From: Polystyrenella longa
GTDB taxonomy: Bacteria > Planctomycetota > Planctomycetia > Planctomycetales > Planctomycetaceae
Direction: 5' to 3'
NCBI RefSeq assembly: GCF_007750395.1
Contig: NZ_CP036281.1
Coordinates: 4,363,001 to 4,427,000 of the forward strand
DNA length: 64,000 nt
In this document: one piece after another, positions 1 to 64,000 of the stretch
How positions within the stretch are numbered: the stretch's first letter is position 1
Layout: each line of letters starts with the position of its first letter
Program-made: the position numbers and the translations under genes
The notes under the pieces: generated by a model
Database searches by the model: none
Seen by the model: the letters and a program-made list of their open reading frames with translations, nothing else
Told to the model about the DNA's origin: nothing

Positions 1-203
1 AACCTCGTTTACCGGTCGTGATATCTTTTCCAGGAGGCATGAGTTACCCTTCAACGTTGCCTATCGTCACAGGAATATATTGTCCGTACAACTCCCTGAT
101 TGCCTCCTTGCAAATCCACGAACAGACGAAACTTCTTGTAAATCTTCAGGATACCTGAGGTCTTCATTTGATACGGTTGAATACGACCGTGCGAATGAAT
201 AAC

Positions 204-551
204 TCAGTCGCGAGCCTCCTGCTCATCTGAAGAAGTTTCGTCTGGGCAATCTTCTTTGATTGATTGTTTGCTGTTGTCAACCGGCTGCTGCAGGGACTCG
301 TCGTCCTGCGAAATCAACCGGCTTTTGATGGATCGGTATTCTTCCTCTGTCAGCTCACCCCCACGGTGCAAATCCTGCATTTGTTTGAGTAATTGCCAGG
401 GGTCTGCCTCATGATCCGTATCATCGCGCAATCGTGCCCTGATCTGAATAACCACCCAGATCAGGATGCCCACCGCAAGAATCAGACCCGCGTACAAGTA
501 CCAGGATTCACTTATCATGTCTGGTAACGGGTTCTTGACACCAAATATCAT
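204..551 (-). CDS. Small single-pass membrane protein with SHOCT domain
   Basis: A 115-residue protein. Residues about 19-37 form one hydrophobic segment (LYAGLILAVGILIWVVIQI), followed by an acidic linker and a short amphipathic segment at 52-80 (WQLLKQMQDLHRGGELTEEE) that fits the SHOCT pattern (short C-terminal domain; G-x-L-T-E-E-E-Y/F core). The C-terminal 30 residues are acidic and probably disordered. SHOCT domains are thought to mediate oligomerisation or anchoring; the actual role of this protein is unknown. It stands alone, with no same-strand neighbour close by. The start is the first ATG and gives a complete membrane segment. Confidence 0.65.
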   Translation of the reverse strand: MIFGVKNPLPDMISESWYLYAGLILAVGILIWVVIQIRARLRDDTDHEADPWQLLKQMQDLHRGGELTEEEYRSIKSRLISQDDESLQQPVDNSKQSIKEDCPDETSSDEQEARD

Positions 552-1058
552 TTCTAAATTCTTTCCGCCCGCCAGTCTTGGGATGCGAAGTTTTAAACCA
601 GAAAATCATTATTAGTGCTTTGTCCTCCAACAGCAACCTTTTCTATTGCAGGAATCTCTTGCGGCTAGATGATCCGAAACAAAGTCAGTGTAACTGATTC
701 GAAAGTCTTACCTTTACGGATTCTGGAGTATCGCACTTCGCGTGCCAGTCCGCTCGGTTTCGTCGTTTTAACCATTCTGGACGCGTTTCCAAGAGGAATT
801 ACCTGTTTTTAGGCAATTGCTGTGTAAGTATTACACACATCTGCACGAGTTCAGTTGAACATCTGACATTACTTCGGAGGCAAAGTATTTCGGCAATGGC
901 ATTAATTTCGCTACCAGACAGGTCTTCGCTCGTATGGCATGGATTGAACAAGCGATTGTTCCCCTCTAGAATAGTAGTCCGAAATAAAATTTCAGGTTTC
1001 ATGCTTTCTGAGCAATTATTGCTGCCCATCATCTCGTAACCGGACAGGTTTTCCCAGT
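552..1058. other. Gene-free stretch upstream of two divergent genes
   Basis: About 500 nt between the divergent SHOCT gene and the 160-aa gene. It must hold both promoters, but I could not pick convincing -35/-10 pairs. A 77-codon minus-strand frame (799-1032) has no family resemblance and no clear ribosome binding site, and I do not call it. Confidence 0.5.
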
Positions 1059-1541
1059 ATGGATTTTGATCATCGTCTGAAGCGCGCCATTGGTCGCGGT
1101 TTACACGCTAAGAACTCCCGAGAACAGGAAGCCCAGGAGAAACAGCTCAATGAAGAAGAGTTGCGCATCCTGCATTCGCAAGCACGGATTGAGCTGACTG
1201 AGCACATAGACGTATGTCTGAAGAAGCTCGTCGACCATTTCCCGGGCTTTCAATATAGCTCCGTCATCGACTCCGATGGTTGGGGTGCGAAGATTCGACG
1301 GGACGATCTGGAACTGGACAGCGGCAAAAGAAAACAGCAATACAGCCAGCTACAATTGTTGATCTCCTCGTTCAATAAAGCCCAGGTGATTGAGCTGAAC
1401 ATAAAAGGGACAGCCCGTAACAAAGAAGTCATCCACCGGCGACATTTCCAGCAACTTCAAGATCTCGACACCGAATCCTTCTCCGAACTGATCGATCTCT
1501 GGGTCCTTGAATATGCTGAAAAGTATTCGGCCGGCACTTAA
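1059..1541 (+). CDS. Conserved-looking hypothetical protein, 160 aa
   Basis: Not recognised. The product is soluble, rich in charged residues, with a helical N-terminal third (repeated E/Q/K), a middle segment around residues 62-80 containing SVIDSDGWGAKIRRDD, and a helical C-terminus. There is no signal peptide or membrane segment. It lies 96 nt before the KDPG aldolase gene on the same strand, so co-transcription is possible. Codon use looks like that of the neighbouring genes, which supports it being real. No function is proposed. Confidence 0.6.
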   Translation: MDFDHRLKRAIGRGLHAKNSREQEAQEKQLNEEELRILHSQARIELTEHIDVCLKKLVDHFPGFQYSSVIDSDGWGAKIRRDDLELDSGKRKQQYSQLQLLISSFNKAQVIELNIKGTARNKEVIHRRHFQQLQDLDTESFSELIDLWVLEYAEKYSAGT

Positions 1542-1637
1542 TCGCTCGGCGACTTCCGATTGCTTCTCTTAACTTCTTCATTCTCTAATACAGCTCTATC
1601 CTTCTTCACACACTCTCCGATTTAGAAATCCTCCTCC

Positions 1638-2288
1638 ATGAATTCGCACGCCGATCTGCAGCACGTCCTCGATTCCGGTCTCGTCGCCATTCTGCGGGCG
1701 CCCTCGGGAGACCAACTGGCTAAGGTCGCCGAAGCATTGTATGAAGGTGGTATCGATATTCTGGAAGTCACGTTCACCGTTCCGAACGCCTTGGAAATCA
1801 TCGAAGAAGTCTCCCGTCGCATGGGCGATAAAATCTTGCTGGGAGCCGGTTCTGTCCTCGATCCCGAAACAGCCCGCGCAGCGATTCTGGCGGGCGCCGA
1901 CTTTATCGTGTCACCCGTGGTGAATCTGGATGTCATCAGGTTGTGCAAACGTTACAGCAAATTGATCATGCCCGGTGCCTTTACACCGACTGAAATCCTC
2001 TCCGCCTGGGAAGCAGGAGCTGATGTGGTTAAAGTCTTCCCGGCCGATATTGGGGGGCCAAGTTATCTGAAAGCGGTTAAAGCGCCGCTGCCTCAAGTCC
2101 GGCTCATGCCTACAGGCGGTGTGAACCTGGATACACTGGATAGCTTCCTCGATGCCGGAGCCTGTGCCGTAGGACTGGGAAGTTCACTGGTGGAGAAAGA
2201 TGCGGTTGCCAAAGGAGATATGGCCCGCATCACCGATCTCGCCAGCCAGTACGTGGCCAAAATGAAAGCGTACCGAAACGGAAAATAG
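1638..2288 (+). CDS. eda: 2-keto-3-deoxy-6-phosphogluconate (KDPG) aldolase
   Basis: Class I aldolase that splits KDPG into pyruvate and glyceraldehyde 3-phosphate (Entner-Doudoroff pathway); many family members also cleave 4-hydroxy-2-oxoglutarate. The 216 residues match the family's usual length. Visible signatures: R20, catalytic Glu43 in ILEVTFTVPN, the GAGSV loop at 69-73, MPGAFTPTE at 111-119, Schiff-base Lys132 in DVVKVFPAD, and the phosphate-binding PTGGV at 158-162. All key residues are present, so the enzyme should be active. No other Entner-Doudoroff gene is adjacent, so the physiological substrate (KDPG or a related 2-keto-3-deoxy acid) is not settled by context. Confidence 0.93.
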   Translation: MNSHADLQHVLDSGLVAILRAPSGDQLAKVAEALYEGGIDILEVTFTVPNALEIIEEVSRRMGDKILLGAGSVLDPETARAAILAGADFIVSPVVNLDVIRLCKRYSKLIMPGAFTPTEILSAWEAGADVVKVFPADIGGPSYLKAVKAPLPQVRLMPTGGVNLDTLDSFLDAGACAVGLGSSLVEKDAVAKGDMARITDLASQYVAKMKAYRNGK

Positions 2289-2565
2289 CTCGCTATTGAA
2301 AGTGAGTTGGGAGGCTTACAGCCGGAATACAGGGCTTCGAGGAATTAGACTGCATTAAGTCGAAGTTCAAAAAAACGGCGAAATTGGTCTTGGTCTCTTT
2401 GTGAAAACTGGGTTAAATTGAGACGATTCGATCTGGCCCTGGTGAAGGGCGCCTTGTCGATTCCGGTCAACGAATCCTATCTGACCTCCATTCACCTCTG
2501 AATTCGCCGGATCAATCCTAACTTACGCTCATCAACGAGTGATCGTTTTTCGAACCCTCGGCTGA

Positions 2566-3603
2566 ATGACTGACGACTTTATTTTCGACGACTCAACGAA
2601 TGAGTTATTGAATGTCAGTCTCGATTCAGGTTCGGATGAGTGCTACTCACCATTTCGCGCAACCGCAGGGAGGCATCGCGTGGACACTCTTCTTATCGCT
2701 GGTATCGATTCTGTCGCCGGCTACAACATCGCCGTCGCACTTTCCGAACAATTTCATGTCATCGGACTTTCGTTCAAGACACCGATTCTATTCGAAGGCG
2801 AAGAGACCGAACTTTGTCCGACGGAATCCGCAGCCCATATTGTGGACTGCCTCGAAGAAATAAAGCCTGACTGGATTCTTTATTGCGGACCGACTGCCTG
2901 CTCAAGTTGGGATGTCGATCCTGCAGAACTGCGAAGCCCTTCGCTTGTCAAACATGCCCGTCGCTGGGCGGAAGCCACTCGGACTTGTGATTCCCGATTC
3001 ACGGTAATCTCATCTGACGCCGTTTTTACGGGCCCCTGGATGTTCCACCGTGAAGAAAGTGATTGCTACTGCCTATCCGCAGAAGCCGCTAACATTCGGG
3101 AAATGGAAGCCGCAATCATTGCCGTGTATCCCCAGGCAATGATTGTCCGCACCCACGTTTTTGGTTGGACTCCTGCCGAATTAAAACAACAAAGTATCGA
3201 CAAAGTTCTCGATCAACTGGAAACAGGAAAAAGCTTCGCCGGAATGCCTTCATCCAGCCCTATCCTGACAGACCAATTAGCAGGGATACTTGCTAAACTG
3301 GAAGAGCGGCAGGTGAGCGGGTTACTTCATATCGGCAGTGCCGAACGCTGCACCCCACTGCAGTTCGCGTCACACGTTGCATTGGAGTTTGATGTAGCAG
3401 CCCCCATCGCCAAGTCGATCGGTGCCGTCACTGAAAGACAAATCGGGTTCGGGCAGGGCGAAAGTTCTCTGCAATGCACGAAACTCCGTAAAGTCCTGGG
3501 AATAGGGCTCCCGCTGGTTTCAGATGGAATCCGGCTACTCGCCATTCAATGCGAAAAACAATCTCAATTATTCTCAGGCTTCTCGATTAACAGAGCGGCA
3601 TGA
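2566..3603 (+). CDS. RmlD-like NAD(P)-dependent sugar reductase family protein, degenerate active site
   Basis: A 345-residue protein with an unusual ~35-residue acidic N-terminal extension, then a Rossmann fold beginning at VDTLLIAGIDSVAGYNIA, in the position of the G-x-x-G-x-x-G cofactor loop. The segment FTVISSDAVFTGPW corresponds to the strand that carries the catalytic Thr/Ser in dTDP-4-dehydrorhamnose reductases (RmlD; usually STDYVFDG). The expected Y-x-x-x-K that should follow is not visible; the region reads LSAEAANIREME. The family resemblance is clear, but reductase activity is doubtful. A strong terminator follows 56 nt downstream, so this is the end of a transcription unit. Confidence 0.7.
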   Translation: MTDDFIFDDSTNELLNVSLDSGSDECYSPFRATAGRHRVDTLLIAGIDSVAGYNIAVALSEQFHVIGLSFKTPILFEGEETELCPTESAAHIVDCLEEIKPDWILYCGPTACSSWDVDPAELRSPSLVKHARRWAEATRTCDSRFTVISSDAVFTGPWMFHREESDCYCLSAEAANIREMEAAIIAVYPQAMIVRTHVFGWTPAELKQQSIDKVLDQLETGKSFAGMPSSSPILTDQLAGILAKLEERQVSGLLHIGSAERCTPLQFASHVALEFDVAAPIAKSIGAVTERQIGFGQGESSLQCTKLRKVLGIGLPLVSDGIRLLAIQCEKQSQLFSGFSINRAA

Positions 3604-3659
3604 TATAAAACCAAACAACTGAATTCGACTTCTGGAATTGACGATTCCAGAGAACCCCT

Positions 3660-3698
3660 CCGACTGCAGCCCTCCTACAGGTTGCGGTCGGTTTTTTT
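3660..3698 (+). terminator. Rho-independent terminator after the RmlD-like gene
   Basis: A 12-bp stem (3660-3671 with 3680-3691, containing G-U pairs), an 8-nt loop, then seven T at 3692-3698. It lies between two convergent genes and acts on the plus strand. Confidence 0.85.
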
Positions 3699-3722
3699 AT
3701 GCGCTGTAAGTACATCCACAGT

Positions 3723-6605
3723 TCAGTCACCCGTTCGGATTAACTCCAACCCATTGATCATCGTTTCGCCTTGTTCTGAAACTAGCTCAAGCAGGAAATC
3801 CTCGCCTACCGTAATTCCATCGAAACTCTTAACGATGCCTCGATTATCGCCTGCTGCCTCGGCGACGATATCAAATGAGTTCAGCACCGGTTCCCCCTGA
3901 ACTGAGATGGTTTGCACGCGTGCGCCGGATTCTCTTATTGGTAGATCGCAGAAGTAGAGACGAACGGTGTAGGTACCCGGTTTGAGTTTTTCCAGTTTGA
4001 ATTCACTCAGCCCAATGGCCGCCGAGCCATCGACCCACGGCCATTTCTCACTCGAATCGATTCGCAAACTGTGTCGGTAAGAATAGTCGACTGTTGCCGG
4101 GGAAGTATTCGCCGTAAGCTTTGGAGAAGGCTCGCCCAGACTTGGAAAGTTCAACCAGAGTGTCCCTTCTCGGGTCATTCGAGCGCCGGGAGCACCAAAG
4201 TTAATCCCTATTCGCTGGATCGATTCGGGTTCGCTTTCACCCCAAACGGCCCACTGCTCGTGCGTTTCCGGCACAGCATAGAGAGCCATGCTGGTAGGTA
4301 ATGGGTAACTGCAGGTACAGCCTTCGTAAAAGTAAGGCACGTTGAGTAACCCGTTTGCCGGGATGATACTGTTGGTACAACCCGACCGGGGACCGCTCAG
4401 GAACATTGTCCCGCTTTCGAGCGTTTTGTCGTAAAAAGCAGGGGTTCCGCTTCGCATGGTGAATAGAAAACCATAGTCGACGCCCCCGTCGCAACCGTAG
4501 TTTTTCGGAAAGTCGCGTTTCTCTTCTTTGCCCGACAGGGGATTGATACGAGTTCCCTGTTCCGGTTTCGCTGGATGCCACGCATCCTTTTGATACGGTG
4601 GCCGATACTGCGTGGGCTCCGATGCCTCTTCCTTATTTACCGTATGTTTCGCCCGGGCTTCCTGAGCCTCGGACTCTTCAAACAACCGCCCGGTATAGAC
4701 ATCGGAAAAAGAGGGTGGGAACAAAGGAAAGTCGACAGTGTAGTCCGACCGGTCCCGTTCGCTTAACCAGGATTTACCGCGCGAGACCATCACCCCTTTC
4801 TCAAAAGACGGTTGCGGAGACCGTTTGAAATTTTTAACGAGATCATTGAACCAGAGCACACCGACAGGGAACCGCACCAGTTCATCCTGGTTGAGTTCCC
4901 AGTCGGTCTGGTAATCCTGACTTCCGGGCAGAGGCCCTACCCGAGAGAATGTCGCTGTGGAGTTCGCTTTACTGGCGAGCGCTTCGTCTCCCCATTCGCT
5001 ATAGAGCGTTTGCATCAGGGTACTTCGAAACGTGTCCTCTTTAATCCCTTCTGCAAAATGCAGTTGCCCGCCATAAGGACGTACGGAGTTGACGAAAGAA
5101 TCTAAATTCAATTCGCCATTGGCACCGAGGACTCTTTCCAGATCCGATTGACTACGAGCATAAACCAGCTCGGCCCAATAGGGAGGAAGTCCTGCTTTCC
5201 CCGTCTCCAGAAGCCAAACCACTCCTCGCGAACCATAGTGACCTGCTGCTTGAAGGTGCTGGCGAAGCTTCGTAGCTTGATTGGTGTCGTTCTCCAGAAC
5301 AATCAACTTCAAGTCCGTCTTTTCCAGAAGCATGTCCAAACTGGCGGCATCCGGACTCCCGACCGATAACGCATATCCAGATGATGTATGCAGCGATTCA
5401 ATAACTCGTCGTGTTTCTGCATCCAGTGGATGTTCGTCGTCACTTTTCACAATCGAAGTCGAATTTGCTTTTGCGATCGCCAATGGAAATTGAACCGGCT
5501 TTCGGTTTTCGGTTCCATACACACACAGTTGCCCACCCTCAGTAACCACAACGGCATAATCGTTTACCGGCACTAGATTCTGAACTGGTCCCGCAATCCC
5601 ATGATCCGGTTTGTCAAAACTAATAACTTCTTCGGCGGCCGTAATCTGGCGATGCAGGTTTCCGTCGCCGGTGCCGAATTGCTGTTTGTCTTCGTGACGC
5701 TGTTGGTTAATCACTTCATCAAAACTGACTGTTCCACGCCGGACAGCCTTCGCCGATTCAGGATCGAGTGACGAAAACCAACCGCCCGGATATCGCGACA
5801 CTTTCGGCAGTGCAAATTCTATCAATTCGCCGGTCTCTTTATTCAAACGAGCCGGGTAGGCGGCGGAGCAGGGGATGACCAGCTCGTCATCATTGATTAA
5901 CAGATACCCTTGTGGGGCCAGGCCACCCATGGCGACTGTTTGGTGAGGATGGTCGCCATACAGATATCCAAGTCGATCATTCTGCCAGATCACTTCACCT
6001 GTCTCTACCGAAAGAGCCGTGGCCACAATTCCTTCAAATGGCCAGACACCCGCGGCAAGGTAGACTGTTCCATCATCGACAACAGCACCACCGCGGACTG
6101 GCCAAACGGAAGTCAGCCGTTCGTTTGCCAATAGCTTTCGGTCACTTAACGCGACCTGTTTCTTCCATTGAAGTTCGCCCGTCTGCAGACTGAGGCAGTA
6201 AAAGTAACCATCGTCCGATCCGAAGAGAACTCGATCACCCCAGAGAACCGGCGCCAGTCGATTGGGGCCGTTCGTGAAGAAGGACCATTTTTCCTGTCCA
6301 GTCTTCAGGTCATATGCTGTGACGGTATCTTCAACAGACGAGGCCAGGACGATCGTGTCCTTCTTGATCACCGGTTCGTATCGACCGTCGAACTGTAGTC
6401 GCGGATTATCAAACGCCGGATTGATCTCGGGCAACTCTCGCGACCACTGCAAATGCAGTTCGCCCTCCAGGCCTTGAACCGATACAGCGGTCCGCCCGGA
6501 GTTGTTTCGCCACGTTGGCCAGTCTTCGGAGAAGACGGAGCCCTGAAAAAGAGAAAGACTCAAAAGAACACAAAACGAAACCGTTACTCGACTCATTCCA
6601 AACAC
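3723..6605 (-). CDS. Giant secreted PQQ-type beta-propeller protein with Rossmann-like and malectin-like domains (960 aa)
   Basis: A Sec signal peptide (residues 1-26) is followed by EDWPTWRNNSGRTAV, the usual opening of planctomycete PQQ/BamB-like propellers. Residues about 30-390 carry blade motifs such as TGQEKWSF, TGELQWKK and TGEVIWQN. Residues about 400-530 are a Rossmann methyltransferase-like domain whose motif I is degenerate (SVGSPDAASL), ending with VRPYGGQL. The second propeller, long in the 1456-aa paralogue at 34023-38393, is reduced here to about 200 residues. A signature Cys743-x19-Cys763-x-Cys765 follows, then a malectin-like carbohydrate-binding domain from about 840 to the end (TYTVRLYFCDLP, GEPVLNSFDIVAEA). 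Likely exported; no enzymatic function can be assigned. It is a monocistronic gene with divergent and convergent neighbours. Confidence 0.85.
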   Translation of the reverse strand: MFGMSRVTVSFCVLLSLSLFQGSVFSEDWPTWRNNSGRTAVSVQGLEGELHLQWSRELPEINPAFDNPRLQFDGRYEPVIKKDTIVLASSVEDTVTAYDLKTGQEKWSFFTNGPNRLAPVLWGDRVLFGSDDGYFYCLSLQTGELQWKKQVALSDRKLLANERLTSVWPVRGGAVVDDGTVYLAAGVWPFEGIVATALSVETGEVIWQNDRLGYLYGDHPHQTVAMGGLAPQGYLLINDDELVIPCSAAYPARLNKETGELIEFALPKVSRYPGGWFSSLDPESAKAVRRGTVSFDEVINQQRHEDKQQFGTGDGNLHRQITAAEEVISFDKPDHGIAGPVQNLVPVNDYAVVVTEGGQLCVYGTENRKPVQFPLAIAKANSTSIVKSDDEHPLDAETRRVIESLHTSSGYALSVGSPDAASLDMLLEKTDLKLIVLENDTNQATKLRQHLQAAGHYGSRGVVWLLETGKAGLPPYWAELVYARSQSDLERVLGANGELNLDSFVNSVRPYGGQLHFAEGIKEDTFRSTLMQTLYSEWGDEALASKANSTATFSRVGPLPGSQDYQTDWELNQDELVRFPVGVLWFNDLVKNFKRSPQPSFEKGVMVSRGKSWLSERDRSDYTVDFPLFPPSFSDVYTGRLFEESEAQEARAKHTVNKEEASEPTQYRPPYQKDAWHPAKPEQGTRINPLSGKEEKRDFPKNYGCDGGVDYGFLFTMRSGTPAFYDKTLESGTMFLSGPRSGCTNSIIPANGLLNVPYFYEGCTCSYPLPTSMALYAVPETHEQWAVWGESEPESIQRIGINFGAPGARMTREGTLWLNFPSLGEPSPKLTANTSPATVDYSYRHSLRIDSSEKWPWVDGSAAIGLSEFKLEKLKPGTYTVRLYFCDLPIRESGARVQTISVQGEPVLNSFDIVAEAAGDNRGIVKSFDGITVGEDFLLELVSEQGETMINGLELIRTGD

Positions 6606-6777
6606 CTGTCGTTATTCGTCGTTATTAGTCAGTCTGAAAGTCTACGCCCCTAAAGAAACGTTTCTGGCATCATGACACGACTACTGTAGCGAGGGCAAGC
6701 CGTATCGCCGAAAGTACCGCCGACATCAGCGAGGCTCCGGATGGTCCATTTCAATCCCCAATAAATCGTACTGCGCA

Positions 6778-6812
6778 TAAAAAAACGCCGGGCTCGAAGA
6801 AACCGGCGTTTT
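6778..6812 (-). terminator. Terminator of the first csrA gene
   Basis: A perfect 10-bp stem (6782-6791 with 6803-6812) and an 11-nt loop. Read on the minus strand, the stem ends in a run of T. It lies downstream of csrA and upstream of the PQQ gene start. Confidence 0.85.
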
Positions 6813-6922
6813 AATTGAATTGTATCGACAGGCCAGTGAAAGATTTCGGTTGGGCAGGGACCGCATCAGAATTGGCCGAATGCTATCGGGCATGCAAGTT
6901 ACTTTACCGCATTCGATATCGA

Positions 6923-7126
6923 TTACGGAGAGATGTATTCCGTCCGGACTGGTTCATCCGGTTGGATATCTCCCAACTCGATAAGCAGTTCTTCCCGCAC
7001 AATATTCATAGAGCGGGGTGCCTCGATACCTAGCCGCACATTGTTGGGTCCAACCCGCACAATGGTTACGGCGATCTCGTCACCGATCAGGATCTTCTCG
7101 CCAGTTTTTCTTGAAAGCACAAGCAT
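6923..7126 (-). CDS. csrA: Carbon storage regulator CsrA, first copy
   Basis: A 67-residue RNA-binding homodimer that blocks or exposes ribosome binding sites at GGA motifs. It has the invariant N-terminus MLVLSRKTGEKI and the conserved core VRLGIEAPRSMNIVREEL with the RNA-contacting Arg. The C-terminal tail after residue 55 is acidic and differs from that of the second copy at 18401-18604. A good ribosome binding site (GGAGG, 7-nt spacer) precedes the ATG. It has its own terminator and no flagellar neighbour, unlike the fliW-csrA arrangement common in other bacteria. Confidence 0.95.
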   Translation of the reverse strand: MLVLSRKTGEKILIGDEIAVTIVRVGPNNVRLGIEAPRSMNIVREELLIELGDIQPDEPVRTEYISP

Positions 7127-7655
7127 CTTTCAACCTCCATTTTTCCTTTGGATGTACTCATTCGTCCTTGGTGGCCACTCATGTCAACAATCCGGTGATC
7201 AGTAGCTGGTTGTCACATCAATCCAGGTACCTGTCAGATCGAGTTAGCCGTGTGATAGCCGGTTAGCCCGACCACTTGAGACTCACGTGTCATCACTACG
7301 ATGACGTCATCAATAGGATAACGCTTTTGATCCGAACAGATCCAGACCGACTTCCTTTTTTTAGCCAAAGAAACAATATTCGCTCTCAAGCAGCCTCTGG
7401 CATTAAGATAGGCAAGCCCAAGGCTATTTTGCACCAGGAAATGCATCGATGCACAACAAGCAGGCACTAGAGGCGTGCCTAAAAAGAAGGCACCGCTTGG
7501 CTGTGTGAAAAATAGGCGATATTTAGAGCTCAGAGAGACGGCGACTTGATATTCGAGGCCCTGTTGGCGATGCTGGCTCTTGATTGGTGGGCAGCATTTG
7601 CCCGTATTCGTTTCTGATTTAAGGTTGGCGACAGTAGATAGAGGAGCGTACAGCG
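7127..7655. other. Gene-free stretch with a 12-bp palindrome
   Basis: About 530 nt between divergent csrA and the Gfo/Idh/MocA gene. It holds a perfect palindrome GATGACGTCATC at 7300-7311, a possible operator, and a weak AGGCAC/GTGCCT hairpin near 7450-7470. Short open frames in both strands here have no family resemblance and are not called. Confidence 0.45.
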
Positions 7656-8705
7656 ATGGTTCGGATCGGCATCATTGGCATCGGGTTCATGGGATACACG
7701 CACTTTGAAGGTGCGAAATTTCTCAAGCGAGATAAAATCACAGCCATTGCCACTCGCGACAAGAAAAAGCTGTCCGGGAACTGGAGCAGTATTCAGGGCA
7801 ACTTTGGCCCTCGCGCCGGCCAGGTCGACACCTCCGACCTGAAAAAGTACGAGGACTACCACGATCTGCTGAACGATCCGGAGATTGACCTGGTCGATAT
7901 TTGCCTTCCGACTGAATTGCACGAGAAAGTGACTTTGGAGGCATTGGCCGCTGGCAAAAATGTGCTGGTGGAGAAACCGATCTCCATTGAACTGAAGTCG
8001 GCCAATAAGATGGTTGCCGCCGCCGAGAAAGCAGGAAAGCAACTGATGGTGGGCCACGTCCTGCCGTTCTTCCCTGAATTTCGCTTTCTCTACGAGACCG
8101 CCCGCAGCGGTCGCCTCGGCAAAATTAGATCGGCCCGTTTCCACCGCGTAATTGCCCCACCAAACTGGTCGGATAATATCGCCGACTATGCCAAACTAGG
8201 CGGATGGGGAATCGACCTGCACATTCACGACAACCACTTTATCGGCCTGTTGTGTGGCATACCTCAAAAGGTCTTTTCAAACGGAGTGATGGAGCAGGGC
8301 CTCGTCAATCATCTGCACACACAATATGTCTATGAAGACTCGGAGCTTTCCGTCAGCTGCGTCAGCGGTGGTATTGCTCCGAAGCACCTGCAGTTCTCAC
8401 ACGGGTTTGAAGTGATCTTCGAAGAAGGGGCTCTGCTCTTTTCAGCAGGAACTTTTGGCGGGGAATGGGTGGTCGACCGCCCACTGACCGAAATCGCCAA
8501 GTCCAACAAACCGAAGTCGCCGAAACTCAAAGGGGGCAGCGAATGGTGCTCCGCCTTTACCGAGGAACTGCGGACCGCTTGCGATACGATCAGCAAGGGA
8601 ACCGCTCCGGAAATCCTGTCCGGGCAACTCGCACTGGACGCCCTCAAGATCTGCCACGCGGAAGCAAAGAGCATCGAGTCAGGCCGCATTATCTCGGTCC
8701 GGTAG
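7656..8705 (+). CDS. Gfo/Idh/MocA family NAD(P)-dependent oxidoreductase (cytoplasmic)
   Basis: A 349-residue sugar or inositol dehydrogenase-like enzyme. An N-terminal Rossmann domain starts at GIIGIGFMG (residues 5-13), then the family signature EKP at 106-108 with the catalytic Lys107. The C-terminal alpha/beta domain contains GGWGIDLHIHDNHF, matching the conserved D-x-x-x-H area. There is no signal peptide, unlike the Tat-exported relative at 29858-31171. The substrate cannot be read from the sequence. An AGAGGAG-like ribosome binding site precedes the ATG. The convergent methyltransferase gene downstream is unrelated. Confidence 0.88.
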   Translation: MVRIGIIGIGFMGYTHFEGAKFLKRDKITAIATRDKKKLSGNWSSIQGNFGPRAGQVDTSDLKKYEDYHDLLNDPEIDLVDICLPTELHEKVTLEALAAGKNVLVEKPISIELKSANKMVAAAEKAGKQLMVGHVLPFFPEFRFLYETARSGRLGKIRSARFHRVIAPPNWSDNIADYAKLGGWGIDLHIHDNHFIGLLCGIPQKVFSNGVMEQGLVNHLHTQYVYEDSELSVSCVSGGIAPKHLQFSHGFEVIFEEGALLFSAGTFGGEWVVDRPLTEIAKSNKPKSPKLKGGSEWCSAFTEELRTACDTISKGTAPEILSGQLALDALKICHAEAKSIESGRIISVR

Positions 8706-8764
8706 AGCGCATCATATTTAAAACGTGATCCGACCAAAGCTCGACCGTCGGTGGCGAAGGCTAT

Positions 8765-9958
8765 TCAAACGCGGCGACAAACGATGATATGCGCTTTCGA
8801 TTGCACTCGGGCGAAGATCAATGTCACTGGATCTGAACCCGTCAGCGGCAGACGCTTACGAATGGCGGTGGCGTCGGTGGGAAGATGACGGCTTTTGATC
8901 TCTACTTGCCCCGCCGGATGCTGCTGGAAATATTTTTTCAGCAGCTTCAGGTTGTTCGGCAAGACTTCCTGAACTTCAAAACCACTGACGAATGGAGAAT
9001 CGACATACTCTTCGGAAGTCAGATACTCCTCCTCCTCGTCCAACCGAGCGAGCCCAAGACGTTCGCTCAAGAGGTCAATCAGACTGGCTCGAACCACAGC
9101 CGGGTCTGGATCGTATAAATAAGTCTGTAATTCATCGAAGGCGGGTAGGGTGGAGAGAGGGCTGCCAACGAGACTTTCGCCAGCAGGAAGCGAAGTCGCC
9201 CGGTGGAGGCCAGGTTCCGCCAGTTCGCCGAACCAGATCGTCGCTTCTTTGCATTCTCCACCCAGGCTGATCAATTCAATTTCCGCGCCAGGAAACTTGC
9301 CATAGAAATTGCTGGCAGGGCTCAGCTTCAGGGCGCCACCGCGTGCGGTCTGGACCAGCTGCTGCATGAACTCCAGCCCCGGTTCGTATTGCTCCAGCCG
9401 CATCGTTCGCGAACGCGTCTTCGATGAACGCCGATCTGGATCCAGATGGACCCACTTCCCGGAGTGGTCGATTCGTGTGACATCTTCCGTATGAGCCGTT
9501 AATTGTTGCCCAAATCCATAACAAGCGGCGTTCTCTTCTGCCTGCCATGCATGCAGGGGGGCAAGATCATAAGTGTGAACTGGGCCCCGGGACGCCAAGG
9601 CAACGGCATCGCCGCCGATACCCGTACAATAATCGTGAATTTCGTCCTGCTGGATTCGTTCCGCGAACTGGCTCGCTTTATAGAAGGCAACTGCTTCTGG
9701 CGTTGCCTGCTCGAGACCAATCCGGTCGAACCACATTTCACTGGCGCGGGAAAATTTCTTAGCCCCTTTTTCACGCAGTTCGTGCAGGGTAATCGCCGTG
9801 CGAACCAGGTGCGGAGGATAATCTTTGCGGAGATCCTGCTGCAATCGCAATTCGCTACTCGTTGAATGAGCCAGCTGTTTCAGGATCTCGGGAGTTCGCC
9901 TCAGTTCCTTCCACAGATCAAGTTGCTCGTGGGATTCTTGGTCAGCGGGAATATTCAT
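8765..9958 (-). CDS. Class I SAM-dependent methyltransferase with THUMP-like C-terminal domain
   Basis: 397 residues from the chosen ATG at 9958. A helical N-terminal region precedes a Rossmann methyltransferase core: motif I region IHDYCTGIGGDAVAL, then VHTYDLAPLHAWQAEENA, and WVHLDPDRR in the place of the catalytic loop. The C-terminal ~100 residues (EVLPNNLKLLKKYF, GQVEIKSRHLPTDA) match the THUMP-like domain of a bacterial family thought to modify RNA. The start is chosen because its ATG shares one base with the stop of surE (TGATG), implying translational coupling; an upstream in-frame ATG inside surE would add 39 residues of no family resemblance. The modified substrate is unknown. Confidence 0.82.
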   Translation of the reverse strand: MNIPADQESHEQLDLWKELRRTPEILKQLAHSTSSELRLQQDLRKDYPPHLVRTAITLHELREKGAKKFSRASEMWFDRIGLEQATPEAVAFYKASQFAERIQQDEIHDYCTGIGGDAVALASRGPVHTYDLAPLHAWQAEENAACYGFGQQLTAHTEDVTRIDHSGKWVHLDPDRRSSKTRSRTMRLEQYEPGLEFMQQLVQTARGGALKLSPASNFYGKFPGAEIELISLGGECKEATIWFGELAEPGLHRATSLPAGESLVGSPLSTLPAFDELQTYLYDPDPAVVRASLIDLLSERLGLARLDEEEEYLTSEEYVDSPFVSGFEVQEVLPNNLKLLKKYFQQHPAGQVEIKSRHLPTDATAIRKRLPLTGSDPVTLIFARVQSKAHIIVCRRV

Positions 9959-10668
9959 CACGGAATCGATGCGTTCTTGGTTTGCAGATTGACGAGGCTC
10001 AACGAAATTTTTCCACCGAAGCAGACACCCACGTCTGTTTCTGGTTGGCGGGGTCGGTTGACATAATTTCCCCACACGTAGTGTAGCCGGCCATCCCTTT
10101 GTTCGTAACTGACCGGTAAGGGTTCCGGCTCTAACGGTGCAAGTTCGTAGGTGGTGTCTGCTTTCAGATGTTCGGAATCGGGCAGATTGATATTCCAGAA
10201 GGATTGCCGATCGATCGGTTTGTTGATCAGTTCGCTACCAAGCCGGTTCACTGCTTTTTCGGCATTCTCCCAGTGAAATGGAACGGCACCATTTCGAAAA
10301 TGAGAGATGGCAATCCCAGGTATGCCGTGCATAACCCCTTCTCGAACAGCCGCGACTGTTCCCGACATGAAGACATCGACCCCCAGATTACCTCCGTGAT
10401 TGATTCCGGAGATAACCCAATCTATGGGTAATTGCAAATGCTTGATCGCAACACGAACACAGTCAGCAGGAGTCCCCGTCAACGAATATTGATTCTTGTT
10501 ATGTTCCACCAAATCAAGAGGACGATCTGTCGTGACCGTGTGGCTGCAACCGGAGAGATGTTGGTCGGGAGCGATCACATACAACTTTCCCAATGGTGCG
10601 AACGCTCGCTCCAAAGCACGTAAGCCTTCCGCGTCGATCCCGTCGTCGTTCGTCAGTAAAAAATTCAT
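9958..10668 (-). CDS. surE: 5'/3'-nucleotidase SurE
   Basis: Metal-dependent nucleoside monophosphate phosphatase, 236 residues. The N-terminal MNFLLTNDDG supplies metal ligands Asp8 and Asp9; Ser39 lies in LSGCSHTVT, and Asn90 in SGINHGGNLG is the remaining ligand. The conserved SGTVAAVREG follows. The length is slightly short but complete (family 240-260). Its stop overlaps the start of the THUMP-like methyltransferase gene, so the two form an operon. Together with the RNA-modifying look of the partner, a nucleotide or RNA housekeeping role is plausible; that link is inference. Confidence 0.94.
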   Translation of the reverse strand: MNFLLTNDDGIDAEGLRALERAFAPLGKLYVIAPDQHLSGCSHTVTTDRPLDLVEHNKNQYSLTGTPADCVRVAIKHLQLPIDWVISGINHGGNLGVDVFMSGTVAAVREGVMHGIPGIAISHFRNGAVPFHWENAEKAVNRLGSELINKPIDRQSFWNINLPDSEHLKADTTYELAPLEPEPLPVSYEQRDGRLHYVWGNYVNRPRQPETDVGVCFGGKISLSLVNLQTKNASIP

Positions 10669-10738
10669 ACCCAGCTTACCTGTCTCTTTCCCTACGGTTC
10701 GTCGTTTTGTTTCTGTGTTTATTTATAGCCAACAGCGC

Positions 10739-10777
10739 AAAAAAAGTCCTGCCTTCGCTAAGCAAAGACAGGACTTT
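10739..10777 (-). terminator. Terminator of the SGNH hydrolase gene
   Basis: Stem AAAGTCCTG (10743-10751) with CAGGACTTT (10769-10777); the minus-strand transcript then enters a T-run complementary to the A-run at 10739-10745. It sits between the SGNH gene end and the start of surE. Confidence 0.8.
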
Positions 10778-10803
10778 CTCATGAGATCAACTGACAGTCA
10801 TAT

Positions 10804-12168
10804 TTAGTCGACTTTGATCAGGCGATAAACGTGTGGCTGAGGTTTATTGATTTCGAAGATCTTATCTTCGAGTGCTTTTGCTTTCGCTTCGGCATCAGCA
10901 ACTCGTTTTTCCAGATCGCCGAGTTGTACTTCTGCCTTCGACACTAAATCTTTTGCTTCTTTGCTTTCTGGATTTGCGGCCAACTCACGCAGATGCCGAG
11001 AGTATCGCTGGAACAGACTCCAGATCGCACGGAGTTCGTGTACCGGACCATCATTTCGCTCTTTGTTGATTGCGGCGACTTCGGCGGCCTGCTGATACTG
11101 TGGAGTGTTCGCATTCCCCTGCAATTCCAGATGGCGCTCTAACTGAGTTGAAGTGTAAGTGCCGATTTCCTGGTCATCAATTAAGAGCTTATATTTGCTC
11201 GATTCCAGACCATGGATTTCGAGAGATTCTCGGCTGAATTTATGCCCCAGCTTGGTCAGGGCGACACCTTCTGCGGCTTCTTCGGGAATGACCAGGGGCA
11301 AGCTTTCAGCGTGGGCTGTAAATTCAAGTCCATCGTCGAGTAGCTTGATACCGCTCAGTTCGCCGTTTTTCATTGATGCATGAACGGTTCCTTTGTTGTC
11401 AATCTCGACATTGATTGAGGAAACGAGGCGATCAACCTGCATGTCCTCCAGAATCGCCACTGCCATCACCAATTGGCCTGAAGGACCGGGGTGGACCGCA
11501 TCTTTGATCATAGTGAAGTCAGGATCTGTTTTGCGCTGATCGAGCGTGATGTCGTTCAACGGAGTGAACATGTCCACAAATCCGTAGCCATTATTTAAAG
11601 CCTGTTCCTGTAACCAGCGGCCAAAGTAAGCGAGGACAGAGTTGTAGAATTCCAACCGTTGCTCCGGGGAATCGGGGCGACTGATTCGCGCGGCACGGGA
11701 ATCGTACATGGTGGGAGTCATCAGAATCGGAGTCGCTCCAATCGCATCAAGTCGATTGAGGAGTTCCGTCATTCCATTATGGTACAAATTCATCGTGGGC
11801 TGATTGAAAGGAACGTAATGCCCGTCATTCATGCCCAGCAGAATAGTGACGTACTTGGGATTATAAGCGGCGACATCGCGATCAAATCGATCGAGAGCAT
11901 CCAGTGCCTGGGCACCACCGACGCCGGCGTTATGGAATTGCAGTCGCATATTAGGATAACGGGTGTAAAAATAGTCTTCCACGTACTGCGTGTAGAGGCA
12001 TTGATGAGTAATACTGTCCCCAAGAAAGACGATGCAGTCTCCCTCGGCGAGTTCCATTTTTCCAACGATCGGTTGGGCACCTTCCTGTGCCGGAGCAGCC
12101 TGGGAAGCAAAAGCAGTGATGCTCAAAATGAGCATCAGCAGGAGCGAAGAAGATCGGAGTCTATTCAC
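10804..12168 (-). CDS. Secreted SGNH/GDSL hydrolase with C-terminal coiled coil
   Basis: 454 residues. The signal peptide ends near residue 27 (ASQAAPAQ). The SGNH blocks are all visible: nucleophile Ser52 in FLGDSITH, Gly83-84 in GVGGAQ, Asn114 in LLGMNDG, and the Asp223/His226 pair in DAVHPG. This predicts an esterase or carbohydrate acetylesterase acting outside the cytoplasm. After the catalytic domain (to about 245) comes a beta-rich linker and, at about 395-445, an Ala/Glu/Lys-rich helix that should form a coiled coil (SKAEVQLGDLEKRVADAEAK). The natural ester is unknown. It is monocistronic, with its own terminator. Confidence 0.88.
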   Translation of the reverse strand: MNRLRSSSLLLMLILSITAFASQAAPAQEGAQPIVGKMELAEGDCIVFLGDSITHQCLYTQYVEDYFYTRYPNMRLQFHNAGVGGAQALDALDRFDRDVAAYNPKYVTILLGMNDGHYVPFNQPTMNLYHNGMTELLNRLDAIGATPILMTPTMYDSRAARISRPDSPEQRLEFYNSVLAYFGRWLQEQALNNGYGFVDMFTPLNDITLDQRKTDPDFTMIKDAVHPGPSGQLVMAVAILEDMQVDRLVSSINVEIDNKGTVHASMKNGELSGIKLLDDGLEFTAHAESLPLVIPEEAAEGVALTKLGHKFSRESLEIHGLESSKYKLLIDDQEIGTYTSTQLERHLELQGNANTPQYQQAAEVAAINKERNDGPVHELRAIWSLFQRYSRHLRELAANPESKEAKDLVSKAEVQLGDLEKRVADAEAKAKALEDKIFEINKPQPHVYRLIKVD

Positions 12169-12538
12169 GATGTGGGCCTTCTAATTCTAAGTCTGAGAGA
12201 AATACTGAGTGAGATTATGTAGCGAACCCCTATTGTTACCTATCCGAGAGACGCATTTCCAGTCTTTCGATTCATTCCTGATAAACATCAAGCACGATTG
12301 TCCGGCGGGCCTCGTCCGGGAAAGGGCTTAGTTTCAATAGGGTACGACGGTCCTTCTGAACCTGTTCAATCAGCTCCCTCATCCCCTTTTTATTCGATCG
12401 AGATTTGTCCGCCATGGTGGCATACACTGGGCTTATATGAGCATTTCACTGCTGGCCAAACTCATTCCGGGGGAAAACTTTTGCTGGATTTCTTCGGACT
12501 CATCGACTGGCAAAGGAGGGTGCGAACGGCATCATTTC
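12169..12538. other. Gene-free stretch between two minus-strand genes
   Basis: 370 nt that must carry the SGNH promoter and the 3' end of the PhoD-like transcript. I see no strong hairpin with a T-run, no tRNA and no convincing open frame. Confidence 0.4.
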
Positions 12539-14404
12539 TTAGAATCGAATTTTTAGCGGTTCGGCATCACGCTGATCGAGAGGGAGACTCTCGATGTGCT
12601 CGACTGACTTGGTCTTTCCGTCTGATTTGAAACGTATCGTATAGGTCGCTTCTCGAAAGACGGGAGGCTGCCAGCTGTTGCCGTTGATTCGGATCGTGTA
12701 AACGATTTCATCAAGGTATTCATCAACGACTTGCACAACGGGATTTGTTGCATTTTCAAATTGTAGTTCGGGCAACCAACCGAGTGGCTTGCGGGCATAG
12801 TTATCTTCCTGCTGAATGACAATCGGCCAACCTTCAAATTGCTTCGCATCCGGGTCTTCGACATCAACATGTCTTGGCCAGCATTCCATCGTGATCTGAC
12901 GAGACTTCTTGTTGAAACGGACAATGCCAAAACCAGCGGCATTAAAGTTTTCCGAGGTCGGATTGGCGTAGGCGTGCATCGTTAACTTGTTGCGAAATCC
13001 GTCATAAAATTGTCCTGCGAAGGGAAGGTCGTTTCCTTCCAGGCGTCCTTCCGGTTCTTCCAGTGGCCACCACCAGCGGCCATAGTAGTTGACGATCGAG
13101 GGGACACAGAACGAGAAACCAGAATCTTCCCAACTGTGGACACCATGATGAATCACCGTCGCCAAGTGCTGATCACCCGCAAGGTGAAATCCGAAGCAGC
13201 GACGAATCTCTTCCAGTGCTCGCGCGCGACCCGCTTGTGGCCAACCATTGGAATCGAGATCCGCGAGTAATCGGGAATCACTCTTTCCGTGAATATGAGC
13301 GCCGCCACCGAAGATTGTTTGGGAAAGCACGACTTTCATTTCGGCCTGATCCCAGTCCTGACCCCATTCGTGCAGAAACTTCAGTTGCCGTGAACCCAGC
13401 AAGCGTGCCTCGGGAACGTCGACCGTAGTCGGGTCGTAATTTGGATTGTTGATATGGTCCGGCCGGGGTCCTTGCTTGGGAATCAGCCCAGCAGGACCAG
13501 TCTTCCATTTTCGATCTTCGATGACCGCGAAGTCGATATCACCCCAGTTTAGATTGGTGTAATAAACGGAGATATCCTGCTCAATCGGTGTGGGATCATA
13601 CGGGTCGGGCAGGTGGCTGGCCTGTGCTTTCTGCACCATGTTGACGTACTCAGCCGACATGATATATCCACCGTCCGCTCCACCGGGAAGATGCGAAACC
13701 TTGCCTCCTTCGCCCCACAGATTTCCTTGTCCCACATCGTGATCGTCCGGGATCGTAATTGTCGGACGGTCCTTGATGATCTCACCAAACTGGCGACCGA
13801 ATAGTAGCCAGGCAGCGGTGTGCTCTTTATGGTCGTAACTTTGGTCGCCGGAGAAGAAGAGCAAATCGGGATCGAGTTTTTTAATGTTCTCTACGACGTC
13901 TGTTCGGGGGGAACGATCCGAATTTGAGTTGCCCGTAAATCCTGCGACGACGATTTCTTCTTTGTCGATCGGGTTCTCTCGAATAACACCGGTATATTCG
14001 CTCCCTCCCGCATGGCTCAAGCGATAGGGATAACGACGACTGTCGTTCCAGTTTTGTAATCGGAACGTCGCCAGCCCATTTTCGTCCACGCGGGCCGTCG
14101 TGATTTTTTTCCAACCATTGCCACTGTCGACTTCAAGTACAACGTCACGCGATTCATTTTCCTCAAGTGGATAGAACTGAACGCTCATCTTCAGGACATG
14201 GTTGTGAAGCGTGTACAGCGCGAAGCCAATCACCTCATCACGAGGCACGTCCGGGATCGTCGGTTTGCCTCCCTTGCGGTCGATCTTGATTGGTTCCGGT
14301 TCTGTCGGTGGATTCTCTTCAGCCGGAACGATTCCGGGCATTGTTATCGAAAAAAGAAACAGTCCGAAGAGAGCACAAAGCAGCAAGCGAGTTAGTCGCA
14401 TCAT
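12539..14404 (-). CDS. Secreted PhoD-like metallophosphatase
   Basis: 621 residues from ATG at 14404, which places a hydrophobic signal peptide (MMRLTRLLLCALFGLFLFS) at the N-terminus; an ATG 84 nt upstream adds a polar leader that hides it. A beta-sandwich N-terminal domain (to about 150) precedes the phosphodiesterase fold. Metal-site motifs appear in order: VVAGFTGNSNSD, LLFFSGDQSYDH, TIPDDHDVGQGN, and CFGFHLAGDQHLAT. PhoD family enzymes hydrolyse phosphate mono- and diesters with Ca/Fe centres. A C-terminal beta domain follows (VYTIRINGNSWQPPVF). No pho box was identified. It may be expressed with the upstream ispH, whose end lies 61 nt away. Confidence 0.82.
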   Translation of the reverse strand: MMRLTRLLLCALFGLFLFSITMPGIVPAEENPPTEPEPIKIDRKGGKPTIPDVPRDEVIGFALYTLHNHVLKMSVQFYPLEENESRDVVLEVDSGNGWKKITTARVDENGLATFRLQNWNDSRRYPYRLSHAGGSEYTGVIRENPIDKEEIVVAGFTGNSNSDRSPRTDVVENIKKLDPDLLFFSGDQSYDHKEHTAAWLLFGRQFGEIIKDRPTITIPDDHDVGQGNLWGEGGKVSHLPGGADGGYIMSAEYVNMVQKAQASHLPDPYDPTPIEQDISVYYTNLNWGDIDFAVIEDRKWKTGPAGLIPKQGPRPDHINNPNYDPTTVDVPEARLLGSRQLKFLHEWGQDWDQAEMKVVLSQTIFGGGAHIHGKSDSRLLADLDSNGWPQAGRARALEEIRRCFGFHLAGDQHLATVIHHGVHSWEDSGFSFCVPSIVNYYGRWWWPLEEPEGRLEGNDLPFAGQFYDGFRNKLTMHAYANPTSENFNAAGFGIVRFNKKSRQITMECWPRHVDVEDPDAKQFEGWPIVIQQEDNYARKPLGWLPELQFENATNPVVQVVDEYLDEIVYTIRINGNSWQPPVFREATYTIRFKSDGKTKSVEHIESLPLDQRDAEPLKIRF

Positions 14405-14465
14405 AGGAGATCGATTTCTGTCGTAGCCATGGGAGGGAATAGTCGACGACGAATGGTCACTACTA

Positions 14466-15464
14466 TCAGATGGTATTCTGCAGAACACGTAAAGACTTCG
14501 GCAGCGGAAATTGAACTTTTTCTTCCTGCAAAGTGACTTCTTTTATTTGGGCATTGAATTTCTTGCGGAGATGTTCCACACAATCCTGCACGACGACTTC
14601 CGGGGCGGATGCACCTGCTGTGATCAACACCCGACTGCTATCTTTGAACCATTCGTCTTTCAGATCGGCTTCTCCATCAATTAAATATGCGGGAATACCG
14701 TGGGTTGAACCAATCTCTTTGAGACGCTGGCTGTTCGAACTGTTCTGGCTTCCCAGCACTAGCAGGATATCTGCCTGAGTAACAAGTTGGTGGACTGCAT
14801 CCTGGCGATTGGTTGTCGCGTAACAGATATCTTCTTTTGGTGGTGAAACGATCTGTGGGTAACGATTCTTTAAAGCCGTGATCACTTCGGTCGCTTCTTG
14901 AACGCTGAGTGTCGTCTGTGTCAGATACGCGAGGCGTTCTTCTGTGGTGAAGGGAAGTTTCTCAACATCTTCGGCTGTTTCGACCAGCGTTATACTTTCG
15001 GGTGCTTCGCCCATTGTTCCGATGACTTCGTCGTGACCTTCATGACCGACGAGAATGATATTATAATTCTCGCGTGCATACTTAAGCGCTTCGAGATGGA
15101 CCTTCGTGACGAGCGGACAGGTCGCGTCAATTGATTTTAATCTTCGTTCTTTGGCCAGGCTGCGAATTTCCGGAGAGACACCGTGAGCGCTGAACAGCAG
15201 GATGGAACCCTCGGGAACTTCCTTCAGGTCATTGACGAAAGAGACGCCTTCTTTGGTAAATCGGTTAACCACGTATTGATTATGAACGATTTCGTGATAG
15301 ACGTAAATGCCCGAACCAAACAGCCGGACAGCTTCTTCGAGGCAGGTGATCGCCATATTGACGCCCGCGCAAAAACCGCGGGGGTTAGCTAAAATAATTT
15401 CCATCGGAATCTCAGGTCTCGTTTTAGAGGCGGAACACGTAAACAAGTGGGATTTCGTATTCAT
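14466..15464 (-). CDS. ispH: 4-hydroxy-3-methylbut-2-enyl diphosphate reductase IspH
   Basis: The last enzyme of the MEP isoprenoid pathway; a 4Fe-4S reductase making IPP and DMAPP. The three cluster cysteines are Cys32 (NPRGFCAGV), Cys116 (IDATCPLV) and Cys214 (EDICYATTNRQ); the catalytic Glu is in VGHEGHDEVIG. Start choice: the family normally begins at the second Met (MEIILANPRG, 15404), but the ATG at 15464 has the better ribosome binding site (AGGAG, 8-nt spacer), so I keep the 20-residue extension. The gene is not clustered with other isoprenoid genes. Confidence 0.93.
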   Translation of the reverse strand: MNTKSHLFTCSASKTRPEIPMEIILANPRGFCAGVNMAITCLEEAVRLFGSGIYVYHEIVHNQYVVNRFTKEGVSFVNDLKEVPEGSILLFSAHGVSPEIRSLAKERRLKSIDATCPLVTKVHLEALKYARENYNIILVGHEGHDEVIGTMGEAPESITLVETAEDVEKLPFTTEERLAYLTQTTLSVQEATEVITALKNRYPQIVSPPKEDICYATTNRQDAVHQLVTQADILLVLGSQNSSNSQRLKEIGSTHGIPAYLIDGEADLKDEWFKDSSRVLITAGASAPEVVVQDCVEHLRKKFNAQIKEVTLQEEKVQFPLPKSLRVLQNTI

Positions 15465-15611
15465 TTACAGAGCTCCTGCATTATAGTCTTTTGGGGGTCA
15501 AGTTGAACATACTCGATTCGCACGGTTCCGACTCTTACTAACGAATCGTCGAATACAGCCTGTTGTTTGTGTTTGAAGAACCGTCAGAAACAGGGTGTCT
15601 TAACAGAAATA

Positions 15612-16103
15612 ATGTCAGCCGTTACCATGGCGGTACCATCGTTTATCGGAACAAGCAATATGACCGAACTCTCCCCAGACCCCGACGCCGATCCCAATTC
15701 CAGTACGATCAGGACAGGCGATGTTACAGAGGCCAAACAGGCTGGAAGATGGGCTGACTTCACACTTCTTGCCATCCACCTTACCGCTGCAGGATATTTG
15801 TACTGGGTCTTGGTTCTACTTGTTCCGCAATACACGCAATTATTTGAAGAGTTCGACTTACCACTTCCCGAGATGACCGTGATACTCATCGGCATCAGCA
15901 GTCAATTGGTGGATTTTCAATACTCGCTGATCCCTTTGGCTGGAGTTCTGTTTGCCATTAGCGACATCTATATGATCAGGTACACCGAAGGAAAGTGGTG
16001 GCGACCATTCTGGTTATACGGCGCACCTCTGCTATTAATGGGTACGGCGGGATTGGTTCAATTTGTTTTTCAACTCGCTCTACAACAGGCTCAACCATTT
16101 TGA
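15612..16103 (+). CDS. Small membrane protein with a GspF-like segment
   Basis: 163 residues from ATG 15612; an upstream TTG or a later ATG (15660) are alternatives and no site is clearly marked by a ribosome binding site. A polar N-terminal third is followed by three hydrophobic segments, near residues 50-70, 103-122 and 133-158. The segment between the first two (VPQYTQLFEEFDLPLPEMT) resembles the C-terminal part of type II secretion GspF/PilC subunits, where a P-x-F/Y-x-x-L-F motif is followed by LP-x-x-T. This is a resemblance only; no other secretion gene is near. The function is unknown. Confidence 0.55.
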   Translation: MSAVTMAVPSFIGTSNMTELSPDPDADPNSSTIRTGDVTEAKQAGRWADFTLLAIHLTAAGYLYWVLVLLVPQYTQLFEEFDLPLPEMTVILIGISSQLVDFQYSLIPLAGVLFAISDIYMIRYTEGKWWRPFWLYGAPLLLMGTAGLVQFVFQLALQQAQPF

Positions 16104-16174
16104 GTCGCCTGTTGGAACGGAAACCAGTTCACTGAGAAGCGGTGGAATCACCCACTGAAATGAATCACTTAATA

Positions 16175-16217
16175 AAAAAGCAGGGAAGCTTTCATGTGGA
16201 AAGTCCCCTGCTTTTGT
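16175..16217. terminator. Bidirectional terminator between convergent genes
   Basis: A long hairpin: GCAGGG near 16180-16185 pairs with CCCTGC at 16206-16211, and an inner CTTTC/GAAAG stem extends it. There are A residues before and T residues after, so it can serve both the membrane-protein gene and the cupredoxin gene. Confidence 0.8.
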
Positions 16218-16277
16218 CGTTTCTAATAAACCGATCAGAGTCACTCACTTAATCTAAGCAAGCCCCGATGAATTCGC

Positions 16278-17081
16278 TTACTCTTCGAATTCTTCGGCTT
16301 CAACTTTGACATCACCGAAGTCGTAGACTTCCCCTGCTTTCAAAGTGACTTCGACAGAAGATTTCGGACGGCCTTTTCCTTTGTTACCGGTCGTTTTAAT
16401 GTAGCCAGTTCGCTCGTGCCAAAGTCGGACTTTGATTTCTTTTCCAACCGGCAGATTTTTAATTTCGAAGGAGCCATCTTCACCCGTTACAGCAGTAAAG
16501 GGATTGTCGCTGACAACCCAGTAAGCCTTCATGTGTGAGTGAATGTCACAGACGACAGGGAAAGGAAGTCGTTCTTCCAAGGGCATTTCAACTTTGACCC
16601 CTTCCCGATTGTTCGCTGCGATGGCGAAGTTCACGTTATCGTTACTTGGAGCATTTGTGTGCGTGTTATGGGCACATGAATCGTCCGACTTAACGACGAT
16701 CTTCTGCCCTGTGGTCACAGTCAGGATGTGCGGGAAGAAGACACAGTTTTTCTGGTCGAAAACCACTTCTTCGGGAACTTCAGCGGAAGGATCAGCCAGG
16801 TCGTCTCCACGTAGATAGATCACGCAGTTAGCGATCCCTTTGCTGGCTTCATCAACAATCAGTGATTGATCTTTCTTGTCTTCTGCGGCGCAAACTTCGG
16901 CATCCTTCACAGCAGGATCACCTTTTTTGACAACTAGCTTAGGTGCAGGAACATCACCATCAAAAATGATGCGCCCTTTGATCGTGGCTGTCTCTGCCGC
17001 TTGAGAAACCATGGAACCGCAGGCAACCATGACGGCCGCCATCATCAGCACTGACTTTATCGCTGTTTTGCTCATATTCAT
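16278..17081 (-). CDS. Secreted cupredoxin (amicyanin/plastocyanin-like) with C-terminal beta domain
   Basis: 267 residues with a signal peptide ending near residue 29 (MVSQAAE). A type 1 copper site is readable: His138/His141 in SCAHNTHTN and Cys178-x-x-His181-x-x-Met184 in VVCDIHSHM, the spacing seen in amicyanin. The protein therefore probably carries electrons in the periplasm. After about residue 195 a carboxypeptidase-regulatory-like beta domain (GEDGSFEIKNLPVGKEIKV) follows. The acidic C-terminus is unusual. There is no adjacent oxidase, cytochrome or methylamine gene, so the redox partner is unknown. It ends just after the shared terminator. Confidence 0.8.
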   Translation of the reverse strand: MNMSKTAIKSVLMMAAVMVACGSMVSQAAETATIKGRIIFDGDVPAPKLVVKKGDPAVKDAEVCAAEDKKDQSLIVDEASKGIANCVIYLRGDDLADPSAEVPEEVVFDQKNCVFFPHILTVTTGQKIVVKSDDSCAHNTHTNAPSNDNVNFAIAANNREGVKVEMPLEERLPFPVVCDIHSHMKAYWVVSDNPFTAVTGEDGSFEIKNLPVGKEIKVRLWHERTGYIKTTGNKGKGRPKSSVEVTLKAGEVYDFGDVKVEAEEFEE

Positions 17082-17437
17082 TTCCTTGTGTTATTAATCC
17101 TCAGCAGTTGACGAGAAGGGAGATCGTTTCGGGTGCCATAAGAGGGAATCGGGACTAGAAAGCCCAATCAGAAGGCACGCGATGCCTAATACGAAACAAT
17201 CTTGCTCCAAACCAACATACCGCATCGAAAAGGCAAATGCGAGAGGTTAACAGCGGGGATTTTCGTTTTTTCCGGGCGAAATGAGCAGCTAAAAACAGGG
17301 GTGTAGCGGATTATTGATCCAGTGTTACTTCAAGCGAAATAGCATGCCTTGTTCAGTCGGATCAATCATAACAAAAGAGCGAGATTCCAGTACAGGTCGC
17401 CCCTGATTATCGATTGCTTTGATTCTTGGCTATAGGT
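17082..17437. other. Gene-free stretch upstream of the cupredoxin gene
   Basis: 356 nt holding the cupredoxin promoter region and the 3' flank of the 88-aa gene. I see only a short GGCA/TGCC repeat near 17173-17186, and nothing I can name. Confidence 0.35.
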
Positions 17438-17704
17438 CTAGAAGGGGGGCTGAAAGCCCATGACCTGGAATCGAGCCAGTTCCATCGGATTCGTAATTTT
17501 GAGCGCACTGATCGAATCGTAAGTCAGCATGACTTTCCGAGCGCCGTAGCTATCGGGGCGATCTCGTTCGACGAGAAGAATGTCCCCGGAAACCAGAAAG
17601 TTCACGAACGCGATCTGCTCCTGAAAGTTGGTTACCAGTAATCCTTCTTTGGCAATTGCTTCTGGCCAGTTTTCAAACATTGATTTCCAAGACTCGTTCG
17701 ACAT
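17438..17704 (-). CDS. Small hypothetical protein, 88 aa
   Basis: Not recognised. The sequence is well-formed: a helical N-terminal half (ESWKSMFENWPEAIAKEG) and a beta-rich second half (GDILLVERDRPDSYGARKVML, then YDSISALKITNP). The second half resembles small beta-barrel modules but gives no firm family. There is no signal peptide or membrane segment. It is isolated, with more than 200 nt free on each side. Confidence that it is real rests on residue composition and codon use only. Confidence 0.55.
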   Translation of the reverse strand: MSNESWKSMFENWPEAIAKEGLLVTNFQEQIAFVNFLVSGDILLVERDRPDSYGARKVMLTYDSISALKITNPMELARFQVMGFQPPF

Positions 17705-17950
17705 CGGGAATACCTTCCATGTTTTCGTTTAAATGACATCCTGTCATAGATGCAGGGTCCTTAACTGTCAGGACTCCTGTACTCAATCCAACACCATCAG
17801 ACACCGGACTTATCGGAACTGAAAATGAGGCGATTCCCTCACGATATCGCTATAGGGTAGTGTTATTTGCACACGCCTCGTCAATTTCTTTCGTCCGTCC
17901 ATCATCCAAGACTGAATAGCAATCGTCTCCAGGAGGTGAGAGTTCCGCGC

Positions 17951-17993
17951 ATAAAAAAAAGCAGACCGGAACTCTTACGAATTCCGGTCTGCT
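17951..17993 (-). terminator. Terminator of tRNA-Glu
   Basis: A perfect 12-bp stem (17960-17971 with 17982-17993) with a 10-nt loop. The complementary A-run at 17953-17960 gives at least seven U in the minus-strand transcript. It lies 17 nt from the tRNA 3' end. Confidence 0.9.
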
Positions 17994-18009
17994 TGTCGTC
18001 CGACAAAAA

Positions 18010-18084
18010 TGACCCCAAGGGGATTTGAACCCCTGTTGCTGGAATGAAAATCCAGTGTCCTAGGCCTAACTAGACGATGGGGCC
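18010..18084 (-). tRNA. tRNA-Glu (anticodon UUC)
   Basis: Cloverleaf read on the minus strand: acceptor GGCCCCA pairs with TGGGGTC (one G-U), the D arm begins TCGTCTAG, the anticodon stem CTGGA/TCCAG encloses loop TTTTCAT with anticodon TTC, and the T arm is AGGGG-TTCAAAT-CCCCT. Discriminator A; CCA is not encoded, so it must be added afterwards. It matches the bacterial glutamate tRNA pattern and is followed by a strong terminator. A possible but weak -35 (TTGACG) lies upstream. Confidence 0.95.
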
Positions 18085-18400
18085 AGACGATAACGGCGAT
18101 GCCGTATGTGCCATAGGTTTATGAAAAATGAGGTTGATCGTCAAGCCAACCAATTCTGTTTTTCTATGACAAAAAGAATTTCGTCAAAATGGGCGGTATA
18201 ACTCGATTCCAATCGGTTGATTTCAATGAAAAACAGCAAGGTTTTCAGGCTGTTTCTTAGCAGGGAGCGATGGATAAAAAAAGGACGCAGACTTAATCTG
18301 CGCCCCTTAGTTTTATTTGACAACGCCAAATCGTGATGGAATCACTCACAGGCAGTATCTGTTTTATTTTGAAAAGCTGATTAGAGCTGGAAATTCAGTT
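18085..18400. other. Short gene-free stretch between tRNA-Glu and csrA copy 2
   Basis: 316 nt containing the tRNA-Glu upstream region and the csrA terminator at 18275-18308. A 62-codon minus-strand frame crosses that terminator and is judged spurious. Confidence 0.5.
18275..18308 (-). terminator. Terminator of the second csrA gene
   Basis: Stem GGACGCAGA (18283-18291) with TCTGCGCCCC (18297-18306) and a short TTAA loop. The A-run at 18276-18282 gives the U-tract on the minus strand. Confidence 0.82.
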
Positions 18401-18604
18401 TTAAGCCTCGTGGATCTTAATTGAATCTGTATCAGAAGACATTTCCTTCTGAATAGCTTCGTAGATCTCGCTGCGATGGATCGGAACGTCTTTTGGAGCT
18501 TCAATGCCAAGTCGAACCTTATCCCCCCGAACTTCAACTATCGTGATGACGATGTTGTCGTCAATCACAATCTTTTCATTCTTTTTACGCGATAATACTA
18601 ACAT
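18401..18604 (-). CDS. csrA: Carbon storage regulator CsrA, second copy
   Basis: A 67-residue post-transcriptional regulator, paralogue of 6923-7126. Core motifs are intact: MLVLSRKKNEKI and VRLGIEAPKDVPIHRSEI, with the RNA-binding Arg in HRSE. It differs from the first copy in the loop at 30-34 (VRGDK versus VGPNN) and in a C-terminal tail of different composition, so target preferences may differ. A GGGAG ribosome binding site lies 10 nt upstream. It has its own terminator. Two csrA genes 11 kb apart suggest divided regulatory duties. Confidence 0.95.
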   Translation of the reverse strand: MLVLSRKKNEKIVIDDNIVITIVEVRGDKVRLGIEAPKDVPIHRSEIYEAIQKEMSSDTDSIKIHEA

Positions 18605-18925
18605 CGCTTGTTAACTCCCGGTCAGGCATGGAGGGCGGTTTTCTGGAATCCTCACGCGACATACAACGATGCGCGCCAGATAACCTTACTACCGGAATAA
18701 TTCCAGCGATCAGATTGTATTTTCTACAAGCTGATCAGTCAACACCTTATCTCGGAGTTGACCGCCAGAATGCCTGCAATGTAGGAGTCTCAGTGATCTC
18801 AACTAGCCACAAACGCAGTACTAAACAAATGTTACAGAACTTCTCAAAAAATGTTCCGCCTGCGACTATTGAAGTACCCACCAACAATAGTTGGCAATTT
18901 CTGCAACTAATGGAGAGTCTTCAGC
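18605..18925. other. Gene-free stretch between csrA copy 2 and the HU-like gene
   Basis: 321 nt with the csrA leader and the HU 3' flank. A small CCAAC/GTTGG hairpin at about 18886-18899 follows the HU stop codon without a T-run. No coding frame has recognisable content. Confidence 0.4.
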
Positions 18926-19237
18926 CTAGACCATGTCTTTCAGACCTTTGAGGGGTCGTACTTTGATGACATTGCGGGCGGGTTTGGCTTTGAAAGTCGT
19001 TTCTTCACCAGTGAACGGATTGATACCTTTCCGGGCTTTGGTGGCAGGTTTGTTAATTCTGGTGATTTTCATCAGGCCGGGAAGATTGAATACTCCCGAT
19101 CCTTTTTTGCTCAAGCTCTGTCCAATGAGCTTGGTCAATTCATCCAACACACTGCTGACCTCTTTTTTAGAGAGTTCGGTTCCCTCCGCCAAGGCTGTCA
19201 GAATTTCAGACTTGGACATCGGCTTATCTGTTGCCAT
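18926..19237 (-). CDS. HU/IHF-family DNA-binding protein
   Basis: 103 residues from ATG 19237, chosen because AGGAG lies 6 nt upstream; an earlier ATG would add 16 unlike residues. It is an architectural nucleoid protein that bends DNA as a dimer. The helical N-terminal half (MSKSEILTALAEGTELSKKE) and beta-arm half are typical, with the family signature GINPFTGEETTFKAKPARN and the closing KVRPLKGLKD. Met replaces Thr/Lys at the usual N-terminal position, as in several planctomycete homologues. Monocistronic, probably constitutive. Confidence 0.9.
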   Translation of the reverse strand: MATDKPMSKSEILTALAEGTELSKKEVSSVLDELTKLIGQSLSKKGSGVFNLPGLMKITRINKPATKARKGINPFTGEETTFKAKPARNVIKVRPLKGLKDMV

Positions 19238-19589
19238 TTTGCACTCCTGTGGATGTGTTATACGAAATGAAATTTGAACGGACACTTAAACTGAAGAGGC
19301 TAGTAAAATGGCCTTCCGCAAACTTGTCAATAAACGAAAACACTATTTTTCCAGAGTTTCCGACATTCGCGCTCAATAATAATCTATAAATAGAGCCTTA
19401 TTTTAAGTAGCTGCGCCTTGACGCTCTTTAGGCCGCACTCGCAGAGTCACCGTATAAACCAGCCCGTTGGACTACTCGTATTGGCTCGATCCGAGTAGTC
19501 GTGGTACTCTTCAGTTACGCCTCTATTCAACGCTCGAAAGAGGACTGATCAATCGTCCTGCTACCACCTTCTCTGGAGGGATATTTGCA
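19238..19589. other. Leader region upstream of the TPR lipoprotein, with a hairpin
   Basis: 352 nt between divergent genes. It contains a perfect 9-bp inverted repeat, GACTACTCG (19470-19478) and CGAGTAGTC (19492-19500), 13 nt apart, about 90 nt before the lipoprotein start. With no T-run, it could be a leader hairpin or an operator. Confidence 0.45.
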
Positions 19590-20189
19590 ATGACTGCCTC
19601 CCGGCCCCTGATGCTATTCCACGCGAAGGTATTACTCTGTTTACTAACTCTGTCCTTGACGTTAACTGGCTGTCAGCAGGAGGATACGGTAATAGGGAAA
19701 TATGACGATCTGATCAAAAAGGATCCTGAAAATCATCAATACTATTTTCGCAGGGGTCTTCGTTTTGAAGATTTAAACAAATCCGAGGAGGCGTTGTCTG
19801 ACTACGGTCAGGCGATCAAACTTTCGCCCGACATCGCCGACTATCATTATAACCGAGGGAATGTTTATCTAACCCTCAAGGACTACCCGAAAGCGATCCA
19901 GAATTTTGATGAAGCGATCAAACTTAATCCGAAAAATGCCGATTATTTCAATAACAAAGGGTTCGCCAGTAATCTGAGCGGAGATTATGAATCTGCCGTG
20001 AAATCGTTCACATCTGCAATATGGCTCGCCCCCGAAAATCCCGATTACTATTACGGTCGGGCTTTGGCGTATTATGACCAGGGGCAAAAAGAGAAGGCGG
20101 AATACGATTACATCCAAGTGCTGGAACTGGCCCCCGAATACCCGTATGTTTTGGAAAGAACCGAACCGGAAGACAATCTCAAACCGTGA
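19590..20189 (+). CDS. TPR-repeat lipoprotein
   Basis: 199 residues from ATG 19590, preceded by GGAGG at 10 nt; an upstream ATG adds 41 residues that bury the signal peptide. A lipoprotein signal ends with LTLTGC, the lipidated Cys being residue 28. The mature part is about four tetratricopeptide repeats, each with the A/G-x-x-Y/F and A-I-x-L-x-P pattern (EEALSDYGQAIKLSP, PKAIQNFDEAIKLNP, ESAVKSFTSAIWLAP). TPRs mediate protein contacts, so this is probably a membrane-anchored scaffold. The partner is unknown. The WaaP-like kinase gene follows after 89 nt. Confidence 0.85.
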   Translation: MTASRPLMLFHAKVLLCLLTLSLTLTGCQQEDTVIGKYDDLIKKDPENHQYYFRRGLRFEDLNKSEEALSDYGQAIKLSPDIADYHYNRGNVYLTLKDYPKAIQNFDEAIKLNPKNADYFNNKGFASNLSGDYESAVKSFTSAIWLAPENPDYYYGRALAYYDQGQKEKAEYDYIQVLELAPEYPYVLERTEPEDNLKP

Positions 20190-20278
20190 TTGCCCTCTTG
20201 GGACGCCTTTTCATACAATCTAAATTCGATCAAACTTAAAACAGATCAATCCGCTCAAGTCCATTCAGGAGGAATTTC

Positions 20279-21103
20279 GTGAGCACTTTACAGGCAGGTG
20301 AGCCTTCGGAAAACCAGGAGATCCGTAAACTTACGGGAAAAGTCGAGTCACGATTCAGCTCTCCATTGGTCCAGGAACGACTCCAGGCCCATCGGCTGGC
20401 GGACCTGGAACAACTCTTTGCTCACCGTGACAACGTGGATCAGCGTCACACGGGCCGCGCCGTCTGGTCTACCAGTATGGAAGACCGGAAGCACAATCGC
20501 TTTCAGGTGTTCGTTAAGCTCCATGAAGGAAAAATCCCTTTCCTGCCCCGTCTCTCTGAATTCCGGGGCGGTCTGTACAAAAAACCGAATCCCCTTCGGG
20601 AGTGGGAAGGGATCGACGTCGTCAAGAAGCTCGGCCTGAACGTGCCCGAACGATTGGCTCTTTTTCATGAGCAAGGCCGCCAATTTCGTGCTGCCGTGAT
20701 CACGAAAGAAGTTACAGGACGTCAGTCCGTTTACCAGATGATCGAAAATCAGAGTTGGAAATCTCTCGGAAATGAGTTCCAGGCAGGCATCCTCGATCAG
20801 ATGATGGCGATTATCGGGCGAATTCACGAAGGTGGCTATGGTTGGCGCGGAATTTCAACTGGACACTACTTTCCAGTTCTCAACGGCGACGGAACCTGGA
20901 CCCTGTCTCTGATAGACCTGGAAGGCATCCATGATGGCGCCTCGAACAGTGTCGTCAAACGGGATTTTAATAAACTTCTGAAGTGCCTTGTGAAATACAA
21001 CGGGGGCGATTTCGCTGCGAAATACGTCAAACAAAACTGGGAAAACCGAGGCCGCATCACTGTGAATTCGTTCCCGGTAACTGCAGCGGCGAAAGCCGCC
21101 TGA
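20279..21103 (+). CDS. WaaP/Kdo-kinase-like protein with altered catalytic loop
   Basis: 274 residues starting at GTG, marked by AGGAGG 6-7 nt upstream. It has the layout of the lipopolysaccharide core kinase family (WaaP/KdkA): EFRGGLYKKPNPLREWEG corresponds to the helix that usually reads P-x-x-x-E-W, then VITKEVTGRQSV, and LIDLEG in the place of the metal-binding D-x-G motif. The catalytic loop expected as H-R-D reads GYGWRGISTGHYF, so the catalytic Asp is not where expected. It may phosphorylate a lipid A core sugar, or be a pseudokinase. A strong terminator follows. Confidence 0.75.
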   Translation: MSTLQAGEPSENQEIRKLTGKVESRFSSPLVQERLQAHRLADLEQLFAHRDNVDQRHTGRAVWSTSMEDRKHNRFQVFVKLHEGKIPFLPRLSEFRGGLYKKPNPLREWEGIDVVKKLGLNVPERLALFHEQGRQFRAAVITKEVTGRQSVYQMIENQSWKSLGNEFQAGILDQMMAIIGRIHEGGYGWRGISTGHYFPVLNGDGTWTLSLIDLEGIHDGASNSVVKRDFNKLLKCLVKYNGGDFAAKYVKQNWENRGRITVNSFPVTAAAKAA

Positions 21104-21145
21104 ACTCATCTACTTTGAGAACGAAGTAAAACCAGATTCAAATCA

Positions 21146-21181
21146 AACATACCCGCGAACTCCGCCGGGTATGTTTTTTTT
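21146..21181 (+). terminator. Terminator of the WaaP-like gene
   Basis: A perfect 10-bp stem, AACATACCCG (21146-21155) with CGGGTATGTT (21166-21175), a 10-nt loop, then T to 21181. Confidence 0.92.
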
Positions 21182-21317
21182 CGCCCAAAGATTCGAGATA
21201 GGAATCCTCTGGCAACATTTGTATCCGTATCCATGTCTAGGTAGAATCGATTCGGTTCGTCCCCCTCTGTTTTCCCGCCTGAAATGACCTTCATCCTTCC
21301 GGAAGATTTCTCCGCCC

Positions 21318-22754
21318 ATGGCCCGTTATTACAAATACAAATCCGCCGAACAAGTTGTCGAAGGTGCGCAGGAACTGGGACAGAAAATTTATGCCAGCGA
21401 CGATTTCTCTCCGCTGTTTGAGCCCATTTCGCTAGATGGCATGCTGGTAGGAAATCGATTGGGGATTCAACCGATGGAAGGGTGCGACGGCACCCAAGAA
21501 GGTTTTCCGGATGAGTTAACTTATCGACGCTATCAGCGATTCGGAGCTGGTGGTGCCAAACTGATCTGGGGAGAGGCAACTGCCATCGCGGATGATGGCC
21601 GCATGAACCCTCGTCAATTGATGATCAACGAGAAAACGGCCTCCGCTCTTGAAGACATGCTCACCGGTTGCCGCGATGCTCATCAGGAAGCCTTTGGATC
21701 AACCGAAGGTTTAGCCGTGGGACTGCAACTGACGCACTCGGGTCGCTTCAGTTATCGAAAACCACTAATTGCCACCCGCGATCCGATCCTCGATAAAGTG
21801 ACGATCGATAAATCGACCGGCAAACCGATTGATGATTCGTATCCGATTCTCACCGATGACGAACTGAAACAGATCGAAGATCAATACGTTGCCGCCGCAG
21901 GTCTGGCTTACAAAATCGGTGTCGACTTTATTGACCTCAAACAATGCCACAAGTACCTGCTGTCGGAATTACTGGGCGCAACAAACCGTCCCGGTGAATA
22001 CGGAGGCAGCCTTGAGAACCGGACCCGCTTGATTCGGAATCTGGTCAAACGAATCAAGGAAGAGTATCCCGATCTCATCATCGCCAGCCGAATGAATGCC
22101 TACGACGGAATTCCTTACCGGGGTGAAGGAGAAGAGTTTATCGGAGTGCCGCAACCTCATAAGTTGCCACTCCTGGTCGCCTTCGGTACGAATCCGAACA
22201 ATCATCTCGAAGAAGATCTTGCCGAACCAATTCAAGTCGCGAAGTGGCTCCGTGAATGGGGCGTCAGCCTGCTCAATATTTCCTGCGGCAATCCTTATGC
22301 GAACCCGCACCTCGTCCGTCCGGCGGAGTTCCCTCCTGTCGACGGTTACCATGCTCCCGAACATCCGTTACTCGGTGTCTGTCGCCACATCCGAATCGTC
22401 CGGGAAATCCATCAGGCCGTTCCTGATCTTCCCATCATGGGCTCCGGATACAGTTGGTTACAAGACTTCGCCATGCATGTGGGTGCAGCGAATGTCGCCC
22501 GTAACGACGTCTCTATCGTCGGAATGGGCCGCGCGACATTGTCGCACCCTGACTTCGCGAAGACGCTCCTGGAGGAAGGTAAGATGACCCGCAAAAAGAT
22601 TTGCCGGACGTTCTCCTACTGCACCAACCTGATGCGCACGAAGGATCATCCGCTGGGGCAGTACCCGACAGGTTGCCCCCCGTTCGATAAAGAAGTTTAC
22701 GACCCGATCTGGAAAGAGGCCCAGGAGGTTCGGAAGGCGAAGGAAGCAAAGTAA
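21318..22754 (+). CDS. NADH:flavin oxidoreductase, Old Yellow Enzyme family
   Basis: 478 residues: a single FMN-binding TIM barrel without the C-terminal FAD/NAD domain of 2,4-dienoyl-CoA reductases. Visible: GIQPMEGCDG near the N-terminus, LQLTHSGRFS with the FMN-contacting His, DLKQCHKYLLSELL with the substrate-binding H-x-x-Y, and the family signature GEYGGSLENRTR. GSGYSW and GMGRA carry the phosphate-binding strands. The C-terminus has Cys residues (ICRTFSYCTNL and PTGCPP) resembling the iron-sulfur motif of the longer family members. Likely reduces an unsaturated or aromatic substrate; the substrate is unknown. Confidence 0.87.
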   Translation: MARYYKYKSAEQVVEGAQELGQKIYASDDFSPLFEPISLDGMLVGNRLGIQPMEGCDGTQEGFPDELTYRRYQRFGAGGAKLIWGEATAIADDGRMNPRQLMINEKTASALEDMLTGCRDAHQEAFGSTEGLAVGLQLTHSGRFSYRKPLIATRDPILDKVTIDKSTGKPIDDSYPILTDDELKQIEDQYVAAAGLAYKIGVDFIDLKQCHKYLLSELLGATNRPGEYGGSLENRTRLIRNLVKRIKEEYPDLIIASRMNAYDGIPYRGEGEEFIGVPQPHKLPLLVAFGTNPNNHLEEDLAEPIQVAKWLREWGVSLLNISCGNPYANPHLVRPAEFPPVDGYHAPEHPLLGVCRHIRIVREIHQAVPDLPIMGSGYSWLQDFAMHVGAANVARNDVSIVGMGRATLSHPDFAKTLLEEGKMTRKKICRTFSYCTNLMRTKDHPLGQYPTGCPPFDKEVYDPIWKEAQEVRKAKEAK

Positions 22755-22949
22755 GGATGATGTGATATCGGGTGTTTTAGTTTTAACAAGAAGGCACGAA
22801 GACACTAAGTTTCGGAACGGGGTGGTCCAGACAATCTCGAAGAGTTGTCTGGATTGCGCAGCAACGCTCAGGCACTGATTAACAGGTTCAGCTGGAATGG
22901 CTTCTTCGACTCTCCTACGAATTAATAAATCTGATTTTTACTGATTGCG

Positions 22950-23318
22950 TTATGAATCCCTCAGATCTGCAGGAAACGCAATACCTTCAGCAAAAGTCAA
23001 ATGCACTTTGAGTTCACGTTCTGATCCCTGATAAGCCACCAGATCCCTTAATATATCGAAATAAATCTCAAGTTCTTTAGTAGGTAAAGCAGGCATCACT
23101 ACGTGGTCCAAGGTTATCTCGTCACATTTCAGCCAACTTAAGTCAGTCAAACAATCACTCAAAGCATCCCAATTTCTTCCGAAGTAACTGGGGAATTCAA
23201 GCACTTCTGCAAGATGATCCAGGAAAGCCATTTTGTCACTTCCTGAGTAGTTTATGCAAAATCGACATGAAGCAGGGTGAGTGCCCCCCCCCTCCAGTTT
23301 TTTTTGATGATGATTCAA
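22950..23318 (-). CDS. Barstar-like protein behind G9 and A8 tracts
   Basis: 122 residues as drawn, about 100 of them barstar-like. The diagnostic helix-loop FPSYFGRNWDALSDCLTDL matches the barnase inhibitor fold (usually YGENLDALWDCL), and LEIYFDILRDLVAYQ fits the last helix. Barstars neutralise secreted RNases. No RNase toxin is next to it. The reading frame from its only nearby ATG passes through A8 (23298-23305) and G9 (23284-23292) tracts, so slippage could switch it on or off; alternatively the real start is an unusual codon after the tracts. It is the 3'-most gene of the accessory island. Confidence 0.72.
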   Translation of the reverse strand: MNHHQKKLEGGGTHPASCRFCINYSGSDKMAFLDHLAEVLEFPSYFGRNWDALSDCLTDLSWLKCDEITLDHVVMPALPTKELEIYFDILRDLVAYQGSERELKVHLTFAEGIAFPADLRDS

Positions 23319-23651
23319 CTTTTCACCTTTGTATCTTCGAGACTTTGGGGTTCATCAAAACCGAATAATGAGAATAAGTAACGGATCGATTCCTCAACAC
23401 CACTTTACCTTGTTGCCTGTTACCAGTGCCACTTGGAACACTTTTCTCAATGGTTCAACTGCGTAGGTGAAATACTCTGGAGTGCGGATCTCTTCTCCAG
23501 TGAGGAATTCTGAAAGATAAACAGCAAGGAGTAACGGATCGATCCCGACAGACCTGCGAATGATGCCCTATGGAATCGATGAGAGAGTTGATTGGTTGCA
23601 TGAAAGATGGGCAAGGCTACTTTAGGTAAAATAGGATGTAATCTAAGGGGA
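23319..23651. other. Gene-poor spacer with a coding remnant and a 14-bp direct repeat
   Basis: 333 nt between the barstar-like and SUKH genes. It holds the remnant at 23394-23567 and the repeat AGTAACGGATCGAT at 23377-23390 and 23530-23543. Confidence 0.6.
23394..23567 (-). pseudogene. Start-less coding remnant, 57 codons
   Basis: A minus-strand frame open for 57 codons and ending in TGA, without any usable start codon. Its translation is protein-like (GIDPLLLAVYLSEFLTGEEI, then RTPEYFTYAVEPLRKVF), with amphipathic helices and no low-complexity noise. I take it for the C-terminal relic of an island gene. The family is not recognised. Confidence 0.45.
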
Positions 23652-24059
23652 TTAATTTACTCTCCTTTTCAACAAGATGCTGAGTTTATCGACCTCGGTC
23701 GTTACACCTGTCTCGTGATCCCAAATTAAAGCGCAATCATTTAGTTGAGAAGGATTATCGATGTGCGGGAGCAGAACCAGGTAATCTCCAGAACCGTTTT
23801 GTGCGATCGCAATCGCCTTGGGTGGAAATCCTGCACAACTACTGGCCGATTTATTACCGCTGACAATATCATTCCAACTGCGTGCTATTTGTTTTCGATT
23901 CGATTTATCTAGAACGGAAAATACTTGCCAGTCATCTTCTTCAATTTCGATTTCGGCTCCGTTCCATCTCTGTAAGTATTCGCTCAATGACGATGGTAGT
24001 TTCACTTGTAATTGTTCCTCAGCGTCGAGGATATATTTCAAATCAACTGGGAAGGGCAT
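23652..24059 (-). CDS. SMI1/KNR4 (SUKH) family protein, probable immunity protein
   Basis: 135 residues with the SUKH layout: an N-terminal helix ILDAEEQLQVKLPSSLSEYL containing the E-x-x-L-x-x-x-L-P-x-S/D-L core, the RWNGA turn (Asn-Gly is the family hallmark), a central PPKAIAIAQNGSGDYLVL strand pair, and a WDHETGVT strand near the end. In bacteria SUKH proteins usually protect against toxins of contact-dependent or polymorphic toxin systems. No toxin gene is next to it. It belongs to the same-strand island of small genes. Confidence 0.85.
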   Translation of the reverse strand: MPFPVDLKYILDAEEQLQVKLPSSLSEYLQRWNGAEIEIEEDDWQVFSVLDKSNRKQIARSWNDIVSGNKSASSCAGFPPKAIAIAQNGSGDYLVLLPHIDNPSQLNDCALIWDHETGVTTEVDKLSILLKRRVN

Positions 24060-24134
24060 TGGATCAGTTCTCTCCTACAAATTGCGATTAGTCCAGTCTT
24101 GTGTAAAGCTAAGGGAATCTAGTCGATATCAAAA

Positions 24135-24230
24135 TTAATAAAAACGTTTTTGCTCTTCGATTATCTTTTCTATCTCCGTCTGCAAAGCTTCCCATGTCGG
24201 TGATTTGATTTCATTTACGAATGTCGCGTC
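24135..24230 (-). pseudogene. C-terminal coding remnant, 31 codons
   Basis: An open minus-strand frame between two stops, reading TFVNEIKSPTWEALQTEIEK before an IIEEQ-rich end. It is clearly protein-like but lacks a start and any N-terminal part. Interpreted as the tail of a lost island gene. Confidence 0.4.
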
Positions 24231-24344
24231 TCATGTTTGCTTACCCAGGCAGTAAAGGTATTGAGACCGTATTAAGAACGACTCAAGCCTTACAGAAATC
24301 GAACTCGAAATTTTGCATGTTAACGAAGCCGTGCAGTTCCATTT

Positions 24345-24770
24345 TTATCTGTCTCCATATGCAAGATGGTACGCCCAGTTGATAGAGTTTTTAGCATCAA
24401 CGATCGAATAAAGTTTTTTTATCAGTCTAGGATAATCCATTCTTAGCATGCCCTCAGAACCACTTTCACCGATCCGACATTCGCACCATAATATTTTCTC
24501 ACCGCTCCAGTCTGTCTTAATTTCCATTAGCATCGGAACTGTTTTTTGATCTCGAATAAGCCATACCAGTCCAAGCATTGAACAATTATTCTGGTCAGTC
24601 ACCAGACAATGGGTAAGTTCAATCCCATCCAGCGAGTCCTGTTTCCATTCAGGATAAACAGCGATCAGCAGTTCAGTGAGAAAGAATTCTAGATCAGTCG
24701 AGATCTCATTAAAAGAATCCATGGGGACACCACCAGAATGAATCCACCTCGCAATGGCCTTTTCGGTCAT
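24345..24770 (-). CDS. Unrecognised small protein of the accessory island, 141 aa
   Basis: Not recognised. An acidic, soluble protein with helices at DLEFFLTELLIAVYPEW and YPRLIKKLYSIVDAKNSINW and a central beta meander (LVTDQNNCSMLGLVWLI, PMLMEIKTDWSG, ILWCECRIG). Such small alpha/beta proteins in this setting are often immunity proteins, which is inference from neighbours only. A second Met at residue 17 is an equally good start. The AT-rich base composition sets it apart from flanking housekeeping genes. Confidence 0.6.
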   Translation of the reverse strand: MTEKAIARWIHSGGVPMDSFNEISTDLEFFLTELLIAVYPEWKQDSLDGIELTHCLVTDQNNCSMLGLVWLIRDQKTVPMLMEIKTDWSGEKILWCECRIGESGSEGMLRMDYPRLIKKLYSIVDAKNSINWAYHLAYGDR

Positions 24771-24802
24771 GATCTATCTACACTCACTGATAGTGTTATC
24801 TT

Positions 24803-25021
24803 TTAGTTAAAGTTAAAACTCAGTCGCTGCTCGATCTGTCTCACGCTCTTGAGACAATTAAATTCTTCCTTCTCGATTAAAGTCTGTAAAATATCTTCCA
24901 ACTCTTGATGCGGAACACCTAGACGAATTGATGAATCGGACAGCCAGAAGCAATGCCCGATCATGCGGCACAGCAATAACCACACACCGCTCCTAATAGT
25001 TGTCAGTCCAGGGGATCGCAA
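24803..25021 (-). CDS. Short island gene or gene fragment, up to 72 aa
   Basis: The frame overlaps the end of the 164-aa gene by 29 nt; its first ~19 residues look like read-through, and the Met at 24964 would give a cleaner 53-residue product. The C-terminal part (GVPHQELEDILQTLIEKEEF, then LKSVRQIEQRL) is helical and protein-like. It may be the tail of a larger damaged gene. No function is proposed. Confidence 0.4.
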   Translation of the reverse strand: MRSPGLTTIRSGVWLLLCRMIGHCFWLSDSSIRLGVPHQELEDILQTLIEKEEFNCLKSVRQIEQRLSFNFN

Positions 25022-25487
25022 AAAGGGAGACGGTGACGCAGATCAGCAAGACAACCGCGATTGTGATCAAAGTCTGACGAGTTCGGCGTTTTACGCGAAT
25101 CCTTTCACGTTCGGCGACTTCTGCTGCAGTCGGTTTATAGGTCATCTCTTTGGACAGATTGTCATGACCATCGTAAATTTCAATCTGATAACCTACCTTT
25201 TCCGCTTCAAATGCTATCGTGAACTGAGCCACTAATTTTTCAATTTCCTGCTGTGTCCCATAACCCTGATAATTGAAAGTATAGACGTTTTCGGATGGGC
25301 TTTTAAAAGCAGTGAATTCCATGTCCCAAGAGCGATACTGATCATCCCAATCTTTACGATTATTAGTTCTCAGACCAAATTGCCGTTTCATGAACTCCTT
25401 AAAATCTTCACGCGCATGTTTACCAAAAACACTCCCAACGAAGGTGCATTCGTCGAGGGGATCGGATTCAATGTTGATTGAGGACAT
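24993..25487 (-). CDS. Unrecognised protein with C-terminal membrane anchor, 164 aa
   Basis: Not recognised. A soluble N-terminal domain of about 115 residues (HAREDFKEFMKRQFGL, NVYTFNYQGYG, EIEKLVAQFTIAFEAEKVGY) is followed by a basic stretch (RERIRVKRRTRQ) and one transmembrane segment at about 140-158 (LITIAVVLLICVTVSLFAI), predicting a tail-anchored protein facing the cytoplasm. The start is preceded by GGAG, and the stop of the upstream gene lies 2 nt before the ATG (GGAGTAGCTATG), the same junction found after yjbQ. A membrane-anchored immunity role is possible but unproven. Confidence 0.65.
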   Translation of the reverse strand: MSSINIESDPLDECTFVGSVFGKHAREDFKEFMKRQFGLRTNNRKDWDDQYRSWDMEFTAFKSPSENVYTFNYQGYGTQQEIEKLVAQFTIAFEAEKVGYQIEIYDGHDNLSKEMTYKPTAAEVAERERIRVKRRTRQTLITIAVVLLICVTVSLFAIPWTDNY

Positions 25488-25489
25488 AG

Positions 25490-25999
25490 CTACTCCGATG
25501 GCCTATCGATCTGATAGGTGCCATCACCGTGAACCGAGAGGACATATCGATTTGGCATATACAGGTTCCATAATTCGTCCTGATTGTCATCACCATATCT
25601 GCGGCATTTAAGTTCGCATCCGAGATCGAATTGGAACTGAGTGAAACCGCTCGATTGGTTGACGGAAGCAGCGACAAGTTTCTGACCCGAAAGTAGAGAG
25701 ATTGCTTTTTCGATCTTTTTATTTGAAGATGATCCAGTAGCCAAGACTTCGTTAGACAGCGTCAATTGCCAATAACAACACCAAAGCCATAACCACCATT
25801 CCCCATGAACAGTTACATTTCGTTGGGACGCCTGTTGTTGCACAGTTTCTGATGATGATTCTGTGCAGTAAGGCTCTCTAATGCTCAGGGACGGTTCTCC
25901 AAAGTTTAACGACAAGTTAGTCTGTCGCCCATAATTCAGCCCCCAGCAAGGCTGACCGTAGAGTGGCTGAAGCCACTGATCAATTATCTGTTGATTCAT
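25490..25999 (-). CDS. Tryptophan-rich island protein, 169 aa
   Basis: Not recognised with confidence. The start is placed at ATG 25999 because everything upstream in frame is the relic of the yjbQ 3' end. The central part is strikingly Trp-rich ([20 protein letters not shown]); the rest is beta-rich ([38 protein letters not shown]). The layout recalls small single-domain immunity proteins of the DUF6188 type, but this is a guess. It is directly followed by the 164-aa gene with a 2-nt gap, so both are one transcription and translation unit. Confidence 0.62.
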
Positions 26000-26009
26000 G
26001 TTTTCGATA

Positions 26010-26127
26010 ACGACTCCCCAAATAATTTTTACCAGAATCCGTTTCCGACGTTTCCCGTCGAACTCATAATAAAAAATGTGTTCCCACGGGCCGAGATGTA
26101 ACTGACCGTTGGTGATCGCGACGACGA
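26010..26127 (-). repeat. Duplicated 3' end of yjbQ (copy A)
   Basis: Nucleotides 26055-26127 are identical over 73 bp to 27090-27162 inside yjbQ. The adjoining 26010-26054 is a diverged version of 27046-27089. Translated, it still encodes [20 protein letters not shown] followed by a family-like tail, but one extra base removes the normal stop. It is a gene fragment, not expressed as YjbQ, and lies immediately upstream of the Trp-rich gene. Confidence 0.9.
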
Positions 26128-26198
26128 GTCCGATTTGGATACTTTTTGATTTCTCGCCAAACCCACGGCGACCAAAGAACATCATACCCTCAGAACCA

Positions 26199-26387
26199 CG
26201 AGATGTTTACGCCGAAGTTGTCACCAGGGCTGCTGAACTTAGAGATCAGGGGAAGACGCACATGGAAGTCTGCGAAGTCCTGAACGACCTTGGGTTTAGA
26301 ACTCGAACCAGCAAGCTCTGGCGGCATCCTCAACAGATTGTAAAACTGCTTCGGTCATTCGTTGCCAAGCCCGACGAGCTTCAATGA
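26199..26387 (+). pseudogene. Recombinase-like coding fragment
   Basis: A plus-strand open stretch among minus-strand genes. Its translation (EVVTRAAELRDQGKTHMEVC, then EVLNDLGFRTRTSKLW) resembles the helical linker of large serine recombinases, where A-x-x-L-R-x-x-G-x-x-x-x-x-I-A-x-x-L-N-x-x-G-x-R-T-x-x-G-x-x-W is common. There is no catalytic domain and no good start. Its end overlaps the 3' end of the 229-aa gene by about 30 nt. Best read as debris of a mobile element at the duplicated border. Confidence 0.42.
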
Positions 26388-27044
26388 CATGCCGACCGCA
26401 TCTCCTTTGTAGCCCCAATTCACCAGAACTGAGGCAATCATCTTTGAGAAGCGAGAGAGCTCATCTTCAGCGGCAGAGACCGCATGACCGAGTTCATCCG
26501 GCTTCACTGCCCAGCGTTCAACAGGATTGTTAAGTTCATGTAGTTCGCTGAGTAGTAACCACGGCTTCCGAAACTTCATTGACAACCATGGATGCCCGAT
26601 CCACAGCATCTCCCAGTAATCGTCCTTAAAGGTCACTGCGGCTTTCCAATCTGCGATGTTACCGAGATCGCTACAACAAGTCGGCAGTACAATCATGCCG
26701 TCGTCCTTTGAGTATAGAACAAGTCCACCATCTAACACTGGCACTGAGTCTGGATCGTCCAAGCTTGATAAACCACCCCACTCATCCAAAATGACACTAA
26801 GATACTTTTCGAGTTGCGCTTCCGAAAGCTCGTCGGTTGCAAGGTACCAAGAACCGGAAAAGATTGGGTTGATTTCTGTAATTCCAGAGTCAGCCAGAGA
26901 TTCTCTCCAGTAGTGATCCCACTCATCGGGCATCTCTCTGACTGATCGTAGGGGAGAAGTGCGAGTCTTTTTAGAGAAAGTGAAGGGTTCTAATTCTACG
27001 ACAGGCTTTAGTTCGACCCCGTGCAGTTCAACGATGTTAGCCAT
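26355..27044 (-). CDS. Unrecognised acidic island protein, 229 aa
   Basis: Not recognised. A soluble acidic protein with no signal. Segments include MPDEWDHYWRESLADSGITE, EAQLEKYLSVILDEWGGL, GLVLYSKDDGMIVLPTCCSD and the C-terminal helix AVSAAEDELSRFSKMIASVL. The DGMIVLPTCCSDLG stretch recalls SUKH-type proteins, where a Gly-Asp turn and a Cys-containing strand accompany helices on each side; the resemblance is too weak for a call. It begins 2 nt after the yjbQ stop, so it is expressed from the yjbQ promoter. It is bounded by the two copies of the yjbQ 3' end. Confidence 0.65.
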   Translation of the reverse strand: MANIVELHGVELKPVVELEPFTFSKKTRTSPLRSVREMPDEWDHYWRESLADSGITEINPIFSGSWYLATDELSEAQLEKYLSVILDEWGGLSSLDDPDSVPVLDGGLVLYSKDDGMIVLPTCCSDLGNIADWKAAVTFKDDYWEMLWIGHPWLSMKFRKPWLLLSELHELNNPVERWAVKPDELGHAVSAAEDELSRFSKMIASVLVNWGYKGDAVGMSLKLVGLGNE

Positions 27045-27045
27045 A

Positions 27046-27469
<424 letters not shown>

Positions 27470-27585
27470 ATTGTGTCCTGTTACCGGGTTTCATGATCGA
27501 TTTCTCGAAAATAAAGGTAACAGATATTTTACTACCGATCCAATAAATCAGGCTTGAAATGAATCGCAACTGCAGGAAGCCAGCG

Positions 27586-28407
27586 CTAGGCGACTTTTTT
27601 ACGTTGGACGCTTTTGCGGATGCCGCGGGAGGAATCGGAGTTGAAGAAGGCGAGGAAGAGTCGTCCCGCGTCTGTCAGGGCAATGTCGTGGGCGAGGTCA
27701 GCTACCCTGTAGAAAGGCATGCTGGAGCGATAGATCAGTTTGAAGAGTGTCTTCAGTTCTGTCCGCTCTTCGTTGGAGTAGCCGCCCCGTTTTAACCCGA
27801 TGCTATTGAGACCGACGATGGAACCGTCACGGTCGGTCATCAGGTAAGGGGGCACATCTTGAACGACTTTGGCGAGGCCACTGACCATCGCCATGGTGCC
27901 TATGCGGCAAAACTGATGAATGGCGGCGTTGCCGGAGATGATCGCTTTGTCACCAATCGTGACGTGCCCGCCTAACAGGGCTCCGCTGACGAGCGTGACA
28001 TCTTCACCAAGCACACAATCGTGTCCTACATGCGAGTTCGTCATGAGATAACTGCGATCACCGATGATCGTCGCTTGTCCCGCTGTGACGGCCCGATGGA
28101 TAGTCACTCCTTCACGAATGATGACTTCGTTGCCGATGTTGCAGTAGGTCATTTCACCGTCGTAACCGTGATCTTGGGGAACATCCCCGATGACGGCGTG
28201 CGAATGAATCGAGCAATTGGAACCTATCGAGGTCTCTCCCATAACGATAACGGAGGGAGCCAGCTTGCATCCGGGACCGATCCTGACGGGGCCGTCGATG
28301 ACGACATGGGGTCCAATCTCACAGGCGGCATGAATTTGAGCCTGTGGATTGATAATCGCCGAGGGGTGTATGATTGCGGTTGGGTGAACAGCCATGTTGT
28401 TTCGCAA
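27586..28407 (-). CDS. lpxA: Acyl-ACP--UDP-N-acetylglucosamine O-acyltransferase LpxA
   Basis: The first enzyme of lipid A synthesis, 273 residues. The N-terminal two thirds are a left-handed beta helix of hexapeptide repeats (IHPSAIINPQAQIH, IGPHVVIDGPVRIG, IGDKAIISGNAAIHQ). The catalytic base is His129 in NSHVGHDCVLG, and GDVPQDHGYDGE carries the UDP-sugar loop. The C-terminal helical part (NEERTELKTLFKLIYRS) supports trimerisation and acyl carrier binding. A second Met (residue 5) is an alternative start. Its presence implies a lipid A-containing outer membrane. No lpxD, fabZ or lpxB is adjacent. Confidence 0.94.
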   Translation of the reverse strand: MRNNMAVHPTAIIHPSAIINPQAQIHAACEIGPHVVIDGPVRIGPGCKLAPSVIVMGETSIGSNCSIHSHAVIGDVPQDHGYDGEMTYCNIGNEVIIREGVTIHRAVTAGQATIIGDRSYLMTNSHVGHDCVLGEDVTLVSGALLGGHVTIGDKAIISGNAAIHQFCRIGTMAMVSGLAKVVQDVPPYLMTDRDGSIVGLNSIGLKRGGYSNEERTELKTLFKLIYRSSMPFYRVADLAHDIALTDAGRLFLAFFNSDSSRGIRKSVQRKKVA

Positions 28408-28826
28408 ACTATCGTGGAATCCGTCACGATCAGGGAGGTCTCAGCACAGTGTCAGCCAAAACTGAAGTAAAGAGAACTGTGCCAAAAAGAACTGGAACAA
28501 CGGACTTGATGATTTCCGTATGTTAGAAATCATCAGTTGTGTGAATCACGTTGCCACCCACAGTCTCGACAAATCGAAGCGCAAAGTCAAGAAAGTACAA
28601 TGACCGACTTCAGAATTATGCTGGCGTGATAACCCTAGATAACAGAGGAAACTTTGTTTGGAATTCACTCGAAACAAGTCTGTTTAAAATTGTTTGTATT
28701 TCGCGTTAGCACTGTTAGTCTGGATACAACCGGAACCTGCTTACAACTCTGATTCCGTTTCTATCATGATGTACCCAACCCTGATCATCACTTCTTTCCC
28801 CTTTCTCCCTTCAGGGAAAACGCCTT
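28408..28826. other. Gene-free stretch with a perfect 10-bp hairpin
   Basis: 419 nt between divergent lpxA and the 274-aa gene. It includes the inverted repeat TGATGATTTC (28507-28516) and GAAATCATCA (28526-28535) with a 9-nt loop and no T-run, about 100 nt upstream of lpxA. An operator or leader hairpin is possible. Confidence 0.5.
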
Positions 28827-29651
28827 ATGAGATTTGTTTTGATGTGCCTGGCGATCGTGCTGTGCCTGACTGTTCTCCTCGGCGTGCTTGCCTTTCAGTA
28901 TGGCGGCATGTGGGGCCTGCTGGGGTTCTGTGGTTTAATTGTCCTCGGTCTGCTCTTCCTGCCTCGCATTTTGAAATTCACCTTCAAAAGAGTGGTGCTG
29001 GGGGCACTTAAAAAGGGGATGGATGATGTGATGTCCCATCTGAAAGATGCCGAGATTGAAGTTCATCAAATAACTGCAATTCCGACTCCCGACTACTACC
29101 GGCCTGAATATGACGACGCGTTGGAGTTTGACGGTCCAGAGACGACGGCCGGCTTGGACTGGTACGAAATGGAAATCACCGTGCGGCCTCAACCTCCCCA
29201 GGCGGGCAAAGATCCTGCCAAATGGTATGTCGAAAGATTGTTGGTAACTGACCCTGAGTGGGAGGGGCCTCAGGAAATGCTGGAAGCGTTTCAAACAAAG
29301 TCTTTCGACGAAATTGAAGACGAAGCTCTTAAAGATCATGATGAAACGGCAAATTGGTCGCGCGAGATCTCCCGCTATTGGGTCTCTCGGGGAGAAACCT
29401 GGAGAGAGGTCGATCGCAATCTGTACGCTGAGGACGACCTGGAAGAAGATCCCGAAGAAGACGATTTCGGCGTAACAGATGAAGGAGCTCTCCAGGGAGA
29501 ACAGCGGTTACGAGTGGAAATCAGCCTCCCGCAAGGGACCCAGTCATTCGAACTCCGCAGCATGACCCAGGTCCTCACAGAAGTGACCATTCCCGAGGGA
29601 ATCGAGACAGTCAAACCGCGTCGCCTGGAGGCTCGTCCTGGAGACGAGTAA
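28827..29651 (+). CDS. Hypothetical protein with two N-terminal membrane segments
   Basis: Not recognised. 274 residues: two hydrophobic segments near 2-23 and 27-46 form a hairpin at the N-terminus, followed by a basic turn (KFTFKRVVLGALKK) and a largely acidic soluble part. The latter has a beta region with YEMEITVRPQPPQ and KWYVERLLVTDPEWEG, an acidic loop (EDDLEEDPEEDDFG), and a C-terminal beta domain (LRVEISLPQGTQSFELRS). The soluble part should lie on one side of the inner membrane. Monocistronic between divergent lpxA and the Tat-exported oxidoreductase. Confidence 0.65.
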   Translation: MRFVLMCLAIVLCLTVLLGVLAFQYGGMWGLLGFCGLIVLGLLFLPRILKFTFKRVVLGALKKGMDDVMSHLKDAEIEVHQITAIPTPDYYRPEYDDALEFDGPETTAGLDWYEMEITVRPQPPQAGKDPAKWYVERLLVTDPEWEGPQEMLEAFQTKSFDEIEDEALKDHDETANWSREISRYWVSRGETWREVDRNLYAEDDLEEDPEEDDFGVTDEGALQGEQRLRVEISLPQGTQSFELRSMTQVLTEVTIPEGIETVKPRRLEARPGDE

Positions 29652-29857
29652 CTCGACTTTCCTGTCAAACCGGCCTTCCGACGGTAAAACAAGGGATTTC
29701 TCCATCGTTTTTGAGTCATTTCCCCGCTTGTCCAGCAATGCAGATTCCGGCTGATGATCCGGCTGAAATCGTCTTCAACCCGAATCTGACTACTACTTTC
29801 AGGCTTCTGAATATGGTATGATTAAGGGGTCTAAAAACATCTATTACAGGACCATCA

Positions 29858-31171
29858 ATGAACTCAGACGATTTTTTGAAAAAAGAAGTCAACCGCCGTC
29901 GGTTTCTCCAATCGAGTGCTCGCAATGCGGCAGGTGTCGCTGCTGGAATGATTGGCGTCGGCTTGGCCAGTAAAACGGCCCGTGCCTCCGCGAATGAAAA
30001 AGTGACTCTCGCGGGGATCGGTGTACGCGGACAAGGTCGGTTTCTCACGACCAGCATGTCCTCCTTCGCCGATGTCGACATCGCCACGATCTGTGACGTC
30101 GATGAAAACGTGCTGCCAACCACGGCTGCCGGAATTGAAAAAAATCAGGGATTCTCTCCCGCATTTGAAACAGACTTCCGACGGGTCCTGGACGATCCTA
30201 AGATCGATGGTGTCGTGATAGCGACGCCTGACCACTGGCATGCGATTATCGCCATCATGGCCTGCCAGGCGGGCAAAGATGTGTATGTTGAAAAACCGGT
30301 TTCGCACAACGTCGTCGAAGGGACACGGATTGTCGAAGCGGCTCGCCATTACGATCGCGTCGTGCAGTCCGGAATTCATCAGCGAAGTGGTGCCCATTTT
30401 CAATCTGCCGTCGAATACGTCCAAAGCGGAAAACTGGGAAAAATCCATCTCGCCAAAGCATGGACAATCCATCGTCGCAAAAACATCGGTCACACTCCGG
30501 ACGCGGCTGTCCCTAAAGGGGTGAACTACGATCTCTGGTTGGGTCCCGCTGCAGAGCGACCGTTTAACCCTAACCGCTTTCATTACAACTGGCACTGGTT
30601 TTGGGATTACGGCACCGGCGAGATGGGCAACTGGGGCGTGCATATGCTCGATATCGCCCGCTGGGGTCTGGGAGTCGACCTCCCCTCGAAAGTTTCTGCG
30701 TCTGGGGGTAAATTCTACTTTGACGATGACCAGGAAACACCGGACACACAACTGGTCACATACCAGTACCCGGAAGCGACCCTCACCTGGGAACATCGTC
30801 TGTGGACCACCCACGGACAGGAAGGACGCTCCGCTGCAGCCGCCTTCTATGGCGACCAGGGCACACTGGTTGTCGACCGTAGTGGTTGGAAAGTCTATGA
30901 CCAGGAAAACGCTCCTTCTGCCGATACCAGCGAGCAGGCCAAGGTTCATCACCGGAACTTCATCGACTGTATCAAGTCGCGTAATAAACCGACTGCCGAT
31001 ATCGAAATCGGCCACATTTCCTCGACGCTATGCCATCTGGGAAATGTCTCCTACCGACTCGGTCGCGAAATCGACTTCAACCCGGAGACACAAACCTGTG
31101 GCGATGATGCGGAAGCAAACGCACTGCTGAGCCGCGAATATCGCGAAGGCTGGGAACTTCCGACCTTCTGA
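29858..31171 (+). CDS. Tat-exported Gfo/Idh/MocA family oxidoreductase
   Basis: 437 residues. A twin-arginine signal (RRRFLQSSARNAAGVAAG, residues 13-30) implies folding with its nicotinamide cofactor before export. A Rossmann domain starts at LAGIGVRGQGR (51-61); ATPDHWHAI and the EKP signature (145-147) follow, with the catalytic Lys146. The C-terminal domain contains WDYGTGEMGNWGVHMLDIAR, with the expected Asp/His. Such proteins are abundant in planctomycetes and are thought to oxidise sugars or polysaccharide ends. The DUF6807 gene follows after about 100 nt, a recurrent pairing in carbohydrate-use loci. Confidence 0.9.
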   Translation: MNSDDFLKKEVNRRRFLQSSARNAAGVAAGMIGVGLASKTARASANEKVTLAGIGVRGQGRFLTTSMSSFADVDIATICDVDENVLPTTAAGIEKNQGFSPAFETDFRRVLDDPKIDGVVIATPDHWHAIIAIMACQAGKDVYVEKPVSHNVVEGTRIVEAARHYDRVVQSGIHQRSGAHFQSAVEYVQSGKLGKIHLAKAWTIHRRKNIGHTPDAAVPKGVNYDLWLGPAAERPFNPNRFHYNWHWFWDYGTGEMGNWGVHMLDIARWGLGVDLPSKVSASGGKFYFDDDQETPDTQLVTYQYPEATLTWEHRLWTTHGQEGRSAAAAFYGDQGTLVVDRSGWKVYDQENAPSADTSEQAKVHHRNFIDCIKSRNKPTADIEIGHISSTLCHLGNVSYRLGREIDFNPETQTCGDDAEANALLSREYREGWELPTF

Positions 31172-31268
31172 TCGTTTCCGATGAGCGAGATTTCTGCGGA
31201 CTTCACTTACCTTGCCACACCAATCCTGACATCACTACTCTGACGACATCTATCGATAGGATTTTTCT

Positions 31269-32240
31269 ATGCTGCCCCGATTGTACCTGACGATTGCTTT
31301 CCTGCTGACCACTGTTCTATTCAGCCAGTCCGATCTTGCTGCTGGTGAGTTCGCCTGGAACGACGATACCGAAGCGGGTGAGTTGACACTCACATACGAC
31401 GAGAAACCCGTCATTCGCTACATGTACGCTTACGACACATCAGACGACACACGAGCACACGAAACATACAAAGTTTACCACCACGTGTTCGGTCCTGATT
31501 CTGGTGAGCAGATCACCAAAGGGGCTCACGGACAGTTCACACACCATCGGGGGATGTATGTCGGCTGGAATAAAACTCATGTGGGTGACAAAACCTACGA
31601 CTTCTGGCACTGCAAAGATGGAGCTCACTCGCGACACGTCAAAGTACTAAAACAAGAAGCCACCGATGACATGGCGACGATGACCACGCTCATTCACTGG
31701 AACAATCCTGAAGGAGAACCTGTCGTTGCGGAAGAACGAACAGTTACCGTCAAACCGGTTGAACTGGAAAATGGAAAATCGTGGCAGATCGATTGGTCCA
31801 CGAAACTCGAAAGCCAAATGGGCGATCTGGTTCTCGAAGGGGACCGGCAGCACGCTGGGTTCCAGTATCGAGCCGCACAGGCGGTCGCGGAAGCGAACAG
31901 CGCCCGCTATGTCCGTCCTGAAGGAGTCCCCCAGCAGCAGGCAGAAGCTTACCAGGTCGATGACTCGGGCAAGCCTCCACGGCATATCAACCTCGACTGG
32001 TTCGCCATGACTTACCCCCTGGGCGAAAACCAGTACACCGTGGAATACTTTCCTGCCAAAGGTCAGCCGGAACCGGCTCTCTTTTCTGAACGTCCCTACG
32101 GTCGCTTTGGAACTTACTACAAAACCGAACTCAAAGAAGAGAGTCCGCTGGAAATGACCTACCGGTTGAATGTCTCCGAAGGGGAGACTCCCAGCCAGGA
32201 ACAGATTCAGGCTCGTTACGAAGACTATGTCAGTCCTTAA
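31269..32240 (+). CDS. Secreted DUF6807 (PmoA-like) protein
   Basis: 323 residues with a signal peptide ending near residue 25 (DLAAGEF). The body is beta-rich and contains the family hallmark FTHHRGMYVGWNKTHVG near residue 95, then FWHCKDGAHSRH and HINLDWFAMTYPL. DUF6807 proteins occur next to Gfo/Idh/MocA oxidoreductases in planctomycetes and related bacteria and are presumed to act on plant or algal polysaccharide fragments; no activity is established. The gene lies between the Tat-exported oxidoreductase and a CoA-binding protein, all on one strand. Confidence 0.82.
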   Translation: MLPRLYLTIAFLLTTVLFSQSDLAAGEFAWNDDTEAGELTLTYDEKPVIRYMYAYDTSDDTRAHETYKVYHHVFGPDSGEQITKGAHGQFTHHRGMYVGWNKTHVGDKTYDFWHCKDGAHSRHVKVLKQEATDDMATMTTLIHWNNPEGEPVVAEERTVTVKPVELENGKSWQIDWSTKLESQMGDLVLEGDRQHAGFQYRAAQAVAEANSARYVRPEGVPQQQAEAYQVDDSGKPPRHINLDWFAMTYPLGENQYTVEYFPAKGQPEPALFSERPYGRFGTYYKTELKEESPLEMTYRLNVSEGETPSQEQIQARYEDYVSP

Positions 32241-32308
32241 TCAAACAGGATTATTAACACATCGGGGCCATCGTCGTTCTGGACATGGCCCCTGCCAGGA
32301 GGTGCAAA

Positions 32309-32686
32309 GTGAAAGTCGTAGTGCTCGGCGCCAGCGCCAATCGAAGCAAGTTCGGGAACAAAGCCGTTCGGTCCTACCAGGAACTGGGAGCGACCGTTTA
32401 CCCGGTGAATCCGAACGAAACCGAAATCGAAGGCCTCACGGTCTATCCCTCGCTATCGGAAGTGCCGGATAAAGATATCAACCGGTTACTCGTCTATCTT
32501 CCACCTTCTGTGGGCATCACCTTACTGGGTGAAATTCAAGTTCTGAACCCGGAAGAAGTCTGGTTCAACCCTGGCAGCGAGTCCGCGGAATTGCTGGAGC
32601 AAACTGAAGAAATGGGAATGAACGTAATCACCGCCTGTAGCATCGTGGCGGTAGGACATTCGCCTTCGCAGTTTCCGGAAGAGTAG
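32309..32686 (+). CDS. CoA-binding domain protein (YccU-like)
   Basis: 125 residues from GTG 32309, chosen because GGAGGTG lies 6 nt upstream; an ATG 24 nt earlier has no such site. A single Rossmann domain: KVVVLGASANRSKFGNKAV gives the nucleotide-binding loop, then GATVYPVNPNETEIEGLTVY (typical of the YccU/CoA-binding family), and EEVWFNPGSESAELLEQTEE. The normal family ends with a conserved cysteine segment, seen here as VITACSIVAVG. Function unknown; possibly a CoA- or nucleotide-sensing housekeeping protein. Confidence 0.85.
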   Translation: MKVVVLGASANRSKFGNKAVRSYQELGATVYPVNPNETEIEGLTVYPSLSEVPDKDINRLLVYLPPSVGITLLGEIQVLNPEEVWFNPGSESAELLEQTEEMGMNVITACSIVAVGHSPSQFPEE

Positions 32687-32882
32687 CTTCATCGGGAATG
32701 ATGACGAGGAGCTGTGATGTTCCTCCGATGTTGCCATCACGATAGACGGCGATGACTCTGTCATTAGAGAATGGCTCGATTGTCATCATCTTCCGCGATA
32801 TCCACGATTTGCTTGTCGCTTCGCAACCCGGACAACATGATGTGATTGTCCGGGCTATCCAATTAAGTGGCGTGGATCTGAA

Positions 32883-34010
<1,128 letters not shown>

Positions 34011-34022
34011 TATGCCCTAATG

Positions 34023-37000
34023 TTATTCTGTTTCGAGTTTAATTTCGATCCCGCTCAGAACGGGTTTTCGGGCACCGGTCTCTTCCAGTTCAACTTTCAA
34101 TCGGGAAGAAATGGGGATGCCGTTGAATTCCTTCACCAGCACATCGCGAGCCCCACCCGTTTCGGCCAGGATATCGAAATCACGTAGCAGGGGTTCGCCT
34201 TGAAGATTCACATTGAATCGACGGTCGCCTACCTTCACATCTTGCTCCGGTTCGGCGAAGAAGAGACGAACAGTGTATGGACGGCTGGGAACGTGACTGA
34301 CTTCGGCAACCTGTTCGAGGGAATCTTCTTCCAGTTCGATAAACAGGCGTGGAATTCCAGATTTGTCACCCTTCTTGTCGCCATCGGCTGCCACAGCCGC
34401 ACGATCGCCCGATCCCTTGATAATGAAACCGATCGCATTGCCCGGTTCCCATCCATCGCGATTGACGATTTCTTCGATCAATGTTTTCAAATCAGGAGTC
34501 CGTTCAGCCTCGCCGTGGCGAGCCGCTTCCCAAGGTTCAATCTCCCACTTCACGGACGCTTCGGTTTTGGGTCGTTTTGTGATGCTTTCCCGTTTCGTGC
34601 TGAAACTTTTAACATCATCAACCGCTTCGCTCCAGACAGTGACTTTGGTTTCCGTGTCGATGGCCTTGGTCGCGGTGAACTGAATATAGGCTGACTTAAT
34701 CTTTGCTCCCTTGGGAAGGGGCAGGGAATTGAATCGAATTCCGGCAGTATGATCCTGCTTGGAAGCTGGGTAAAAAGTCGTATTGGAAACAATCATATCG
34801 CCGTTGGGTAATTCAGCGGCGTCGTCCACCGAACTGTTAGCGGGGAAACCGAACTCCAATTGATCAATCGCGGTTGGTTTCACGAGCAGATCAATCTGAC
34901 TGGCCCCTTTGACACCCGATGAGGCAACCCATTTCAATTCCTCTCCCTGATAGCGGGAAGAGTGATCGAGGAAGTATTCGGCATCTCCTTTAACGGATAC
35001 GGTCAGCGACGGAGAGGGTCCTCCGATTTCGGGATAGTCGAGCCACAAGGTGCCTTCTTCGTCACGACGATCGCCGGGGGCACCAAAGTTGATTCCCACC
35101 GCCCGCACAAGATCACCATCGTAGGCCATGTCGTTGTGGGTCCAGATTTCAAGGTCGGGCATATGAACCATCGCCAGAGAGGTCTGGTTCTGGAATGAGC
35201 AACTACAAGTTCGCGTATAATCGGGGGCATTCAACAGCCCATCTGCGGCGATGAGGTTACTTGTGCAACCTGATTTGAAACCACCGAAATGGCCTGTCCC
35301 GCCATCGTTGGTCATGTCATAAAAGGCGGCTGAGGAAGAGCGGAAAGTCAGCATCGTCTCACAGGCAATCGGATAGTTACACCCCTTGGTTGCGCTGTAG
35401 CTCCAGACATCTTCTTTGCCAGTCAGCGGGTCCGTTCGCATGAGCGGCTTTCCGGTGATCAGTGAATAAAAACGACCTCCTGTAATCAGTTTGTCGCCAT
35501 GTAGAATCGGAGGCGTGCTGTACGAAATCGACTCATTCCAGAGAACGTCTCCCGTATCGGCATCGTATGCGATGATCTGTCGACCATTTTCATCCCGGAC
35601 AGTGTCATTGGAAGGACGAGTCGATTGAATCAGAATACGATATTCATCCGAATAACCGAGCCAGGTGCCGAAAATGTTCTCGGACGTTTTCCAGACGACA
35701 TCGCCAGTTTCAATGTCATAAGCCGTCAGCGAATACGTATCCGGATTCACTTCGCCCCGGCGGGCCAGTTGTTGTTCAATGTTAGGAGGTAATTTATCGA
35801 GTACATAAACGACGTTGCGACCAACGCAAATGGCGTTGTGAATCAAGCTATGTTTAGCAGGTACTTGCCATTTAACCTGGCCGGAATGGCGATCCATCAC
35901 TGTCAGTCCGCGACTGGCCGATTGGTCATAATCGACAAACCGGAATTTACTGCGGCGCTGATCGGCAGTATCAATCGGCAGGTTTTTACGTTGACTGTAC
36001 TCAGCAAAACCGAGTCCACCCAGCAGGTTGTTCCCAGCGATACCGATGTAACCCCAAGACTGTACTGGCTCGGACTTTTCGTCGAATTTCAGTTCAGGAA
36101 GATCGAACATGGCGACATCCTTTCCTGTGACCGCGTCGAGAACACGACACTTGTCCTTCTGGAGGATGTAGACCAGATCTTCTGTAGCGATATAGTTCGT
36201 TCCGCGGGCATTAGCTCCGGGAATATGTACCTGGTTGTATTCAGTACTCAGCGGGGTGTCTTTGTAAGTCTGATCGAAGAAGAGTCCTTCGGCCCCCGTG
36301 TCGACCAACTTGGTTTGCCACAGGACTTGGCCAGTATAAACATCGCGTGCATTAAGAACATCCATTCCCTGAATATAGAGTCTCCCCCCAATGATCTGCT
36401 CCGGCGGACCGTGACCATGTCGAGGAAGGACGTCCATATTGGAACTGCCACCGAACCACAGGAGGCCCATGGGCAATTTAACACGAGAATCGTCTGACTT
36501 GACGGTGTTTTCGATGTCGCCGTATTGATGAGTCCAGTTTCCAGCACCAGGAAGCTGCCCTGCACGGGTGACGGTGAGTGATGAACCGACGGAAGTAAAT
36601 TCACCCTTCGCCAGAGAGCCTTGCAGTTGCTGGCCTTTAAGACTGCTGAGCAGCTTCGATGAATTGTCGGGATTAATAAACCAGAGTTTGCCCCCATAAG
36701 GACGAAGGCCTTCGAAGAGGTTTTCCGCCAGTTCCGTTTCTCCCGGAATCGTAGCTTCATATCCAATTGCGGCAGGGTCGTTAATGATCGTCATACTGGA
36801 GAGGTAGACGGGCAGGGTATAATCCTGATTTAACTCTCCATCCAGAAACGCAACGGGATGAGAACCTGGCACTGCGGAGGGATCAACGATATCGAATTTC
36901 TTCCGCCACTCGGTTACTTTTTCGGTGTCCGAATCGAGGACGATCCATTTCAATTTTGATTCAGCAACGACCGCTTTTAGTAATTCACCATCACCAATCC

Positions 37001-38393
37001 CGACGAAGTATCCATAAGCTGCCTCAGGAGTGAGTTGGCGTACAATTTCTTGAGCTTCCGCTTTCGCTTCCTCGGTGAGTGGGAGTTGTTCCTGTTTAGT
37101 AGCAATTTCGGTTGCCGTCTCAGATTCATTCCCGGTGAAAACGAAAACCTGACCTTCATCGGTCGTCACAATCAATCGATCATCAGCGGCGACGAGGCGA
37201 GCGATGGTTCCGTCTAATGATAATGTCTGAATTTTTTCCGGTGCGGTTGCTTCGTCCTCAGAGAGTTGCCAAACAGTGATTTCTTTTTCACCCGCGGCGT
37301 AAAGTCGTGAGCCAGCCTGGATCATATCTTTAGTAGCATCGGCTTCGACCTTCCAGACCGTTTCTTTCGGATCGTCATAGTTATGACATTCCAGCGAATC
37401 CCCGGAATAGATGAAGGCTTTGTCACTCAAAACAGGTTGATGACCGCGTAACTCGTCACGACGACGGCCTGACCCCAGGATAAACCAGCTATATTCGTCG
37501 TCTCTCTCGTGAGCCCAGAGGGCAGAGTTGTTTGCGAAGACGTACGAACCGCCGGACTTACCGTAGTCGGCCAGATGAAAGAACTGCAACTTCCCAGTAT
37601 CCCGTTCGAGGCTCGCAGGAATTGACCGGCCTCCGGGAATAAAGAGTTGTTTATCATTTACAGCAAGATGTCCCTGCGGTGCGATACCGGCAAAGGCGGG
37701 GTAGTGGTGCGGTTGATCGATGTAGAGGGCGCTTGTGTTGTCGTTGACCCAAACGGTATCTCCCGTTTCGGCATCGAGCGCGTAAATGAACGTCCCCATA
37801 AAAGGCCAGATACTGGCGGCGAAATAGACCGTACCGTCATCAACCACTGCCGCTCCACGTGCAGGCCAAGTTGAAATGAGGCGTTCGTTCCCCAGAATTT
37901 TCCGATCCGACGGTCCGCCCCGGAACTTCCAGATTTCGTTTCCGGTGTTTACATCCAGGCAGTACAGGTATCCGTCGTCGCTGACGACATACGCTTTGCC
38001 ATCGGCACAGGCAGCTGGATAGCGAATCGGGCCGTCGGCATAAAATCGCCAGCGTTCTTCGCTCGTTTTGACATCAAGGGCGAGAACTTTGTCGGTGTCA
38101 TTAAATGACAGCAGCATCAAGCCGTTGACCACGACTGGTTCAAACTGACTGTCGTATTTCATTAAGTCATGGTTGAGAGGATCATCCCAGACAGGTTTCC
38201 GTTTGCCGAAGTTGACTGACCAGCCGGGGTACAGTTTGTCGGGCAAAGCATGCGGCGAGACTCCTGTGCGGCCTGCATCGTATCGCCACATAGGCCAGTC
38301 CTCAGCTTGGACCAAGCTGGACGAGATGCAGAAGGAGGAAAGAGCAATCAGACTGAACAGAGCCAGACGAAGGGTCAGGTTGAATTTTATCAT
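34023..38393 (-). CDS. Giant secreted PQQ-type propeller protein with Rossmann-like, DNRLRE-like and malectin-like domains (1456 aa)
   Basis: Signal peptide (about 1-30), then EDWPMWRYDAGRTGVS, the same opening as the 960-aa protein. A first propeller runs to about 430 (TSEERWRF, TGNEIWKF, TGDTVWVN). A Rossmann methyltransferase-like domain follows with GIGDGELL in the motif I place, ending LRPYGGKL. A second full propeller covers about 610-1030 (YTGQVLWQT, SGQVKWQV, TGDVVWKT, TGDVLWNE). The signature is Cys1043-x19-Cys1063-x-Cys1065. A malectin-like domain starts near 1130, is interrupted at about 1174-1371 by a DNRLRE-like domain (GIRFNSLPLPKGAKIKSAYI), and resumes with YTVRLFFAEPE. Probably acts on or binds cell-surface polysaccharide; no catalysis can be assigned. 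Confidence 0.87.
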   Translation of the reverse strand: MIKFNLTLRLALFSLIALSSFCISSSLVQAEDWPMWRYDAGRTGVSPHALPDKLYPGWSVNFGKRKPVWDDPLNHDLMKYDSQFEPVVVNGLMLLSFNDTDKVLALDVKTSEERWRFYADGPIRYPAACADGKAYVVSDDGYLYCLDVNTGNEIWKFRGGPSDRKILGNERLISTWPARGAAVVDDGTVYFAASIWPFMGTFIYALDAETGDTVWVNDNTSALYIDQPHHYPAFAGIAPQGHLAVNDKQLFIPGGRSIPASLERDTGKLQFFHLADYGKSGGSYVFANNSALWAHERDDEYSWFILGSGRRRDELRGHQPVLSDKAFIYSGDSLECHNYDDPKETVWKVEADATKDMIQAGSRLYAAGEKEITVWQLSEDEATAPEKIQTLSLDGTIARLVAADDRLIVTTDEGQVFVFTGNESETATEIATKQEQLPLTEEAKAEAQEIVRQLTPEAAYGYFVGIGDGELLKAVVAESKLKWIVLDSDTEKVTEWRKKFDIVDPSAVPGSHPVAFLDGELNQDYTLPVYLSSMTIINDPAAIGYEATIPGETELAENLFEGLRPYGGKLWFINPDNSSKLLSSLKGQQLQGSLAKGEFTSVGSSLTVTRAGQLPGAGNWTHQYGDIENTVKSDDSRVKLPMGLLWFGGSSNMDVLPRHGHGPPEQIIGGRLYIQGMDVLNARDVYTGQVLWQTKLVDTGAEGLFFDQTYKDTPLSTEYNQVHIPGANARGTNYIATEDLVYILQKDKCRVLDAVTGKDVAMFDLPELKFDEKSEPVQSWGYIGIAGNNLLGGLGFAEYSQRKNLPIDTADQRRSKFRFVDYDQSASRGLTVMDRHSGQVKWQVPAKHSLIHNAICVGRNVVYVLDKLPPNIEQQLARRGEVNPDTYSLTAYDIETGDVVWKTSENIFGTWLGYSDEYRILIQSTRPSNDTVRDENGRQIIAYDADTGDVLWNESISYSTPPILHGDKLITGGRFYSLITGKPLMRTDPLTGKEDVWSYSATKGCNYPIACETMLTFRSSSAAFYDMTNDGGTGHFGGFKSGCTSNLIAADGLLNAPDYTRTCSCSFQNQTSLAMVHMPDLEIWTHNDMAYDGDLVRAVGINFGAPGDRRDEEGTLWLDYPEIGGPSPSLTVSVKGDAEYFLDHSSRYQGEELKWVASSGVKGASQIDLLVKPTAIDQLEFGFPANSSVDDAAELPNGDMIVSNTTFYPASKQDHTAGIRFNSLPLPKGAKIKSAYIQFTATKAIDTETKVTVWSEAVDDVKSFSTKRESITKRPKTEASVKWEIEPWEAARHGEAERTPDLKTLIEEIVNRDGWEPGNAIGFIIKGSGDRAAVAADGDKKGDKSGIPRLFIELEEDSLEQVAEVSHVPSRPYTVRLFFAEPEQDVKVGDRRFNVNLQGEPLLRDFDILAETGGARDVLVKEFNGIPISSRLKVELEETGARKPVLSGIEIKLETE

Positions 38394-38848
38394 GTTGATT
38401 TAAATCGGCAGGAATAAAGTGTTCAGGAGGGGGGATACAACTTCCGAGAAAGAAGACTCATCTCGGAATCTGTACAAATTTGAACAGATGGAAGCGTGTG
38501 CGCTTCCACTAGGGATGGATAAGGTCTCATTTATAATAGCATGTGGGATGATCGAGGCCAAACAGAGAACCTTTCGCAAGCTACTAAACTAGCGAACATT
38601 TATCGAAAATTCAGGCAAAACTTACCTGAAATTGACCAAGTCCCGCAGGATCGCCCTCAACATACGCGCAGACCCTTGAGAAGAAGGTCGGTTGACTGGA
38701 GAATCCGCCCGATTCCGGGTAGGATGGGCGGCTCTGTTCATTAATGCGCAGATAGTCTGCTTTGCAGATTGCGGCCTTGATATAGCATTTTTCGTCGAAA
38801 TAAATACTTGTTGCATTTAGACATGCATCCAAAGTCTGGAGATCAAAT
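38394..38848. other. Divergent upstream region with a perfect inverted repeat
   Basis: 455 nt between the divergent PQQ and TIM-barrel genes. TGGAAGCG (38489-38496) and CGCTTCCA (38501-38508) form a perfect 8-bp stem with loop TGTG, about 95 nt upstream of the PQQ start. Short frames here have no recognisable content. Confidence 0.5.
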
Positions 38849-39697
38849 ATGAGTAAGTGGCCAGTTGGGGTGTTCACCTCAATAGATGCCGGGTTAGGAG
38901 TCCGGTTGGATGTTGCCCAGGATCTGGATATTCCGACCGTCCAAATACACGCCCCTCACGCAGGGAATCGTACCGAATCCGCCGCCAATGAATTCCTCGA
39001 GAAATGCAAATCGGCCGGTATCAAAGTTACAGCTGTCTTTGGTGGATTTGAAGGCGAAAGCTACGCTGACATCCCGACCACGATCCGCACCGTCGGCCTT
39101 GTTCCCGAAGAGACGCAAGCGGCTCGCGTTCAGGAAATGAAAGAGATCTCTGACTTCGCAAAGCTGCTGGGCTGCGACACCGTCGCCCTGCATATCGGCT
39201 TTGTCCCCGAAGACCACGATTCTCCAGCTTATAAACGATTGCTCGACTGCACCCGCGATCTCCTGGATCACGTCAAAGCGAACGGCCAGCAATTGAACCT
39301 GGAAACAGGTCAGGAATCGGCCGAACACCTGCTCGCCTTCATCGACGATGTTGGACGGGACAACCTGTTCATCAACTTCGACCCGGCTAACATGATTCTG
39401 TACGGTACGGGTGACCCGATTGACGCCCTGATAAAAGTGCAGAAATTCGTCCGCAGTGTCCACTGCAAAGACGCCACTTGGGCAAACGATGGCAAACGAG
39501 GCGAGGAATGGGGCTGTGAAGTTCCCTTCGGTACAGGAGATGTGAATGCAGAGCTGTACCTGCAGACCCTGAAAGAAATCGGCTACGATGGCCCGCTGAC
39601 GATCGAACGGGAAATCCCTGAAGAACCGACTCAGCAGAAAAAAGACATCGGCCAGGCGGTCGCGACGATCAATGATCTGAAAGCAAAAATCGGCTAA
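38849..39697 (+). CDS. Sugar phosphate isomerase/epimerase family protein (xylose isomerase-like TIM barrel)
   Basis: 282 residues in a metal-dependent TIM barrel. Metal-site candidates stand at the ends of successive strands: Glu152 (LNLETGQES), Asp178 (FINFDPANM), His205 (VHCKDA) and Glu253 (LTIEREI); His115 (VALHIGF) may bind the sugar. The family includes epimerases of ketoses, inosose isomerases and 3-dehydroshikimate enzymes, so the substrate is open. No signal peptide. It stands alone upstream of a strong terminator; the divergent partner is the PQQ/oxidoreductase operon, with which it may share sugar substrates. Confidence 0.85.
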   Translation: MSKWPVGVFTSIDAGLGVRLDVAQDLDIPTVQIHAPHAGNRTESAANEFLEKCKSAGIKVTAVFGGFEGESYADIPTTIRTVGLVPEETQAARVQEMKEISDFAKLLGCDTVALHIGFVPEDHDSPAYKRLLDCTRDLLDHVKANGQQLNLETGQESAEHLLAFIDDVGRDNLFINFDPANMILYGTGDPIDALIKVQKFVRSVHCKDATWANDGKRGEEWGCEVPFGTGDVNAELYLQTLKEIGYDGPLTIEREIPEEPTQQKKDIGQAVATINDLKAKIG

Positions 39698-39726
39698 CCC
39701 CGGTTTGCCTGAAATGATTCACCGAG

Positions 39727-39769
39727 AACTCCCTGCTTTGATGAATGAAATCGAAGCGGGGAGTTTTTT
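39727..39769 (+). terminator. Terminator of the TIM-barrel isomerase gene
   Basis: Stem AACTCCCTGCTT (39727-39738) with AAGCGGGGAGTT (39754-39765), one internal mismatch, followed by a T-run. Confidence 0.85.
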
Positions 39770-39881
39770 GTTTCGATCGACTCCACTCCATCGATCCGTC
39801 ATTCAACTCCTGCTTTATATCTTTTATGATCTCCGGCCTCTCGAGTTCGAAAACCTGTTTCCTTTTGAATGAGTTCCCTTC

Positions 39882-40661
39882 ATGCACCTGATAGACACCC
39901 ATTGCCATCTTGATGAAGAAAGTTTCACCACTGATATGCAGGAGGTGATTGAGAGGGCCGTTGCGGAAGAAGTGGGAACGATGTTCACGATTGGGATTAC
40001 CGCCCCCAGTTGTCAGCGAGCCGTAGAGATTGCCGCGAAGTATGAGGCAGTCAAAGCGATAGTGGGTGTGCAACCGAATTATGTCTCCCAACTATTAGAT
40101 GGAGACTGGGAGAAAATTGTGGAGCTGATGAGTCACCCGGAGGTGATTGGTATTGGTGAAACGGGGCTCGACAAATACTGGGACCACTCACCACTCGACC
40201 TGCAACAGGATTTTTTTGATCGCCATCTGAAACTCTCTAAGGAACTCGATCTTCCTTTCGTCGTCCATTGCCGGGAAGCGGAGTCCGAAATTGTAGAGCA
40301 GCTACAAGCTTTCACCGGTTCCGAAAAGCTGCGAGGCATCATGCATTCGTTCTGCGGTAACGAAGAGACGCTGACAGCTTGTCTCGATATGGGCATGCAT
40401 ATGTCGTTTTCGGGAATGCTCACTTACAAGAAAAACGACGACCTGCGATTCGTGGCGAAGCAAGTCCCGCTGGATCGGTTGCTGGTGGAAACAGACGCCC
40501 CCTATCTCGCTCCTGTACCTAAACGGGGAAAACGGAACGAGCCTTCATTCGTGAAACATACTTGTACCGTACTCGCCGAGATTCATAACAAGACGACCGA
40601 AGAGATGGCCGAGATCACGACACAGAATGCGCGGGACCTATTTCGATTGAAGGCCGGATGA
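39882..40661 (+). CDS. TatD family metal-dependent hydrolase/DNase
   Basis: 259 residues, the usual length. The two-metal site is complete: His7 and His9 in DTHCHLD, Glu93 in GIGETGLDKYW, His129 in PFVVHCREAE, His155 in GIMHSFCG and Asp205 in LLVETDAPYLAP. TatD proteins are 3'-5' exonucleases or deoxyribonucleases acting in DNA repair and quality control. Neighbouring genes give no further hint. The ATG at 39882 directly precedes the metal-binding strand, as expected for the family. Confidence 0.93.
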   Translation: MHLIDTHCHLDEESFTTDMQEVIERAVAEEVGTMFTIGITAPSCQRAVEIAAKYEAVKAIVGVQPNYVSQLLDGDWEKIVELMSHPEVIGIGETGLDKYWDHSPLDLQQDFFDRHLKLSKELDLPFVVHCREAESEIVEQLQAFTGSEKLRGIMHSFCGNEETLTACLDMGMHMSFSGMLTYKKNDDLRFVAKQVPLDRLLVETDAPYLAPVPKRGKRNEPSFVKHTCTVLAEIHNKTTEEMAEITTQNARDLFRLKAG

Positions 40662-41201
40662 AAACGACAGCGTGATTCATTCCAAAGAGAAAAGAGACCC
40701 TCGTTAAACCCTGTTTTTTTCGGCGAAAACTAACTGTCAAATCAGTTTGTAAAAGCTACATGAGATCTACGCGGACTCGACTATTCCGGTTAGGTAAAAC
40801 CCTCTGCGCGCGAAGGAGTTTGCCGATTATGCGTTTCACGCAGGTTTCACGGACGGTCTGGCGGATGCTCAATTCGCCGTTAAAGTTTCACTCGTTTATT
40901 TAAGTGGACTGACCTCCCAGCTTTTGAAGGAGACGCGACGACTTGTCCACCCCGGACGAGTTGAATTCACGTAGAATTGGAGCGGTCTGGCTCAGGCCTC
41001 TAGAGGAACCCACCAGTAGGTTCCATGACGGAGGACCGGCTCAAATGGATTTGTGTGGCCCGAGCCTTAGCATGTTTTTCAGTGGCGACAACTATACCTC
41101 GCCGATCGAATGAAACAGATCGTCCTCAATCTCTGGTTGACGGCGTCCGCCTTCGTTGAAGGTGCTCCCCTTCATTCGACAGACTACATAGACCGGGAAC
41201 C
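40662..41201. other. Long gene-free leader region with hairpins
   Basis: 540 nt upstream of the 697-aa secreted protein. It contains a 10-bp hairpin CGACTTGTCC/GGACGAGTTG (40939-40963, loop ACCCC, two wobble pairs) and, further on, GGAACC/GGTTCC around 41010-41025. The length and the paired elements would suit a structured 5' UTR or small RNA; no known riboswitch motif is recognised. Confidence 0.45.
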
Positions 41202-43295
41202 ATGTCTACACAAATCCTACCTACACTGTCTCGCCCGATTGCCGCACGTTCTGCGCACTCCCGCCGGCTATCGGTCCGTCTCCTGCTTTTACCCGTTCTG
41301 TTCCTGTTGCTGACCGGCTCTTTCCTGTCTGCTGAGGACGACGACAAACTGGCTGAAGAAGAACGGCTCCGACGCTCGACGGCAGTCGCGCTGAATTATT
41401 GTCGCGCCTCGTTTCACCGCATCCAGAAGTATCCCACTCCCCAAGTACTTATGGAAGAACGGGATAACATCCTCAGCAACCTGAACCTGAATGAGATCGA
41501 TGACGAAGAGATCATCCGACTTTATACGGGCGTGCTGCAGGAAATTAACGGAATGGAACTGGCGGACCGGGAGCGGGCAATCGTTAAAGATAAACATTCG
41601 CAAGCATTCAACCAGAAAGCCTGGGCACGTTCACTCGACCTGGCCGCCAACTTTGCTTCGGCCAACATGGTCGGCATGGTGCAAACGGGTGCTGCTGGCT
41701 GGTGGGATTATCGTACATTCGACTGGCAGCGCGACCTGGATGTTTGGAAGCTCGACAAAGAACGGATGAATGGCATCTACGATAAATCGTCCAGTTTTCT
41801 CGATACCTTTTGGAAGCTGACTCGTAAACGCAACATTCCGGACAACTGGTTGATTCGCAGTACCGATCTGGATGCGCTCGAAGAAGCGATGAAGGAGAAG
41901 AATCCTCAGGTTCGACTGCGCGTCCTGCGGCGCATGGAACGGTTCATGGAATTCTATCCGCCCTATGTTTATTACGTCGCCCGTACAGAACAGGAACTGG
42001 GACAACTCTTCGCCGCCAACCAAACCTACGGCAAGCTGGACAAACTTTGTTCCGGTCACTTCCGTCAGGACGAAATGCTGGCAACCGGATTGGCGAACAT
42101 GGCGTTGATTCAAGCCTATCTGAAACAACCTACTGCAGTGGCAACGGCTCGCGCTGCCATGGAAAAATCAACGAACGTCTGGCAAGTGAATCTTGTCTGC
42201 GCCCGGATTCTTTCCGAAAACCGAGAGTACGATTCTGCGGAAGAGTCGCTACTCCGAAATCTCGACATCGGACTGGAAGAAAGCCAAAGTCGCGTGGGTC
42301 TTCTTACCTTGTACTATCAGGCCGGGGATAAACGAAAAATGCTGGCCCAGTTGCAGGACCCCAAAGTTCTGGCATCAGTGCCACCGCCCGTTCTGCTGCA
42401 ATGTTCGGCCCTGTTTGACGCCCGCGAGTTTCCTCCTCAACTTCGCCAACAACTGGCAAATTCGATCCGCATCGAACCTCAACTTGGATTTGGTGCCGAT
42501 GACTTGGTGATCGTAGCGAGTCCGGAATGGAACTTCGAAACGTCGGACATTGTTTTGCAAGTGGGACAGCGACGTTGGAATGATCCGTATATTGTTCGTC
42601 GAGAACGTCATGTGGAGCTGCGTTTTCCCGGTGTTGTCGAATGGGGAACTCCGCTTCAGGCACAAGCCACTACTACGCCCGTAGCCATCGGACTTCGCTA
42701 TGCAGGCATGCCGACATTCCAGCTCACAATGACGCCAAATCAACTGGCCAATCCCAATGGAGGCCGTGGGTTTGGCATTGGAAATGACGCCCGCAATGAG
42801 AGTTCGGCTCTGTTACTGACCACAGTAGAGATGAACCAGATGAAGTTGCCGGTCAACAATCCACTGCTAAGCTGGCAGGGAGGGAATCATCTGCCCACCC
42901 GTCGGACGGAAACTCAACAGGAACTGTTCCCCAGTTCCAATCAGCCTGTTCTGACTCAACAGCGAGAGATGAATAAGCCTGATGTTGCCGCTACGATTTC
43001 CGACCCTCAGGTCACCCCCGAACCAGAATCGCTCCCCGTTGAATTAAATCCTTTCGGTCCCAAAGTGAAGGAAATCCCGGTTTCATTGCCGAAATACGAA
43101 GCGGAAGAGGAAGCAGAGCCCATCAAAGCACTGCCTACTTATCCTACCAGCCAACGATCTGAACGGGATCCTTTCAGTTCGGAGGTGCAGGAAGAGAAAC
43201 CGGAGCCTAAAAAACGACTTCGGAAGTTCATCCCTCGTACGCCTCCCTTTTTGAAGGGAATTATCTCAGCGGAAGCCTCTGCCAACGAGTTTTAA
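41202..43295 (+). CDS. Large secreted protein with TPR-like helical repeats, unknown function
   Basis: Not recognised. 697 residues. A signal segment (about 22-43, RLLLLPVLFLLLTGSFLSA) follows a polar N-terminal 20 residues; no lipobox. Residues about 50-240 are helical; a notable core is MVQTGAAGWWDYRTFDW. Residues 240-420 look like tetratricopeptide-type helices (QLFAANQTYGKLDKL, ATARAAMEKSTNVWQVN, EYDSAEESLLRNLDI). A beta domain at about 420-540 is followed by a Pro/Glu/Lys-rich disordered tail (about 560-697), which could interact with other envelope components. It is probably periplasmic. rlmN follows on the same strand. Confidence 0.75.
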   Translation: MSTQILPTLSRPIAARSAHSRRLSVRLLLLPVLFLLLTGSFLSAEDDDKLAEEERLRRSTAVALNYCRASFHRIQKYPTPQVLMEERDNILSNLNLNEIDDEEIIRLYTGVLQEINGMELADRERAIVKDKHSQAFNQKAWARSLDLAANFASANMVGMVQTGAAGWWDYRTFDWQRDLDVWKLDKERMNGIYDKSSSFLDTFWKLTRKRNIPDNWLIRSTDLDALEEAMKEKNPQVRLRVLRRMERFMEFYPPYVYYVARTEQELGQLFAANQTYGKLDKLCSGHFRQDEMLATGLANMALIQAYLKQPTAVATARAAMEKSTNVWQVNLVCARILSENREYDSAEESLLRNLDIGLEESQSRVGLLTLYYQAGDKRKMLAQLQDPKVLASVPPPVLLQCSALFDAREFPPQLRQQLANSIRIEPQLGFGADDLVIVASPEWNFETSDIVLQVGQRRWNDPYIVRRERHVELRFPGVVEWGTPLQAQATTTPVAIGLRYAGMPTFQLTMTPNQLANPNGGRGFGIGNDARNESSALLLTTVEMNQMKLPVNNPLLSWQGGNHLPTRRTETQQELFPSSNQPVLTQQREMNKPDVAATISDPQVTPEPESLPVELNPFGPKVKEIPVSLPKYEAEEEAEPIKALPTYPTSQRSERDPFSSEVQEEKPEPKKRLRKFIPRTPPFLKGIISAEASANEF

Positions 43296-43432
43296 TCGCT
43301 GCAGCGGGTCTGTGGGCGAAGAGCCCCATTGCGGACGGGTTTCCATGCGAGTTATAGTAGGGCTCTTACCCCCACGGGGTGCCTGACTATAGCTCGCTTT
43401 TTATTTGGCCAACCGCCAACTGGTTCCATTGG

Positions 43433-44521
43433 ATGACATCGACAGCTCCCTCACCCATTCCTTTTTTAAGTCTTTCCCAGGACGAACTCCAATCCTGGCT
43501 GCAAGAGAATGGTGAACCTGCGTATCGAACGGGCCAGATCTGGAGTTGGATCCATCAGCAGCGAGCCGCGAGCTTTGAAGCGATGTCAAATCTTCCGCAG
43601 GAGTTGCGAAACAAACTCCAGGAGAGCTTTGCTCTTTTTCAAACAGAGCAATTGCGACACCAGAAAGCTCGGGATAATACTGAAAAATTGCTACTGAGAT
43701 TACGGGACGGCGAAGAGATCGAATGCGTTCTGATGCGCGAGACGAATCGCCGTACGATTTGTATCAGCACACAAGTCGGCTGCGCCATGGGCTGTACGTT
43801 CTGTGCGAGTGGCCTGCTTGGATTAAGTCGTAATCTGACTAAAGCAGAGATCCTGGAGCAGATTTATCTCCTCGACCGTTTGCTCAAGACAGACGAACGG
43901 CTGACAAACATCGTTGTGATGGGAATTGGAGAACCGCTGGCCAACCTGAAGGAATTGCTCCCCGCTTTGGCGACTGTTCATTCCGAAGAAGGAATGGGCA
44001 TCGGTGTCCGACGCGTGACGATTTCAACCGTCGGTCTTCCGGGAAAAATTGAAGAACTGGCGGAAACTGGGCTTCCTTACAACTTAGCAATCTCCCTGCA
44101 TGCTCCGAATGACGAACTGCGGACTGAAATCGTACCCGTCAATAAAAATGTGGGGATTGATAAATTACTCTCCGCAGCCGACGCCTACTTCGACCAGACC
44201 GGCCGTCGCGTCTCCTATGAGTATATCCTGTTGGGATCAATCAACGACCGTCCCGTTCACGCGCAGCAACTGGCCGATTTAATGCATGGCCGGAACGCCC
44301 ACGTAAATCTGATTCCGATGAATGATGTGGAAGAATTGCCGTTCCATTCCCCTTCTGCTCCGCGCACGCAGGAATTTGAGCGTCTGCTGAGAGATTCAGG
44401 TGTGAATGTGACTGTCCGCAAACGCAAAGGGGCCGACATCGATGCTGCCTGCGGACAATTGCGATTGAACGAGCAAAAACAGAAATCGCCCGATGCCACT
44501 ATCGTATCATTGAAGACTTAG
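43433..44521 (+). CDS. rlmN: Dual-specificity RNA methyltransferase RlmN
   Basis: A radical-SAM enzyme that makes 2-methyladenosine at 23S rRNA A2503 and tRNA A37. 362 residues from ATG 43433; an upstream GTG would add 18 residues outside the family pattern. The radical-SAM cluster cysteines are Cys117, 121 and 124 (GCAMGCTFC). GIGEPLANL, TISTVGLPG and SLHAPNDELR follow in order, and the second catalytic Cys is in DIDAACGQL near the end. All essential residues are present. An 8-bp inverted repeat (43319-43326 with 43360-43367) lies between it and the previous gene. Confidence 0.95.
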   Translation: MTSTAPSPIPFLSLSQDELQSWLQENGEPAYRTGQIWSWIHQQRAASFEAMSNLPQELRNKLQESFALFQTEQLRHQKARDNTEKLLLRLRDGEEIECVLMRETNRRTICISTQVGCAMGCTFCASGLLGLSRNLTKAEILEQIYLLDRLLKTDERLTNIVVMGIGEPLANLKELLPALATVHSEEGMGIGVRRVTISTVGLPGKIEELAETGLPYNLAISLHAPNDELRTEIVPVNKNVGIDKLLSAADAYFDQTGRRVSYEYILLGSINDRPVHAQQLADLMHGRNAHVNLIPMNDVEELPFHSPSAPRTQEFERLLRDSGVNVTVRKRKGADIDAACGQLRLNEQKQKSPDATIVSLKT

Positions 44522-44739
44522 CTTATAAGTCGCCGACAGAGGAGGCTTCCGTCCTGCCCAATCGTTCCGGTTCATCGACTTGATTGCGATTCTCGCTGAT
44601 TTCGACTCAACTGACAAAATGCTCATTGTCGATACCCTTAATGGCGTCGTCCCACGATTCCTGACGACCCTTCGCGCGCAACCTTTAATTTGCGTCGCCC
44701 ATCCCTGACACTGTCATTTGTGATGCGCTATAGAGGTAT

Positions 44740-45126
44740 ATGATGTTTGAAGATCCCCAGTTCATGAAAGCAATTCACGACGCCCTGCACGAAGTGCTGG
44801 TCTGGGTCGGGTTTGGAACTCTCGTCGGTCTTTCAGCTAAGGCAATCATGCCGGGACGCGATCCCGGAGGCGCCGTCACGACCACATTGATGGGAATCGG
44901 AGGCAGCGTTGTCGGTTGCGGAACACTCATGTTCTTCACAGACATGCCTCGAATTTCGCCCATCAGTGGTTTCGGCTTTCTTGCCGCGACTTTCGGTGCG
45001 TTCATGCTGCTCTTTTCCTACCGACTTATGGCAGGAAGCTTCTTTGCCGAATCGCAAGATGACGACGGGTTCATTCATCGTAAGTTCCGTCGCCGTCGTC
45101 GTCGTAAACTGGTGGAAGAAAGTTAA
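44740..45126 (+). CDS. GlsB/YeaQ/YmgE-like membrane protein with basic tail
   Basis: 128 residues. Three hydrophobic segments (about 18-35, 45-67, 78-96) with the Gly-rich pattern of transglycosylase-associated proteins: GLSAKAIMPGRDPGG matches the family's G-x-x-A-x-x-I-M-P-G signature, then TTTLMGIGGSVVGCGTL. It is followed by a strongly basic C-terminus (HRKFRRRRRRK). Family members are small stress-related envelope proteins of unclear function. The tail may bind acidic lipids or RNA; that is inference. Confidence 0.8.
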   Translation: MMFEDPQFMKAIHDALHEVLVWVGFGTLVGLSAKAIMPGRDPGGAVTTTLMGIGGSVVGCGTLMFFTDMPRISPISGFGFLAATFGAFMLLFSYRLMAGSFFAESQDDDGFIHRKFRRRRRRKLVEES

Positions 45127-45140
45127 ACCAGTGGGAGCCG

Positions 45141-45170
45141 TTGACAGTCACGGTGGGTGCTCCGTACATT
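45141..45170 (+). promoter_or_regulatory. Promoter of tRNA-Arg
   Basis: A consensus -35 TTGACA (45141-45146), an 18-nt spacer and -10 TACATT (45165-45170). The predicted start is near 45177, giving a short leader before the tRNA at 45209. Confidence 0.65.
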
Positions 45171-45196
45171 CTCAGGAGCACCCGTGAATTCACGGG
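45155..45196 (+). repeat. Two overlapping inverted repeats over the tRNA-Arg promoter
   Basis: GGGTGCTCC (45155-45163) and GGAGCACCC (45175-45183) flank the -10 box. CCCGTGAATTCACGGG (45181-45196) is a perfect 16-bp palindrome just after the predicted transcription start. The two share three bases, so only one can form at a time in RNA. Confidence 0.8.
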
Positions 45197-45208
45197 TTCG
45201 ACTTAATC

Positions 45209-45281
45209 GTCCCCGTGGTCTAATGGATATGACGTCGGCCTCCGAAGCCGAAGGTTGCAGGTTCGACTCCTGCCGGGGATA
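45209..45281 (+). tRNA. tRNA-Arg (anticodon CCG)
   Basis: Acceptor GTCCCCG pairs with CGGGGAT (G-T at the first pair), D arm TGGTCTAATGGATATGAC, anticodon stem TCGGC/GCCGA around loop CTCCGAA with anticodon CCG (reads CGG), T arm GCAGG-TTCGACT-CCTGC. Discriminator A; CCA is not encoded. truD, a tRNA-modifying enzyme gene, follows 58 nt downstream, so they may be co-transcribed. Confidence 0.93.
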
Positions 45282-45339
45282 ATTTCGCTCTTATTCCCTC
45301 CCGCTTCGTACCTCCCTGCTATCGTAAGAGGCTCACATC

Positions 45340-46443
45340 ATGACCGAGTCTCCCGAGGAGTTACTCACCGAAGCTCAGCTGAAGCGTTTGCAAGACTTCG
45401 ACTTCCCCTGTATCACAAAAGAACTCCCGGGTATCGGTGGTGTGCTTAAACAGGAACTGGAAGATTTTATCGTCGAAGAAATCCCTGTCTATGAACCACA
45501 AGGGACGGGCGAGCATCTCTTTCTCTGGATCGAAAAACGGGATGTATCTGGCCCCGATCTCGTTGGTCATCTCAGTCGATCTCTCAATATCGATCCACAG
45601 TTCGTTGGAATGGCGGGGATCAAAGATCGCCGTGCCATCACACGGCAATACGTCTCCGTTCCTGCATCTTGTGAACCCGATCTGGCTGCCGTCACGATCG
45701 ATCAGATTACGGTGCTGAAGCACAGTCTGCACCAGAACAAACTGAAAACCGGACATCTTGTCGGTAATCGCTTTTCGATCCTTCTGCGAGAGACCTCTTC
45801 AGAAGCGTACGAAGTCGCGGTCCAGATTCGGGACGAGTTATTGAAATTCGGTTTTCCGAACTACTTCGGTCCGCAACGATTCGGACATGGAGGCCGAACT
45901 GTCCAGTTTGGATTGAAATCCCTCTTCCGACCGCCAGGGAAAGTACGTGGTAAGCGGGCACGTTTTGAGCTTTCTGCCGTGCAATCCTGGTTATTCAATC
46001 TGGCACTGGCAGAGAGAATCGACGAGGAGTTGTTCCACACAGCCCTGCTGGGCGATGTGATGCAAGTCCGCAAATCGGGTGGCCCCTTCGTCGTGGAAGA
46101 CGTGAACCGCGAGAAGGAACGTCTCAAAACGGGCGAGATAGCAATTGCTGGCCCCGTATTCGGTCCCAAAATGAAGATGCCAACCGACGAAGTGCAGGAA
46201 CGAGAGAACCGCATCTTAAGCTCCGCCGGTCTGACCCTCAACGATTTCGCACGGCACCGCAAACTGTGTGCGGGGACGCGGAGGCCTTACAGCATTCTGC
46301 CGGAGTCGATTGAGATTTCGCCTGAAGCGAACGGACTCCGTTTTCAATTCGAGCTCCCCACGGGCTGCTATGCCACCACAATGCTACGAGAGTTCATGAA
46401 GACGGATTGGTCACCGGATTCAGTTCGCGATTCGATTGAGTGA
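45340..46443 (+). CDS. truD: tRNA pseudouridine(13) synthase TruD
   Basis: 367 residues, within the family range. It isomerises U13 of tRNA-Glu and others. The catalytic Asp96 lies in the family signature GMAGIKDRRAITRQYVSV. EDFIVEEIPVYEPQGTGEHL is the typical N-terminal strand, and NYFGPQRFG and ELPTGCYATTMLREF close the active-site region. The insertion domain between them is present. It directly follows the tRNA-Arg gene; the window also encodes tRNA-Glu, a known substrate class. Confidence 0.95.
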   Translation: MTESPEELLTEAQLKRLQDFDFPCITKELPGIGGVLKQELEDFIVEEIPVYEPQGTGEHLFLWIEKRDVSGPDLVGHLSRSLNIDPQFVGMAGIKDRRAITRQYVSVPASCEPDLAAVTIDQITVLKHSLHQNKLKTGHLVGNRFSILLRETSSEAYEVAVQIRDELLKFGFPNYFGPQRFGHGGRTVQFGLKSLFRPPGKVRGKRARFELSAVQSWLFNLALAERIDEELFHTALLGDVMQVRKSGGPFVVEDVNREKERLKTGEIAIAGPVFGPKMKMPTDEVQERENRILSSAGLTLNDFARHRKLCAGTRRPYSILPESIEISPEANGLRFQFELPTGCYATTMLREFMKTDWSPDSVRDSIE

Positions 46444-46471
46444 CTTTGTACTCGCTCAAAGAACTCAACTA

Positions 46472-46498
46472 TAAAAAAAGCCCGCACGCGGCGGGCTT
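46472..46498 (-). terminator. Terminator of the metallophosphoesterase gene
   Basis: An 8-bp stem, AAGCCCGC (46479-46486) with GCGGGCTT (46491-46498), with a short loop. The A-run at 46473-46480 gives the U-tract on the minus strand. It lies between convergent genes. Confidence 0.85.
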
Positions 46499-46534
46499 CG
46501 AATTCGCATTATTCAAAATATGGAAGCAGGTTGA

Positions 46535-47956
46535 CTACTCCTTCTTTTCCTCTTCTTCAGCTGGCTCGCGACGATTTTCGGGAGTGTCGGGAACTTGCTC
46601 GATTAATTTGTTGGGTTTACCTTCTCGTTTCTGCAATGTGAACCCATCGTACTTTTCGCCGATGGCCGTACGAGCTTCATATTTCAATTTGTCCCCATCC
46701 ACAGTAATGATCTGATACAGCTGAGTATCTTCGGCGGCGCGACGCATGAAGGGTTGACGCCCCAGGTCGTACATTTTAGGACCACTCACAGAGACAACGT
46801 ACATCGTGCCTGTTTCATCCTTCTGTCCCTTCTCGCCACTGGGTTGATTCTCGGCCAAAGCGGTGGGCTCGTAGTCGCCCGCTTTCATCAGTTTGGTGCG
46901 AGAGTAAGTATGGTCATGCCCCTGCAGAACAAGATCAACTTTGTATTTATCAATCGTGGGTTGCCATTTCGCACGCAACGTCGGGTTGTCGCGTCCTGCT
47001 TTGGGTGAATAGATCGGGTGATGGAACGTCAGAATCGTCCATTGATTCGGGTTATTGGCTAAAACCTTATCTAACCACTCAGCTTGTTCATCCAAACGTT
47101 CGTTCGAGTTCATGGCGACGATTCGGACACCTTGATAGTCGATGTAGAAAACCGATTCTTCCAGGTCACTGGGACCATGTTCCGGGAAGGTGAAGGTCGG
47201 GCGCCAGTGTTTGGTGAGATAGTAAGTTTTATACTCGCCATCGTCCCCTTTTTCTTTGAAGTACTCATGGTTACCGGGAACAGCTATGACGGGCGTCGTG
47301 CGATTAATGAAACCACCGCTGTAGAACCATTCGCCCCAGTTTGCATCGTTGTGTGCATCGTTGATCAGGTCGCCAGCGTGCAGGAAGAATGCCGCTCTTG
47401 GAGCATCTTTGAATGCTTCACGAACTATGCGAGACCAGTGTGATTTTAAATCATTTTGAGCGTCACCAAAATAAACGAACGTGAACGGTTTATTTTCTTC
47501 GCTTGCCGTGGTGAAGTGAGACCATTCAGACCAGTTCACCCCATCACCGACGCGATAGGCATACTTCGTCGCTGGCTCGAGTTCACGGAAGTTGACACTG
47601 TGGTAATGAGCAGGATGCAAGCTGGTCAACAGCAGTGATGTCTTGGCGTTGTACCGTTTTGAGTCGGCTTCCGGAATGGGGCCAGCCGTTGCTTTGGCGA
47701 CTTCAGCGTAAGCGCGATACACGCTGGTATCGGTTCGCCAATTCACCGCCTGCGTCGTAGCAGGAGCTTCCTTCCAGGAGAGGACAATCCGGTCTGGAAC
47801 TGCCGAAGGTTTCCAGACTTCGAGATCCGCTGCCAGAACGGGTTCATGTTTGTGATCATCTTCGTCATGCGCCTGAACAGCAGGCACGCCGAAATTAGTC
47901 AAAGCGGCTGTCATCAAACATGTGGCACATAAATATCGAAACGATAATGACTTCAT
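46535..47956 (-). CDS. Secreted purple-acid-phosphatase-like metallophosphoesterase
   Basis: 473 residues. The signal peptide ends near residue 29 (VPAVQAHDED), and a His/Asp-rich mature N-terminus could bind metal. A fibronectin type III-like domain (about 45-150; PDRIVLSWKEAPATTQAVNW) precedes the two-metal phosphoesterase core: VYFGDAQNDL, LHAGDLINDA, VPGNHEYF, LTFHHPIY and LQGHDHTYSR. This layout is that of plant and bacterial purple acid phosphatases, so phosphate-ester hydrolysis outside the cytoplasm is likely. A Pro/Glu/Lys-rich tail ends the protein. Confidence 0.88.
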   Translation of the reverse strand: MKSLSFRYLCATCLMTAALTNFGVPAVQAHDEDDHKHEPVLAADLEVWKPSAVPDRIVLSWKEAPATTQAVNWRTDTSVYRAYAEVAKATAGPIPEADSKRYNAKTSLLLTSLHPAHYHSVNFRELEPATKYAYRVGDGVNWSEWSHFTTASEENKPFTFVYFGDAQNDLKSHWSRIVREAFKDAPRAAFFLHAGDLINDAHNDANWGEWFYSGGFINRTTPVIAVPGNHEYFKEKGDDGEYKTYYLTKHWRPTFTFPEHGPSDLEESVFYIDYQGVRIVAMNSNERLDEQAEWLDKVLANNPNQWTILTFHHPIYSPKAGRDNPTLRAKWQPTIDKYKVDLVLQGHDHTYSRTKLMKAGDYEPTALAENQPSGEKGQKDETGTMYVVSVSGPKMYDLGRQPFMRRAAEDTQLYQIITVDGDKLKYEARTAIGEKYDGFTLQKREGKPNKLIEQVPDTPENRREPAEEEEKKE

Positions 47957-48421
47957 GGAGGGTCCTCAAAGTGTTGTCGTAAGATTTTCTAGTCTACGCC
48001 ACCCTGAATCAGTTTGAGCGCATTCAGTTTAAGTGCGTTCAATGAAACTGCAGGTAATCGCATTGAGATAAATACAAGTCTATCTCATCCCGTTACGTAA
48101 GGTGCATCGCGAACAGGTTAATAGCGAGAAAAGGAGGGCGTACAGGAGGGAAAGTCAGGTAGGAAACGTAAATACGGTATTTCTAATCGCAATCCAGTTA
48201 ATCGTAGCGTGTTCTGGCGGTGTTGCCTCCTGATTTCAAGGGCTCTTCGGAACCGATAGCCGCCACACATATCCTGGACAAGATCTAATCTATACGGCAG
48301 ACCTACCCATTGACCAGTCTTCCTATAGTGAACATGGAAAGAATGATCTTATCGCAGACCATCATTAAGACGTGATGAACATATTTTAATATCCTAATGA
48401 ACGTCGCCCCTGAACCGATCT
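47957..48421. other. Gene-free stretch between two minus-strand genes
   Basis: 465 nt holding the promoter of the phosphoesterase and the 3' flank of the sialidase-like gene. A small AAATAC/GTATTT repeat near 48170-48182 is the only structure seen. No gene is supported. Confidence 0.4.
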
Positions 48422-49663
48422 TCACGGTTTCGGTGCCAGGCTGTTGGGGGTTTTCCATTTGATTCGTGTCAGCCAGGTAGCACCTGTAGCGGCCGACTCT
48501 TTTGCTTCCTTACTGAAGATTCCTTCAGAGACCGTCACCCAGGTTTCCGCAGAATTCATTTCAGATATACCGAAGTTCCCCAACGTCGCCCCGTTCTCGG
48601 GGACCAGCACTCGTTCAGTAGAGCGAACGACTTGAAGAGTTTCCGGATTCACCTGGGCGATAAACAAAGGAGCCCGGTGACGAAAGATGTGATCGTTATC
48701 CGCACCGCTGCGGGTATAGCAGAGAAACAGACCATCCTGATGAGTCGCCCAGTGTTGTTGGGTGTTATAGCTTCCCAATTCTGTTCCGTCGTCGAAGGTC
48801 CACGTTTTTATCGGTTCGTATTGAAGTCCATCTTCACTCGTCGTAACGTATCCTTTTTTATCGTTGCGAAGCGTGAGATAAAACTTGTTCTGGAAAAAGG
48901 TAATCGAGGGTTCTACTAATCCTCGTACCACATCCAGTTTCATTTCGTTGCCATGCTCGATGTATTCAAGGTCTTTCCCGTCGAACCGAAAGCGTACCAC
49001 CATCACATTGAACGGTTGCTTATCTGTTTCGCCGCAATAGAAGGGAAGCAGAACTGTTCCATCCGGCAATGTAAGCCACTGGGCACACGCACTGCGGGCA
49101 TAATCGAACTTGTCGTCTTCTGGCATATTCACTCGTCGTAAGGTCGACCAACTTCGCGCCTTTGGGTCGTACACGGCGTAAGACGTCTGATGGGCCCGTT
49201 TAATATCACTTAGTTGATCCCCATCCGCACTGTAGCGTACTTCTGCACCTACTGCCAAAACTGTTTCAGAAGGAGCGTGCCACCCGGGAGTCATGTCGCA
49301 AGCGGAAACATTCACATCTCCATCGGACACCCAACTCAACTCCTCAGGACGGATCGTACCTGACCAGACTTTTCCACCGTCGTAGGTCGTCATATAGCTA
49401 AGACCGGAATAGAAATCAGAGCGATGCAGGTGCTTCTGAATCGTCATGATCGCGGCAATCTTGCCATCTCGTCCCATTCCGGGCAGCGGAGCTAGACGGG
49501 GATGAAACCAGAGAAAATGGCCATCGTCATGCTCCAGTAGCTTTTGAGTTTCGATCTCATAGTCGAGCGGTTGAAAAGTGGCATCTTCCCCTCGGACGTC
49601 GAGGGCGAAGAACATGAACGCGAGCCCAAGACTAACGCGGGTCATCAATGATGGAGTGAGCAT
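48422..49663 (-). CDS. Secreted sialidase/BNR-like six-bladed propeller protein
   Basis: 413 residues from ATG 49663, which gives a signal peptide (MTRVSLGLAFMFFALDVRGED); an earlier start would overlap the upstream gene and bury it. The mature protein has the exo-sialidase-like pattern: FLWFHPRLAPLPG near the start (Arg-containing strand), then blades such as MTTYDGGKVWSG (Asp-box-like), RSWSTLRRVN, LPDGTVLLPFYC and VEPSITFFQNKFYLTLRNDK. The substrate is probably an extracellular glycan, but the family also contains non-catalytic members. It is in the same orientation as the YncE-like gene, 58 nt downstream of it. Confidence 0.72.
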   Translation of the reverse strand: MLTPSLMTRVSLGLAFMFFALDVRGEDATFQPLDYEIETQKLLEHDDGHFLWFHPRLAPLPGMGRDGKIAAIMTIQKHLHRSDFYSGLSYMTTYDGGKVWSGTIRPEELSWVSDGDVNVSACDMTPGWHAPSETVLAVGAEVRYSADGDQLSDIKRAHQTSYAVYDPKARSWSTLRRVNMPEDDKFDYARSACAQWLTLPDGTVLLPFYCGETDKQPFNVMVVRFRFDGKDLEYIEHGNEMKLDVVRGLVEPSITFFQNKFYLTLRNDKKGYVTTSEDGLQYEPIKTWTFDDGTELGSYNTQQHWATHQDGLFLCYTRSGADNDHIFRHRAPLFIAQVNPETLQVVRSTERVLVPENGATLGNFGISEMNSAETWVTVSEGIFSKEAKESAATGATWLTRIKWKTPNSLAPKP

Positions 49664-49721
49664 AATTGCAACTTTCGTGAGAGCGGCCTGATGCAAATCT
49701 GAGTAGAAAGCGATAACAGAA

Positions 49722-50897
49722 TTAGGGTGCGGCTCGAAGCGATGACGCATACCCCGGGACTTTGATCCGGTATCCGGTATCCTCCAACCGTTGTCCGCTC
49801 ACTTTGTAAAGGAACAACTCCTTGGCGAGATGGCATTGCACTACCAGGTATTTCCCATCGGAGGTAAAGGCGACCCCTTCTGGAATCCGTTTGAGCGGAA
49901 GACGCTGAACGACTTTGTAAGAGTCTTCGTTCCTTTCCAGTAGGACCACTTCGGCGTCGTCTTTGAACAGAGGATTCGAAGCGTCGTAATTTGAACTTCC
50001 CATCACGACTGCGGCCACCAGTTTACCGTCGGGACTGACTTCGATTGATTCTGGAATCGCACCGATAGGAACGATATCAGTCGTGTGCGGACGATCGGCC
50101 TGAAGATCGATCACAGTGAGTGCGTCGATGTTGGGAGCTCCATCTCCCGACCCGGCTCCGGCCGTCAGACCAAACTGTCCATCGGGAGAGATGACACAAC
50201 GATACGGACGACCGAACGTATTAAACCGGCGTCCATTCAATTCGACTTGTTCGTCATCGATCGTGAACTGCGCGAGGTAACAACCTTCCTGCACACTAAT
50301 CAATCCTGTTTTTCCATCGGGACTAATGGCCACATCGGACACGGATGCTTCGGGTTCATCAACCTTGATCATCGTCAACGGAGTCACTTGTTTCTCACGA
50401 ATCCGTAAAATCGAAATCGAACCCGCCGCCCGGTTGGCAACGATTGCCAGTTTACCATCGGGAGTAATCGACATGCCAGAGGGCTGCGAGCCGTAATGGA
50501 TTTCCTGAATGACTTGGGGTGGTTCCGTGGTCAGATCAAGCACGTGAATTAAATCGTCGGGGGCATATTGAGTTTCATCGTTCGGATCAATCTTCAGCGA
50601 GCTGGCTATCAGTGCCAACTCGTGATTCGGAGTGATCGCAATGTTTGACGGAGGACCGACAACGGTGTTTTCAATACCCGGAAGATGTTCCACCCGTGGA
50701 GGAAACTGAGAAAAGTCCAGAATGCTAATTGATCCTGCTTCTGGATGGGAGCCAGGAACAACGCGAGCTGCTCCCGTATGCACATCGATTTTATTTTCAT
50801 TTCCGGAAAGCATGAGTTGGGCATCGGCTCCATTCACAATGCCTAAAGAAATGAAGGCTGCTGTCAGCAAAACCCCGTTACGAGTGTTTAAGTACAT
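49722..50897 (-). CDS. Secreted YncE/lactonase-like beta-propeller protein
   Basis: 391 residues from ATG 50897 (signal peptide VLLTAAFISLGIVNGADAQ); an ATG 33 nt upstream is an alternative. The repeated blade motif I-x-I/V-S/T-P-D/N-G-K/H is seen as ITPNHELALIA, SITPDGKLAIVANRAAGSIS, ISPDGKTGLISVQ, VISPDGQFGLTAG, VSPDGKLVAAVV and FTSDGKYLVVQ. Such seven-bladed propellers include 6-phosphogluconolactonase-like and YncE-type proteins; the catalytic residues of the former are not evident, so it may be a binding protein. The sialidase-like gene lies just downstream. Confidence 0.8.
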   Translation of the reverse strand: MYLNTRNGVLLTAAFISLGIVNGADAQLMLSGNENKIDVHTGAARVVPGSHPEAGSISILDFSQFPPRVEHLPGIENTVVGPPSNIAITPNHELALIASSLKIDPNDETQYAPDDLIHVLDLTTEPPQVIQEIHYGSQPSGMSITPDGKLAIVANRAAGSISILRIREKQVTPLTMIKVDEPEASVSDVAISPDGKTGLISVQEGCYLAQFTIDDEQVELNGRRFNTFGRPYRCVISPDGQFGLTAGAGSGDGAPNIDALTVIDLQADRPHTTDIVPIGAIPESIEVSPDGKLVAAVVMGSSNYDASNPLFKDDAEVVLLERNEDSYKVVQRLPLKRIPEGVAFTSDGKYLVVQCHLAKELFLYKVSGQRLEDTGYRIKVPGYASSLRAAP

Positions 50898-51246
50898 ATC
50901 CGTTTTCCCATTCGTGCGCGTTGGAATCATTTCCGTAGGAATAATTCAGTGAAGCATTAACCAAAGCATAAGATGTGCCTTGATCACGAAATCTCTGTAT
51001 TTCGTGCCAGGTGATGTCTTTCGATTGTTTCAGCGCACTAAAAGAATATCAACTCTGCCGAGAAGGAAGCACGCGCTAGCAGGCGAATCAGAACGGAATT
51101 CTCCAGTTGATGAAGAATTCGTCACTTTGCCGGCTTTGGCATGTGATTAGCGAAACCTGTTTGACAGTACCCGAAAACACGCTTCAGAATGGAATTTGAT
51201 GCGTTTTGTCAACAAATCGCCTCAATCAATGTTTCGAGGAATCAAC
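50898..51246. other. Divergent intergenic region
   Basis: About 350 nt between the YncE-like gene and the 123-aa secreted protein. Both promoters must lie here; I see no strong hairpin or recognisable operator. Confidence 0.4.
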
Positions 51247-51618
51247 ATGACGATCAACAACACCCAGAATTATCACTCGAACCCATCTGGTTTCTCGATT
51301 CGTGACGGATTCGTGATTCTGCTTGGCACGTTGTTGATGCTCGTCTTCACGGGAGTGGAAAGTGAAGCCGCCGACGGAAGCTGGATGTATCGTCGTTCGT
51401 ATTTCAGCCACGCCCCGGAACCCCATGGGGAGATTCACTACCCGCAACCCGAGAGCCGATCAGCCTACCGGAAGGCATACCATGGAGTAAATCCTGGATT
51501 TGCAGTGACGGGAGGATATCGTGTCAATCGTGTTCAACTCCGGTCAGGGAATAGTGTTGATACGACAGTGCAATACGAAGGTTGGAACATGATGTACGGC
51601 CCACGCTACAAACCGTAA
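51247..51618 (+). CDS. Small secreted protein of unknown function, 123 aa
   Basis: Not recognised. The start is at ATG 51247, preceded by GAGGA at 7 nt; an ATG 51 nt upstream lacks such a site. A polar N-terminal 20 residues precede one hydrophobic segment (IRDGFVILLGTLLMLVFTGV), acting as a signal or anchor. The mature part is short, Tyr/Arg/Ser-rich (WMYRRSYFSHAPEPHGEIHY) and ends with VQYEGWNMMYGPRYKP, resembling small planctomycete envelope proteins. Monocistronic. Confidence 0.6.
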   Translation: MTINNTQNYHSNPSGFSIRDGFVILLGTLLMLVFTGVESEAADGSWMYRRSYFSHAPEPHGEIHYPQPESRSAYRKAYHGVNPGFAVTGGYRVNRVQLRSGNSVDTTVQYEGWNMMYGPRYKP

Positions 51619-51697
51619 GAGAACTCCGCTGCTCGTTCCTCAGCTTTGCTAAAAAGTTCGTATCAGTCGTCACCCTCTGGAACCTGGCATGAACCAT

Positions 51698-52258
51698 CTA
51701 CTGAATACGAGTCGCCAGGATCGGCATCGTTTTACCGGAGGTGGGGCTGAGGCGTTCGATCTGAGTCACTTTCCACTCGTCATTGTCTCGCTCAAAATAG
51801 ACATGCCATCGTGACGGAAAACGTTGCCCCTGCATTCCCGAATTCCCTCGAGGACGGACAGTTCCATTCGCCCGCAAATGGGCCTTTGCCGACTGTCCTC
51901 CAGGGTCGACCTCAACCGAAAGATCGGTGATGCGAAGGTTCTCTGAGAGATCGTACTTTGACATGCCCGAGCGAATTAACACACCGATCGTACTTTCATT
52001 ATCACTCAGGTGATTAATCACTTCCTGCTGCCGGTTTTCCTGAACATCGGAGGCCAGATCCAGGACAACTTGCTCTACCACTTCTGCTTCGGTGACGACA
52101 AATCGTTCTAAGAAAAAGAGCAGGGGGCAAACTGCCAGACAACCGAGACCAATCGTTGCCGCTTTACCTCGACCAGTGGACACGCCGTACACGAACAACA
52201 AAAGAAAGAGCCCGAAGCATATGTAAATGGGAGGCCAGGGAGTTTCGGTGAACCACAT
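51698..52258 (-). CDS. Membrane-anchored protein with an NTF2-like soluble domain
   Basis: 186 residues. Two hydrophobic segments at about 10-28 and 33-52 form an N-terminal hairpin. The soluble part (55-186) starts with a helix AEVVEQVVLDLASDVQENRQ and continues as a beta sheet (LRITDLSVEVDPGGQSAKAH, RWHVYFERDNDEWKVTQIER), a pattern suggestive of an NTF2/SnoaL-like or nuclear-transport-factor fold. No catalytic residue can be named. It lies between convergent and same-strand genes without an obvious operon. Confidence 0.6.
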   Translation of the reverse strand: MWFTETPWPPIYICFGLFLLLFVYGVSTGRGKAATIGLGCLAVCPLLFFLERFVVTEAEVVEQVVLDLASDVQENRQQEVINHLSDNESTIGVLIRSGMSKYDLSENLRITDLSVEVDPGGQSAKAHLRANGTVRPRGNSGMQGQRFPSRWHVYFERDNDEWKVTQIERLSPTSGKTMPILATRIQ

Positions 52259-52398
52259 GAGGAAAACCCTTTCAAAATACAGAGGTGTGACACGAACTGT
52301 CTGCGGCCCGAATTGCTAATTAGACAACATCCAATTATAGGCATGAGTCGCCGTGATGTGTGCCCCATTTCATAAAATCAAAGAATCATTCGTGGTAC

Positions 52399-52432
52399 AA
52401 AAAAAGATGACTTTCTCCATTTGAGAAAGTCA
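52399..52432 (-). terminator. Terminator of the HTTM operon
   Basis: A perfect 10-bp stem, TGACTTTCTC (52408-52417) with GAGAAAGTCA (52423-52432). The A-run at 52399-52405 provides the U-tract in the minus-strand transcript. Confidence 0.9.
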
Positions 52433-52479
52433 CCCTCAAGGCTTGTGCGTTAACCTCATTATCTCGAAAAGATTCGAAC

Positions 52480-54018
52480 TCAGTTGGCTGCCGCCTGCTC
52501 CATCTGAGTGCCCACCGAGATCCGTTTTCGAGCGATCTCATCCCCTTTGCTCATTACTACCAGATCATAATTACCTGGGGAAACGGACTCGCCGAAAGTG
52601 TAATTGAAGTCGACAACATTCTGGTCTCTCGAAACAAGTAACTTCACCCGGTCAACTAGATTGTCATGAGCATCATGGAGATTACACTCCAACCACATGT
52701 CTGCGTGAGGTGGGTTGAGATAACATTGGGCGATGAGGGAATCACCAATCTCATAATTGTATTGCTGATAGACCAATCGCGGTCCAAGTTTCATCGTTCC
52801 CACTTCAAACGAAAAGAGTTTATCTTTCTCAGTGATGGGGTCGTTGGCGGAACCCAGCATCATCTCCACGTAATCCCGATCGAGTTCTCGCAAAGGAAGT
52901 GGACCCGAGTCTGAACGGACCTGATACAGGTCTCGTTGATGTTCCGCGAAAACGCCGCCAGTGACAATTAACGTGGCAACGGCAGTGAAAAGCAATTGAC
53001 TACGTACAGAGCTGACTGGTTTCGCTGGTGAAGGTATCAGCTCTTTTAAAGTGGATCCCCATGAACTAACCATTTTGCTCCACTCGCGGCTGCGAACTTT
53101 CTTCCGCCACCAGTAGGAAACTCTCTGAACATCTTCTTCCGTAATGAAGGCAAGGTAAGCGCAGAAACAGATTAGCGGGAAAATATACAAACCAAGAATC
53201 AGCGTAGTCATCGCATGAAAGCTCGTACCAATTCCAATCGCGATGATGCGTCCCCATCGGGTCCAGACAATTCCGATAAACAGGATCTCCCACAAGATGG
53301 CCAGGTAAGCCGAAAAGAGAACGAATCCCGGAAACAGAGTCAATAATTCGCCAACGGGGTTCGCATTGTTGATATTCGTATTCATCCAATGATGCATCTG
53401 GTCGCCATTAAAGTAACCCGCAGTGTGGAACTTAGTGACAGCTGCACCAAAATAGACCAGTGCTATCATCAGTTGAATAAGCCGTTGGGGCCAAAGCGGA
53501 AACCGGGGATAGTCATCAATAGATCGACAGACGCCATTCTGCTTCGCTTTTCGTTTTTCCAACCAACTGTCGACAGACCATACGGCCCCACAATTGGATA
53601 GCGACAGAATAAAGAACATATGGCTGGAAATAACTGAGTATTTCGTCATCGTGGACATCACATCAAACATACACAGGTAAGTATAGATGAGCCCGGTAAT
53701 GATAAGCGACACTCGCGTTCGCCATCCGATCATGCAGCAGATCATGCCAAACAACATCAACGTATGCAGCGCAACGATGACTGAGCCTGGTAACAAAGGC
53801 AAGAAATCGTGATATCCAAAACCGATCGCCAGTGGAGCAGGGGCCCCATCGGACGAGTACAGTTCTCGGCTCCAGGTCCACCGAATGGCCATCGTCAGAA
53901 ACAGTACGAAAGGTAATGCCATTCGTATTAACGCCAGCCCGAAAGGGACTTCTTCTTTATGGAAAAAGTCACGCAATTCCTGAACAATCGATTTCCGCTC
54001 TGTCTGAATCATCTTCAT
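52480..54018 (-). CDS. HTTM-domain membrane protein (vitamin K-dependent gamma-carboxylase-like)
   Basis: 512 residues. Multiple hydrophobic segments between about 25 and 300, with the horizontally transferred transmembrane (HTTM) hallmarks: FGLALIRMALPFVLFL, a SVISSHMFFILSLSNCGAVW segment, and LMIALVYFGAAVTKFHTAGYF-type helix carrying the conserved Lys. The C-terminal ~190 residues are soluble and beta-rich (NYEIGDSLIAQCYLNPPHAD). HTTM proteins are related to vitamin K-dependent carboxylase; bacterial members have no proven substrate. It follows the 230-aa gene on the same strand after 76 nt, and the two likely form an operon. Confidence 0.85.
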   Translation of the reverse strand: MKMIQTERKSIVQELRDFFHKEEVPFGLALIRMALPFVLFLTMAIRWTWSRELYSSDGAPAPLAIGFGYHDFLPLLPGSVIVALHTLMLFGMICCMIGWRTRVSLIITGLIYTYLCMFDVMSTMTKYSVISSHMFFILSLSNCGAVWSVDSWLEKRKAKQNGVCRSIDDYPRFPLWPQRLIQLMIALVYFGAAVTKFHTAGYFNGDQMHHWMNTNINNANPVGELLTLFPGFVLFSAYLAILWEILFIGIVWTRWGRIIAIGIGTSFHAMTTLILGLYIFPLICFCAYLAFITEEDVQRVSYWWRKKVRSREWSKMVSSWGSTLKELIPSPAKPVSSVRSQLLFTAVATLIVTGGVFAEHQRDLYQVRSDSGPLPLRELDRDYVEMMLGSANDPITEKDKLFSFEVGTMKLGPRLVYQQYNYEIGDSLIAQCYLNPPHADMWLECNLHDAHDNLVDRVKLLVSRDQNVVDFNYTFGESVSPGNYDLVVMSKGDEIARKRISVGTQMEQAAAN

Positions 54019-54094
54019 GATTGTCTTCCGTGACAGCAGTTTTATTAAAAGAGAAGAGAAAAGTTCGACCGCCCGTCAAGCCTCTAGAGTCGTT

Positions 54095-54787
54095 TCAGTT
54101 TCCAGCCGGGGTAAACAAGTTATCCGGCTCTTTCTGATCCTGAAAAACGGTTTTCTCTTCCTTCGGCCGAGAAGTGGAACGAGAAGCGGGCTTTCGTTTC
54201 GAAGCATTGTCGAACGTGTAATAAGGACTCGCCGACTGAGCTTCCCGTTGTAATCGCGGGTTATTCACAAAATCGTTTTGCGAACAACGCGACAACCAAC
54301 AGGCGTTGGAGAGTGCGATTTGACTGTTCGAATCTAAAACCTGACGAATCGCAAAATAGCTACGTGGCTCTTTCGGTTCGTCGTACAAGCGACTCCAGAT
54401 ATAATCGGGCATGTTGTACTTCTTGGCCCAGTTCTCTTCAAAGACATAGATCCGGGCCATCGGTTCGTGCGACGTATGCGCCAGAACATTCTCAGAAATG
54501 TTCTTCAAGTTGAGTCCGTTGTAATCGTAGTGACGGCGACCGATATCGGAGTAAGGGGTGAATTCACCCCAAGGTCCGCTGGAAAGGTCGTAGTAGGTTC
54601 CACTTTCGCCTTCGCCGACCAGATGGATCCGGTTTTCGTAAGCAGACCAGCCACAAAACATATCCCAGACAACGAAATACATAGCCGGATGAGATGCATT
54701 CATGTATCCCATCACGTTACTGAATAATCCAAAGCCCATGGCCCCCAAATAGGAGACGATGACTAAATTCGCTAACCAGAGTTTCAT
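54095..54787 (-). CDS. Membrane-anchored partner of the HTTM protein, unknown function
   Basis: Not recognised. 230 residues with one N-terminal membrane segment (about 5-27, LANLVIVSYLGAMGFGLFSN) followed by a soluble domain. The latter has aromatic-rich strands (MYFVVWDMFCGWSAYENRIH, GTYYDLSSGPWGEFTPYSD) and the RIYVFEENWAKKYNMPDYIW segment, ending in a Lys/Ser/Pro-rich tail. The adjacency to the HTTM gene suggests a shared process, perhaps as its periplasmic partner or substrate. This rests on position only. Confidence 0.65.
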   Translation of the reverse strand: MKLWLANLVIVSYLGAMGFGLFSNVMGYMNASHPAMYFVVWDMFCGWSAYENRIHLVGEGESGTYYDLSSGPWGEFTPYSDIGRRHYDYNGLNLKNISENVLAHTSHEPMARIYVFEENWAKKYNMPDYIWSRLYDEPKEPRSYFAIRQVLDSNSQIALSNACWLSRCSQNDFVNNPRLQREAQSASPYYTFDNASKRKPASRSTSRPKEEKTVFQDQKEPDNLFTPAGN

Positions 54788-55133
54788 CGTGCGACATCCC
54801 TGTCCTGGTTCTAAAGAGGATAATCACGACCTCGGTCGGGATTACCAGTGTCAGACGAATCCTTGTCCGACCCCATACGCCCGATACTAGATCGGGACGG
54901 ATTGAATTGTCATAAAAAGGACATTTAGGTCAAGATCGATTCAAGATTTTTAACGATCTGTCCGGGGAGCATGATTCATTTACTTTCAACTTTGACACCA
55001 TTTTCTAATTTGGTCACTGTTCAGTACCCAGAATAACCGACACTCCTTATACTGAACACCGGTTCTCAGACGTACGATTGGGTTCCTGTCTGCCAATTCC
55101 GATAAGCCCCGAACTCCTGCAGGATTACGGAGT
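54788..55133. other. Divergent promoter region of the HTTM and addBA operons
   Basis: 346 nt. A TTGACA box lies near 54994, but no matching -10 is found at the usual distance. No coding frame or strong hairpin is seen. Confidence 0.4.
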
Positions 55134-58100
55134 ATGCTCGCCGAGATTGAAATTTTAACCGGAATTGCCGGGGTCGGTAAAACGAACCGACTTCTGGCGG
55201 AGTACCAGACTGCGCTTCAGGTGGCGACGGAGGAAAAACGAATTCCCCGTCTTCTCTGGTTAACACCGACGCTTCGCTCTCGCGAGCTTGTTCGCCAGCA
55301 GCTTTTCGCGGACTCCAGGCTGAAGGGTTGTTTTGCGCCGAACATTCTCACGTTCGATCAATTCGCTGAATTGATCCTGCGTCATGGTTCCGAGCCGGTC
55401 CGCTTCCTGTCCGACACTGCCAAACGCCTGGTGGTCCGTTCGCTCATTGATCAACAGATGCAGGACAAGGAGCTGACTCACTTTCGGAAAATCGCCCATA
55501 CCGAAGGATACCTGGAACTCGCCTGCCAGTTTATCTCAGAACTGAAACGGGACGAAATCTGGCCCGAACATTTTCTCGAAACTTGTCACCAGCATTTGGA
55601 TAGTCGTCGTAAGGACTGTGAACTGGGCGATCTTTATCTTCGCTACCAGAACTTCCTCCACAATCCTTCAGGAACGAATATCAAACTGTACGATGCCGAA
55701 GGGCGTTTCTGGTCTGCCCGTGATGCACTGGAACGAGGTGAGTACGGTCCCTTTGCCGCACTCGACCTGATTATCGTCGACGGCTTCACCGACTTCACTT
55801 TTACGCAGTATGGAATTCTGGACCGTCTCGCGGACCGCGCGAAGCGAATGCTCATTTCGCTTCCACTTGAAGACCCACTCGCTCGCAAGGATCTCTTTGC
55901 GAAAACGATCGTGGGACGAACCAGCTTGAAGAAAGCTGCCACCCGTTCTTCGGTTCAGCACTTGCAACCGGACAAAGCGAATTCCAATTCGCCACCTGCA
56001 ATTCAATTCATCGCCCGCAACCTTTTTCTCAATCCACGTAAGCTCACTCCATCAACCGAAGGAACCGGTATTGAACTGATAGCGGCCATTGGACCCACTT
56101 CCGAAGCCGAGTACATTGCCCGTGAAGCGAAGCAGCTACTCCTTCAAGGAGTCGATCCAGGGCAGATTGTTATCTGTTTTCGATCGTTGAAAGAGGATTC
56201 TAGTTTATTGATGGAGATCCTCTCAGCAGCGGGCGTTCCCTATTACAGTGACAGTTCCACCGCAGTGACTGAGCTTCCTTTAACAAAAGCACTCTTCAGT
56301 ATTCTTCAACTGGAGCAGGAAGACTGGTCGTATGATCGTTTAATGAAATTGATCGATTCGAATTTCTTCCGCCCATCATGGAAAGGATACACCGCTACAA
56401 ATGGTACCGACACCTCCAGCCCCGCCATAGCTATCAGTACGATCATCCGCCGATCTCTATTAGGCGAAGGTCGGTATAGCCTGTTACGTAAACTGAACTG
56501 GCTCGTCGAAAACGAAAAAGAGCGAGCAGAAGAACAACCTGAAGAGACTTCACGCGAGACCTTTCGCAATCAACTTGCGATCGCCGCAGCCGGATTGAAT
56601 CGGCTTTCCGACGTGACTGCACCGTTACGAAAAAGAAAGGCTTTCTCTTTTGCCGAATGGATCGAACAGCTAGTCCTCATTGCACGTGAACTTGGTTTGC
56701 AGCCAGTTGCGAAAGCTAAAAGAACAACAGACGTCGAAGAGAAAGACTCTCTCCAGCAGCAACGTCAGCAGTGGGACTTTCTGGAGAAATCGTTGTTTGA
56801 CGCGATTCGGTTCTGCCAGCAGTTCCAGATCGCTCAACAGAAAATCAGCCTCACTGAGTTCCAGTCGCAGTTGATTCACATTTTACAACGTATTCGTTTT
56901 CCGCAGCCTCAACGTGAATCTGGCGTTATCCGACTTCTGGAAGCCTCCCAGGTTCGCAACCTGGAAATTGATTATCTTTTCCTCGCCGGGATGACCGAAG
57001 GCAGCTTTCCCCAAGGCCGCAATGAAGACTGTATCTACAGCGAGGCGGAACGTCTGCAGTTCCATGAATGGGACATCCCCCTGGGGCACTCCGCGACTCA
57101 GACCCAGGAAGAAATGTTACTCTTCTACTCGATCATCACGCGAGCGAGAAAACGCCTGATACTCAGTTATCCCTCAGTAAACACTGGCGGAGAACCTCTT
57201 TTCCCGGCACCTTATTATCAATCGGTTCGAGAACTCTTTTCCGAGTCGGCCGTGCCCGTCCGCCATGTCGGCAGCCTCAATCCATTACCAGACCGGCAGA
57301 CCATGTTTACCAGTACGGATCTGCGATTAGTCGCCACCGAGGCCGTTCGGCTCAAGCATCCGGAACTTTTCGCCACGTTGTTCACCAGTTCTGAAACCAC
57401 GCCAGCAGCGCGCACCATTCTGGCAACAACCAACATGGCCCATGCCCGTTTTCATACACATGGATTTACCCCTTTTGAGGGATTACTCGACTCGACGTAT
57501 AATCGAAACCTGCTCTCCGAGCACTTCGTGCCTGACTACCAATTCAGTACTCGACAACTGGAGAACTACGCCGAATGTCCCTTTCGGTTCATGTACGCCG
57601 AGCTATTCCGATTGCAGTCACTCGACCCGCCCGAGATTAAAACAGACTACAAACGCCGCGGAATCATTACTCACGATATTCTTGCCGCTCTACATCGACA
57701 GTATCAGGAAGAAGAGCCGCATTCCTCTCACACGCTGAGTGACGAAGCGGTCTGGGTTCAGGATTTATTCCAGACATTAACGACCGAAAAACTGATTAAC
57801 TTACCAAGTGCTTCGGAACTGGAGCAGGTCCTGATGGAAGTAGAGCAAGAGCTCTTTCAGCAGTGGGGAGAAGCTTTCGGTCAACATTGGACAAACTACG
57901 CCGGTGATTTCTTAGAGACCTGGGACGAACGTCCGGTACCCAGATTTGTCGAGCTTCCTTTCGGTGAAGTCCCTACGGAGAAGGGTGATTTCGAGATTTT
58001 GTACGAGAGTGTTCCATTCGGGAACGATTCAGGCGAGGCCCCGCCCGTTCGCATCCGGGGTAGAATCGACCGCATTGATGTTGGTCAATACGAGGGCAAA

Positions 58101-58577
58101 CTGCATTTCAACGTTATCGATTTCAAAACAGGAAGCGTCAAGAAAGTCAACTTCCGAGATATCCTCTCGGGGCGCAAGTTGCAATTGGCGATCTACACAC
58201 TCGCCGTTCAGCGGCTCGGTTTGATCAGTCCCGACGCCGTTCCCTTTGACTTGGGCTACTGGCTGCTGAATGAAGATGGTTATAATCGAGGTATTACCAA
58301 TCACCCGCAGCGATTCCCGAAAATTCTTGGACAACAAATCGTGGATCGCCTGAGTGCCATCCTCGATGAATTGCTCCCCAAGCTGGCCTCCGAGATCCGG
58401 GCAGGAGAGTTCCCCGTCTTCAACGAAGATGTGAATTGCGGCCAACGATGTGAATTCCGCACCATCTGCCGAGTCGGCCAGATTCGTTCCCTTCCTGATT
58501 CACTTGATAAACAGTTTCAGACGGGAATTGAAGAACCAACGAAAGATGAGCAAGCCGAACAGGAGGGTGCCGAATGA
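55134..58577 (+). CDS. addB: AddB-like helicase-nuclease subunit with Fe-S nuclease domain
   Basis: 1147 residues. An N-terminal helicase-like domain with Walker A GIAGVGKT (10-17); the helicase core is degenerate further on, as in AddB. The C-terminal nuclease belongs to the PD-(D/E)XK family: Asp996 and Lys998 in NVIDFKTGSV, with RGRIDRID before it. The iron-sulfur cysteines framing it are Cys815 (YAECPFRF) and Cys1102, 1106, 1112 (NCGQRCEFRTIC), the AddB arrangement. With AddA it resects double-strand breaks for recombination. The stop overlaps the addA start by 4 nt (ATGA). Confidence 0.9.
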   Translation: MLAEIEILTGIAGVGKTNRLLAEYQTALQVATEEKRIPRLLWLTPTLRSRELVRQQLFADSRLKGCFAPNILTFDQFAELILRHGSEPVRFLSDTAKRLVVRSLIDQQMQDKELTHFRKIAHTEGYLELACQFISELKRDEIWPEHFLETCHQHLDSRRKDCELGDLYLRYQNFLHNPSGTNIKLYDAEGRFWSARDALERGEYGPFAALDLIIVDGFTDFTFTQYGILDRLADRAKRMLISLPLEDPLARKDLFAKTIVGRTSLKKAATRSSVQHLQPDKANSNSPPAIQFIARNLFLNPRKLTPSTEGTGIELIAAIGPTSEAEYIAREAKQLLLQGVDPGQIVICFRSLKEDSSLLMEILSAAGVPYYSDSSTAVTELPLTKALFSILQLEQEDWSYDRLMKLIDSNFFRPSWKGYTATNGTDTSSPAIAISTIIRRSLLGEGRYSLLRKLNWLVENEKERAEEQPEETSRETFRNQLAIAAAGLNRLSDVTAPLRKRKAFSFAEWIEQLVLIARELGLQPVAKAKRTTDVEEKDSLQQQRQQWDFLEKSLFDAIRFCQQFQIAQQKISLTEFQSQLIHILQRIRFPQPQRESGVIRLLEASQVRNLEIDYLFLAGMTEGSFPQGRNEDCIYSEAERLQFHEWDIPLGHSATQTQEEMLLFYSIITRARKRLILSYPSVNTGGEPLFPAPYYQSVRELFSESAVPVRHVGSLNPLPDRQTMFTSTDLRLVATEAVRLKHPELFATLFTSSETTPAARTILATTNMAHARFHTHGFTPFEGLLDSTYNRNLLSEHFVPDYQFSTRQLENYAECPFRFMYAELFRLQSLDPPEIKTDYKRRGIITHDILAALHRQYQEEEPHSSHTLSDEAVWVQDLFQTLTTEKLINLPSASELEQVLMEVEQELFQQWGEAFGQHWTNYAGDFLETWDERPVPRFVELPFGEVPTEKGDFEILYESVPFGNDSGEAPPVRIRGRIDRIDVGQYEGKLHFNVIDFKTGSVKKVNFRDILSGRKLQLAIYTLAVQRLGLISPDAVPFDLGYWLLNEDGYNRGITNHPQRFPKILGQQIVDRLSAILDELLPKLASEIRAGEFPVFNEDVNCGQRCEFRTICRVGQIRSLPDSLDKQFQTGIEEPTKDEQAEQEGAE

Positions 58578-61500
58578 GCCCGAGATTTACTGATCAACAG
58601 GCGAAGGCGATCAACACTCGCGATGTCTCCATTGCGCTCGCGGCAGGTGCCGGCTGCGGGAAAACATTTGTACTGACTCATCGATTTTTGAGTTACCTTG
58701 ATCCAACGGGAGAACCTGATCCGCTCTCTCGCATCGTCGCCATTACGTTCACTGAACGGGCTGCCCGCGAAATGCGGCATCGTATCCGCGAAGCTTGTCG
58801 AGAAGCACTGCAGCAATGTGACGAACAGCACGTCGACTACTGGCTCCGTATTCTCCGTGGACTGGAAACCGCGCGAATCACTACGATCCACTCGTTCTGT
58901 TCTGGCTTCCTCCGAAGACATGCAGTAGATGCAGGACTCGATCCTCAGTTTGGCTTGATCGAACCGGCATTTGCAGAGCCTCTGCTGGTTCGCCAGATTA
59001 ATGAAACATTGCATCAGAAACTGGAAGAACGAGACGAAGACGCGCTCGCTCTTATCCGTGAATACGGTCTCGAACGGACGAGCCAGCACATCCAGCAGAT
59101 GGTCTACCAACGGTTTCAAATAGAAACCCATCAATTCGAATTGCAAGATGTCCCACAAGCGGCAGAGAGTTGGATCCAATATTACAAAGAAATTTTCCAA
59201 CCAGCGTTAATCAAGGAGCTAATGGAATCAAACGCACTGAAACGCGTTCATGAAGTGCTCTCGAATAATGTTTGCGGCGCACCCAAAATGGAAGAACGAC
59301 GCAAAATAATCGTCTCGATCCTCGATCAATTCACAGAATGGCCGAACCCGCTTGCGCCGTTGCAAGAAATACGAGAGAACCTCAACCTGAAGGGAGCTCG
59401 CGCCAACCATTGGGAAGAGGATTCGACTCAGGAGGAATTGAAGCTTCTTTTTAAATCGGTCAAGGACGACATCGATAAGATTCTTGAGTTTGATAGTATA
59501 CTCGAAGACGATATTGAACCAATTATCGAACTGGGGCAGCAACTCTTCCGCCTTGGGCAACATGCCAGTTGGGCATACGCAGAATACAAACGGGAACAGG
59601 GGTTGCTCGACTTCGATGATCTATTATTGCTTACCCGGAATTTACTTCGGGACTTGAAATCGCTGCGAATACGAGCGGCGGACGGCATCGAGTACCTAAT
59701 GGTCGATGAATTCCAGGATACCGACCCCGTTCAAACAGATGTTGTCCGCTTTTTATGCGAACAGCAGCTACTTACGGGTAAGCTCTTTCTGGTAGGCGAT
59801 GTTAAACAATCTATCTACCGTTTTCGTCGGGCCGATCCTCAAGTCTTTCTCTCTCTTCGTCAGGAAGTACCAGAAAAAGGCCGCCTGCCGCTGAGCACGA
59901 ATTTTCGAAGCCAACCAGAGATCCTTAGGTTCGTCAATGTTCTCTTCTTTGACGAAGTCGAAGAAAACTACGAAGCGCTTCAACCTTTCTCGCCAATCCA
60001 GCTGACCCCAACTCCCACCATCGAATTTCTATGGGCTGATGAAAACAGTTGGGAGAAGAAAGCAAATGCCTCCGTCCGTCGACGGATTGAGGCGGAGACC
60101 ATTGCCCATCGTATTCAGCAGATGCTTCAGGATGAAACACCCCGCATCCGGACACGCGACCCTGAGACCAACGAGTCCATCCTCAGGCGTACTGAACCCG
60201 GTGATATCGTCATACTCTTCCGTGCCATGTCAAACGTCGGTTTGTATGAAGAGGCGTTACGAAACCTCGATCTCGATTACTACCTCGTCGGTGGCCGGGC
60301 CTTTTACGCTCAACAGGAAGTCTTCGACTTTATCAACATCTGCCAGGTACTCGATGATCCTACGGATGAAATCTCGCTCGCGGGAGTATTGAGGTCTCCT
60401 TTTTTCGGACTGGATGACGACACGATTTTTTCCCTCAAATATCAACCGAAAAGTTCTGGCGAAGAACATTCACTTCTGCAAGCGATTACGACAGAGCCCC
60501 CCGCACACCTCCCTCCCGAACAACAGCAGCAGATCCGGCAAGCGGCACGAGTTCTGACAGAGTTGCGATCTCAAAAAGATCAATGGACTCTCGTCAAACT
60601 GTTCCGCTATCTGCTGGAGGAGACCGGTTACGATGCTTCTCTGCTGCATGAGTTTATGGGTGCCAGGAAAGTCGCCAACCTACGCAAGCTGATCGACATG
60701 GCTCGTCAGTTCGACCGCAGCGGTTTATACACACTCTCCGATTTTGTCGTTCGATTAAAAACCAGCCTGCGTGAAGAAAGCAAAGAGGAACTCGCCACCA
60801 CTCATCCGGAAACAAGTGACGTCGTGCGGCTGATGACAGTTCATCAGTCGAAAGGCCTTGAATTCCCCGTAGTGATCGTCTCCGATTGTGCCTGGGAACC
60901 AAGTCCCCAACATTCAGCTGTCGCTTTTCATCCGCATCTCGGTCCGCTCGTGTCGCCTCCAACCAAACAGGGCGAATCAAAAAAGAGCCTAGGTCAGCAA
61001 ATCAATCATCAGGAAGAGAAATGGGCCGACAAAGAAGAATACAAACGGCTCTTCTATGTCGCCACGACACGCGCCGCGGATATCCTGATGTTGTCTGCAG
61101 CCTTTGAGTCCGGTAAAAGTCTCTCGTCTCCCTGGATGCAACTGCTCGAACGGAAGTTCGATCTTCAGACAGGTTTATTAAAAGGTGACCCACTATTAGG
61201 TCAAATTGCCAAACCGGGGCTGAACCGGGACGAAATTCCCCACGTTAAAGTCTGGCGAGAAAAACCAGAGATTCGACGAGATCAGTCAACCCAAACCACG
61301 CGACGTATTCCTCTTTCGGAGTTTGAGAAACTCGTCGCAGACGCGGAACCGATATCGTTGCCGGAGTTATTAACTCCCATTGATCCTAGTCTCGGTGGAC
61401 AGCAGGTCTTTAGTGTTTCACTCATTGAACAGGTTGTAGAGCAACTGTTTCAACACGAGACAGAACTACCAAAACCGGATCGATCCGAAACATCACTCTC

Positions 61501-62131
61501 TTCGATCAAGACCGTTCCTACGACAACCGTCGACCAGGCAACAACACTCGGTGACATTGTCCATGCCGTCACCGAACGGTTGCAACTGGACCAGGACATC
61601 GATTTGACTCAGGAAATCAATCGAGCCTGCGAGCAACTTCATGTTCCCGTCAAAGAAGAAGTCCGCCAACGAGCGAAGACCTGCCTAAATGCCTTTGTCT
61701 CTTCGAATCTAATGGAAGAATGGCGAACAGCACGTGAGATTCATCGTGAACTCGATTTCCTGCTTAAGTGGCCACCCGGAAAGACGGGAGAAACTACGAA
61801 AAAAGGGGAAGAGCCGATTCTCATCAGCGGACAGATCGATTGTCTGTTCCAGACAGAAAATGGTGGCTGGCGAATGTGGGATTACAAAACAGGCATTCGA
61901 TCAGACAAAGCCTACCTGTTACATCACTACCGATTGCAATTGACGCTGTACGCCGCCGCTGTCGAGCAACTACTCGGAACGGTTCCCGAACGAATGGAAC
62001 TAATCCATCTCGGGCAACAGATGACGCCCATCGAATATATGTTGTACCCGGAAACGGTGACCGATCTTTATCAGCAGGTCTCCCAGGCGATCGACTATCT
62101 TCGCTCAGGGCAGCCTCTGCCGACCGGTTGA
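58574..62131 (+). CDS. addA: AddA-like UvrD-family helicase-nuclease subunit
   Basis: 1185 residues. A superfamily 1 helicase: Walker A AAGAGCGKT (23-31), motif Ia AITFTERAAREM, Walker B VDEFQDTDPVQ (377-387), motif III VGDVKQSIYRFR, motif IV LSTNFRSQPEIL, motif V VRLMTVHQSKGLEFPVV, and motif VI LFYVATTRA. A C-terminal PD-(D/E)XK nuclease is seen as Asp1103 and Lys1105 in MWDYKTGIRS with ISGQIDCLF before it. It forms the AddAB end-resection complex with the upstream addB, replacing RecBCD. Its end converges on the third PQQ gene with a 25-nt gap and no obvious terminator. Confidence 0.92.
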   Translation: MSPRFTDQQAKAINTRDVSIALAAGAGCGKTFVLTHRFLSYLDPTGEPDPLSRIVAITFTERAAREMRHRIREACREALQQCDEQHVDYWLRILRGLETARITTIHSFCSGFLRRHAVDAGLDPQFGLIEPAFAEPLLVRQINETLHQKLEERDEDALALIREYGLERTSQHIQQMVYQRFQIETHQFELQDVPQAAESWIQYYKEIFQPALIKELMESNALKRVHEVLSNNVCGAPKMEERRKIIVSILDQFTEWPNPLAPLQEIRENLNLKGARANHWEEDSTQEELKLLFKSVKDDIDKILEFDSILEDDIEPIIELGQQLFRLGQHASWAYAEYKREQGLLDFDDLLLLTRNLLRDLKSLRIRAADGIEYLMVDEFQDTDPVQTDVVRFLCEQQLLTGKLFLVGDVKQSIYRFRRADPQVFLSLRQEVPEKGRLPLSTNFRSQPEILRFVNVLFFDEVEENYEALQPFSPIQLTPTPTIEFLWADENSWEKKANASVRRRIEAETIAHRIQQMLQDETPRIRTRDPETNESILRRTEPGDIVILFRAMSNVGLYEEALRNLDLDYYLVGGRAFYAQQEVFDFINICQVLDDPTDEISLAGVLRSPFFGLDDDTIFSLKYQPKSSGEEHSLLQAITTEPPAHLPPEQQQQIRQAARVLTELRSQKDQWTLVKLFRYLLEETGYDASLLHEFMGARKVANLRKLIDMARQFDRSGLYTLSDFVVRLKTSLREESKEELATTHPETSDVVRLMTVHQSKGLEFPVVIVSDCAWEPSPQHSAVAFHPHLGPLVSPPTKQGESKKSLGQQINHQEEKWADKEEYKRLFYVATTRAADILMLSAAFESGKSLSSPWMQLLERKFDLQTGLLKGDPLLGQIAKPGLNRDEIPHVKVWREKPEIRRDQSTQTTRRIPLSEFEKLVADAEPISLPELLTPIDPSLGGQQVFSVSLIEQVVEQLFQHETELPKPDRSETSLSSIKTVPTTTVDQATTLGDIVHAVTERLQLDQDIDLTQEINRACEQLHVPVKEEVRQRAKTCLNAFVSSNLMEEWRTAREIHRELDFLLKWPPGKTGETTKKGEEPILISGQIDCLFQTENGGWRMWDYKTGIRSDKAYLLHHYRLQLTLYAAAVEQLLGTVPERMELIHLGQQMTPIEYMLYPETVTDLYQQVSQAIDYLRSGQPLPTG

Positions 62132-62156
62132 GAACAGTCGGGCCAAGTTCACCGGT

Positions 62157-64000
62157 TTACTTTTCCAGAGCGGTAACTTGTTTCACTGGATAGAAGGCCA
62201 TCGACGTCTGCAAGGCATGTTCGCAGAAACAACCGGAACCCGTTTCCGGAGCGAGCAGCACACCCCCCGACGGAATCAGACTCAACCAGCAACCACTGCG
62301 AACCCCCATGAACTGGGTCCGTTCCTGGGTTTCCAGATCGTACATCCCGTGGTACTCAAAACGGCGGAACAGCATGTTGTTGGAACCGGTCATCACACCA
62401 CATCCATGCCAATCAAAATCGTCCGTCTCCAACACGTTGCCCGTGCGTAGTTCCACCGTCTGCTTGTTGTGATAGAGTTTGTCTCCAATCAGCACCGGGT
62501 GGGCAAGATGACCACTGTGATGTTTTTTCTTAGCTTCTTCAGAGTGTTGCCACAACTCGTATCCATTTCGAGCATCGAAGGCATAGGTGTGGAAACTCTT
62601 GTTTTGATCAGTTCCCGTTACCAGCAATGTATCGTTCGTATGACTGAGATAAGTCATGAATTCACATTTACTGAAGTCGTAACTTTTCTCCCATTTGATT
62701 TCACCCGTCTCTAAATCGAGTGCGACGAGGTACTGGTGTTGTTGAACCTGATCCAGTAACCGACTTACTTGTTCATCAATTGCAGCCGGATTACGGCTTT
62801 CGACAAAATAGACGTTCTCTCCATCGATCGTGATCGTGGAGTTCATGATTTTACCATCCTCATAAGTCCACCGTTTCTCTCCGGTCGTGGCATCGCGAGC
62901 AGTGAAGTTATCGCTGGTGACGCGAGAGACCGAGGCGGCTTCGTAGTCTTCAAACCACTCGCCATTATCACCCATGTATTGTGCACCGCGGCTAGTGGCC
63001 GTACCGAGTAAGAGATTATTCACCACACCCAGGTAACCCCAGTTGTAGGCAACATCCCCTTCCTTCCGCTCCACCTGATACGTCGCAGTCAATTCGCCCG
63101 TTTGTCCGTCGAACATGAAACAGTCGGAATCAACGGCGAGATACAGGTAATCATCCGTCGCCACCATGTTTGAACCATCACGGGGCATGTTTGCACGCCG
63201 CATCGTAGGAATCTGTTTCGTCCAGAGAATCGTCCCGTTATAAGCATCCATTCCAAACAGAGTCCGGTCGCCTTGAACGTACATTCTGCCGTTTGCAGAA
63301 ACGGGGGCGGGGTTTCGTCCCCCCCGGTCAGGCATTGGACGCGATCCCGGACGTCCCCACCACAGAACAGACATCTTACCACCAATTACACCATCTTTAC
63401 TGCAGGACGAATTATCCGGGTGCCCATACATGTGGGTCCATTCGCCACTCTCCGGCAATTTGCCTCGGGTATAGGAAGCGAGCAAAACGTCCGATTCCGC
63501 CGTTGCAACCTGTCCCTGCTCAGCAGGAAGATTTCCCAACCATTCATTGAACTTGGTTAGTTGCGAGGCACGCTCCTCGTCTGACTCTCCCGATTGCAAC
63601 TGTCCCAGACAGACTGCACCTCCGGCAGGTCGCAAGATTCGGAAGATTTCACTCGACCATTCCGGTAAAGAGACTGATTCAAACGCTGATTCCGAGATCA
63701 CCAGATTGGCAAACCAAGGTCCGAATGGAAGTTGTTCCTGTTCCTGATGATGAACCGTTACGCGTGCACCGTAGACGCCAGCGTCATCGAACATACGTCG
63801 AATCGCCTGGACCTTGTCCATGTCTTGTTCGACGACAACGACATGTAAATCAGATTGATTGATCAACTCAGCGATTAACCGACCCGTTCCGGCGCCGAGT
63901 ACAACAGCATATCCCTTATGTGTCTGGATCGTCTTCAGCATCTCCGCAGCTGCGTTTTGATAGACAGGGGTAAGTTCATCCGTTTCGAACAAATCGACCT
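62157..64000 (-). CDS. Third giant PQQ-type propeller protein, 5' part beyond the window
   Basis: The frame stays open to the right edge, and the two paralogues carry ~370-400 residues ahead of this point, so this is a partial gene; the TTG at 63992 is not the true start. About 611 residues are visible. They begin with a methyltransferase-like Rossmann domain with an intact motif I (VVLGAGTGRLIAEL), acidic strand-2 end (VVVVEQDMDKV) and closing LRPAGGAV. Then GEWTHMYGHPDNSSC, a PQQ propeller (YNGTILWTKQ, TGELTATY, TGEKRWTY, TGEIKWEK), and the signature C-x19-C-x-C (GC...GCFCEH) shortly before the C-terminus. There is no malectin-like domain. Confidence 0.85.
   Translation of the reverse strand, partial: VDLFETDELTPVYQNAAAEMLKTIQTHKGYAVVLGAGTGRLIAELINQSDLHVVVVEQDMDKVQAIRRMFDDAGVYGARVTVHHQEQEQLPFGPWFANLVISESAFESVSLPEWSSEIFRILRPAGGAVCLGQLQSGESDEERASQLTKFNEWLGNLPAEQGQVATAESDVLLASYTRGKLPESGEWTHMYGHPDNSSCSKDGVIGGKMSVLWWGRPGSRPMPDRGGRNPAPVSANGRMYVQGDRTLFGMDAYNGTILWTKQIPTMRRANMPRDGSNMVATDDYLYLAVDSDCFMFDGQTGELTATYQVERKEGDVAYNWGYLGVVNNLLLGTATSRGAQYMGDNGEWFEDYEAASVSRVTSDNFTARDATTGEKRWTYEDGKIMNSTITIDGENVYFVESRNPAAIDEQVSRLLDQVQQHQYLVALDLETGEIKWEKSYDFSKCEFMTYLSHTNDTLLVTGTDQNKSFHTYAFDARNGYELWQHSEEAKKKHHSGHLAHPVLIGDKLYHNKQTVELRTGNVLETDDFDWHGCGVMTGSNNMLFRRFEYHGMYDLETQERTQFMGVRSGCWLSLIPSGGVLLAPETGSGCFCEHALQTSMAFYPVKQVTALEK

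Follow-up and report, generated by a model that had tools for sequence, protein, structure and literature searches.

A four-cysteine module in giant exported propeller proteins of Polystyrenella longa and the transporter and sulfur-carrier operon associated with it

Planctomycetes and their relatives encode several giant exported proteins per genome that belong to a propeller family with no known role. Three of them, here called A, B and C, lie within the 64,000-nucleotide stretch of the Polystyrenella longa genome that we analysed (the window), and a preliminary description had pointed to a C-x19-C-x-C signature common to all three. This raises the question of what the cysteines do, and which other genes they travel with.

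Architecture of the proteins and their cysteine module

The signature is found in 3 of the 103 window open reading frames of at least 120 aa, namely A, B and C, at the residues originally assigned to it (Cys743/763/765 in A, Cys1043/1063/1065 in B and, counted from a TTG codon, 568/588/590 in C). When each protein's own cysteines are placed randomly, the chance of this spacing is 0.0004 to 0.00185. The triplet is real but incomplete, since a further constant cysteine (C1), overlooked before, lies 37–38 residues N-terminal of its first member (C705 in A, C1005 in B and C533 in C, where counting from the window edge places the triplet at C570/590/592). The motif order at the end of propeller 2 is C1-x36/37-C2-x19-C3-x-C4. 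The three giant proteins first listed are likewise not the whole set: the genome encodes a fourth four-cysteine protein outside the window (G000:C1, about 4177161–4181102, plus strand), and (20,2) is the sole cysteine-triplet spacing within 80 residues that all four proteins have in common. Features in the window are the following.

3723–6605, minus strand: gene A, 960 aa, exported; propeller 1, methyltransferase-like remnant, shortened propeller 2, four-cysteine module, malectin domain
4236–4538, minus strand: cysteine module of A (nucleotide positions computed from residue numbers)
4491–4493, 4377–4379, 4317–4319 and 4311–4313, minus strand: codons of C705, C743, C763 and C765 of A
3774–3989, minus strand: malectin domain of A (PF11721, 39.7 bits, cut-off 23)
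34023–38393, minus strand: gene B, 1456 aa; propeller 1, methyltransferase-like domain, propeller 2, cysteine module, malectin domain
37125–38306, minus strand: propeller 1 of B, residues 30–423 (model residues 3–396 match BamB, YxaL and Rv3035)
35160–36542, minus strand: propeller 2 of B, residues 618–1078, with the cysteine module inside (model residues 48–508 match BamB, YxaL and Rv3035 folds, Z up to 24.8)
35124–35426, minus strand: cysteine module of B
35379–35381, 35265–35267, 35205–35207 and 35199–35201, minus strand: codons of C1005, C1043, C1063 and C1065 of B
34071–34280, minus strand: malectin domain of B (PF11721, 31 bits, cut-off 23)
62157–63998, minus strand, running past the window end: gene C, second half of a split pair, 778 aa in all; methyltransferase-like domain, propeller 2, cysteine module
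63621–63899, minus strand: methyltransferase-like domain of C (PF13649, 34.4 bits, cut-off 27)
62160–62441, minus strand: cysteine module of C
62400–62402, 62289–62291, 62229–62231 and 62223–62225, minus strand: codons of C1 to C4 of C

In the common plan of the family, propeller 1 is followed by a degenerate methyltransferase-like domain and then by propeller 2, at whose end the cysteine module lies; a malectin domain usually comes last (matched in 34 of 47 C-terminal tails at E 0.001). In variants of this plan the gene is split, as in C, or the domain order is permuted. Propeller 1 for gene C is a separate adjoining gene of 467 aa outside the window, where the upstream region (locus L016) contains this propeller-1 gene together with genes for a LolD-like ATPase and an FtsX-type permease. 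As judged by eye, the N termini look signal-peptide-like and show no evident twin-arginine motif. The idea that the signature closes the propeller roughly holds for full-length members, in which the module occupies the last blades of propeller 2. For the central domain, the Pfam methyltransferase model is matched by C and by neither A nor B; a family-built profile detects the domain in most members, and SAM motif I (GxGxG-like), inspected by eye, is not conserved over 53 alignment rows.

Full-length alignments of the B model with 8-bladed PDB entries give both of its propellers the 8-bladed PQQ-like fold. Both align over their full length with BamB, YxaL and Rv3035 (Z 26–34 for propeller 1 and 21–25 for propeller 2), and 8-bladed designed proteins are also among the structure matches of propeller 1. 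Unlike these relatives, B joins two propellers in a single chain, with a methyltransferase-like domain in the middle, and has the four-cysteine module; A and B score 53 and 45 bits against the BamB equivalog TIGR03300, below its cut-off of 285.2. PQQ-dependent alcohol dehydrogenases share the PQQ-type blades (partial PF01011 matches) and are exported, but differ in cysteine arrangement, theirs being a vicinal disulfide, and the corresponding model TIGR03075 is missed as well (A 22.6 and B 45.5 bits, cut-off 480.05). With Foldseek, tetrathionate hydrolase chains head the PDB matches both of the B model and of propeller 2 searched separately; identity is 11–14%, the likeness is that of propellers in general, and BamB and dehydrogenases follow closely. 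Generic propellers make up most of the match lists of propeller 2. We rejected a circular permutation within one propeller for the permuted genes: the model revealed the N-terminal part as a whole propeller in its own right, and the permuted genes represent whole domains reordered. The nuclear-pore-like propellers of Gemmata were also set aside; the main text of their description (PMC5287468) mentions neither PQQ nor cysteines, and they apparently form another family.

Conservation of the four cysteines

For an unbiased test of conservation, we retrieved 80 loci with an N-terminal blade query that is blind to the cysteines. The exact motif is present in 63 of the 80 reading frames; of the other 17, a contig end cuts 15, one is masked and one reads TGA in place of the first cysteine. 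Over all loci, 115 of 123 distinct modules contain all four cysteines (six of these 115 with x17 spacing), as do 6/6 further permuted modules, and three of the eight modules lacking the full set are truncated or masked. In four paralogues of one genome (G007), C1/C2 are kept and C3/C4 are absent. Conservation among homologues, which the preliminary description had left to be checked, thus holds for the family at large but not for these paralogues, and the spacing that it called invariant is exact in A, B, C, the fourth protein and the 63 blind loci but is replaced by x17 in most permuted relatives; x19 is thus not universal. Rows of alignments A3 and A5 and of one segment set had been picked for the motif, and the invariance of C2–C4 in them is by construction.

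Most other cysteine columns of the family alignment vary freely. The four cysteines are retained in A-type proteins that have lost most of propeller 2 (roughly 200 residues), in split genes and in permuted domain orders. This persistence, together with constant cysteines in the other extracytoplasmic members of the operon described below, supports the proposal that the region is the functional heart of the family. No Pfam model exceeds its cut-off over the module, searched alone or within whole proteins (for the latter, no NCBIfam model either), and a PDB sequence search with the module gave chance matches only (E 0.1), none of them significant. Model confidence is low near C2 and near C3/C4 (pLDDT 67 and 70). 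Selenocysteine at C1 was considered and rejected: an in-frame TGA falls exactly at C1 in a single case, L074, for which an error or a pseudogene could account, and other in-frame stops in matched stretches are terminal stops or masked-base artefacts.

An operon that accompanies the propellers

The associated operon encodes (i) an exported C...CxC protein, (ii) a Lol/FtsX-like permease with a CxC and an ATPase, (iii) a tandem ModA, ModB and ModC and (iv) a MoaD-like carrier ending in -GG and a MoeB-like enzyme. C-x-PV(F/Y) and CxC occur in 41/41 distinct C...CxC proteins, and a cysteine plus CEC in 7/7 diverged versions; neither a Pfam or NCBIfam model above cut-off nor a significant PDB sequence match was found for this protein. 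Permease and ATPase belong to the same superfamily as LolCDE and FtsX-MacB, from which the permease differs by a constant CxC in its outer domain (22 of 24, the remaining two being fragments of 90 and 156 aa), and the equivalog cut-offs of lolCE and LolD are missed widely (69 against 362 and 178 against 308 bits). The importer resembles ModABC in its ModB-type permease, its ModC-like ATPase and its ModA, which at locus L163 passes TIGR01256 (116.3 against 62.5 bits). Unlike in ModABC, the binding protein is a two-domain tandem with two invariant cysteines in the second domain (17/17), and modB (143.1 against 182.6) and modC (167.4 against 285.05) fall short of their equivalog cut-offs. The sulfur-carrier pair consists of a ThiS-family protein with a C-terminal GG (7/7 distinct proteins) and a ThiF-family partner; in contrast to MoaD/MoeB it shares one gene run with export components, and it stays below the cut-offs of moeB (TIGR02355, 161.9 against 376.55) and of the moaD equivalog.

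Around the C...CxC gene (21 loci) we counted ModA, ModB and ModC at 14 loci each, a propeller at 13, the MoeB-like enzyme and the permease at 9 each and the MoaD-like protein at 7. The operon is nearly complete at L191–L195 and L197 without a profile-recognised C...CxC gene, and at L081 (Verrucomicrobiota) two propeller reading frames stand beside ModA, ModB, ModC, the MoeB-like enzyme and the permease. Within the stretches fetched around 80 named propeller loci, the C...CxC gene is found at 13 and ModA at one, a pattern that a single operon serving many paralogues would produce. In the Polystyrenella longa genome the C...CxC, permease, ATPase and MoaD-like genes occupy about G000:C1 6056300–6060300 and the tandem ModA gene G000:C1:2856131–2857543. 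The MoeB-like gene of this genome adjoins an SCO1 gene, and a DUF420 gene lies beside the C...CxC operon; these neighbours do not recur at the other loci examined, and a link to copper oxidase was dropped.

We determined co-occurrence in 393 planctomycetotal genomes, whose relatedness makes p-values overstate independence. Tandem ModA is present in 56 genomes, the canonical cysteine module in 62 and both in 53. The three tandem-ModA genomes without a canonical module contain permuted-type modules, which brings cysteine propellers to 56/56. Conversely, 9 of the 62 module genomes have no tandem ModA and 15 have no C...CxC profile match. As a control, single-domain ModA shares its genome with the module in 6 of 33 cases (p 0.42, in related genomes).

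Possible roles of the four cysteines

The fixed disulfide plus free thiol suggested initially presupposed three cysteines; with four, the alternatives are a single four-thiolate site and two pairs. We tentatively favour an extracytoplasmic thiolate site for a metal or metal–sulfur group that is made and delivered by the dedicated operon. C1–C4 at the end of propeller 2 would hold the group in an enzyme that is exported and probably associated with glycans; the ModABC-like importer with its two-cysteine tandem binding protein would bring in an oxyanion or soft metal; the MoeB-like enzyme and the MoaD-like carrier would supply activated sulfur; the Lol/FtsX-type ABC exporter, whose outer domain carries the CxC, would move the product outward; and the membrane-near exported C...CxC protein would hand it to the propeller. 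We observed directly the four cysteines and how well they are conserved, the order of the domains, the genes nearby and the co-occurrence across genomes; metal binding, the identity of the metal, each direction of transport and the propeller's role as an enzyme are inferred. Because ModB, ModC, MoeB and MoaD lie below equivalog cut-offs, the cargo stays a guess; molybdenum or tungsten would be only the best guess, taken from the ModA family. It is doubtful that the group is, more specifically, a pterin-free molybdenum, tungsten or other soft-metal sulfur cofactor, built by MoaD/MoeB in the cytoplasm, exported by the Lol-like transporter and inserted into the four-cysteine site by the C...CxC protein as chaperone.

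NosDFYL-type assembly of extracytoplasmic metal sites has a similar outline, with an ABC exporter, a thiol-bearing helper and an exported metal-site target, but different components. The association of propellers with transporters, a sulfur-carrier pair and a thiol helper points to a system, so far undescribed, for loading secreted enzymes with a metal or sulfur group. It links an orphan family to one small operon and thereby makes it a testable system; export of a metal–sulfur group and its insertion outside the cell would be a new way of assembling cofactors beyond the cytoplasm. Our searches of open-licence papers brought up no description of the propeller–operon combination. PMC6147048 describes molybdenum use as general in planctomycetes, and its passages on molybdenum do not mention the operon.

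A thiol–disulfide or persulfide relay, in which the CxC of the permease, the C...CxC protein and the propeller would pass on electrons or sulfur instead of metal, MoaD/MoeB would give the sulfur and the propeller would act on sulfur compounds or thiols, appears rather unlikely. It draws on the G007 paralogues, where C1/C2 and C3/C4 behave as two pairs, a pattern easier to reconcile with two separate pairs than with a single four-thiolate site, as well as on the CxC of several exported partners, the sulfur-carrier pair in the operon and the tetrathionate hydrolase matches. These matches reflect general propeller likeness, however, and the ModABC-like importer, the most tightly linked component, would be superfluous for a relay. 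Were no metal–sulfur group exported, a four-cysteine relay with CxC partners would still be an undescribed exported thiol system. The same co-loss pattern, the capacity of four cysteines to make two pairs and N termini that resemble signal peptides and lack an evident twin-arginine motif would also agree with two fixed disulfides that rivet the last blades of propeller 2, the operon link then being due to another property of the family. We consider this unlikely: A-type proteins keep the cysteines although their propeller 2 has shrunk, structural disulfides of the CxC kind are unusual, constant CxC recurs in partner proteins and other cysteine columns mostly vary.

It is highly improbable that ModABC, MoaD and MoeB serve an ordinary pterin molybdo- or tungsto-enzyme, for example aldehyde ferredoxin oxidoreductase, with the propeller nearby by chance. 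MoaD/MoeB and tungstate transporters are known from the vicinity of such enzymes, yet the oxidoreductase is absent from the Polystyrenella longa genome, its link to the module is not significant (16 of the 74 oxidoreductase genomes among the 393 contain the module; p 0.09, in related genomes) and tandem ModA is always accompanied by a cysteine propeller in the 393-genome sample.

Cysteines of the propeller proteins

Three genes of the window encode members of the family:
3723-6605, minus strand: A, 960 aa
34023-38393, minus strand: B, 1456 aa
62157-63998, minus strand: C, cut by the window end

The preliminary description had placed a C-x19-C-x-C triplet in all three proteins, and we found it there at exactly those residues. 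It is the sole cysteine-triplet spacing of ≤80 residues that A, B and C share with a fourth family member encoded in this genome (one contig, 6.1 Mb; the window is G000:C1:4363001-4427000, where C1 is the contig). With each protein's own cysteines placed randomly, the chance of this spacing is 0.0004-0.00185. Alignment of the four proteins reveals an extra constant cysteine 37-38 residues upstream of the triplet, so that the module reads C1-x36/37-C2-x19-C3-x-C4. A fifth cysteine, C145 of B, lies within DDGxLYCL in propeller 1 and recurs in 51 of the 53 proteins aligned.

Relatives were retrieved with a profile of the N-terminal blade only, a search that is blind to the cysteines. By their record titles, the 80 named loci belong to Planctomycetota, Verrucomicrobiota, Hydrogenedentota, Omnitrophota, Lentisphaerae, Acidobacteriota and Bacteroidia/Puteibacter. 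The triplet was found in 63 of the 80 ORFs; the other 17 run past a contig end (15), are broken by masked bases (L051) or carry a TGA at C1 (L074). C1 was detected by script in 60/60 ORFs, a count that leaves out L059, L069 and L094, which contain unknown bases and in which C1 was seen by eye. Adding diverged and wider relatives from further genomes yielded 123 distinct module instances, and in this wide alignment the claimed conservation stands for 115 modules (x19 spacing in 109, x17 in 6) and fails in one small subfamily of genome G007, whose four modules (L127, L140, L144 and L146) lack C3 and C4. The remaining four are L074 and three masked or truncated modules, and all four cysteines occur in 6/6 permuted-type modules fetched later. 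The G007 paralogues keep both C1 and C2, a pattern that suggests that the cysteines work as two pairs. In L074 (5246-5251, plus strand; uncultured Gimesia MAG) the in-frame TGA falls precisely at C1 with the downstream module intact, and could be a selenocysteine, an error or a pseudogene.

The module is retained in three gene arrangements.

Gene arrangements (P1 and P2, propellers 1 and 2; MT, methyltransferase-like domain; Cys, four-cysteine module ending P2)
P1-MT-P2-Cys: most members
split P1 / MT-P2-Cys: window gene C; also L191-L193
permuted MT-P2-Cys-P1: L071, L080, L137, L143, L145, L147, L148

An AF2 model of B residues 28-1140 (mean pLDDT 88.2, pTM 0.90) contains a complete propeller at model residues 3-396 (VIA Z 34.0 to Rv3035, 26-31 to BamB, YxaL and 8-bladed designs). 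The methyltransferase-like domain that follows propeller 1 passes the Pfam cut-off in C only, and its SAM motif I is not conserved across the aligned family proteins. In C (residues 34-126), as in the family, this domain with its degenerate motif is flanked by the two propellers of an exported protein, a place in which one would not expect SAM. Propeller 2 of B, modelled alone (pLDDT 86.0, pTM 0.88), is a second full propeller at model residues 48-508 (Z 24.8 to Rv3035, 24.7 to YxaL, 22.8 to BamB), and C1-C4, its residues 435, 473, 493 and 495, are predicted to lie in last-blade loops. Model confidence around them is modest, ten-residue blocks of the longer B model averaging 79 for C1, 67 for C2 and 70 for C3/C4. 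In A-type proteins, gene A included, propeller 2 is strongly shortened with all four cysteines still there; of 65 rows, 15 have a P2-plus-Cys segment of 287-311 residues and the others one of 461-678.

Partner proteins and operons

Clustering the flanking ORFs of the named loci identified recurring neighbours, an exported C...CxC protein and an ABC pair. In 41/41 distinct sequences, many closely related, the C...CxC protein carries C-x-PV(F/Y) right behind a signal-like segment and, towards its end, CxC-x-(V/I)K. No Pfam or NCBIfam model scores above its cut-off on this protein. The permease belongs to the FtsX/LolCE type and shows an outer-domain CxC in 22 of 24 sequences (the other two are fragments; the count is partly by a loose pattern). 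The MoeB-like protein is a ThiF (3.6e-57) and the MoaD-like protein is ThiS-like, with a C-terminal GG in 7/7 examined. ModA, over the TIGR01256 cut-off, consists of two binding domains in tandem; among 17 aligned rows of 21 listed, two cysteines are invariant in the second domain (17/17) and one is near-constant in the first (15/17).

We inspected 21 loci centred on the C...CxC gene, one from the window's own genome and 20 chosen from profile matches without prior inspection of their neighbours. Around this gene we counted ModA, ModB and ModC (14 each), the propeller (13), the MoeB-like gene, permease and LolD-like ATPase (9 each) and the MoaD-like gene (7); L081 (Verrucomicrobiota) combines ModA, ModB, ModC, MoeB-like and permease genes with two propeller ORFs. 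Counting against linkage, the C...CxC gene lies within the examined stretch of only 13 of the 80 named loci. A further 18 loci, L210 and 17 from the 15 genomes in which the C...CxC profile has no match, hold diverged propellers or remaining ones. ModA adjoins 8 of them, six of which (L191-L195 and L197) hold ModA, ModB, ModC, MoaD-like, MoeB-like, permease and ATPase genes, and 7 of the 8 encode an exported protein that bears CEC as well as an N-terminal C and whose similarity to the C...CxC profile is only marginal (best E 2.5e-6 of five scored).

Gene C belongs to a split pair of adjacent propeller 1 and MT-P2-Cys genes (L016 658-4476; window 62157-63998 and beyond) preceded directly by the same ATPase and permease genes, and this order, permease - ATPase - P1 - MT-P2-Cys, is repeated in the very diverged L191-L193. 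Elsewhere in the genome, C...CxC protein, permease, ATPase and MoaD-like genes form a separate run (L159), a ModB gene accompanies a tandem ModA (L208), and a MoeB-like gene (L209) shares 78% identity with its counterpart in L163. The MoeB-like gene stands directly behind a SCO1 gene (L209 6798-8411) and a DUF420 gene directly behind the C...CxC operon (L159 8316-12977); neither adjacency recurred in the other loci examined.

Distribution among genomes

All profiles were run on the same 393 planctomycetotal genomes of completeness ≥90, in which the Cys module occurs in 62, the C...CxC protein in 54 and both in 47. Tandem ModA (full-length matches, E ≤2.2e-133) occurs in 56 genomes, spread over 17 families by manual count; 53 also have the canonical module and the other three (G081, G102 and G377) have permuted-type modules, a type found in 0/12 same-family genomes without the system. 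Among the controls, the module accompanies single-domain ModA in 6 of 33 genomes (p 0.42) and AFOR_C in 16 of 74 (p 0.09), p-values that are descriptive only because the genomes are related. Against linkage, the 62 genomes with the module include 9 without tandem ModA and 15 without a C...CxC match.

Putative delivery to the four-cysteine site

In one operon, four different exported or membrane proteins with constant cysteines are joined by a sulfur-carrier pair and an importer of the oxyanion type. As the best explanation we infer that a metal or metal-sulfur group, bound through thiolates, is delivered to the four cysteines of the propeller protein. The propeller proteins look Sec-exported, no twin-arginine motif being evident by eye, and a cytoplasmic cofactor would therefore need to be exported apart from them, a role that the ABC exporter could fill. 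The joint loss of C3 and C4 with C1 and C2 kept, in one genome, is in keeping with two other readings, and the cysteines may instead serve a thiol or persulfide relay or form plain disulfides.

The Cys module and the C...CxC protein aside, all components are of known superfamilies. Searches limited to open-licence papers turned up no description of these components together, of the four-Cys site or of the strict linkage at genome level, and we rate the four-Cys propeller with its operon as new as a system, with a putative function. Malectin domains in 34 and CBM96 domains in 4 of the 47 C-terminal tails scanned (of 57) point to glycans.

Follow-up and report, generated by a model that had tools for sequence, protein, structure and literature searches.

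The focal gene and its paralogs

The stretch of DNA analysed here (the window) covers 64,000 nucleotides of the Polystyrenella longa genome, which consists of a single 6.1 Mb contig labelled G000. The focal open reading frame, 62157-64000, is still open at the window end, and the gene continues for 493 bp beyond it. The three reading frames grouped as a family by the first-pass annotation were all found in place on the minus strand; however, a fourth paralog (P0002) lies about 0.25 Mb from the focal gene, so that the family has four members in this genome. The features are as follows:

62157-64493 (G000 4425157-4427493), minus strand: full gene of the focal protein P0001, 778 aa
62157-64000, minus strand: part of P0001 within the window, methyltransferase fold and PQQ-like propeller; the export signal and an fn3-like segment lie past the window
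63456-63968, minus strand: class I methyltransferase-fold domain of P0001, residues 176-346 (Pfam, AlphaFold, Foldseek and the outside-only profile)
63882-63896, minus strand: motif I of P0001, GAGTG, residues 200-204
62184-63455, minus strand: C-terminal PQQ-like propeller of P0001, residues 347-770 (PQQ_2, E 4e-18; structure model and Foldseek)
62223-62402, minus strand: cysteine quartet of P0001, C698, C735, C755 and C757 (HGCG ... RSGCW ... GCFC), present in 63/63 covering rows
34023-38393, minus strand: P0004, 1456 aa, with signal peptide, propeller 1, methyltransferase fold, propeller 2 and malectin-like C-terminus
36552-37073, minus strand: methyltransferase-fold block of P0004, residues 441-614; GIGDG retained, remainder divergent (E 2e-9 to the outside-only profile)
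3723-6605, minus strand: P0003, 960 aa, with signal peptide, propeller 1, degenerate methyltransferase fold, propeller-2 remnant with the cysteine quartet, and malectin-like C-terminus
4935-5429, minus strand: degenerate methyltransferase-fold block of P0003, residues 393-557; GSPDA replaces GxGxG (E 2e-17 to the outside-only profile)
G000 4177161-4181102: P0002, 1313 aa, fully fused, with an intact SAM motif

The first 165 residues of P0001 comprise an N-region of positive charge, a hydrophobic segment for export (IFTLLTAMLLLAGMAVLASG) and a stretch weakly similar to the fn3/purple-acid-phosphatase N-terminal domain (PF16656, E 0.011). Reading the missing N-terminus, a check proposed in the first-pass annotation, thus revealed an export signal, and the focal protein is predicted to be exported like the other members, including P0003 and P0004, each of which starts with the signal peptide ascribed to it.

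The same annotation had placed the middle domain between two propellers. This arrangement holds for P0004 and P0002, but P0003 retains only a remnant of about 200 aa of its second propeller, and the N-terminal propeller is missing from the P0001 chain. A separate exported propeller of 467 aa (P0005) is encoded 78 bp upstream of P0001 on the same strand, where an FtsX-type permease, a LolD-type ATPase, P0005 and P0001 form a run at G000 4425157-4431126. A local frameshift or an artefactual split of the focal gene was rejected because the split architecture is shared by a whole supported clade that lacks the N-terminal propeller and spans Planctomycetota, Verrucomicrobiota, Poribacteria and Hydrogenedentota; most loci of this clade in which upstream sequence is covered have a separate upstream propeller gene.

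Some further features of these loci can be observed. In the fused form as in the split one, propeller 1 is broken by a charged insertion that is probably a coiled coil (P0002 residues ~350-395, at L007; P0005 residues ~335-390, at L006). Just past the window end, the gene next upstream of the FtsX-type permease in the focal run (L006:11361-11915, minus strand) encodes a lipoprotein-like protein of 184 aa that contains about 21 cysteines and is possibly a metal- or thiol-binding partner. A gene for a GFO/IDH/MocA-like oxidoreductase (window 32883-34010, minus strand) begins 12 bp past the stop of P0004 on the same strand, and the two likely form a two-gene operon.

A methyltransferase fold in exported proteins

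By profiles and a structure model, the middle block is a genuine class I methyltransferase fold, as the first-pass annotation had proposed from its Rossmann-like pattern. P0001 exceeds the Pfam gathering cut-offs of Methyltransf_25 (33.9 vs 27) and Methyltransf_11 (27.8 vs 21.2), and P0002 likewise lies above the Pfam methyltransferase cut-offs; no Pfam methyltransferase match was obtained for P0003 or P0004. An AlphaFold model of window 62157-63998, built from an alignment of 68 rows (pLDDT 90.1, pTM 0.92), shows an alpha/beta domain at residues 10-178 and, after it, a propeller. In Foldseek searches against the PDB, the first domain matched 3DLC, a putative SAM-dependent methyltransferase (E 1.2e-9, TM-score 0.63 by target length), and the propeller matched tetrathionate hydrolase and BamB; the family profile also led to 3DLC (E 5e-14). 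Neither of the outcomes named beforehand as refuting the assignment, additional propeller blades or the absence of a Rossmann match, arose.

The alignment of all three window proteins through this common block was borne out by a profile built solely from sequences outside the source genome, which, containing no window protein, avoids circularity. It scored P0002 at 192 bits, the focal protein at 154 bits, 3723-6605 at 59 bits and 34023-38393 at 33 bits. The family shares with class I SAM methyltransferases (Methyltransf_25, PF13649; Methyltransf_11, PF08241; nearest structure 3DLC, MMP1179) the fold, the GxGxG loop, the acid at the end of beta-2 and the LPY/F and PGG motifs; unlike them, it is exported together with propellers, has no cytoplasmic SAM supply and includes paralogs with a broken motif I. 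The focal copy carries the full SAM-type motif ascribed to it. The parallel claim that the two other copies have lost theirs is correct for 3723-6605, but 34023-38393 retains a literal GxGxG (VGIGDGEL) and the beta-2-end acid.

The search for the combined architecture in Planctomycetes suggested by the first-pass annotation was extended to a scan of species genomes, which gave 251 loci, 80 of them retained, in Planctomycetota, Verrucomicrobiota, Armatimonadota, Hydrogenedentota and Poribacteria. The family occurs in 62 of 394 sampled Planctomycetota genomes (about one sixth), with up to 12 copies per genome. Its carriers include the planctomycetes strain TBK1r and Stieleria sedimenti. A search for spread on plasmids returned generic propeller matches only.

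Motif I and the beta-2 acid are retained together in 100 of 109 aligned family domains from several phyla, including P0001, P0002 and, in its letters, P0004. P0003 is one of the nine exceptions, and five others belong to the six-member P0004 clade; this clade is degenerate, but P0004 itself reads GIGDG. The most conserved columns within the domain include the PGG motif, the beta-2 acid and the flanks of motif I, LPY is also conserved, and further near-invariant positions are R232, R244, YFANLIVS and P289-G291-G292. The suggestion that the domain is a fossil is thus unlikely for the family as a whole, because both features are kept in so many sequences from several phyla, but it fits 3723-6605 and the P0004 clade. 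Purifying selection acts on every domain among close orthologs, and the methyltransferase domain changes fastest, with the highest dN among the folded domains (relative dN alone was used, dS being near saturation); for P0001 the identity is 60% in the methyltransferase domain vs 87% in the propeller. Such fast divergence calls for caution about catalysis, and the domain may be a tolerant scaffold.

A signal-like N-terminus was detected in 73 of the 74 complete family members by a simple signal-peptide heuristic, which is no substitute for SignalP and which also scored 2/15 LolD-type ATPases and 1/4 ThiF-like proteins as positive. In the sole negative (at L023), a hydrophobic segment is visible. 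The signals are Sec-like, not Tat-like, as judged by eye, and the methyltransferase domain directly follows the signal in L086 and L033:2150-6070. By this heuristic, access to cytoplasmic SAM is not found among the complete members as a group. No supply of SAM beyond the cytoplasm is known, and a bound ligand would not cross the membrane with a protein exported by Sec. The paradox pointed out in the first-pass annotation, a methyltransferase fold in exported proteins, stands, with both the fold and the export signals recovered.

The second propeller and the conserved gene cluster

The cysteine quartet of the second propeller (C533, C570, C590 and C592 in the numbering of the window fragment) is accompanied by an invariant R546 and a near-invariant R567 in the same numbering. 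Its conservation exceeds that of the SAM motif, and it persists in P0003 despite the loss of most of propeller 2. Both a metal site and two disulfides are possible. The propeller has its fold, repeat motif and export in common with PQQ-like 8-bladed propellers (PQQ_2/BamB, PF13360; tetrathionate hydrolase, 7CQY/6L8A; PQQ alcohol dehydrogenases), but all named cut-offs are missed and the invariant quartet sets it apart. The best window protein reached 53 bits against the BamB equivalog cut-off of 285.2 (TIGR03300), and at most 45.5 bits were obtained against the subfamily cut-off of 480 for PQQ-dependent alcohol dehydrogenase (TIGR03075). Tetrathionate hydrolase function was rejected: the catalytic Asp D325, mutated in 7CQY, is not conserved, and the N/D column of 7CQY/6L8A aligns to a Lys consensus, in an alignment that is distant.

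Around the family, a recurring gene order was found across phyla: protein A, permease X, ATPase D, a separate propeller where the N-terminal half is split off, the methyltransferase-propeller protein, a ModA-like protein (B), a ModB-like protein (P), an ATPase (C), ThiS and ThiF. The fullest clusters (L068, L075, L080 and L128) belong to different phyla. Many loci carry an incomplete cluster, with A present in 16 of the 39 that have long flanks; in the source genome, A-X-D-ThiS is located at G000 6056336-6060318, apart from the X-D-P0005-P0001 run of the focal gene. The exported protein A belongs to no Pfam family; an AxA-like signal end is directly followed by Cys, its CxC is invariant (24/24), and a tandem thioredoxin-like fold is predicted (pLDDT 80). 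Permease X is of the FtsX/LolE/MacB type and has a CxC in its extracytoplasmic part that is invariant in 11/11 sequences. X and D thus share an FtsX-type permease and a LolD-type ATPase with LolCDE and MacB type ABC systems, but differ from them in this CxC, in their other partner proteins and in missing the LolC/LolE cut-offs (46 bits for X of L014 and 16 bits for the permease beside the focal gene, against a LolCE equivalog cut-off of 362). Partner B scores as ModA-like, with 106.9 bits at L050 against the TIGR01256 cut-off of 62.5.

The strongest evidence for a common function is the co-occurrence of the family with protein A. Among 59 relatives, A was found in 16 genomes, all within the 18 that carry the family. 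Among the 394 Planctomycetota genomes, 57 have both, 5 the family only, 5 A only and 327 neither, such that 384 of 394 agree (Fisher 1e-56, with shared ancestry not fully corrected); when collapsed to genera, the corresponding counts are 39, 5, 3 and 226.

ThiS/MoaD-like sulfur carriers (of five read, three terminate in GG) and ThiF-like enzymes share clusters with ModABC-like genes (for example L126:14040-14318, plus strand, and L068:908-1953, plus strand), and no recognised Mo/W enzyme adjoins these ThiS/ThiF-ModABC-like clusters. Indirect probes of a Mo/W link were uninformative or negative. A link to tungsten aldehyde oxidoreductase (AOR), suggested by the ModABC and ThiS/ThiF neighbours, was rejected, as AOR does not correlate with the family and is absent from the source genome. 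Moco biosynthesis does not discriminate, MoaC being present in 56 of the 59 genomes; MoaA and MoaE are nevertheless present in G032, the only family-bearing genome with no MoaC match.

Possible roles of the exported domain

The reading preferred here, with a probability of roughly 0.4, is that these proteins belong to an envelope complex in which an adenosyl-type ligand is bound extracytoplasmically by the methyltransferase fold, and in which the cysteine-bearing propeller and the CxC partners carry out thiol or metal chemistry. The Sec-exported proteins, with the methyltransferase fold joined to PQQ-like propellers in one chain or with propeller 1 supplied by the upstream gene, would form the large subunit of a conserved system with X, D and the membrane-anchored protein A, to which complete clusters would add the ModABC-like and ThiS/ThiF genes. 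Outside the cytoplasmic membrane, the fold may bind an adenosyl ligand or another of nucleoside type, possibly with catalysis, and the four invariant cysteines of the second propeller may provide a metal or thiol site. The CxC proteins would hand thiol or metal equivalents to this propeller, with the FtsX-LolD ATPase driving transfer, and copies with a broken motif I would keep the propeller and cysteine part and act as non-binding paralogs. Of the three options raised by the first-pass annotation (a fossil, a binding module for an adenosyl-type ligand, or work inside the cell), the binding module is the best. The broader proposition, that an envelope machine of Planctomycetota and several other phyla has exported methyltransferase folds that work extracytoplasmically with an adenosyl-type cofactor, alongside a four-cysteine propeller and the CxC thioredoxin-fold and CxC FtsX partners, seems rather unlikely when taken in full.

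It is possible, if somewhat unlikely, that the fold was captured anciently as a spacer or docking domain that binds no small molecule, its motif I loop packing on the propeller. SAM is not expected in the periplasm, the highest dN of the folded domains falls in this one, and P0003 and a paralog clade combine a broken motif I with an intact cysteine quartet, all of which would suit such a module. The retention of the glycines and the beta-2 acid across phyla, along with LPY and PGG, nevertheless exceeds what packing by itself would require. The domain could also be an active extracytoplasmic enzyme that uses exported, scavenged or lysis-released SAM to methylate an envelope or extracellular substrate docked by the propellers. 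P0001, P0002 and most relatives do carry the complete SAM-type signature, and the closest solved structures of the domain are SAM methyltransferases, but a periplasmic supply of SAM is not known, no SAM transporter was recognised among the cluster genes, and no precedent of a bacterial periplasmic SAM methyltransferase was found in the open-access literature; this reading is decidedly unlikely.

Handling of a nucleotide-metal cofactor was also considered, with the domain binding the nucleotide part of a pterin-type Mo/W cofactor or of another metal complex delivered by the ModABC-like, ThiS/ThiF and CxC partners. The ModA/ModB-like and ThiS/ThiF genes of the clusters, the cysteine quartet and the CxC proteins are in its favour; it is nevertheless improbable, given that Moco biosynthesis is near-universal in these genomes and hence uninformative, that tungsten AOR does not track the family, and that the signals look Sec-like rather than Tat-like. 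That some members, the focal protein included, work in the cytoplasm with ordinary SAM is scarcely credible: the intact motif alone is in favour of it, and the export signal in the full focal gene, like those of nearly all complete members, contradicts this suggestion of the first-pass annotation.

A secreted methyltransferase of Plasmodiophora brassicae, mentioned in passages of PMC8298192 and PMC6604361, is an exported SAM-type methyltransferase. It resembles the present family in this respect and differs from it in having no propeller and an unrelated setting. It reportedly works within host cells, which do contain SAM. No description of the present architecture or of its gene cluster was found in the open-access literature, in a search limited to open-licence papers, and the envelope gene set is apparently undescribed so far. 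Its components come from known superfamilies in a combination that matches no named one, the named-family cut-offs for the propeller and the permease lying out of reach.

If SAM or a related compound is indeed bound by the domain beyond the cytoplasm, either such cofactors are delivered to the envelope along an unknown route or a fold that classically serves cofactors has been re-used for another ligand, and either outcome changes how methyltransferase domains in exported proteins are read. Independent of the ligand, a system is defined by the shared cluster together with the near-perfect co-occurrence with the CxC thioredoxin-fold protein. A second exported architecture can be observed in the L033 protein (minus strand), in which the signal peptide is followed by the methyltransferase fold, with its motif intact, then by a propeller and a LamG-like domain.
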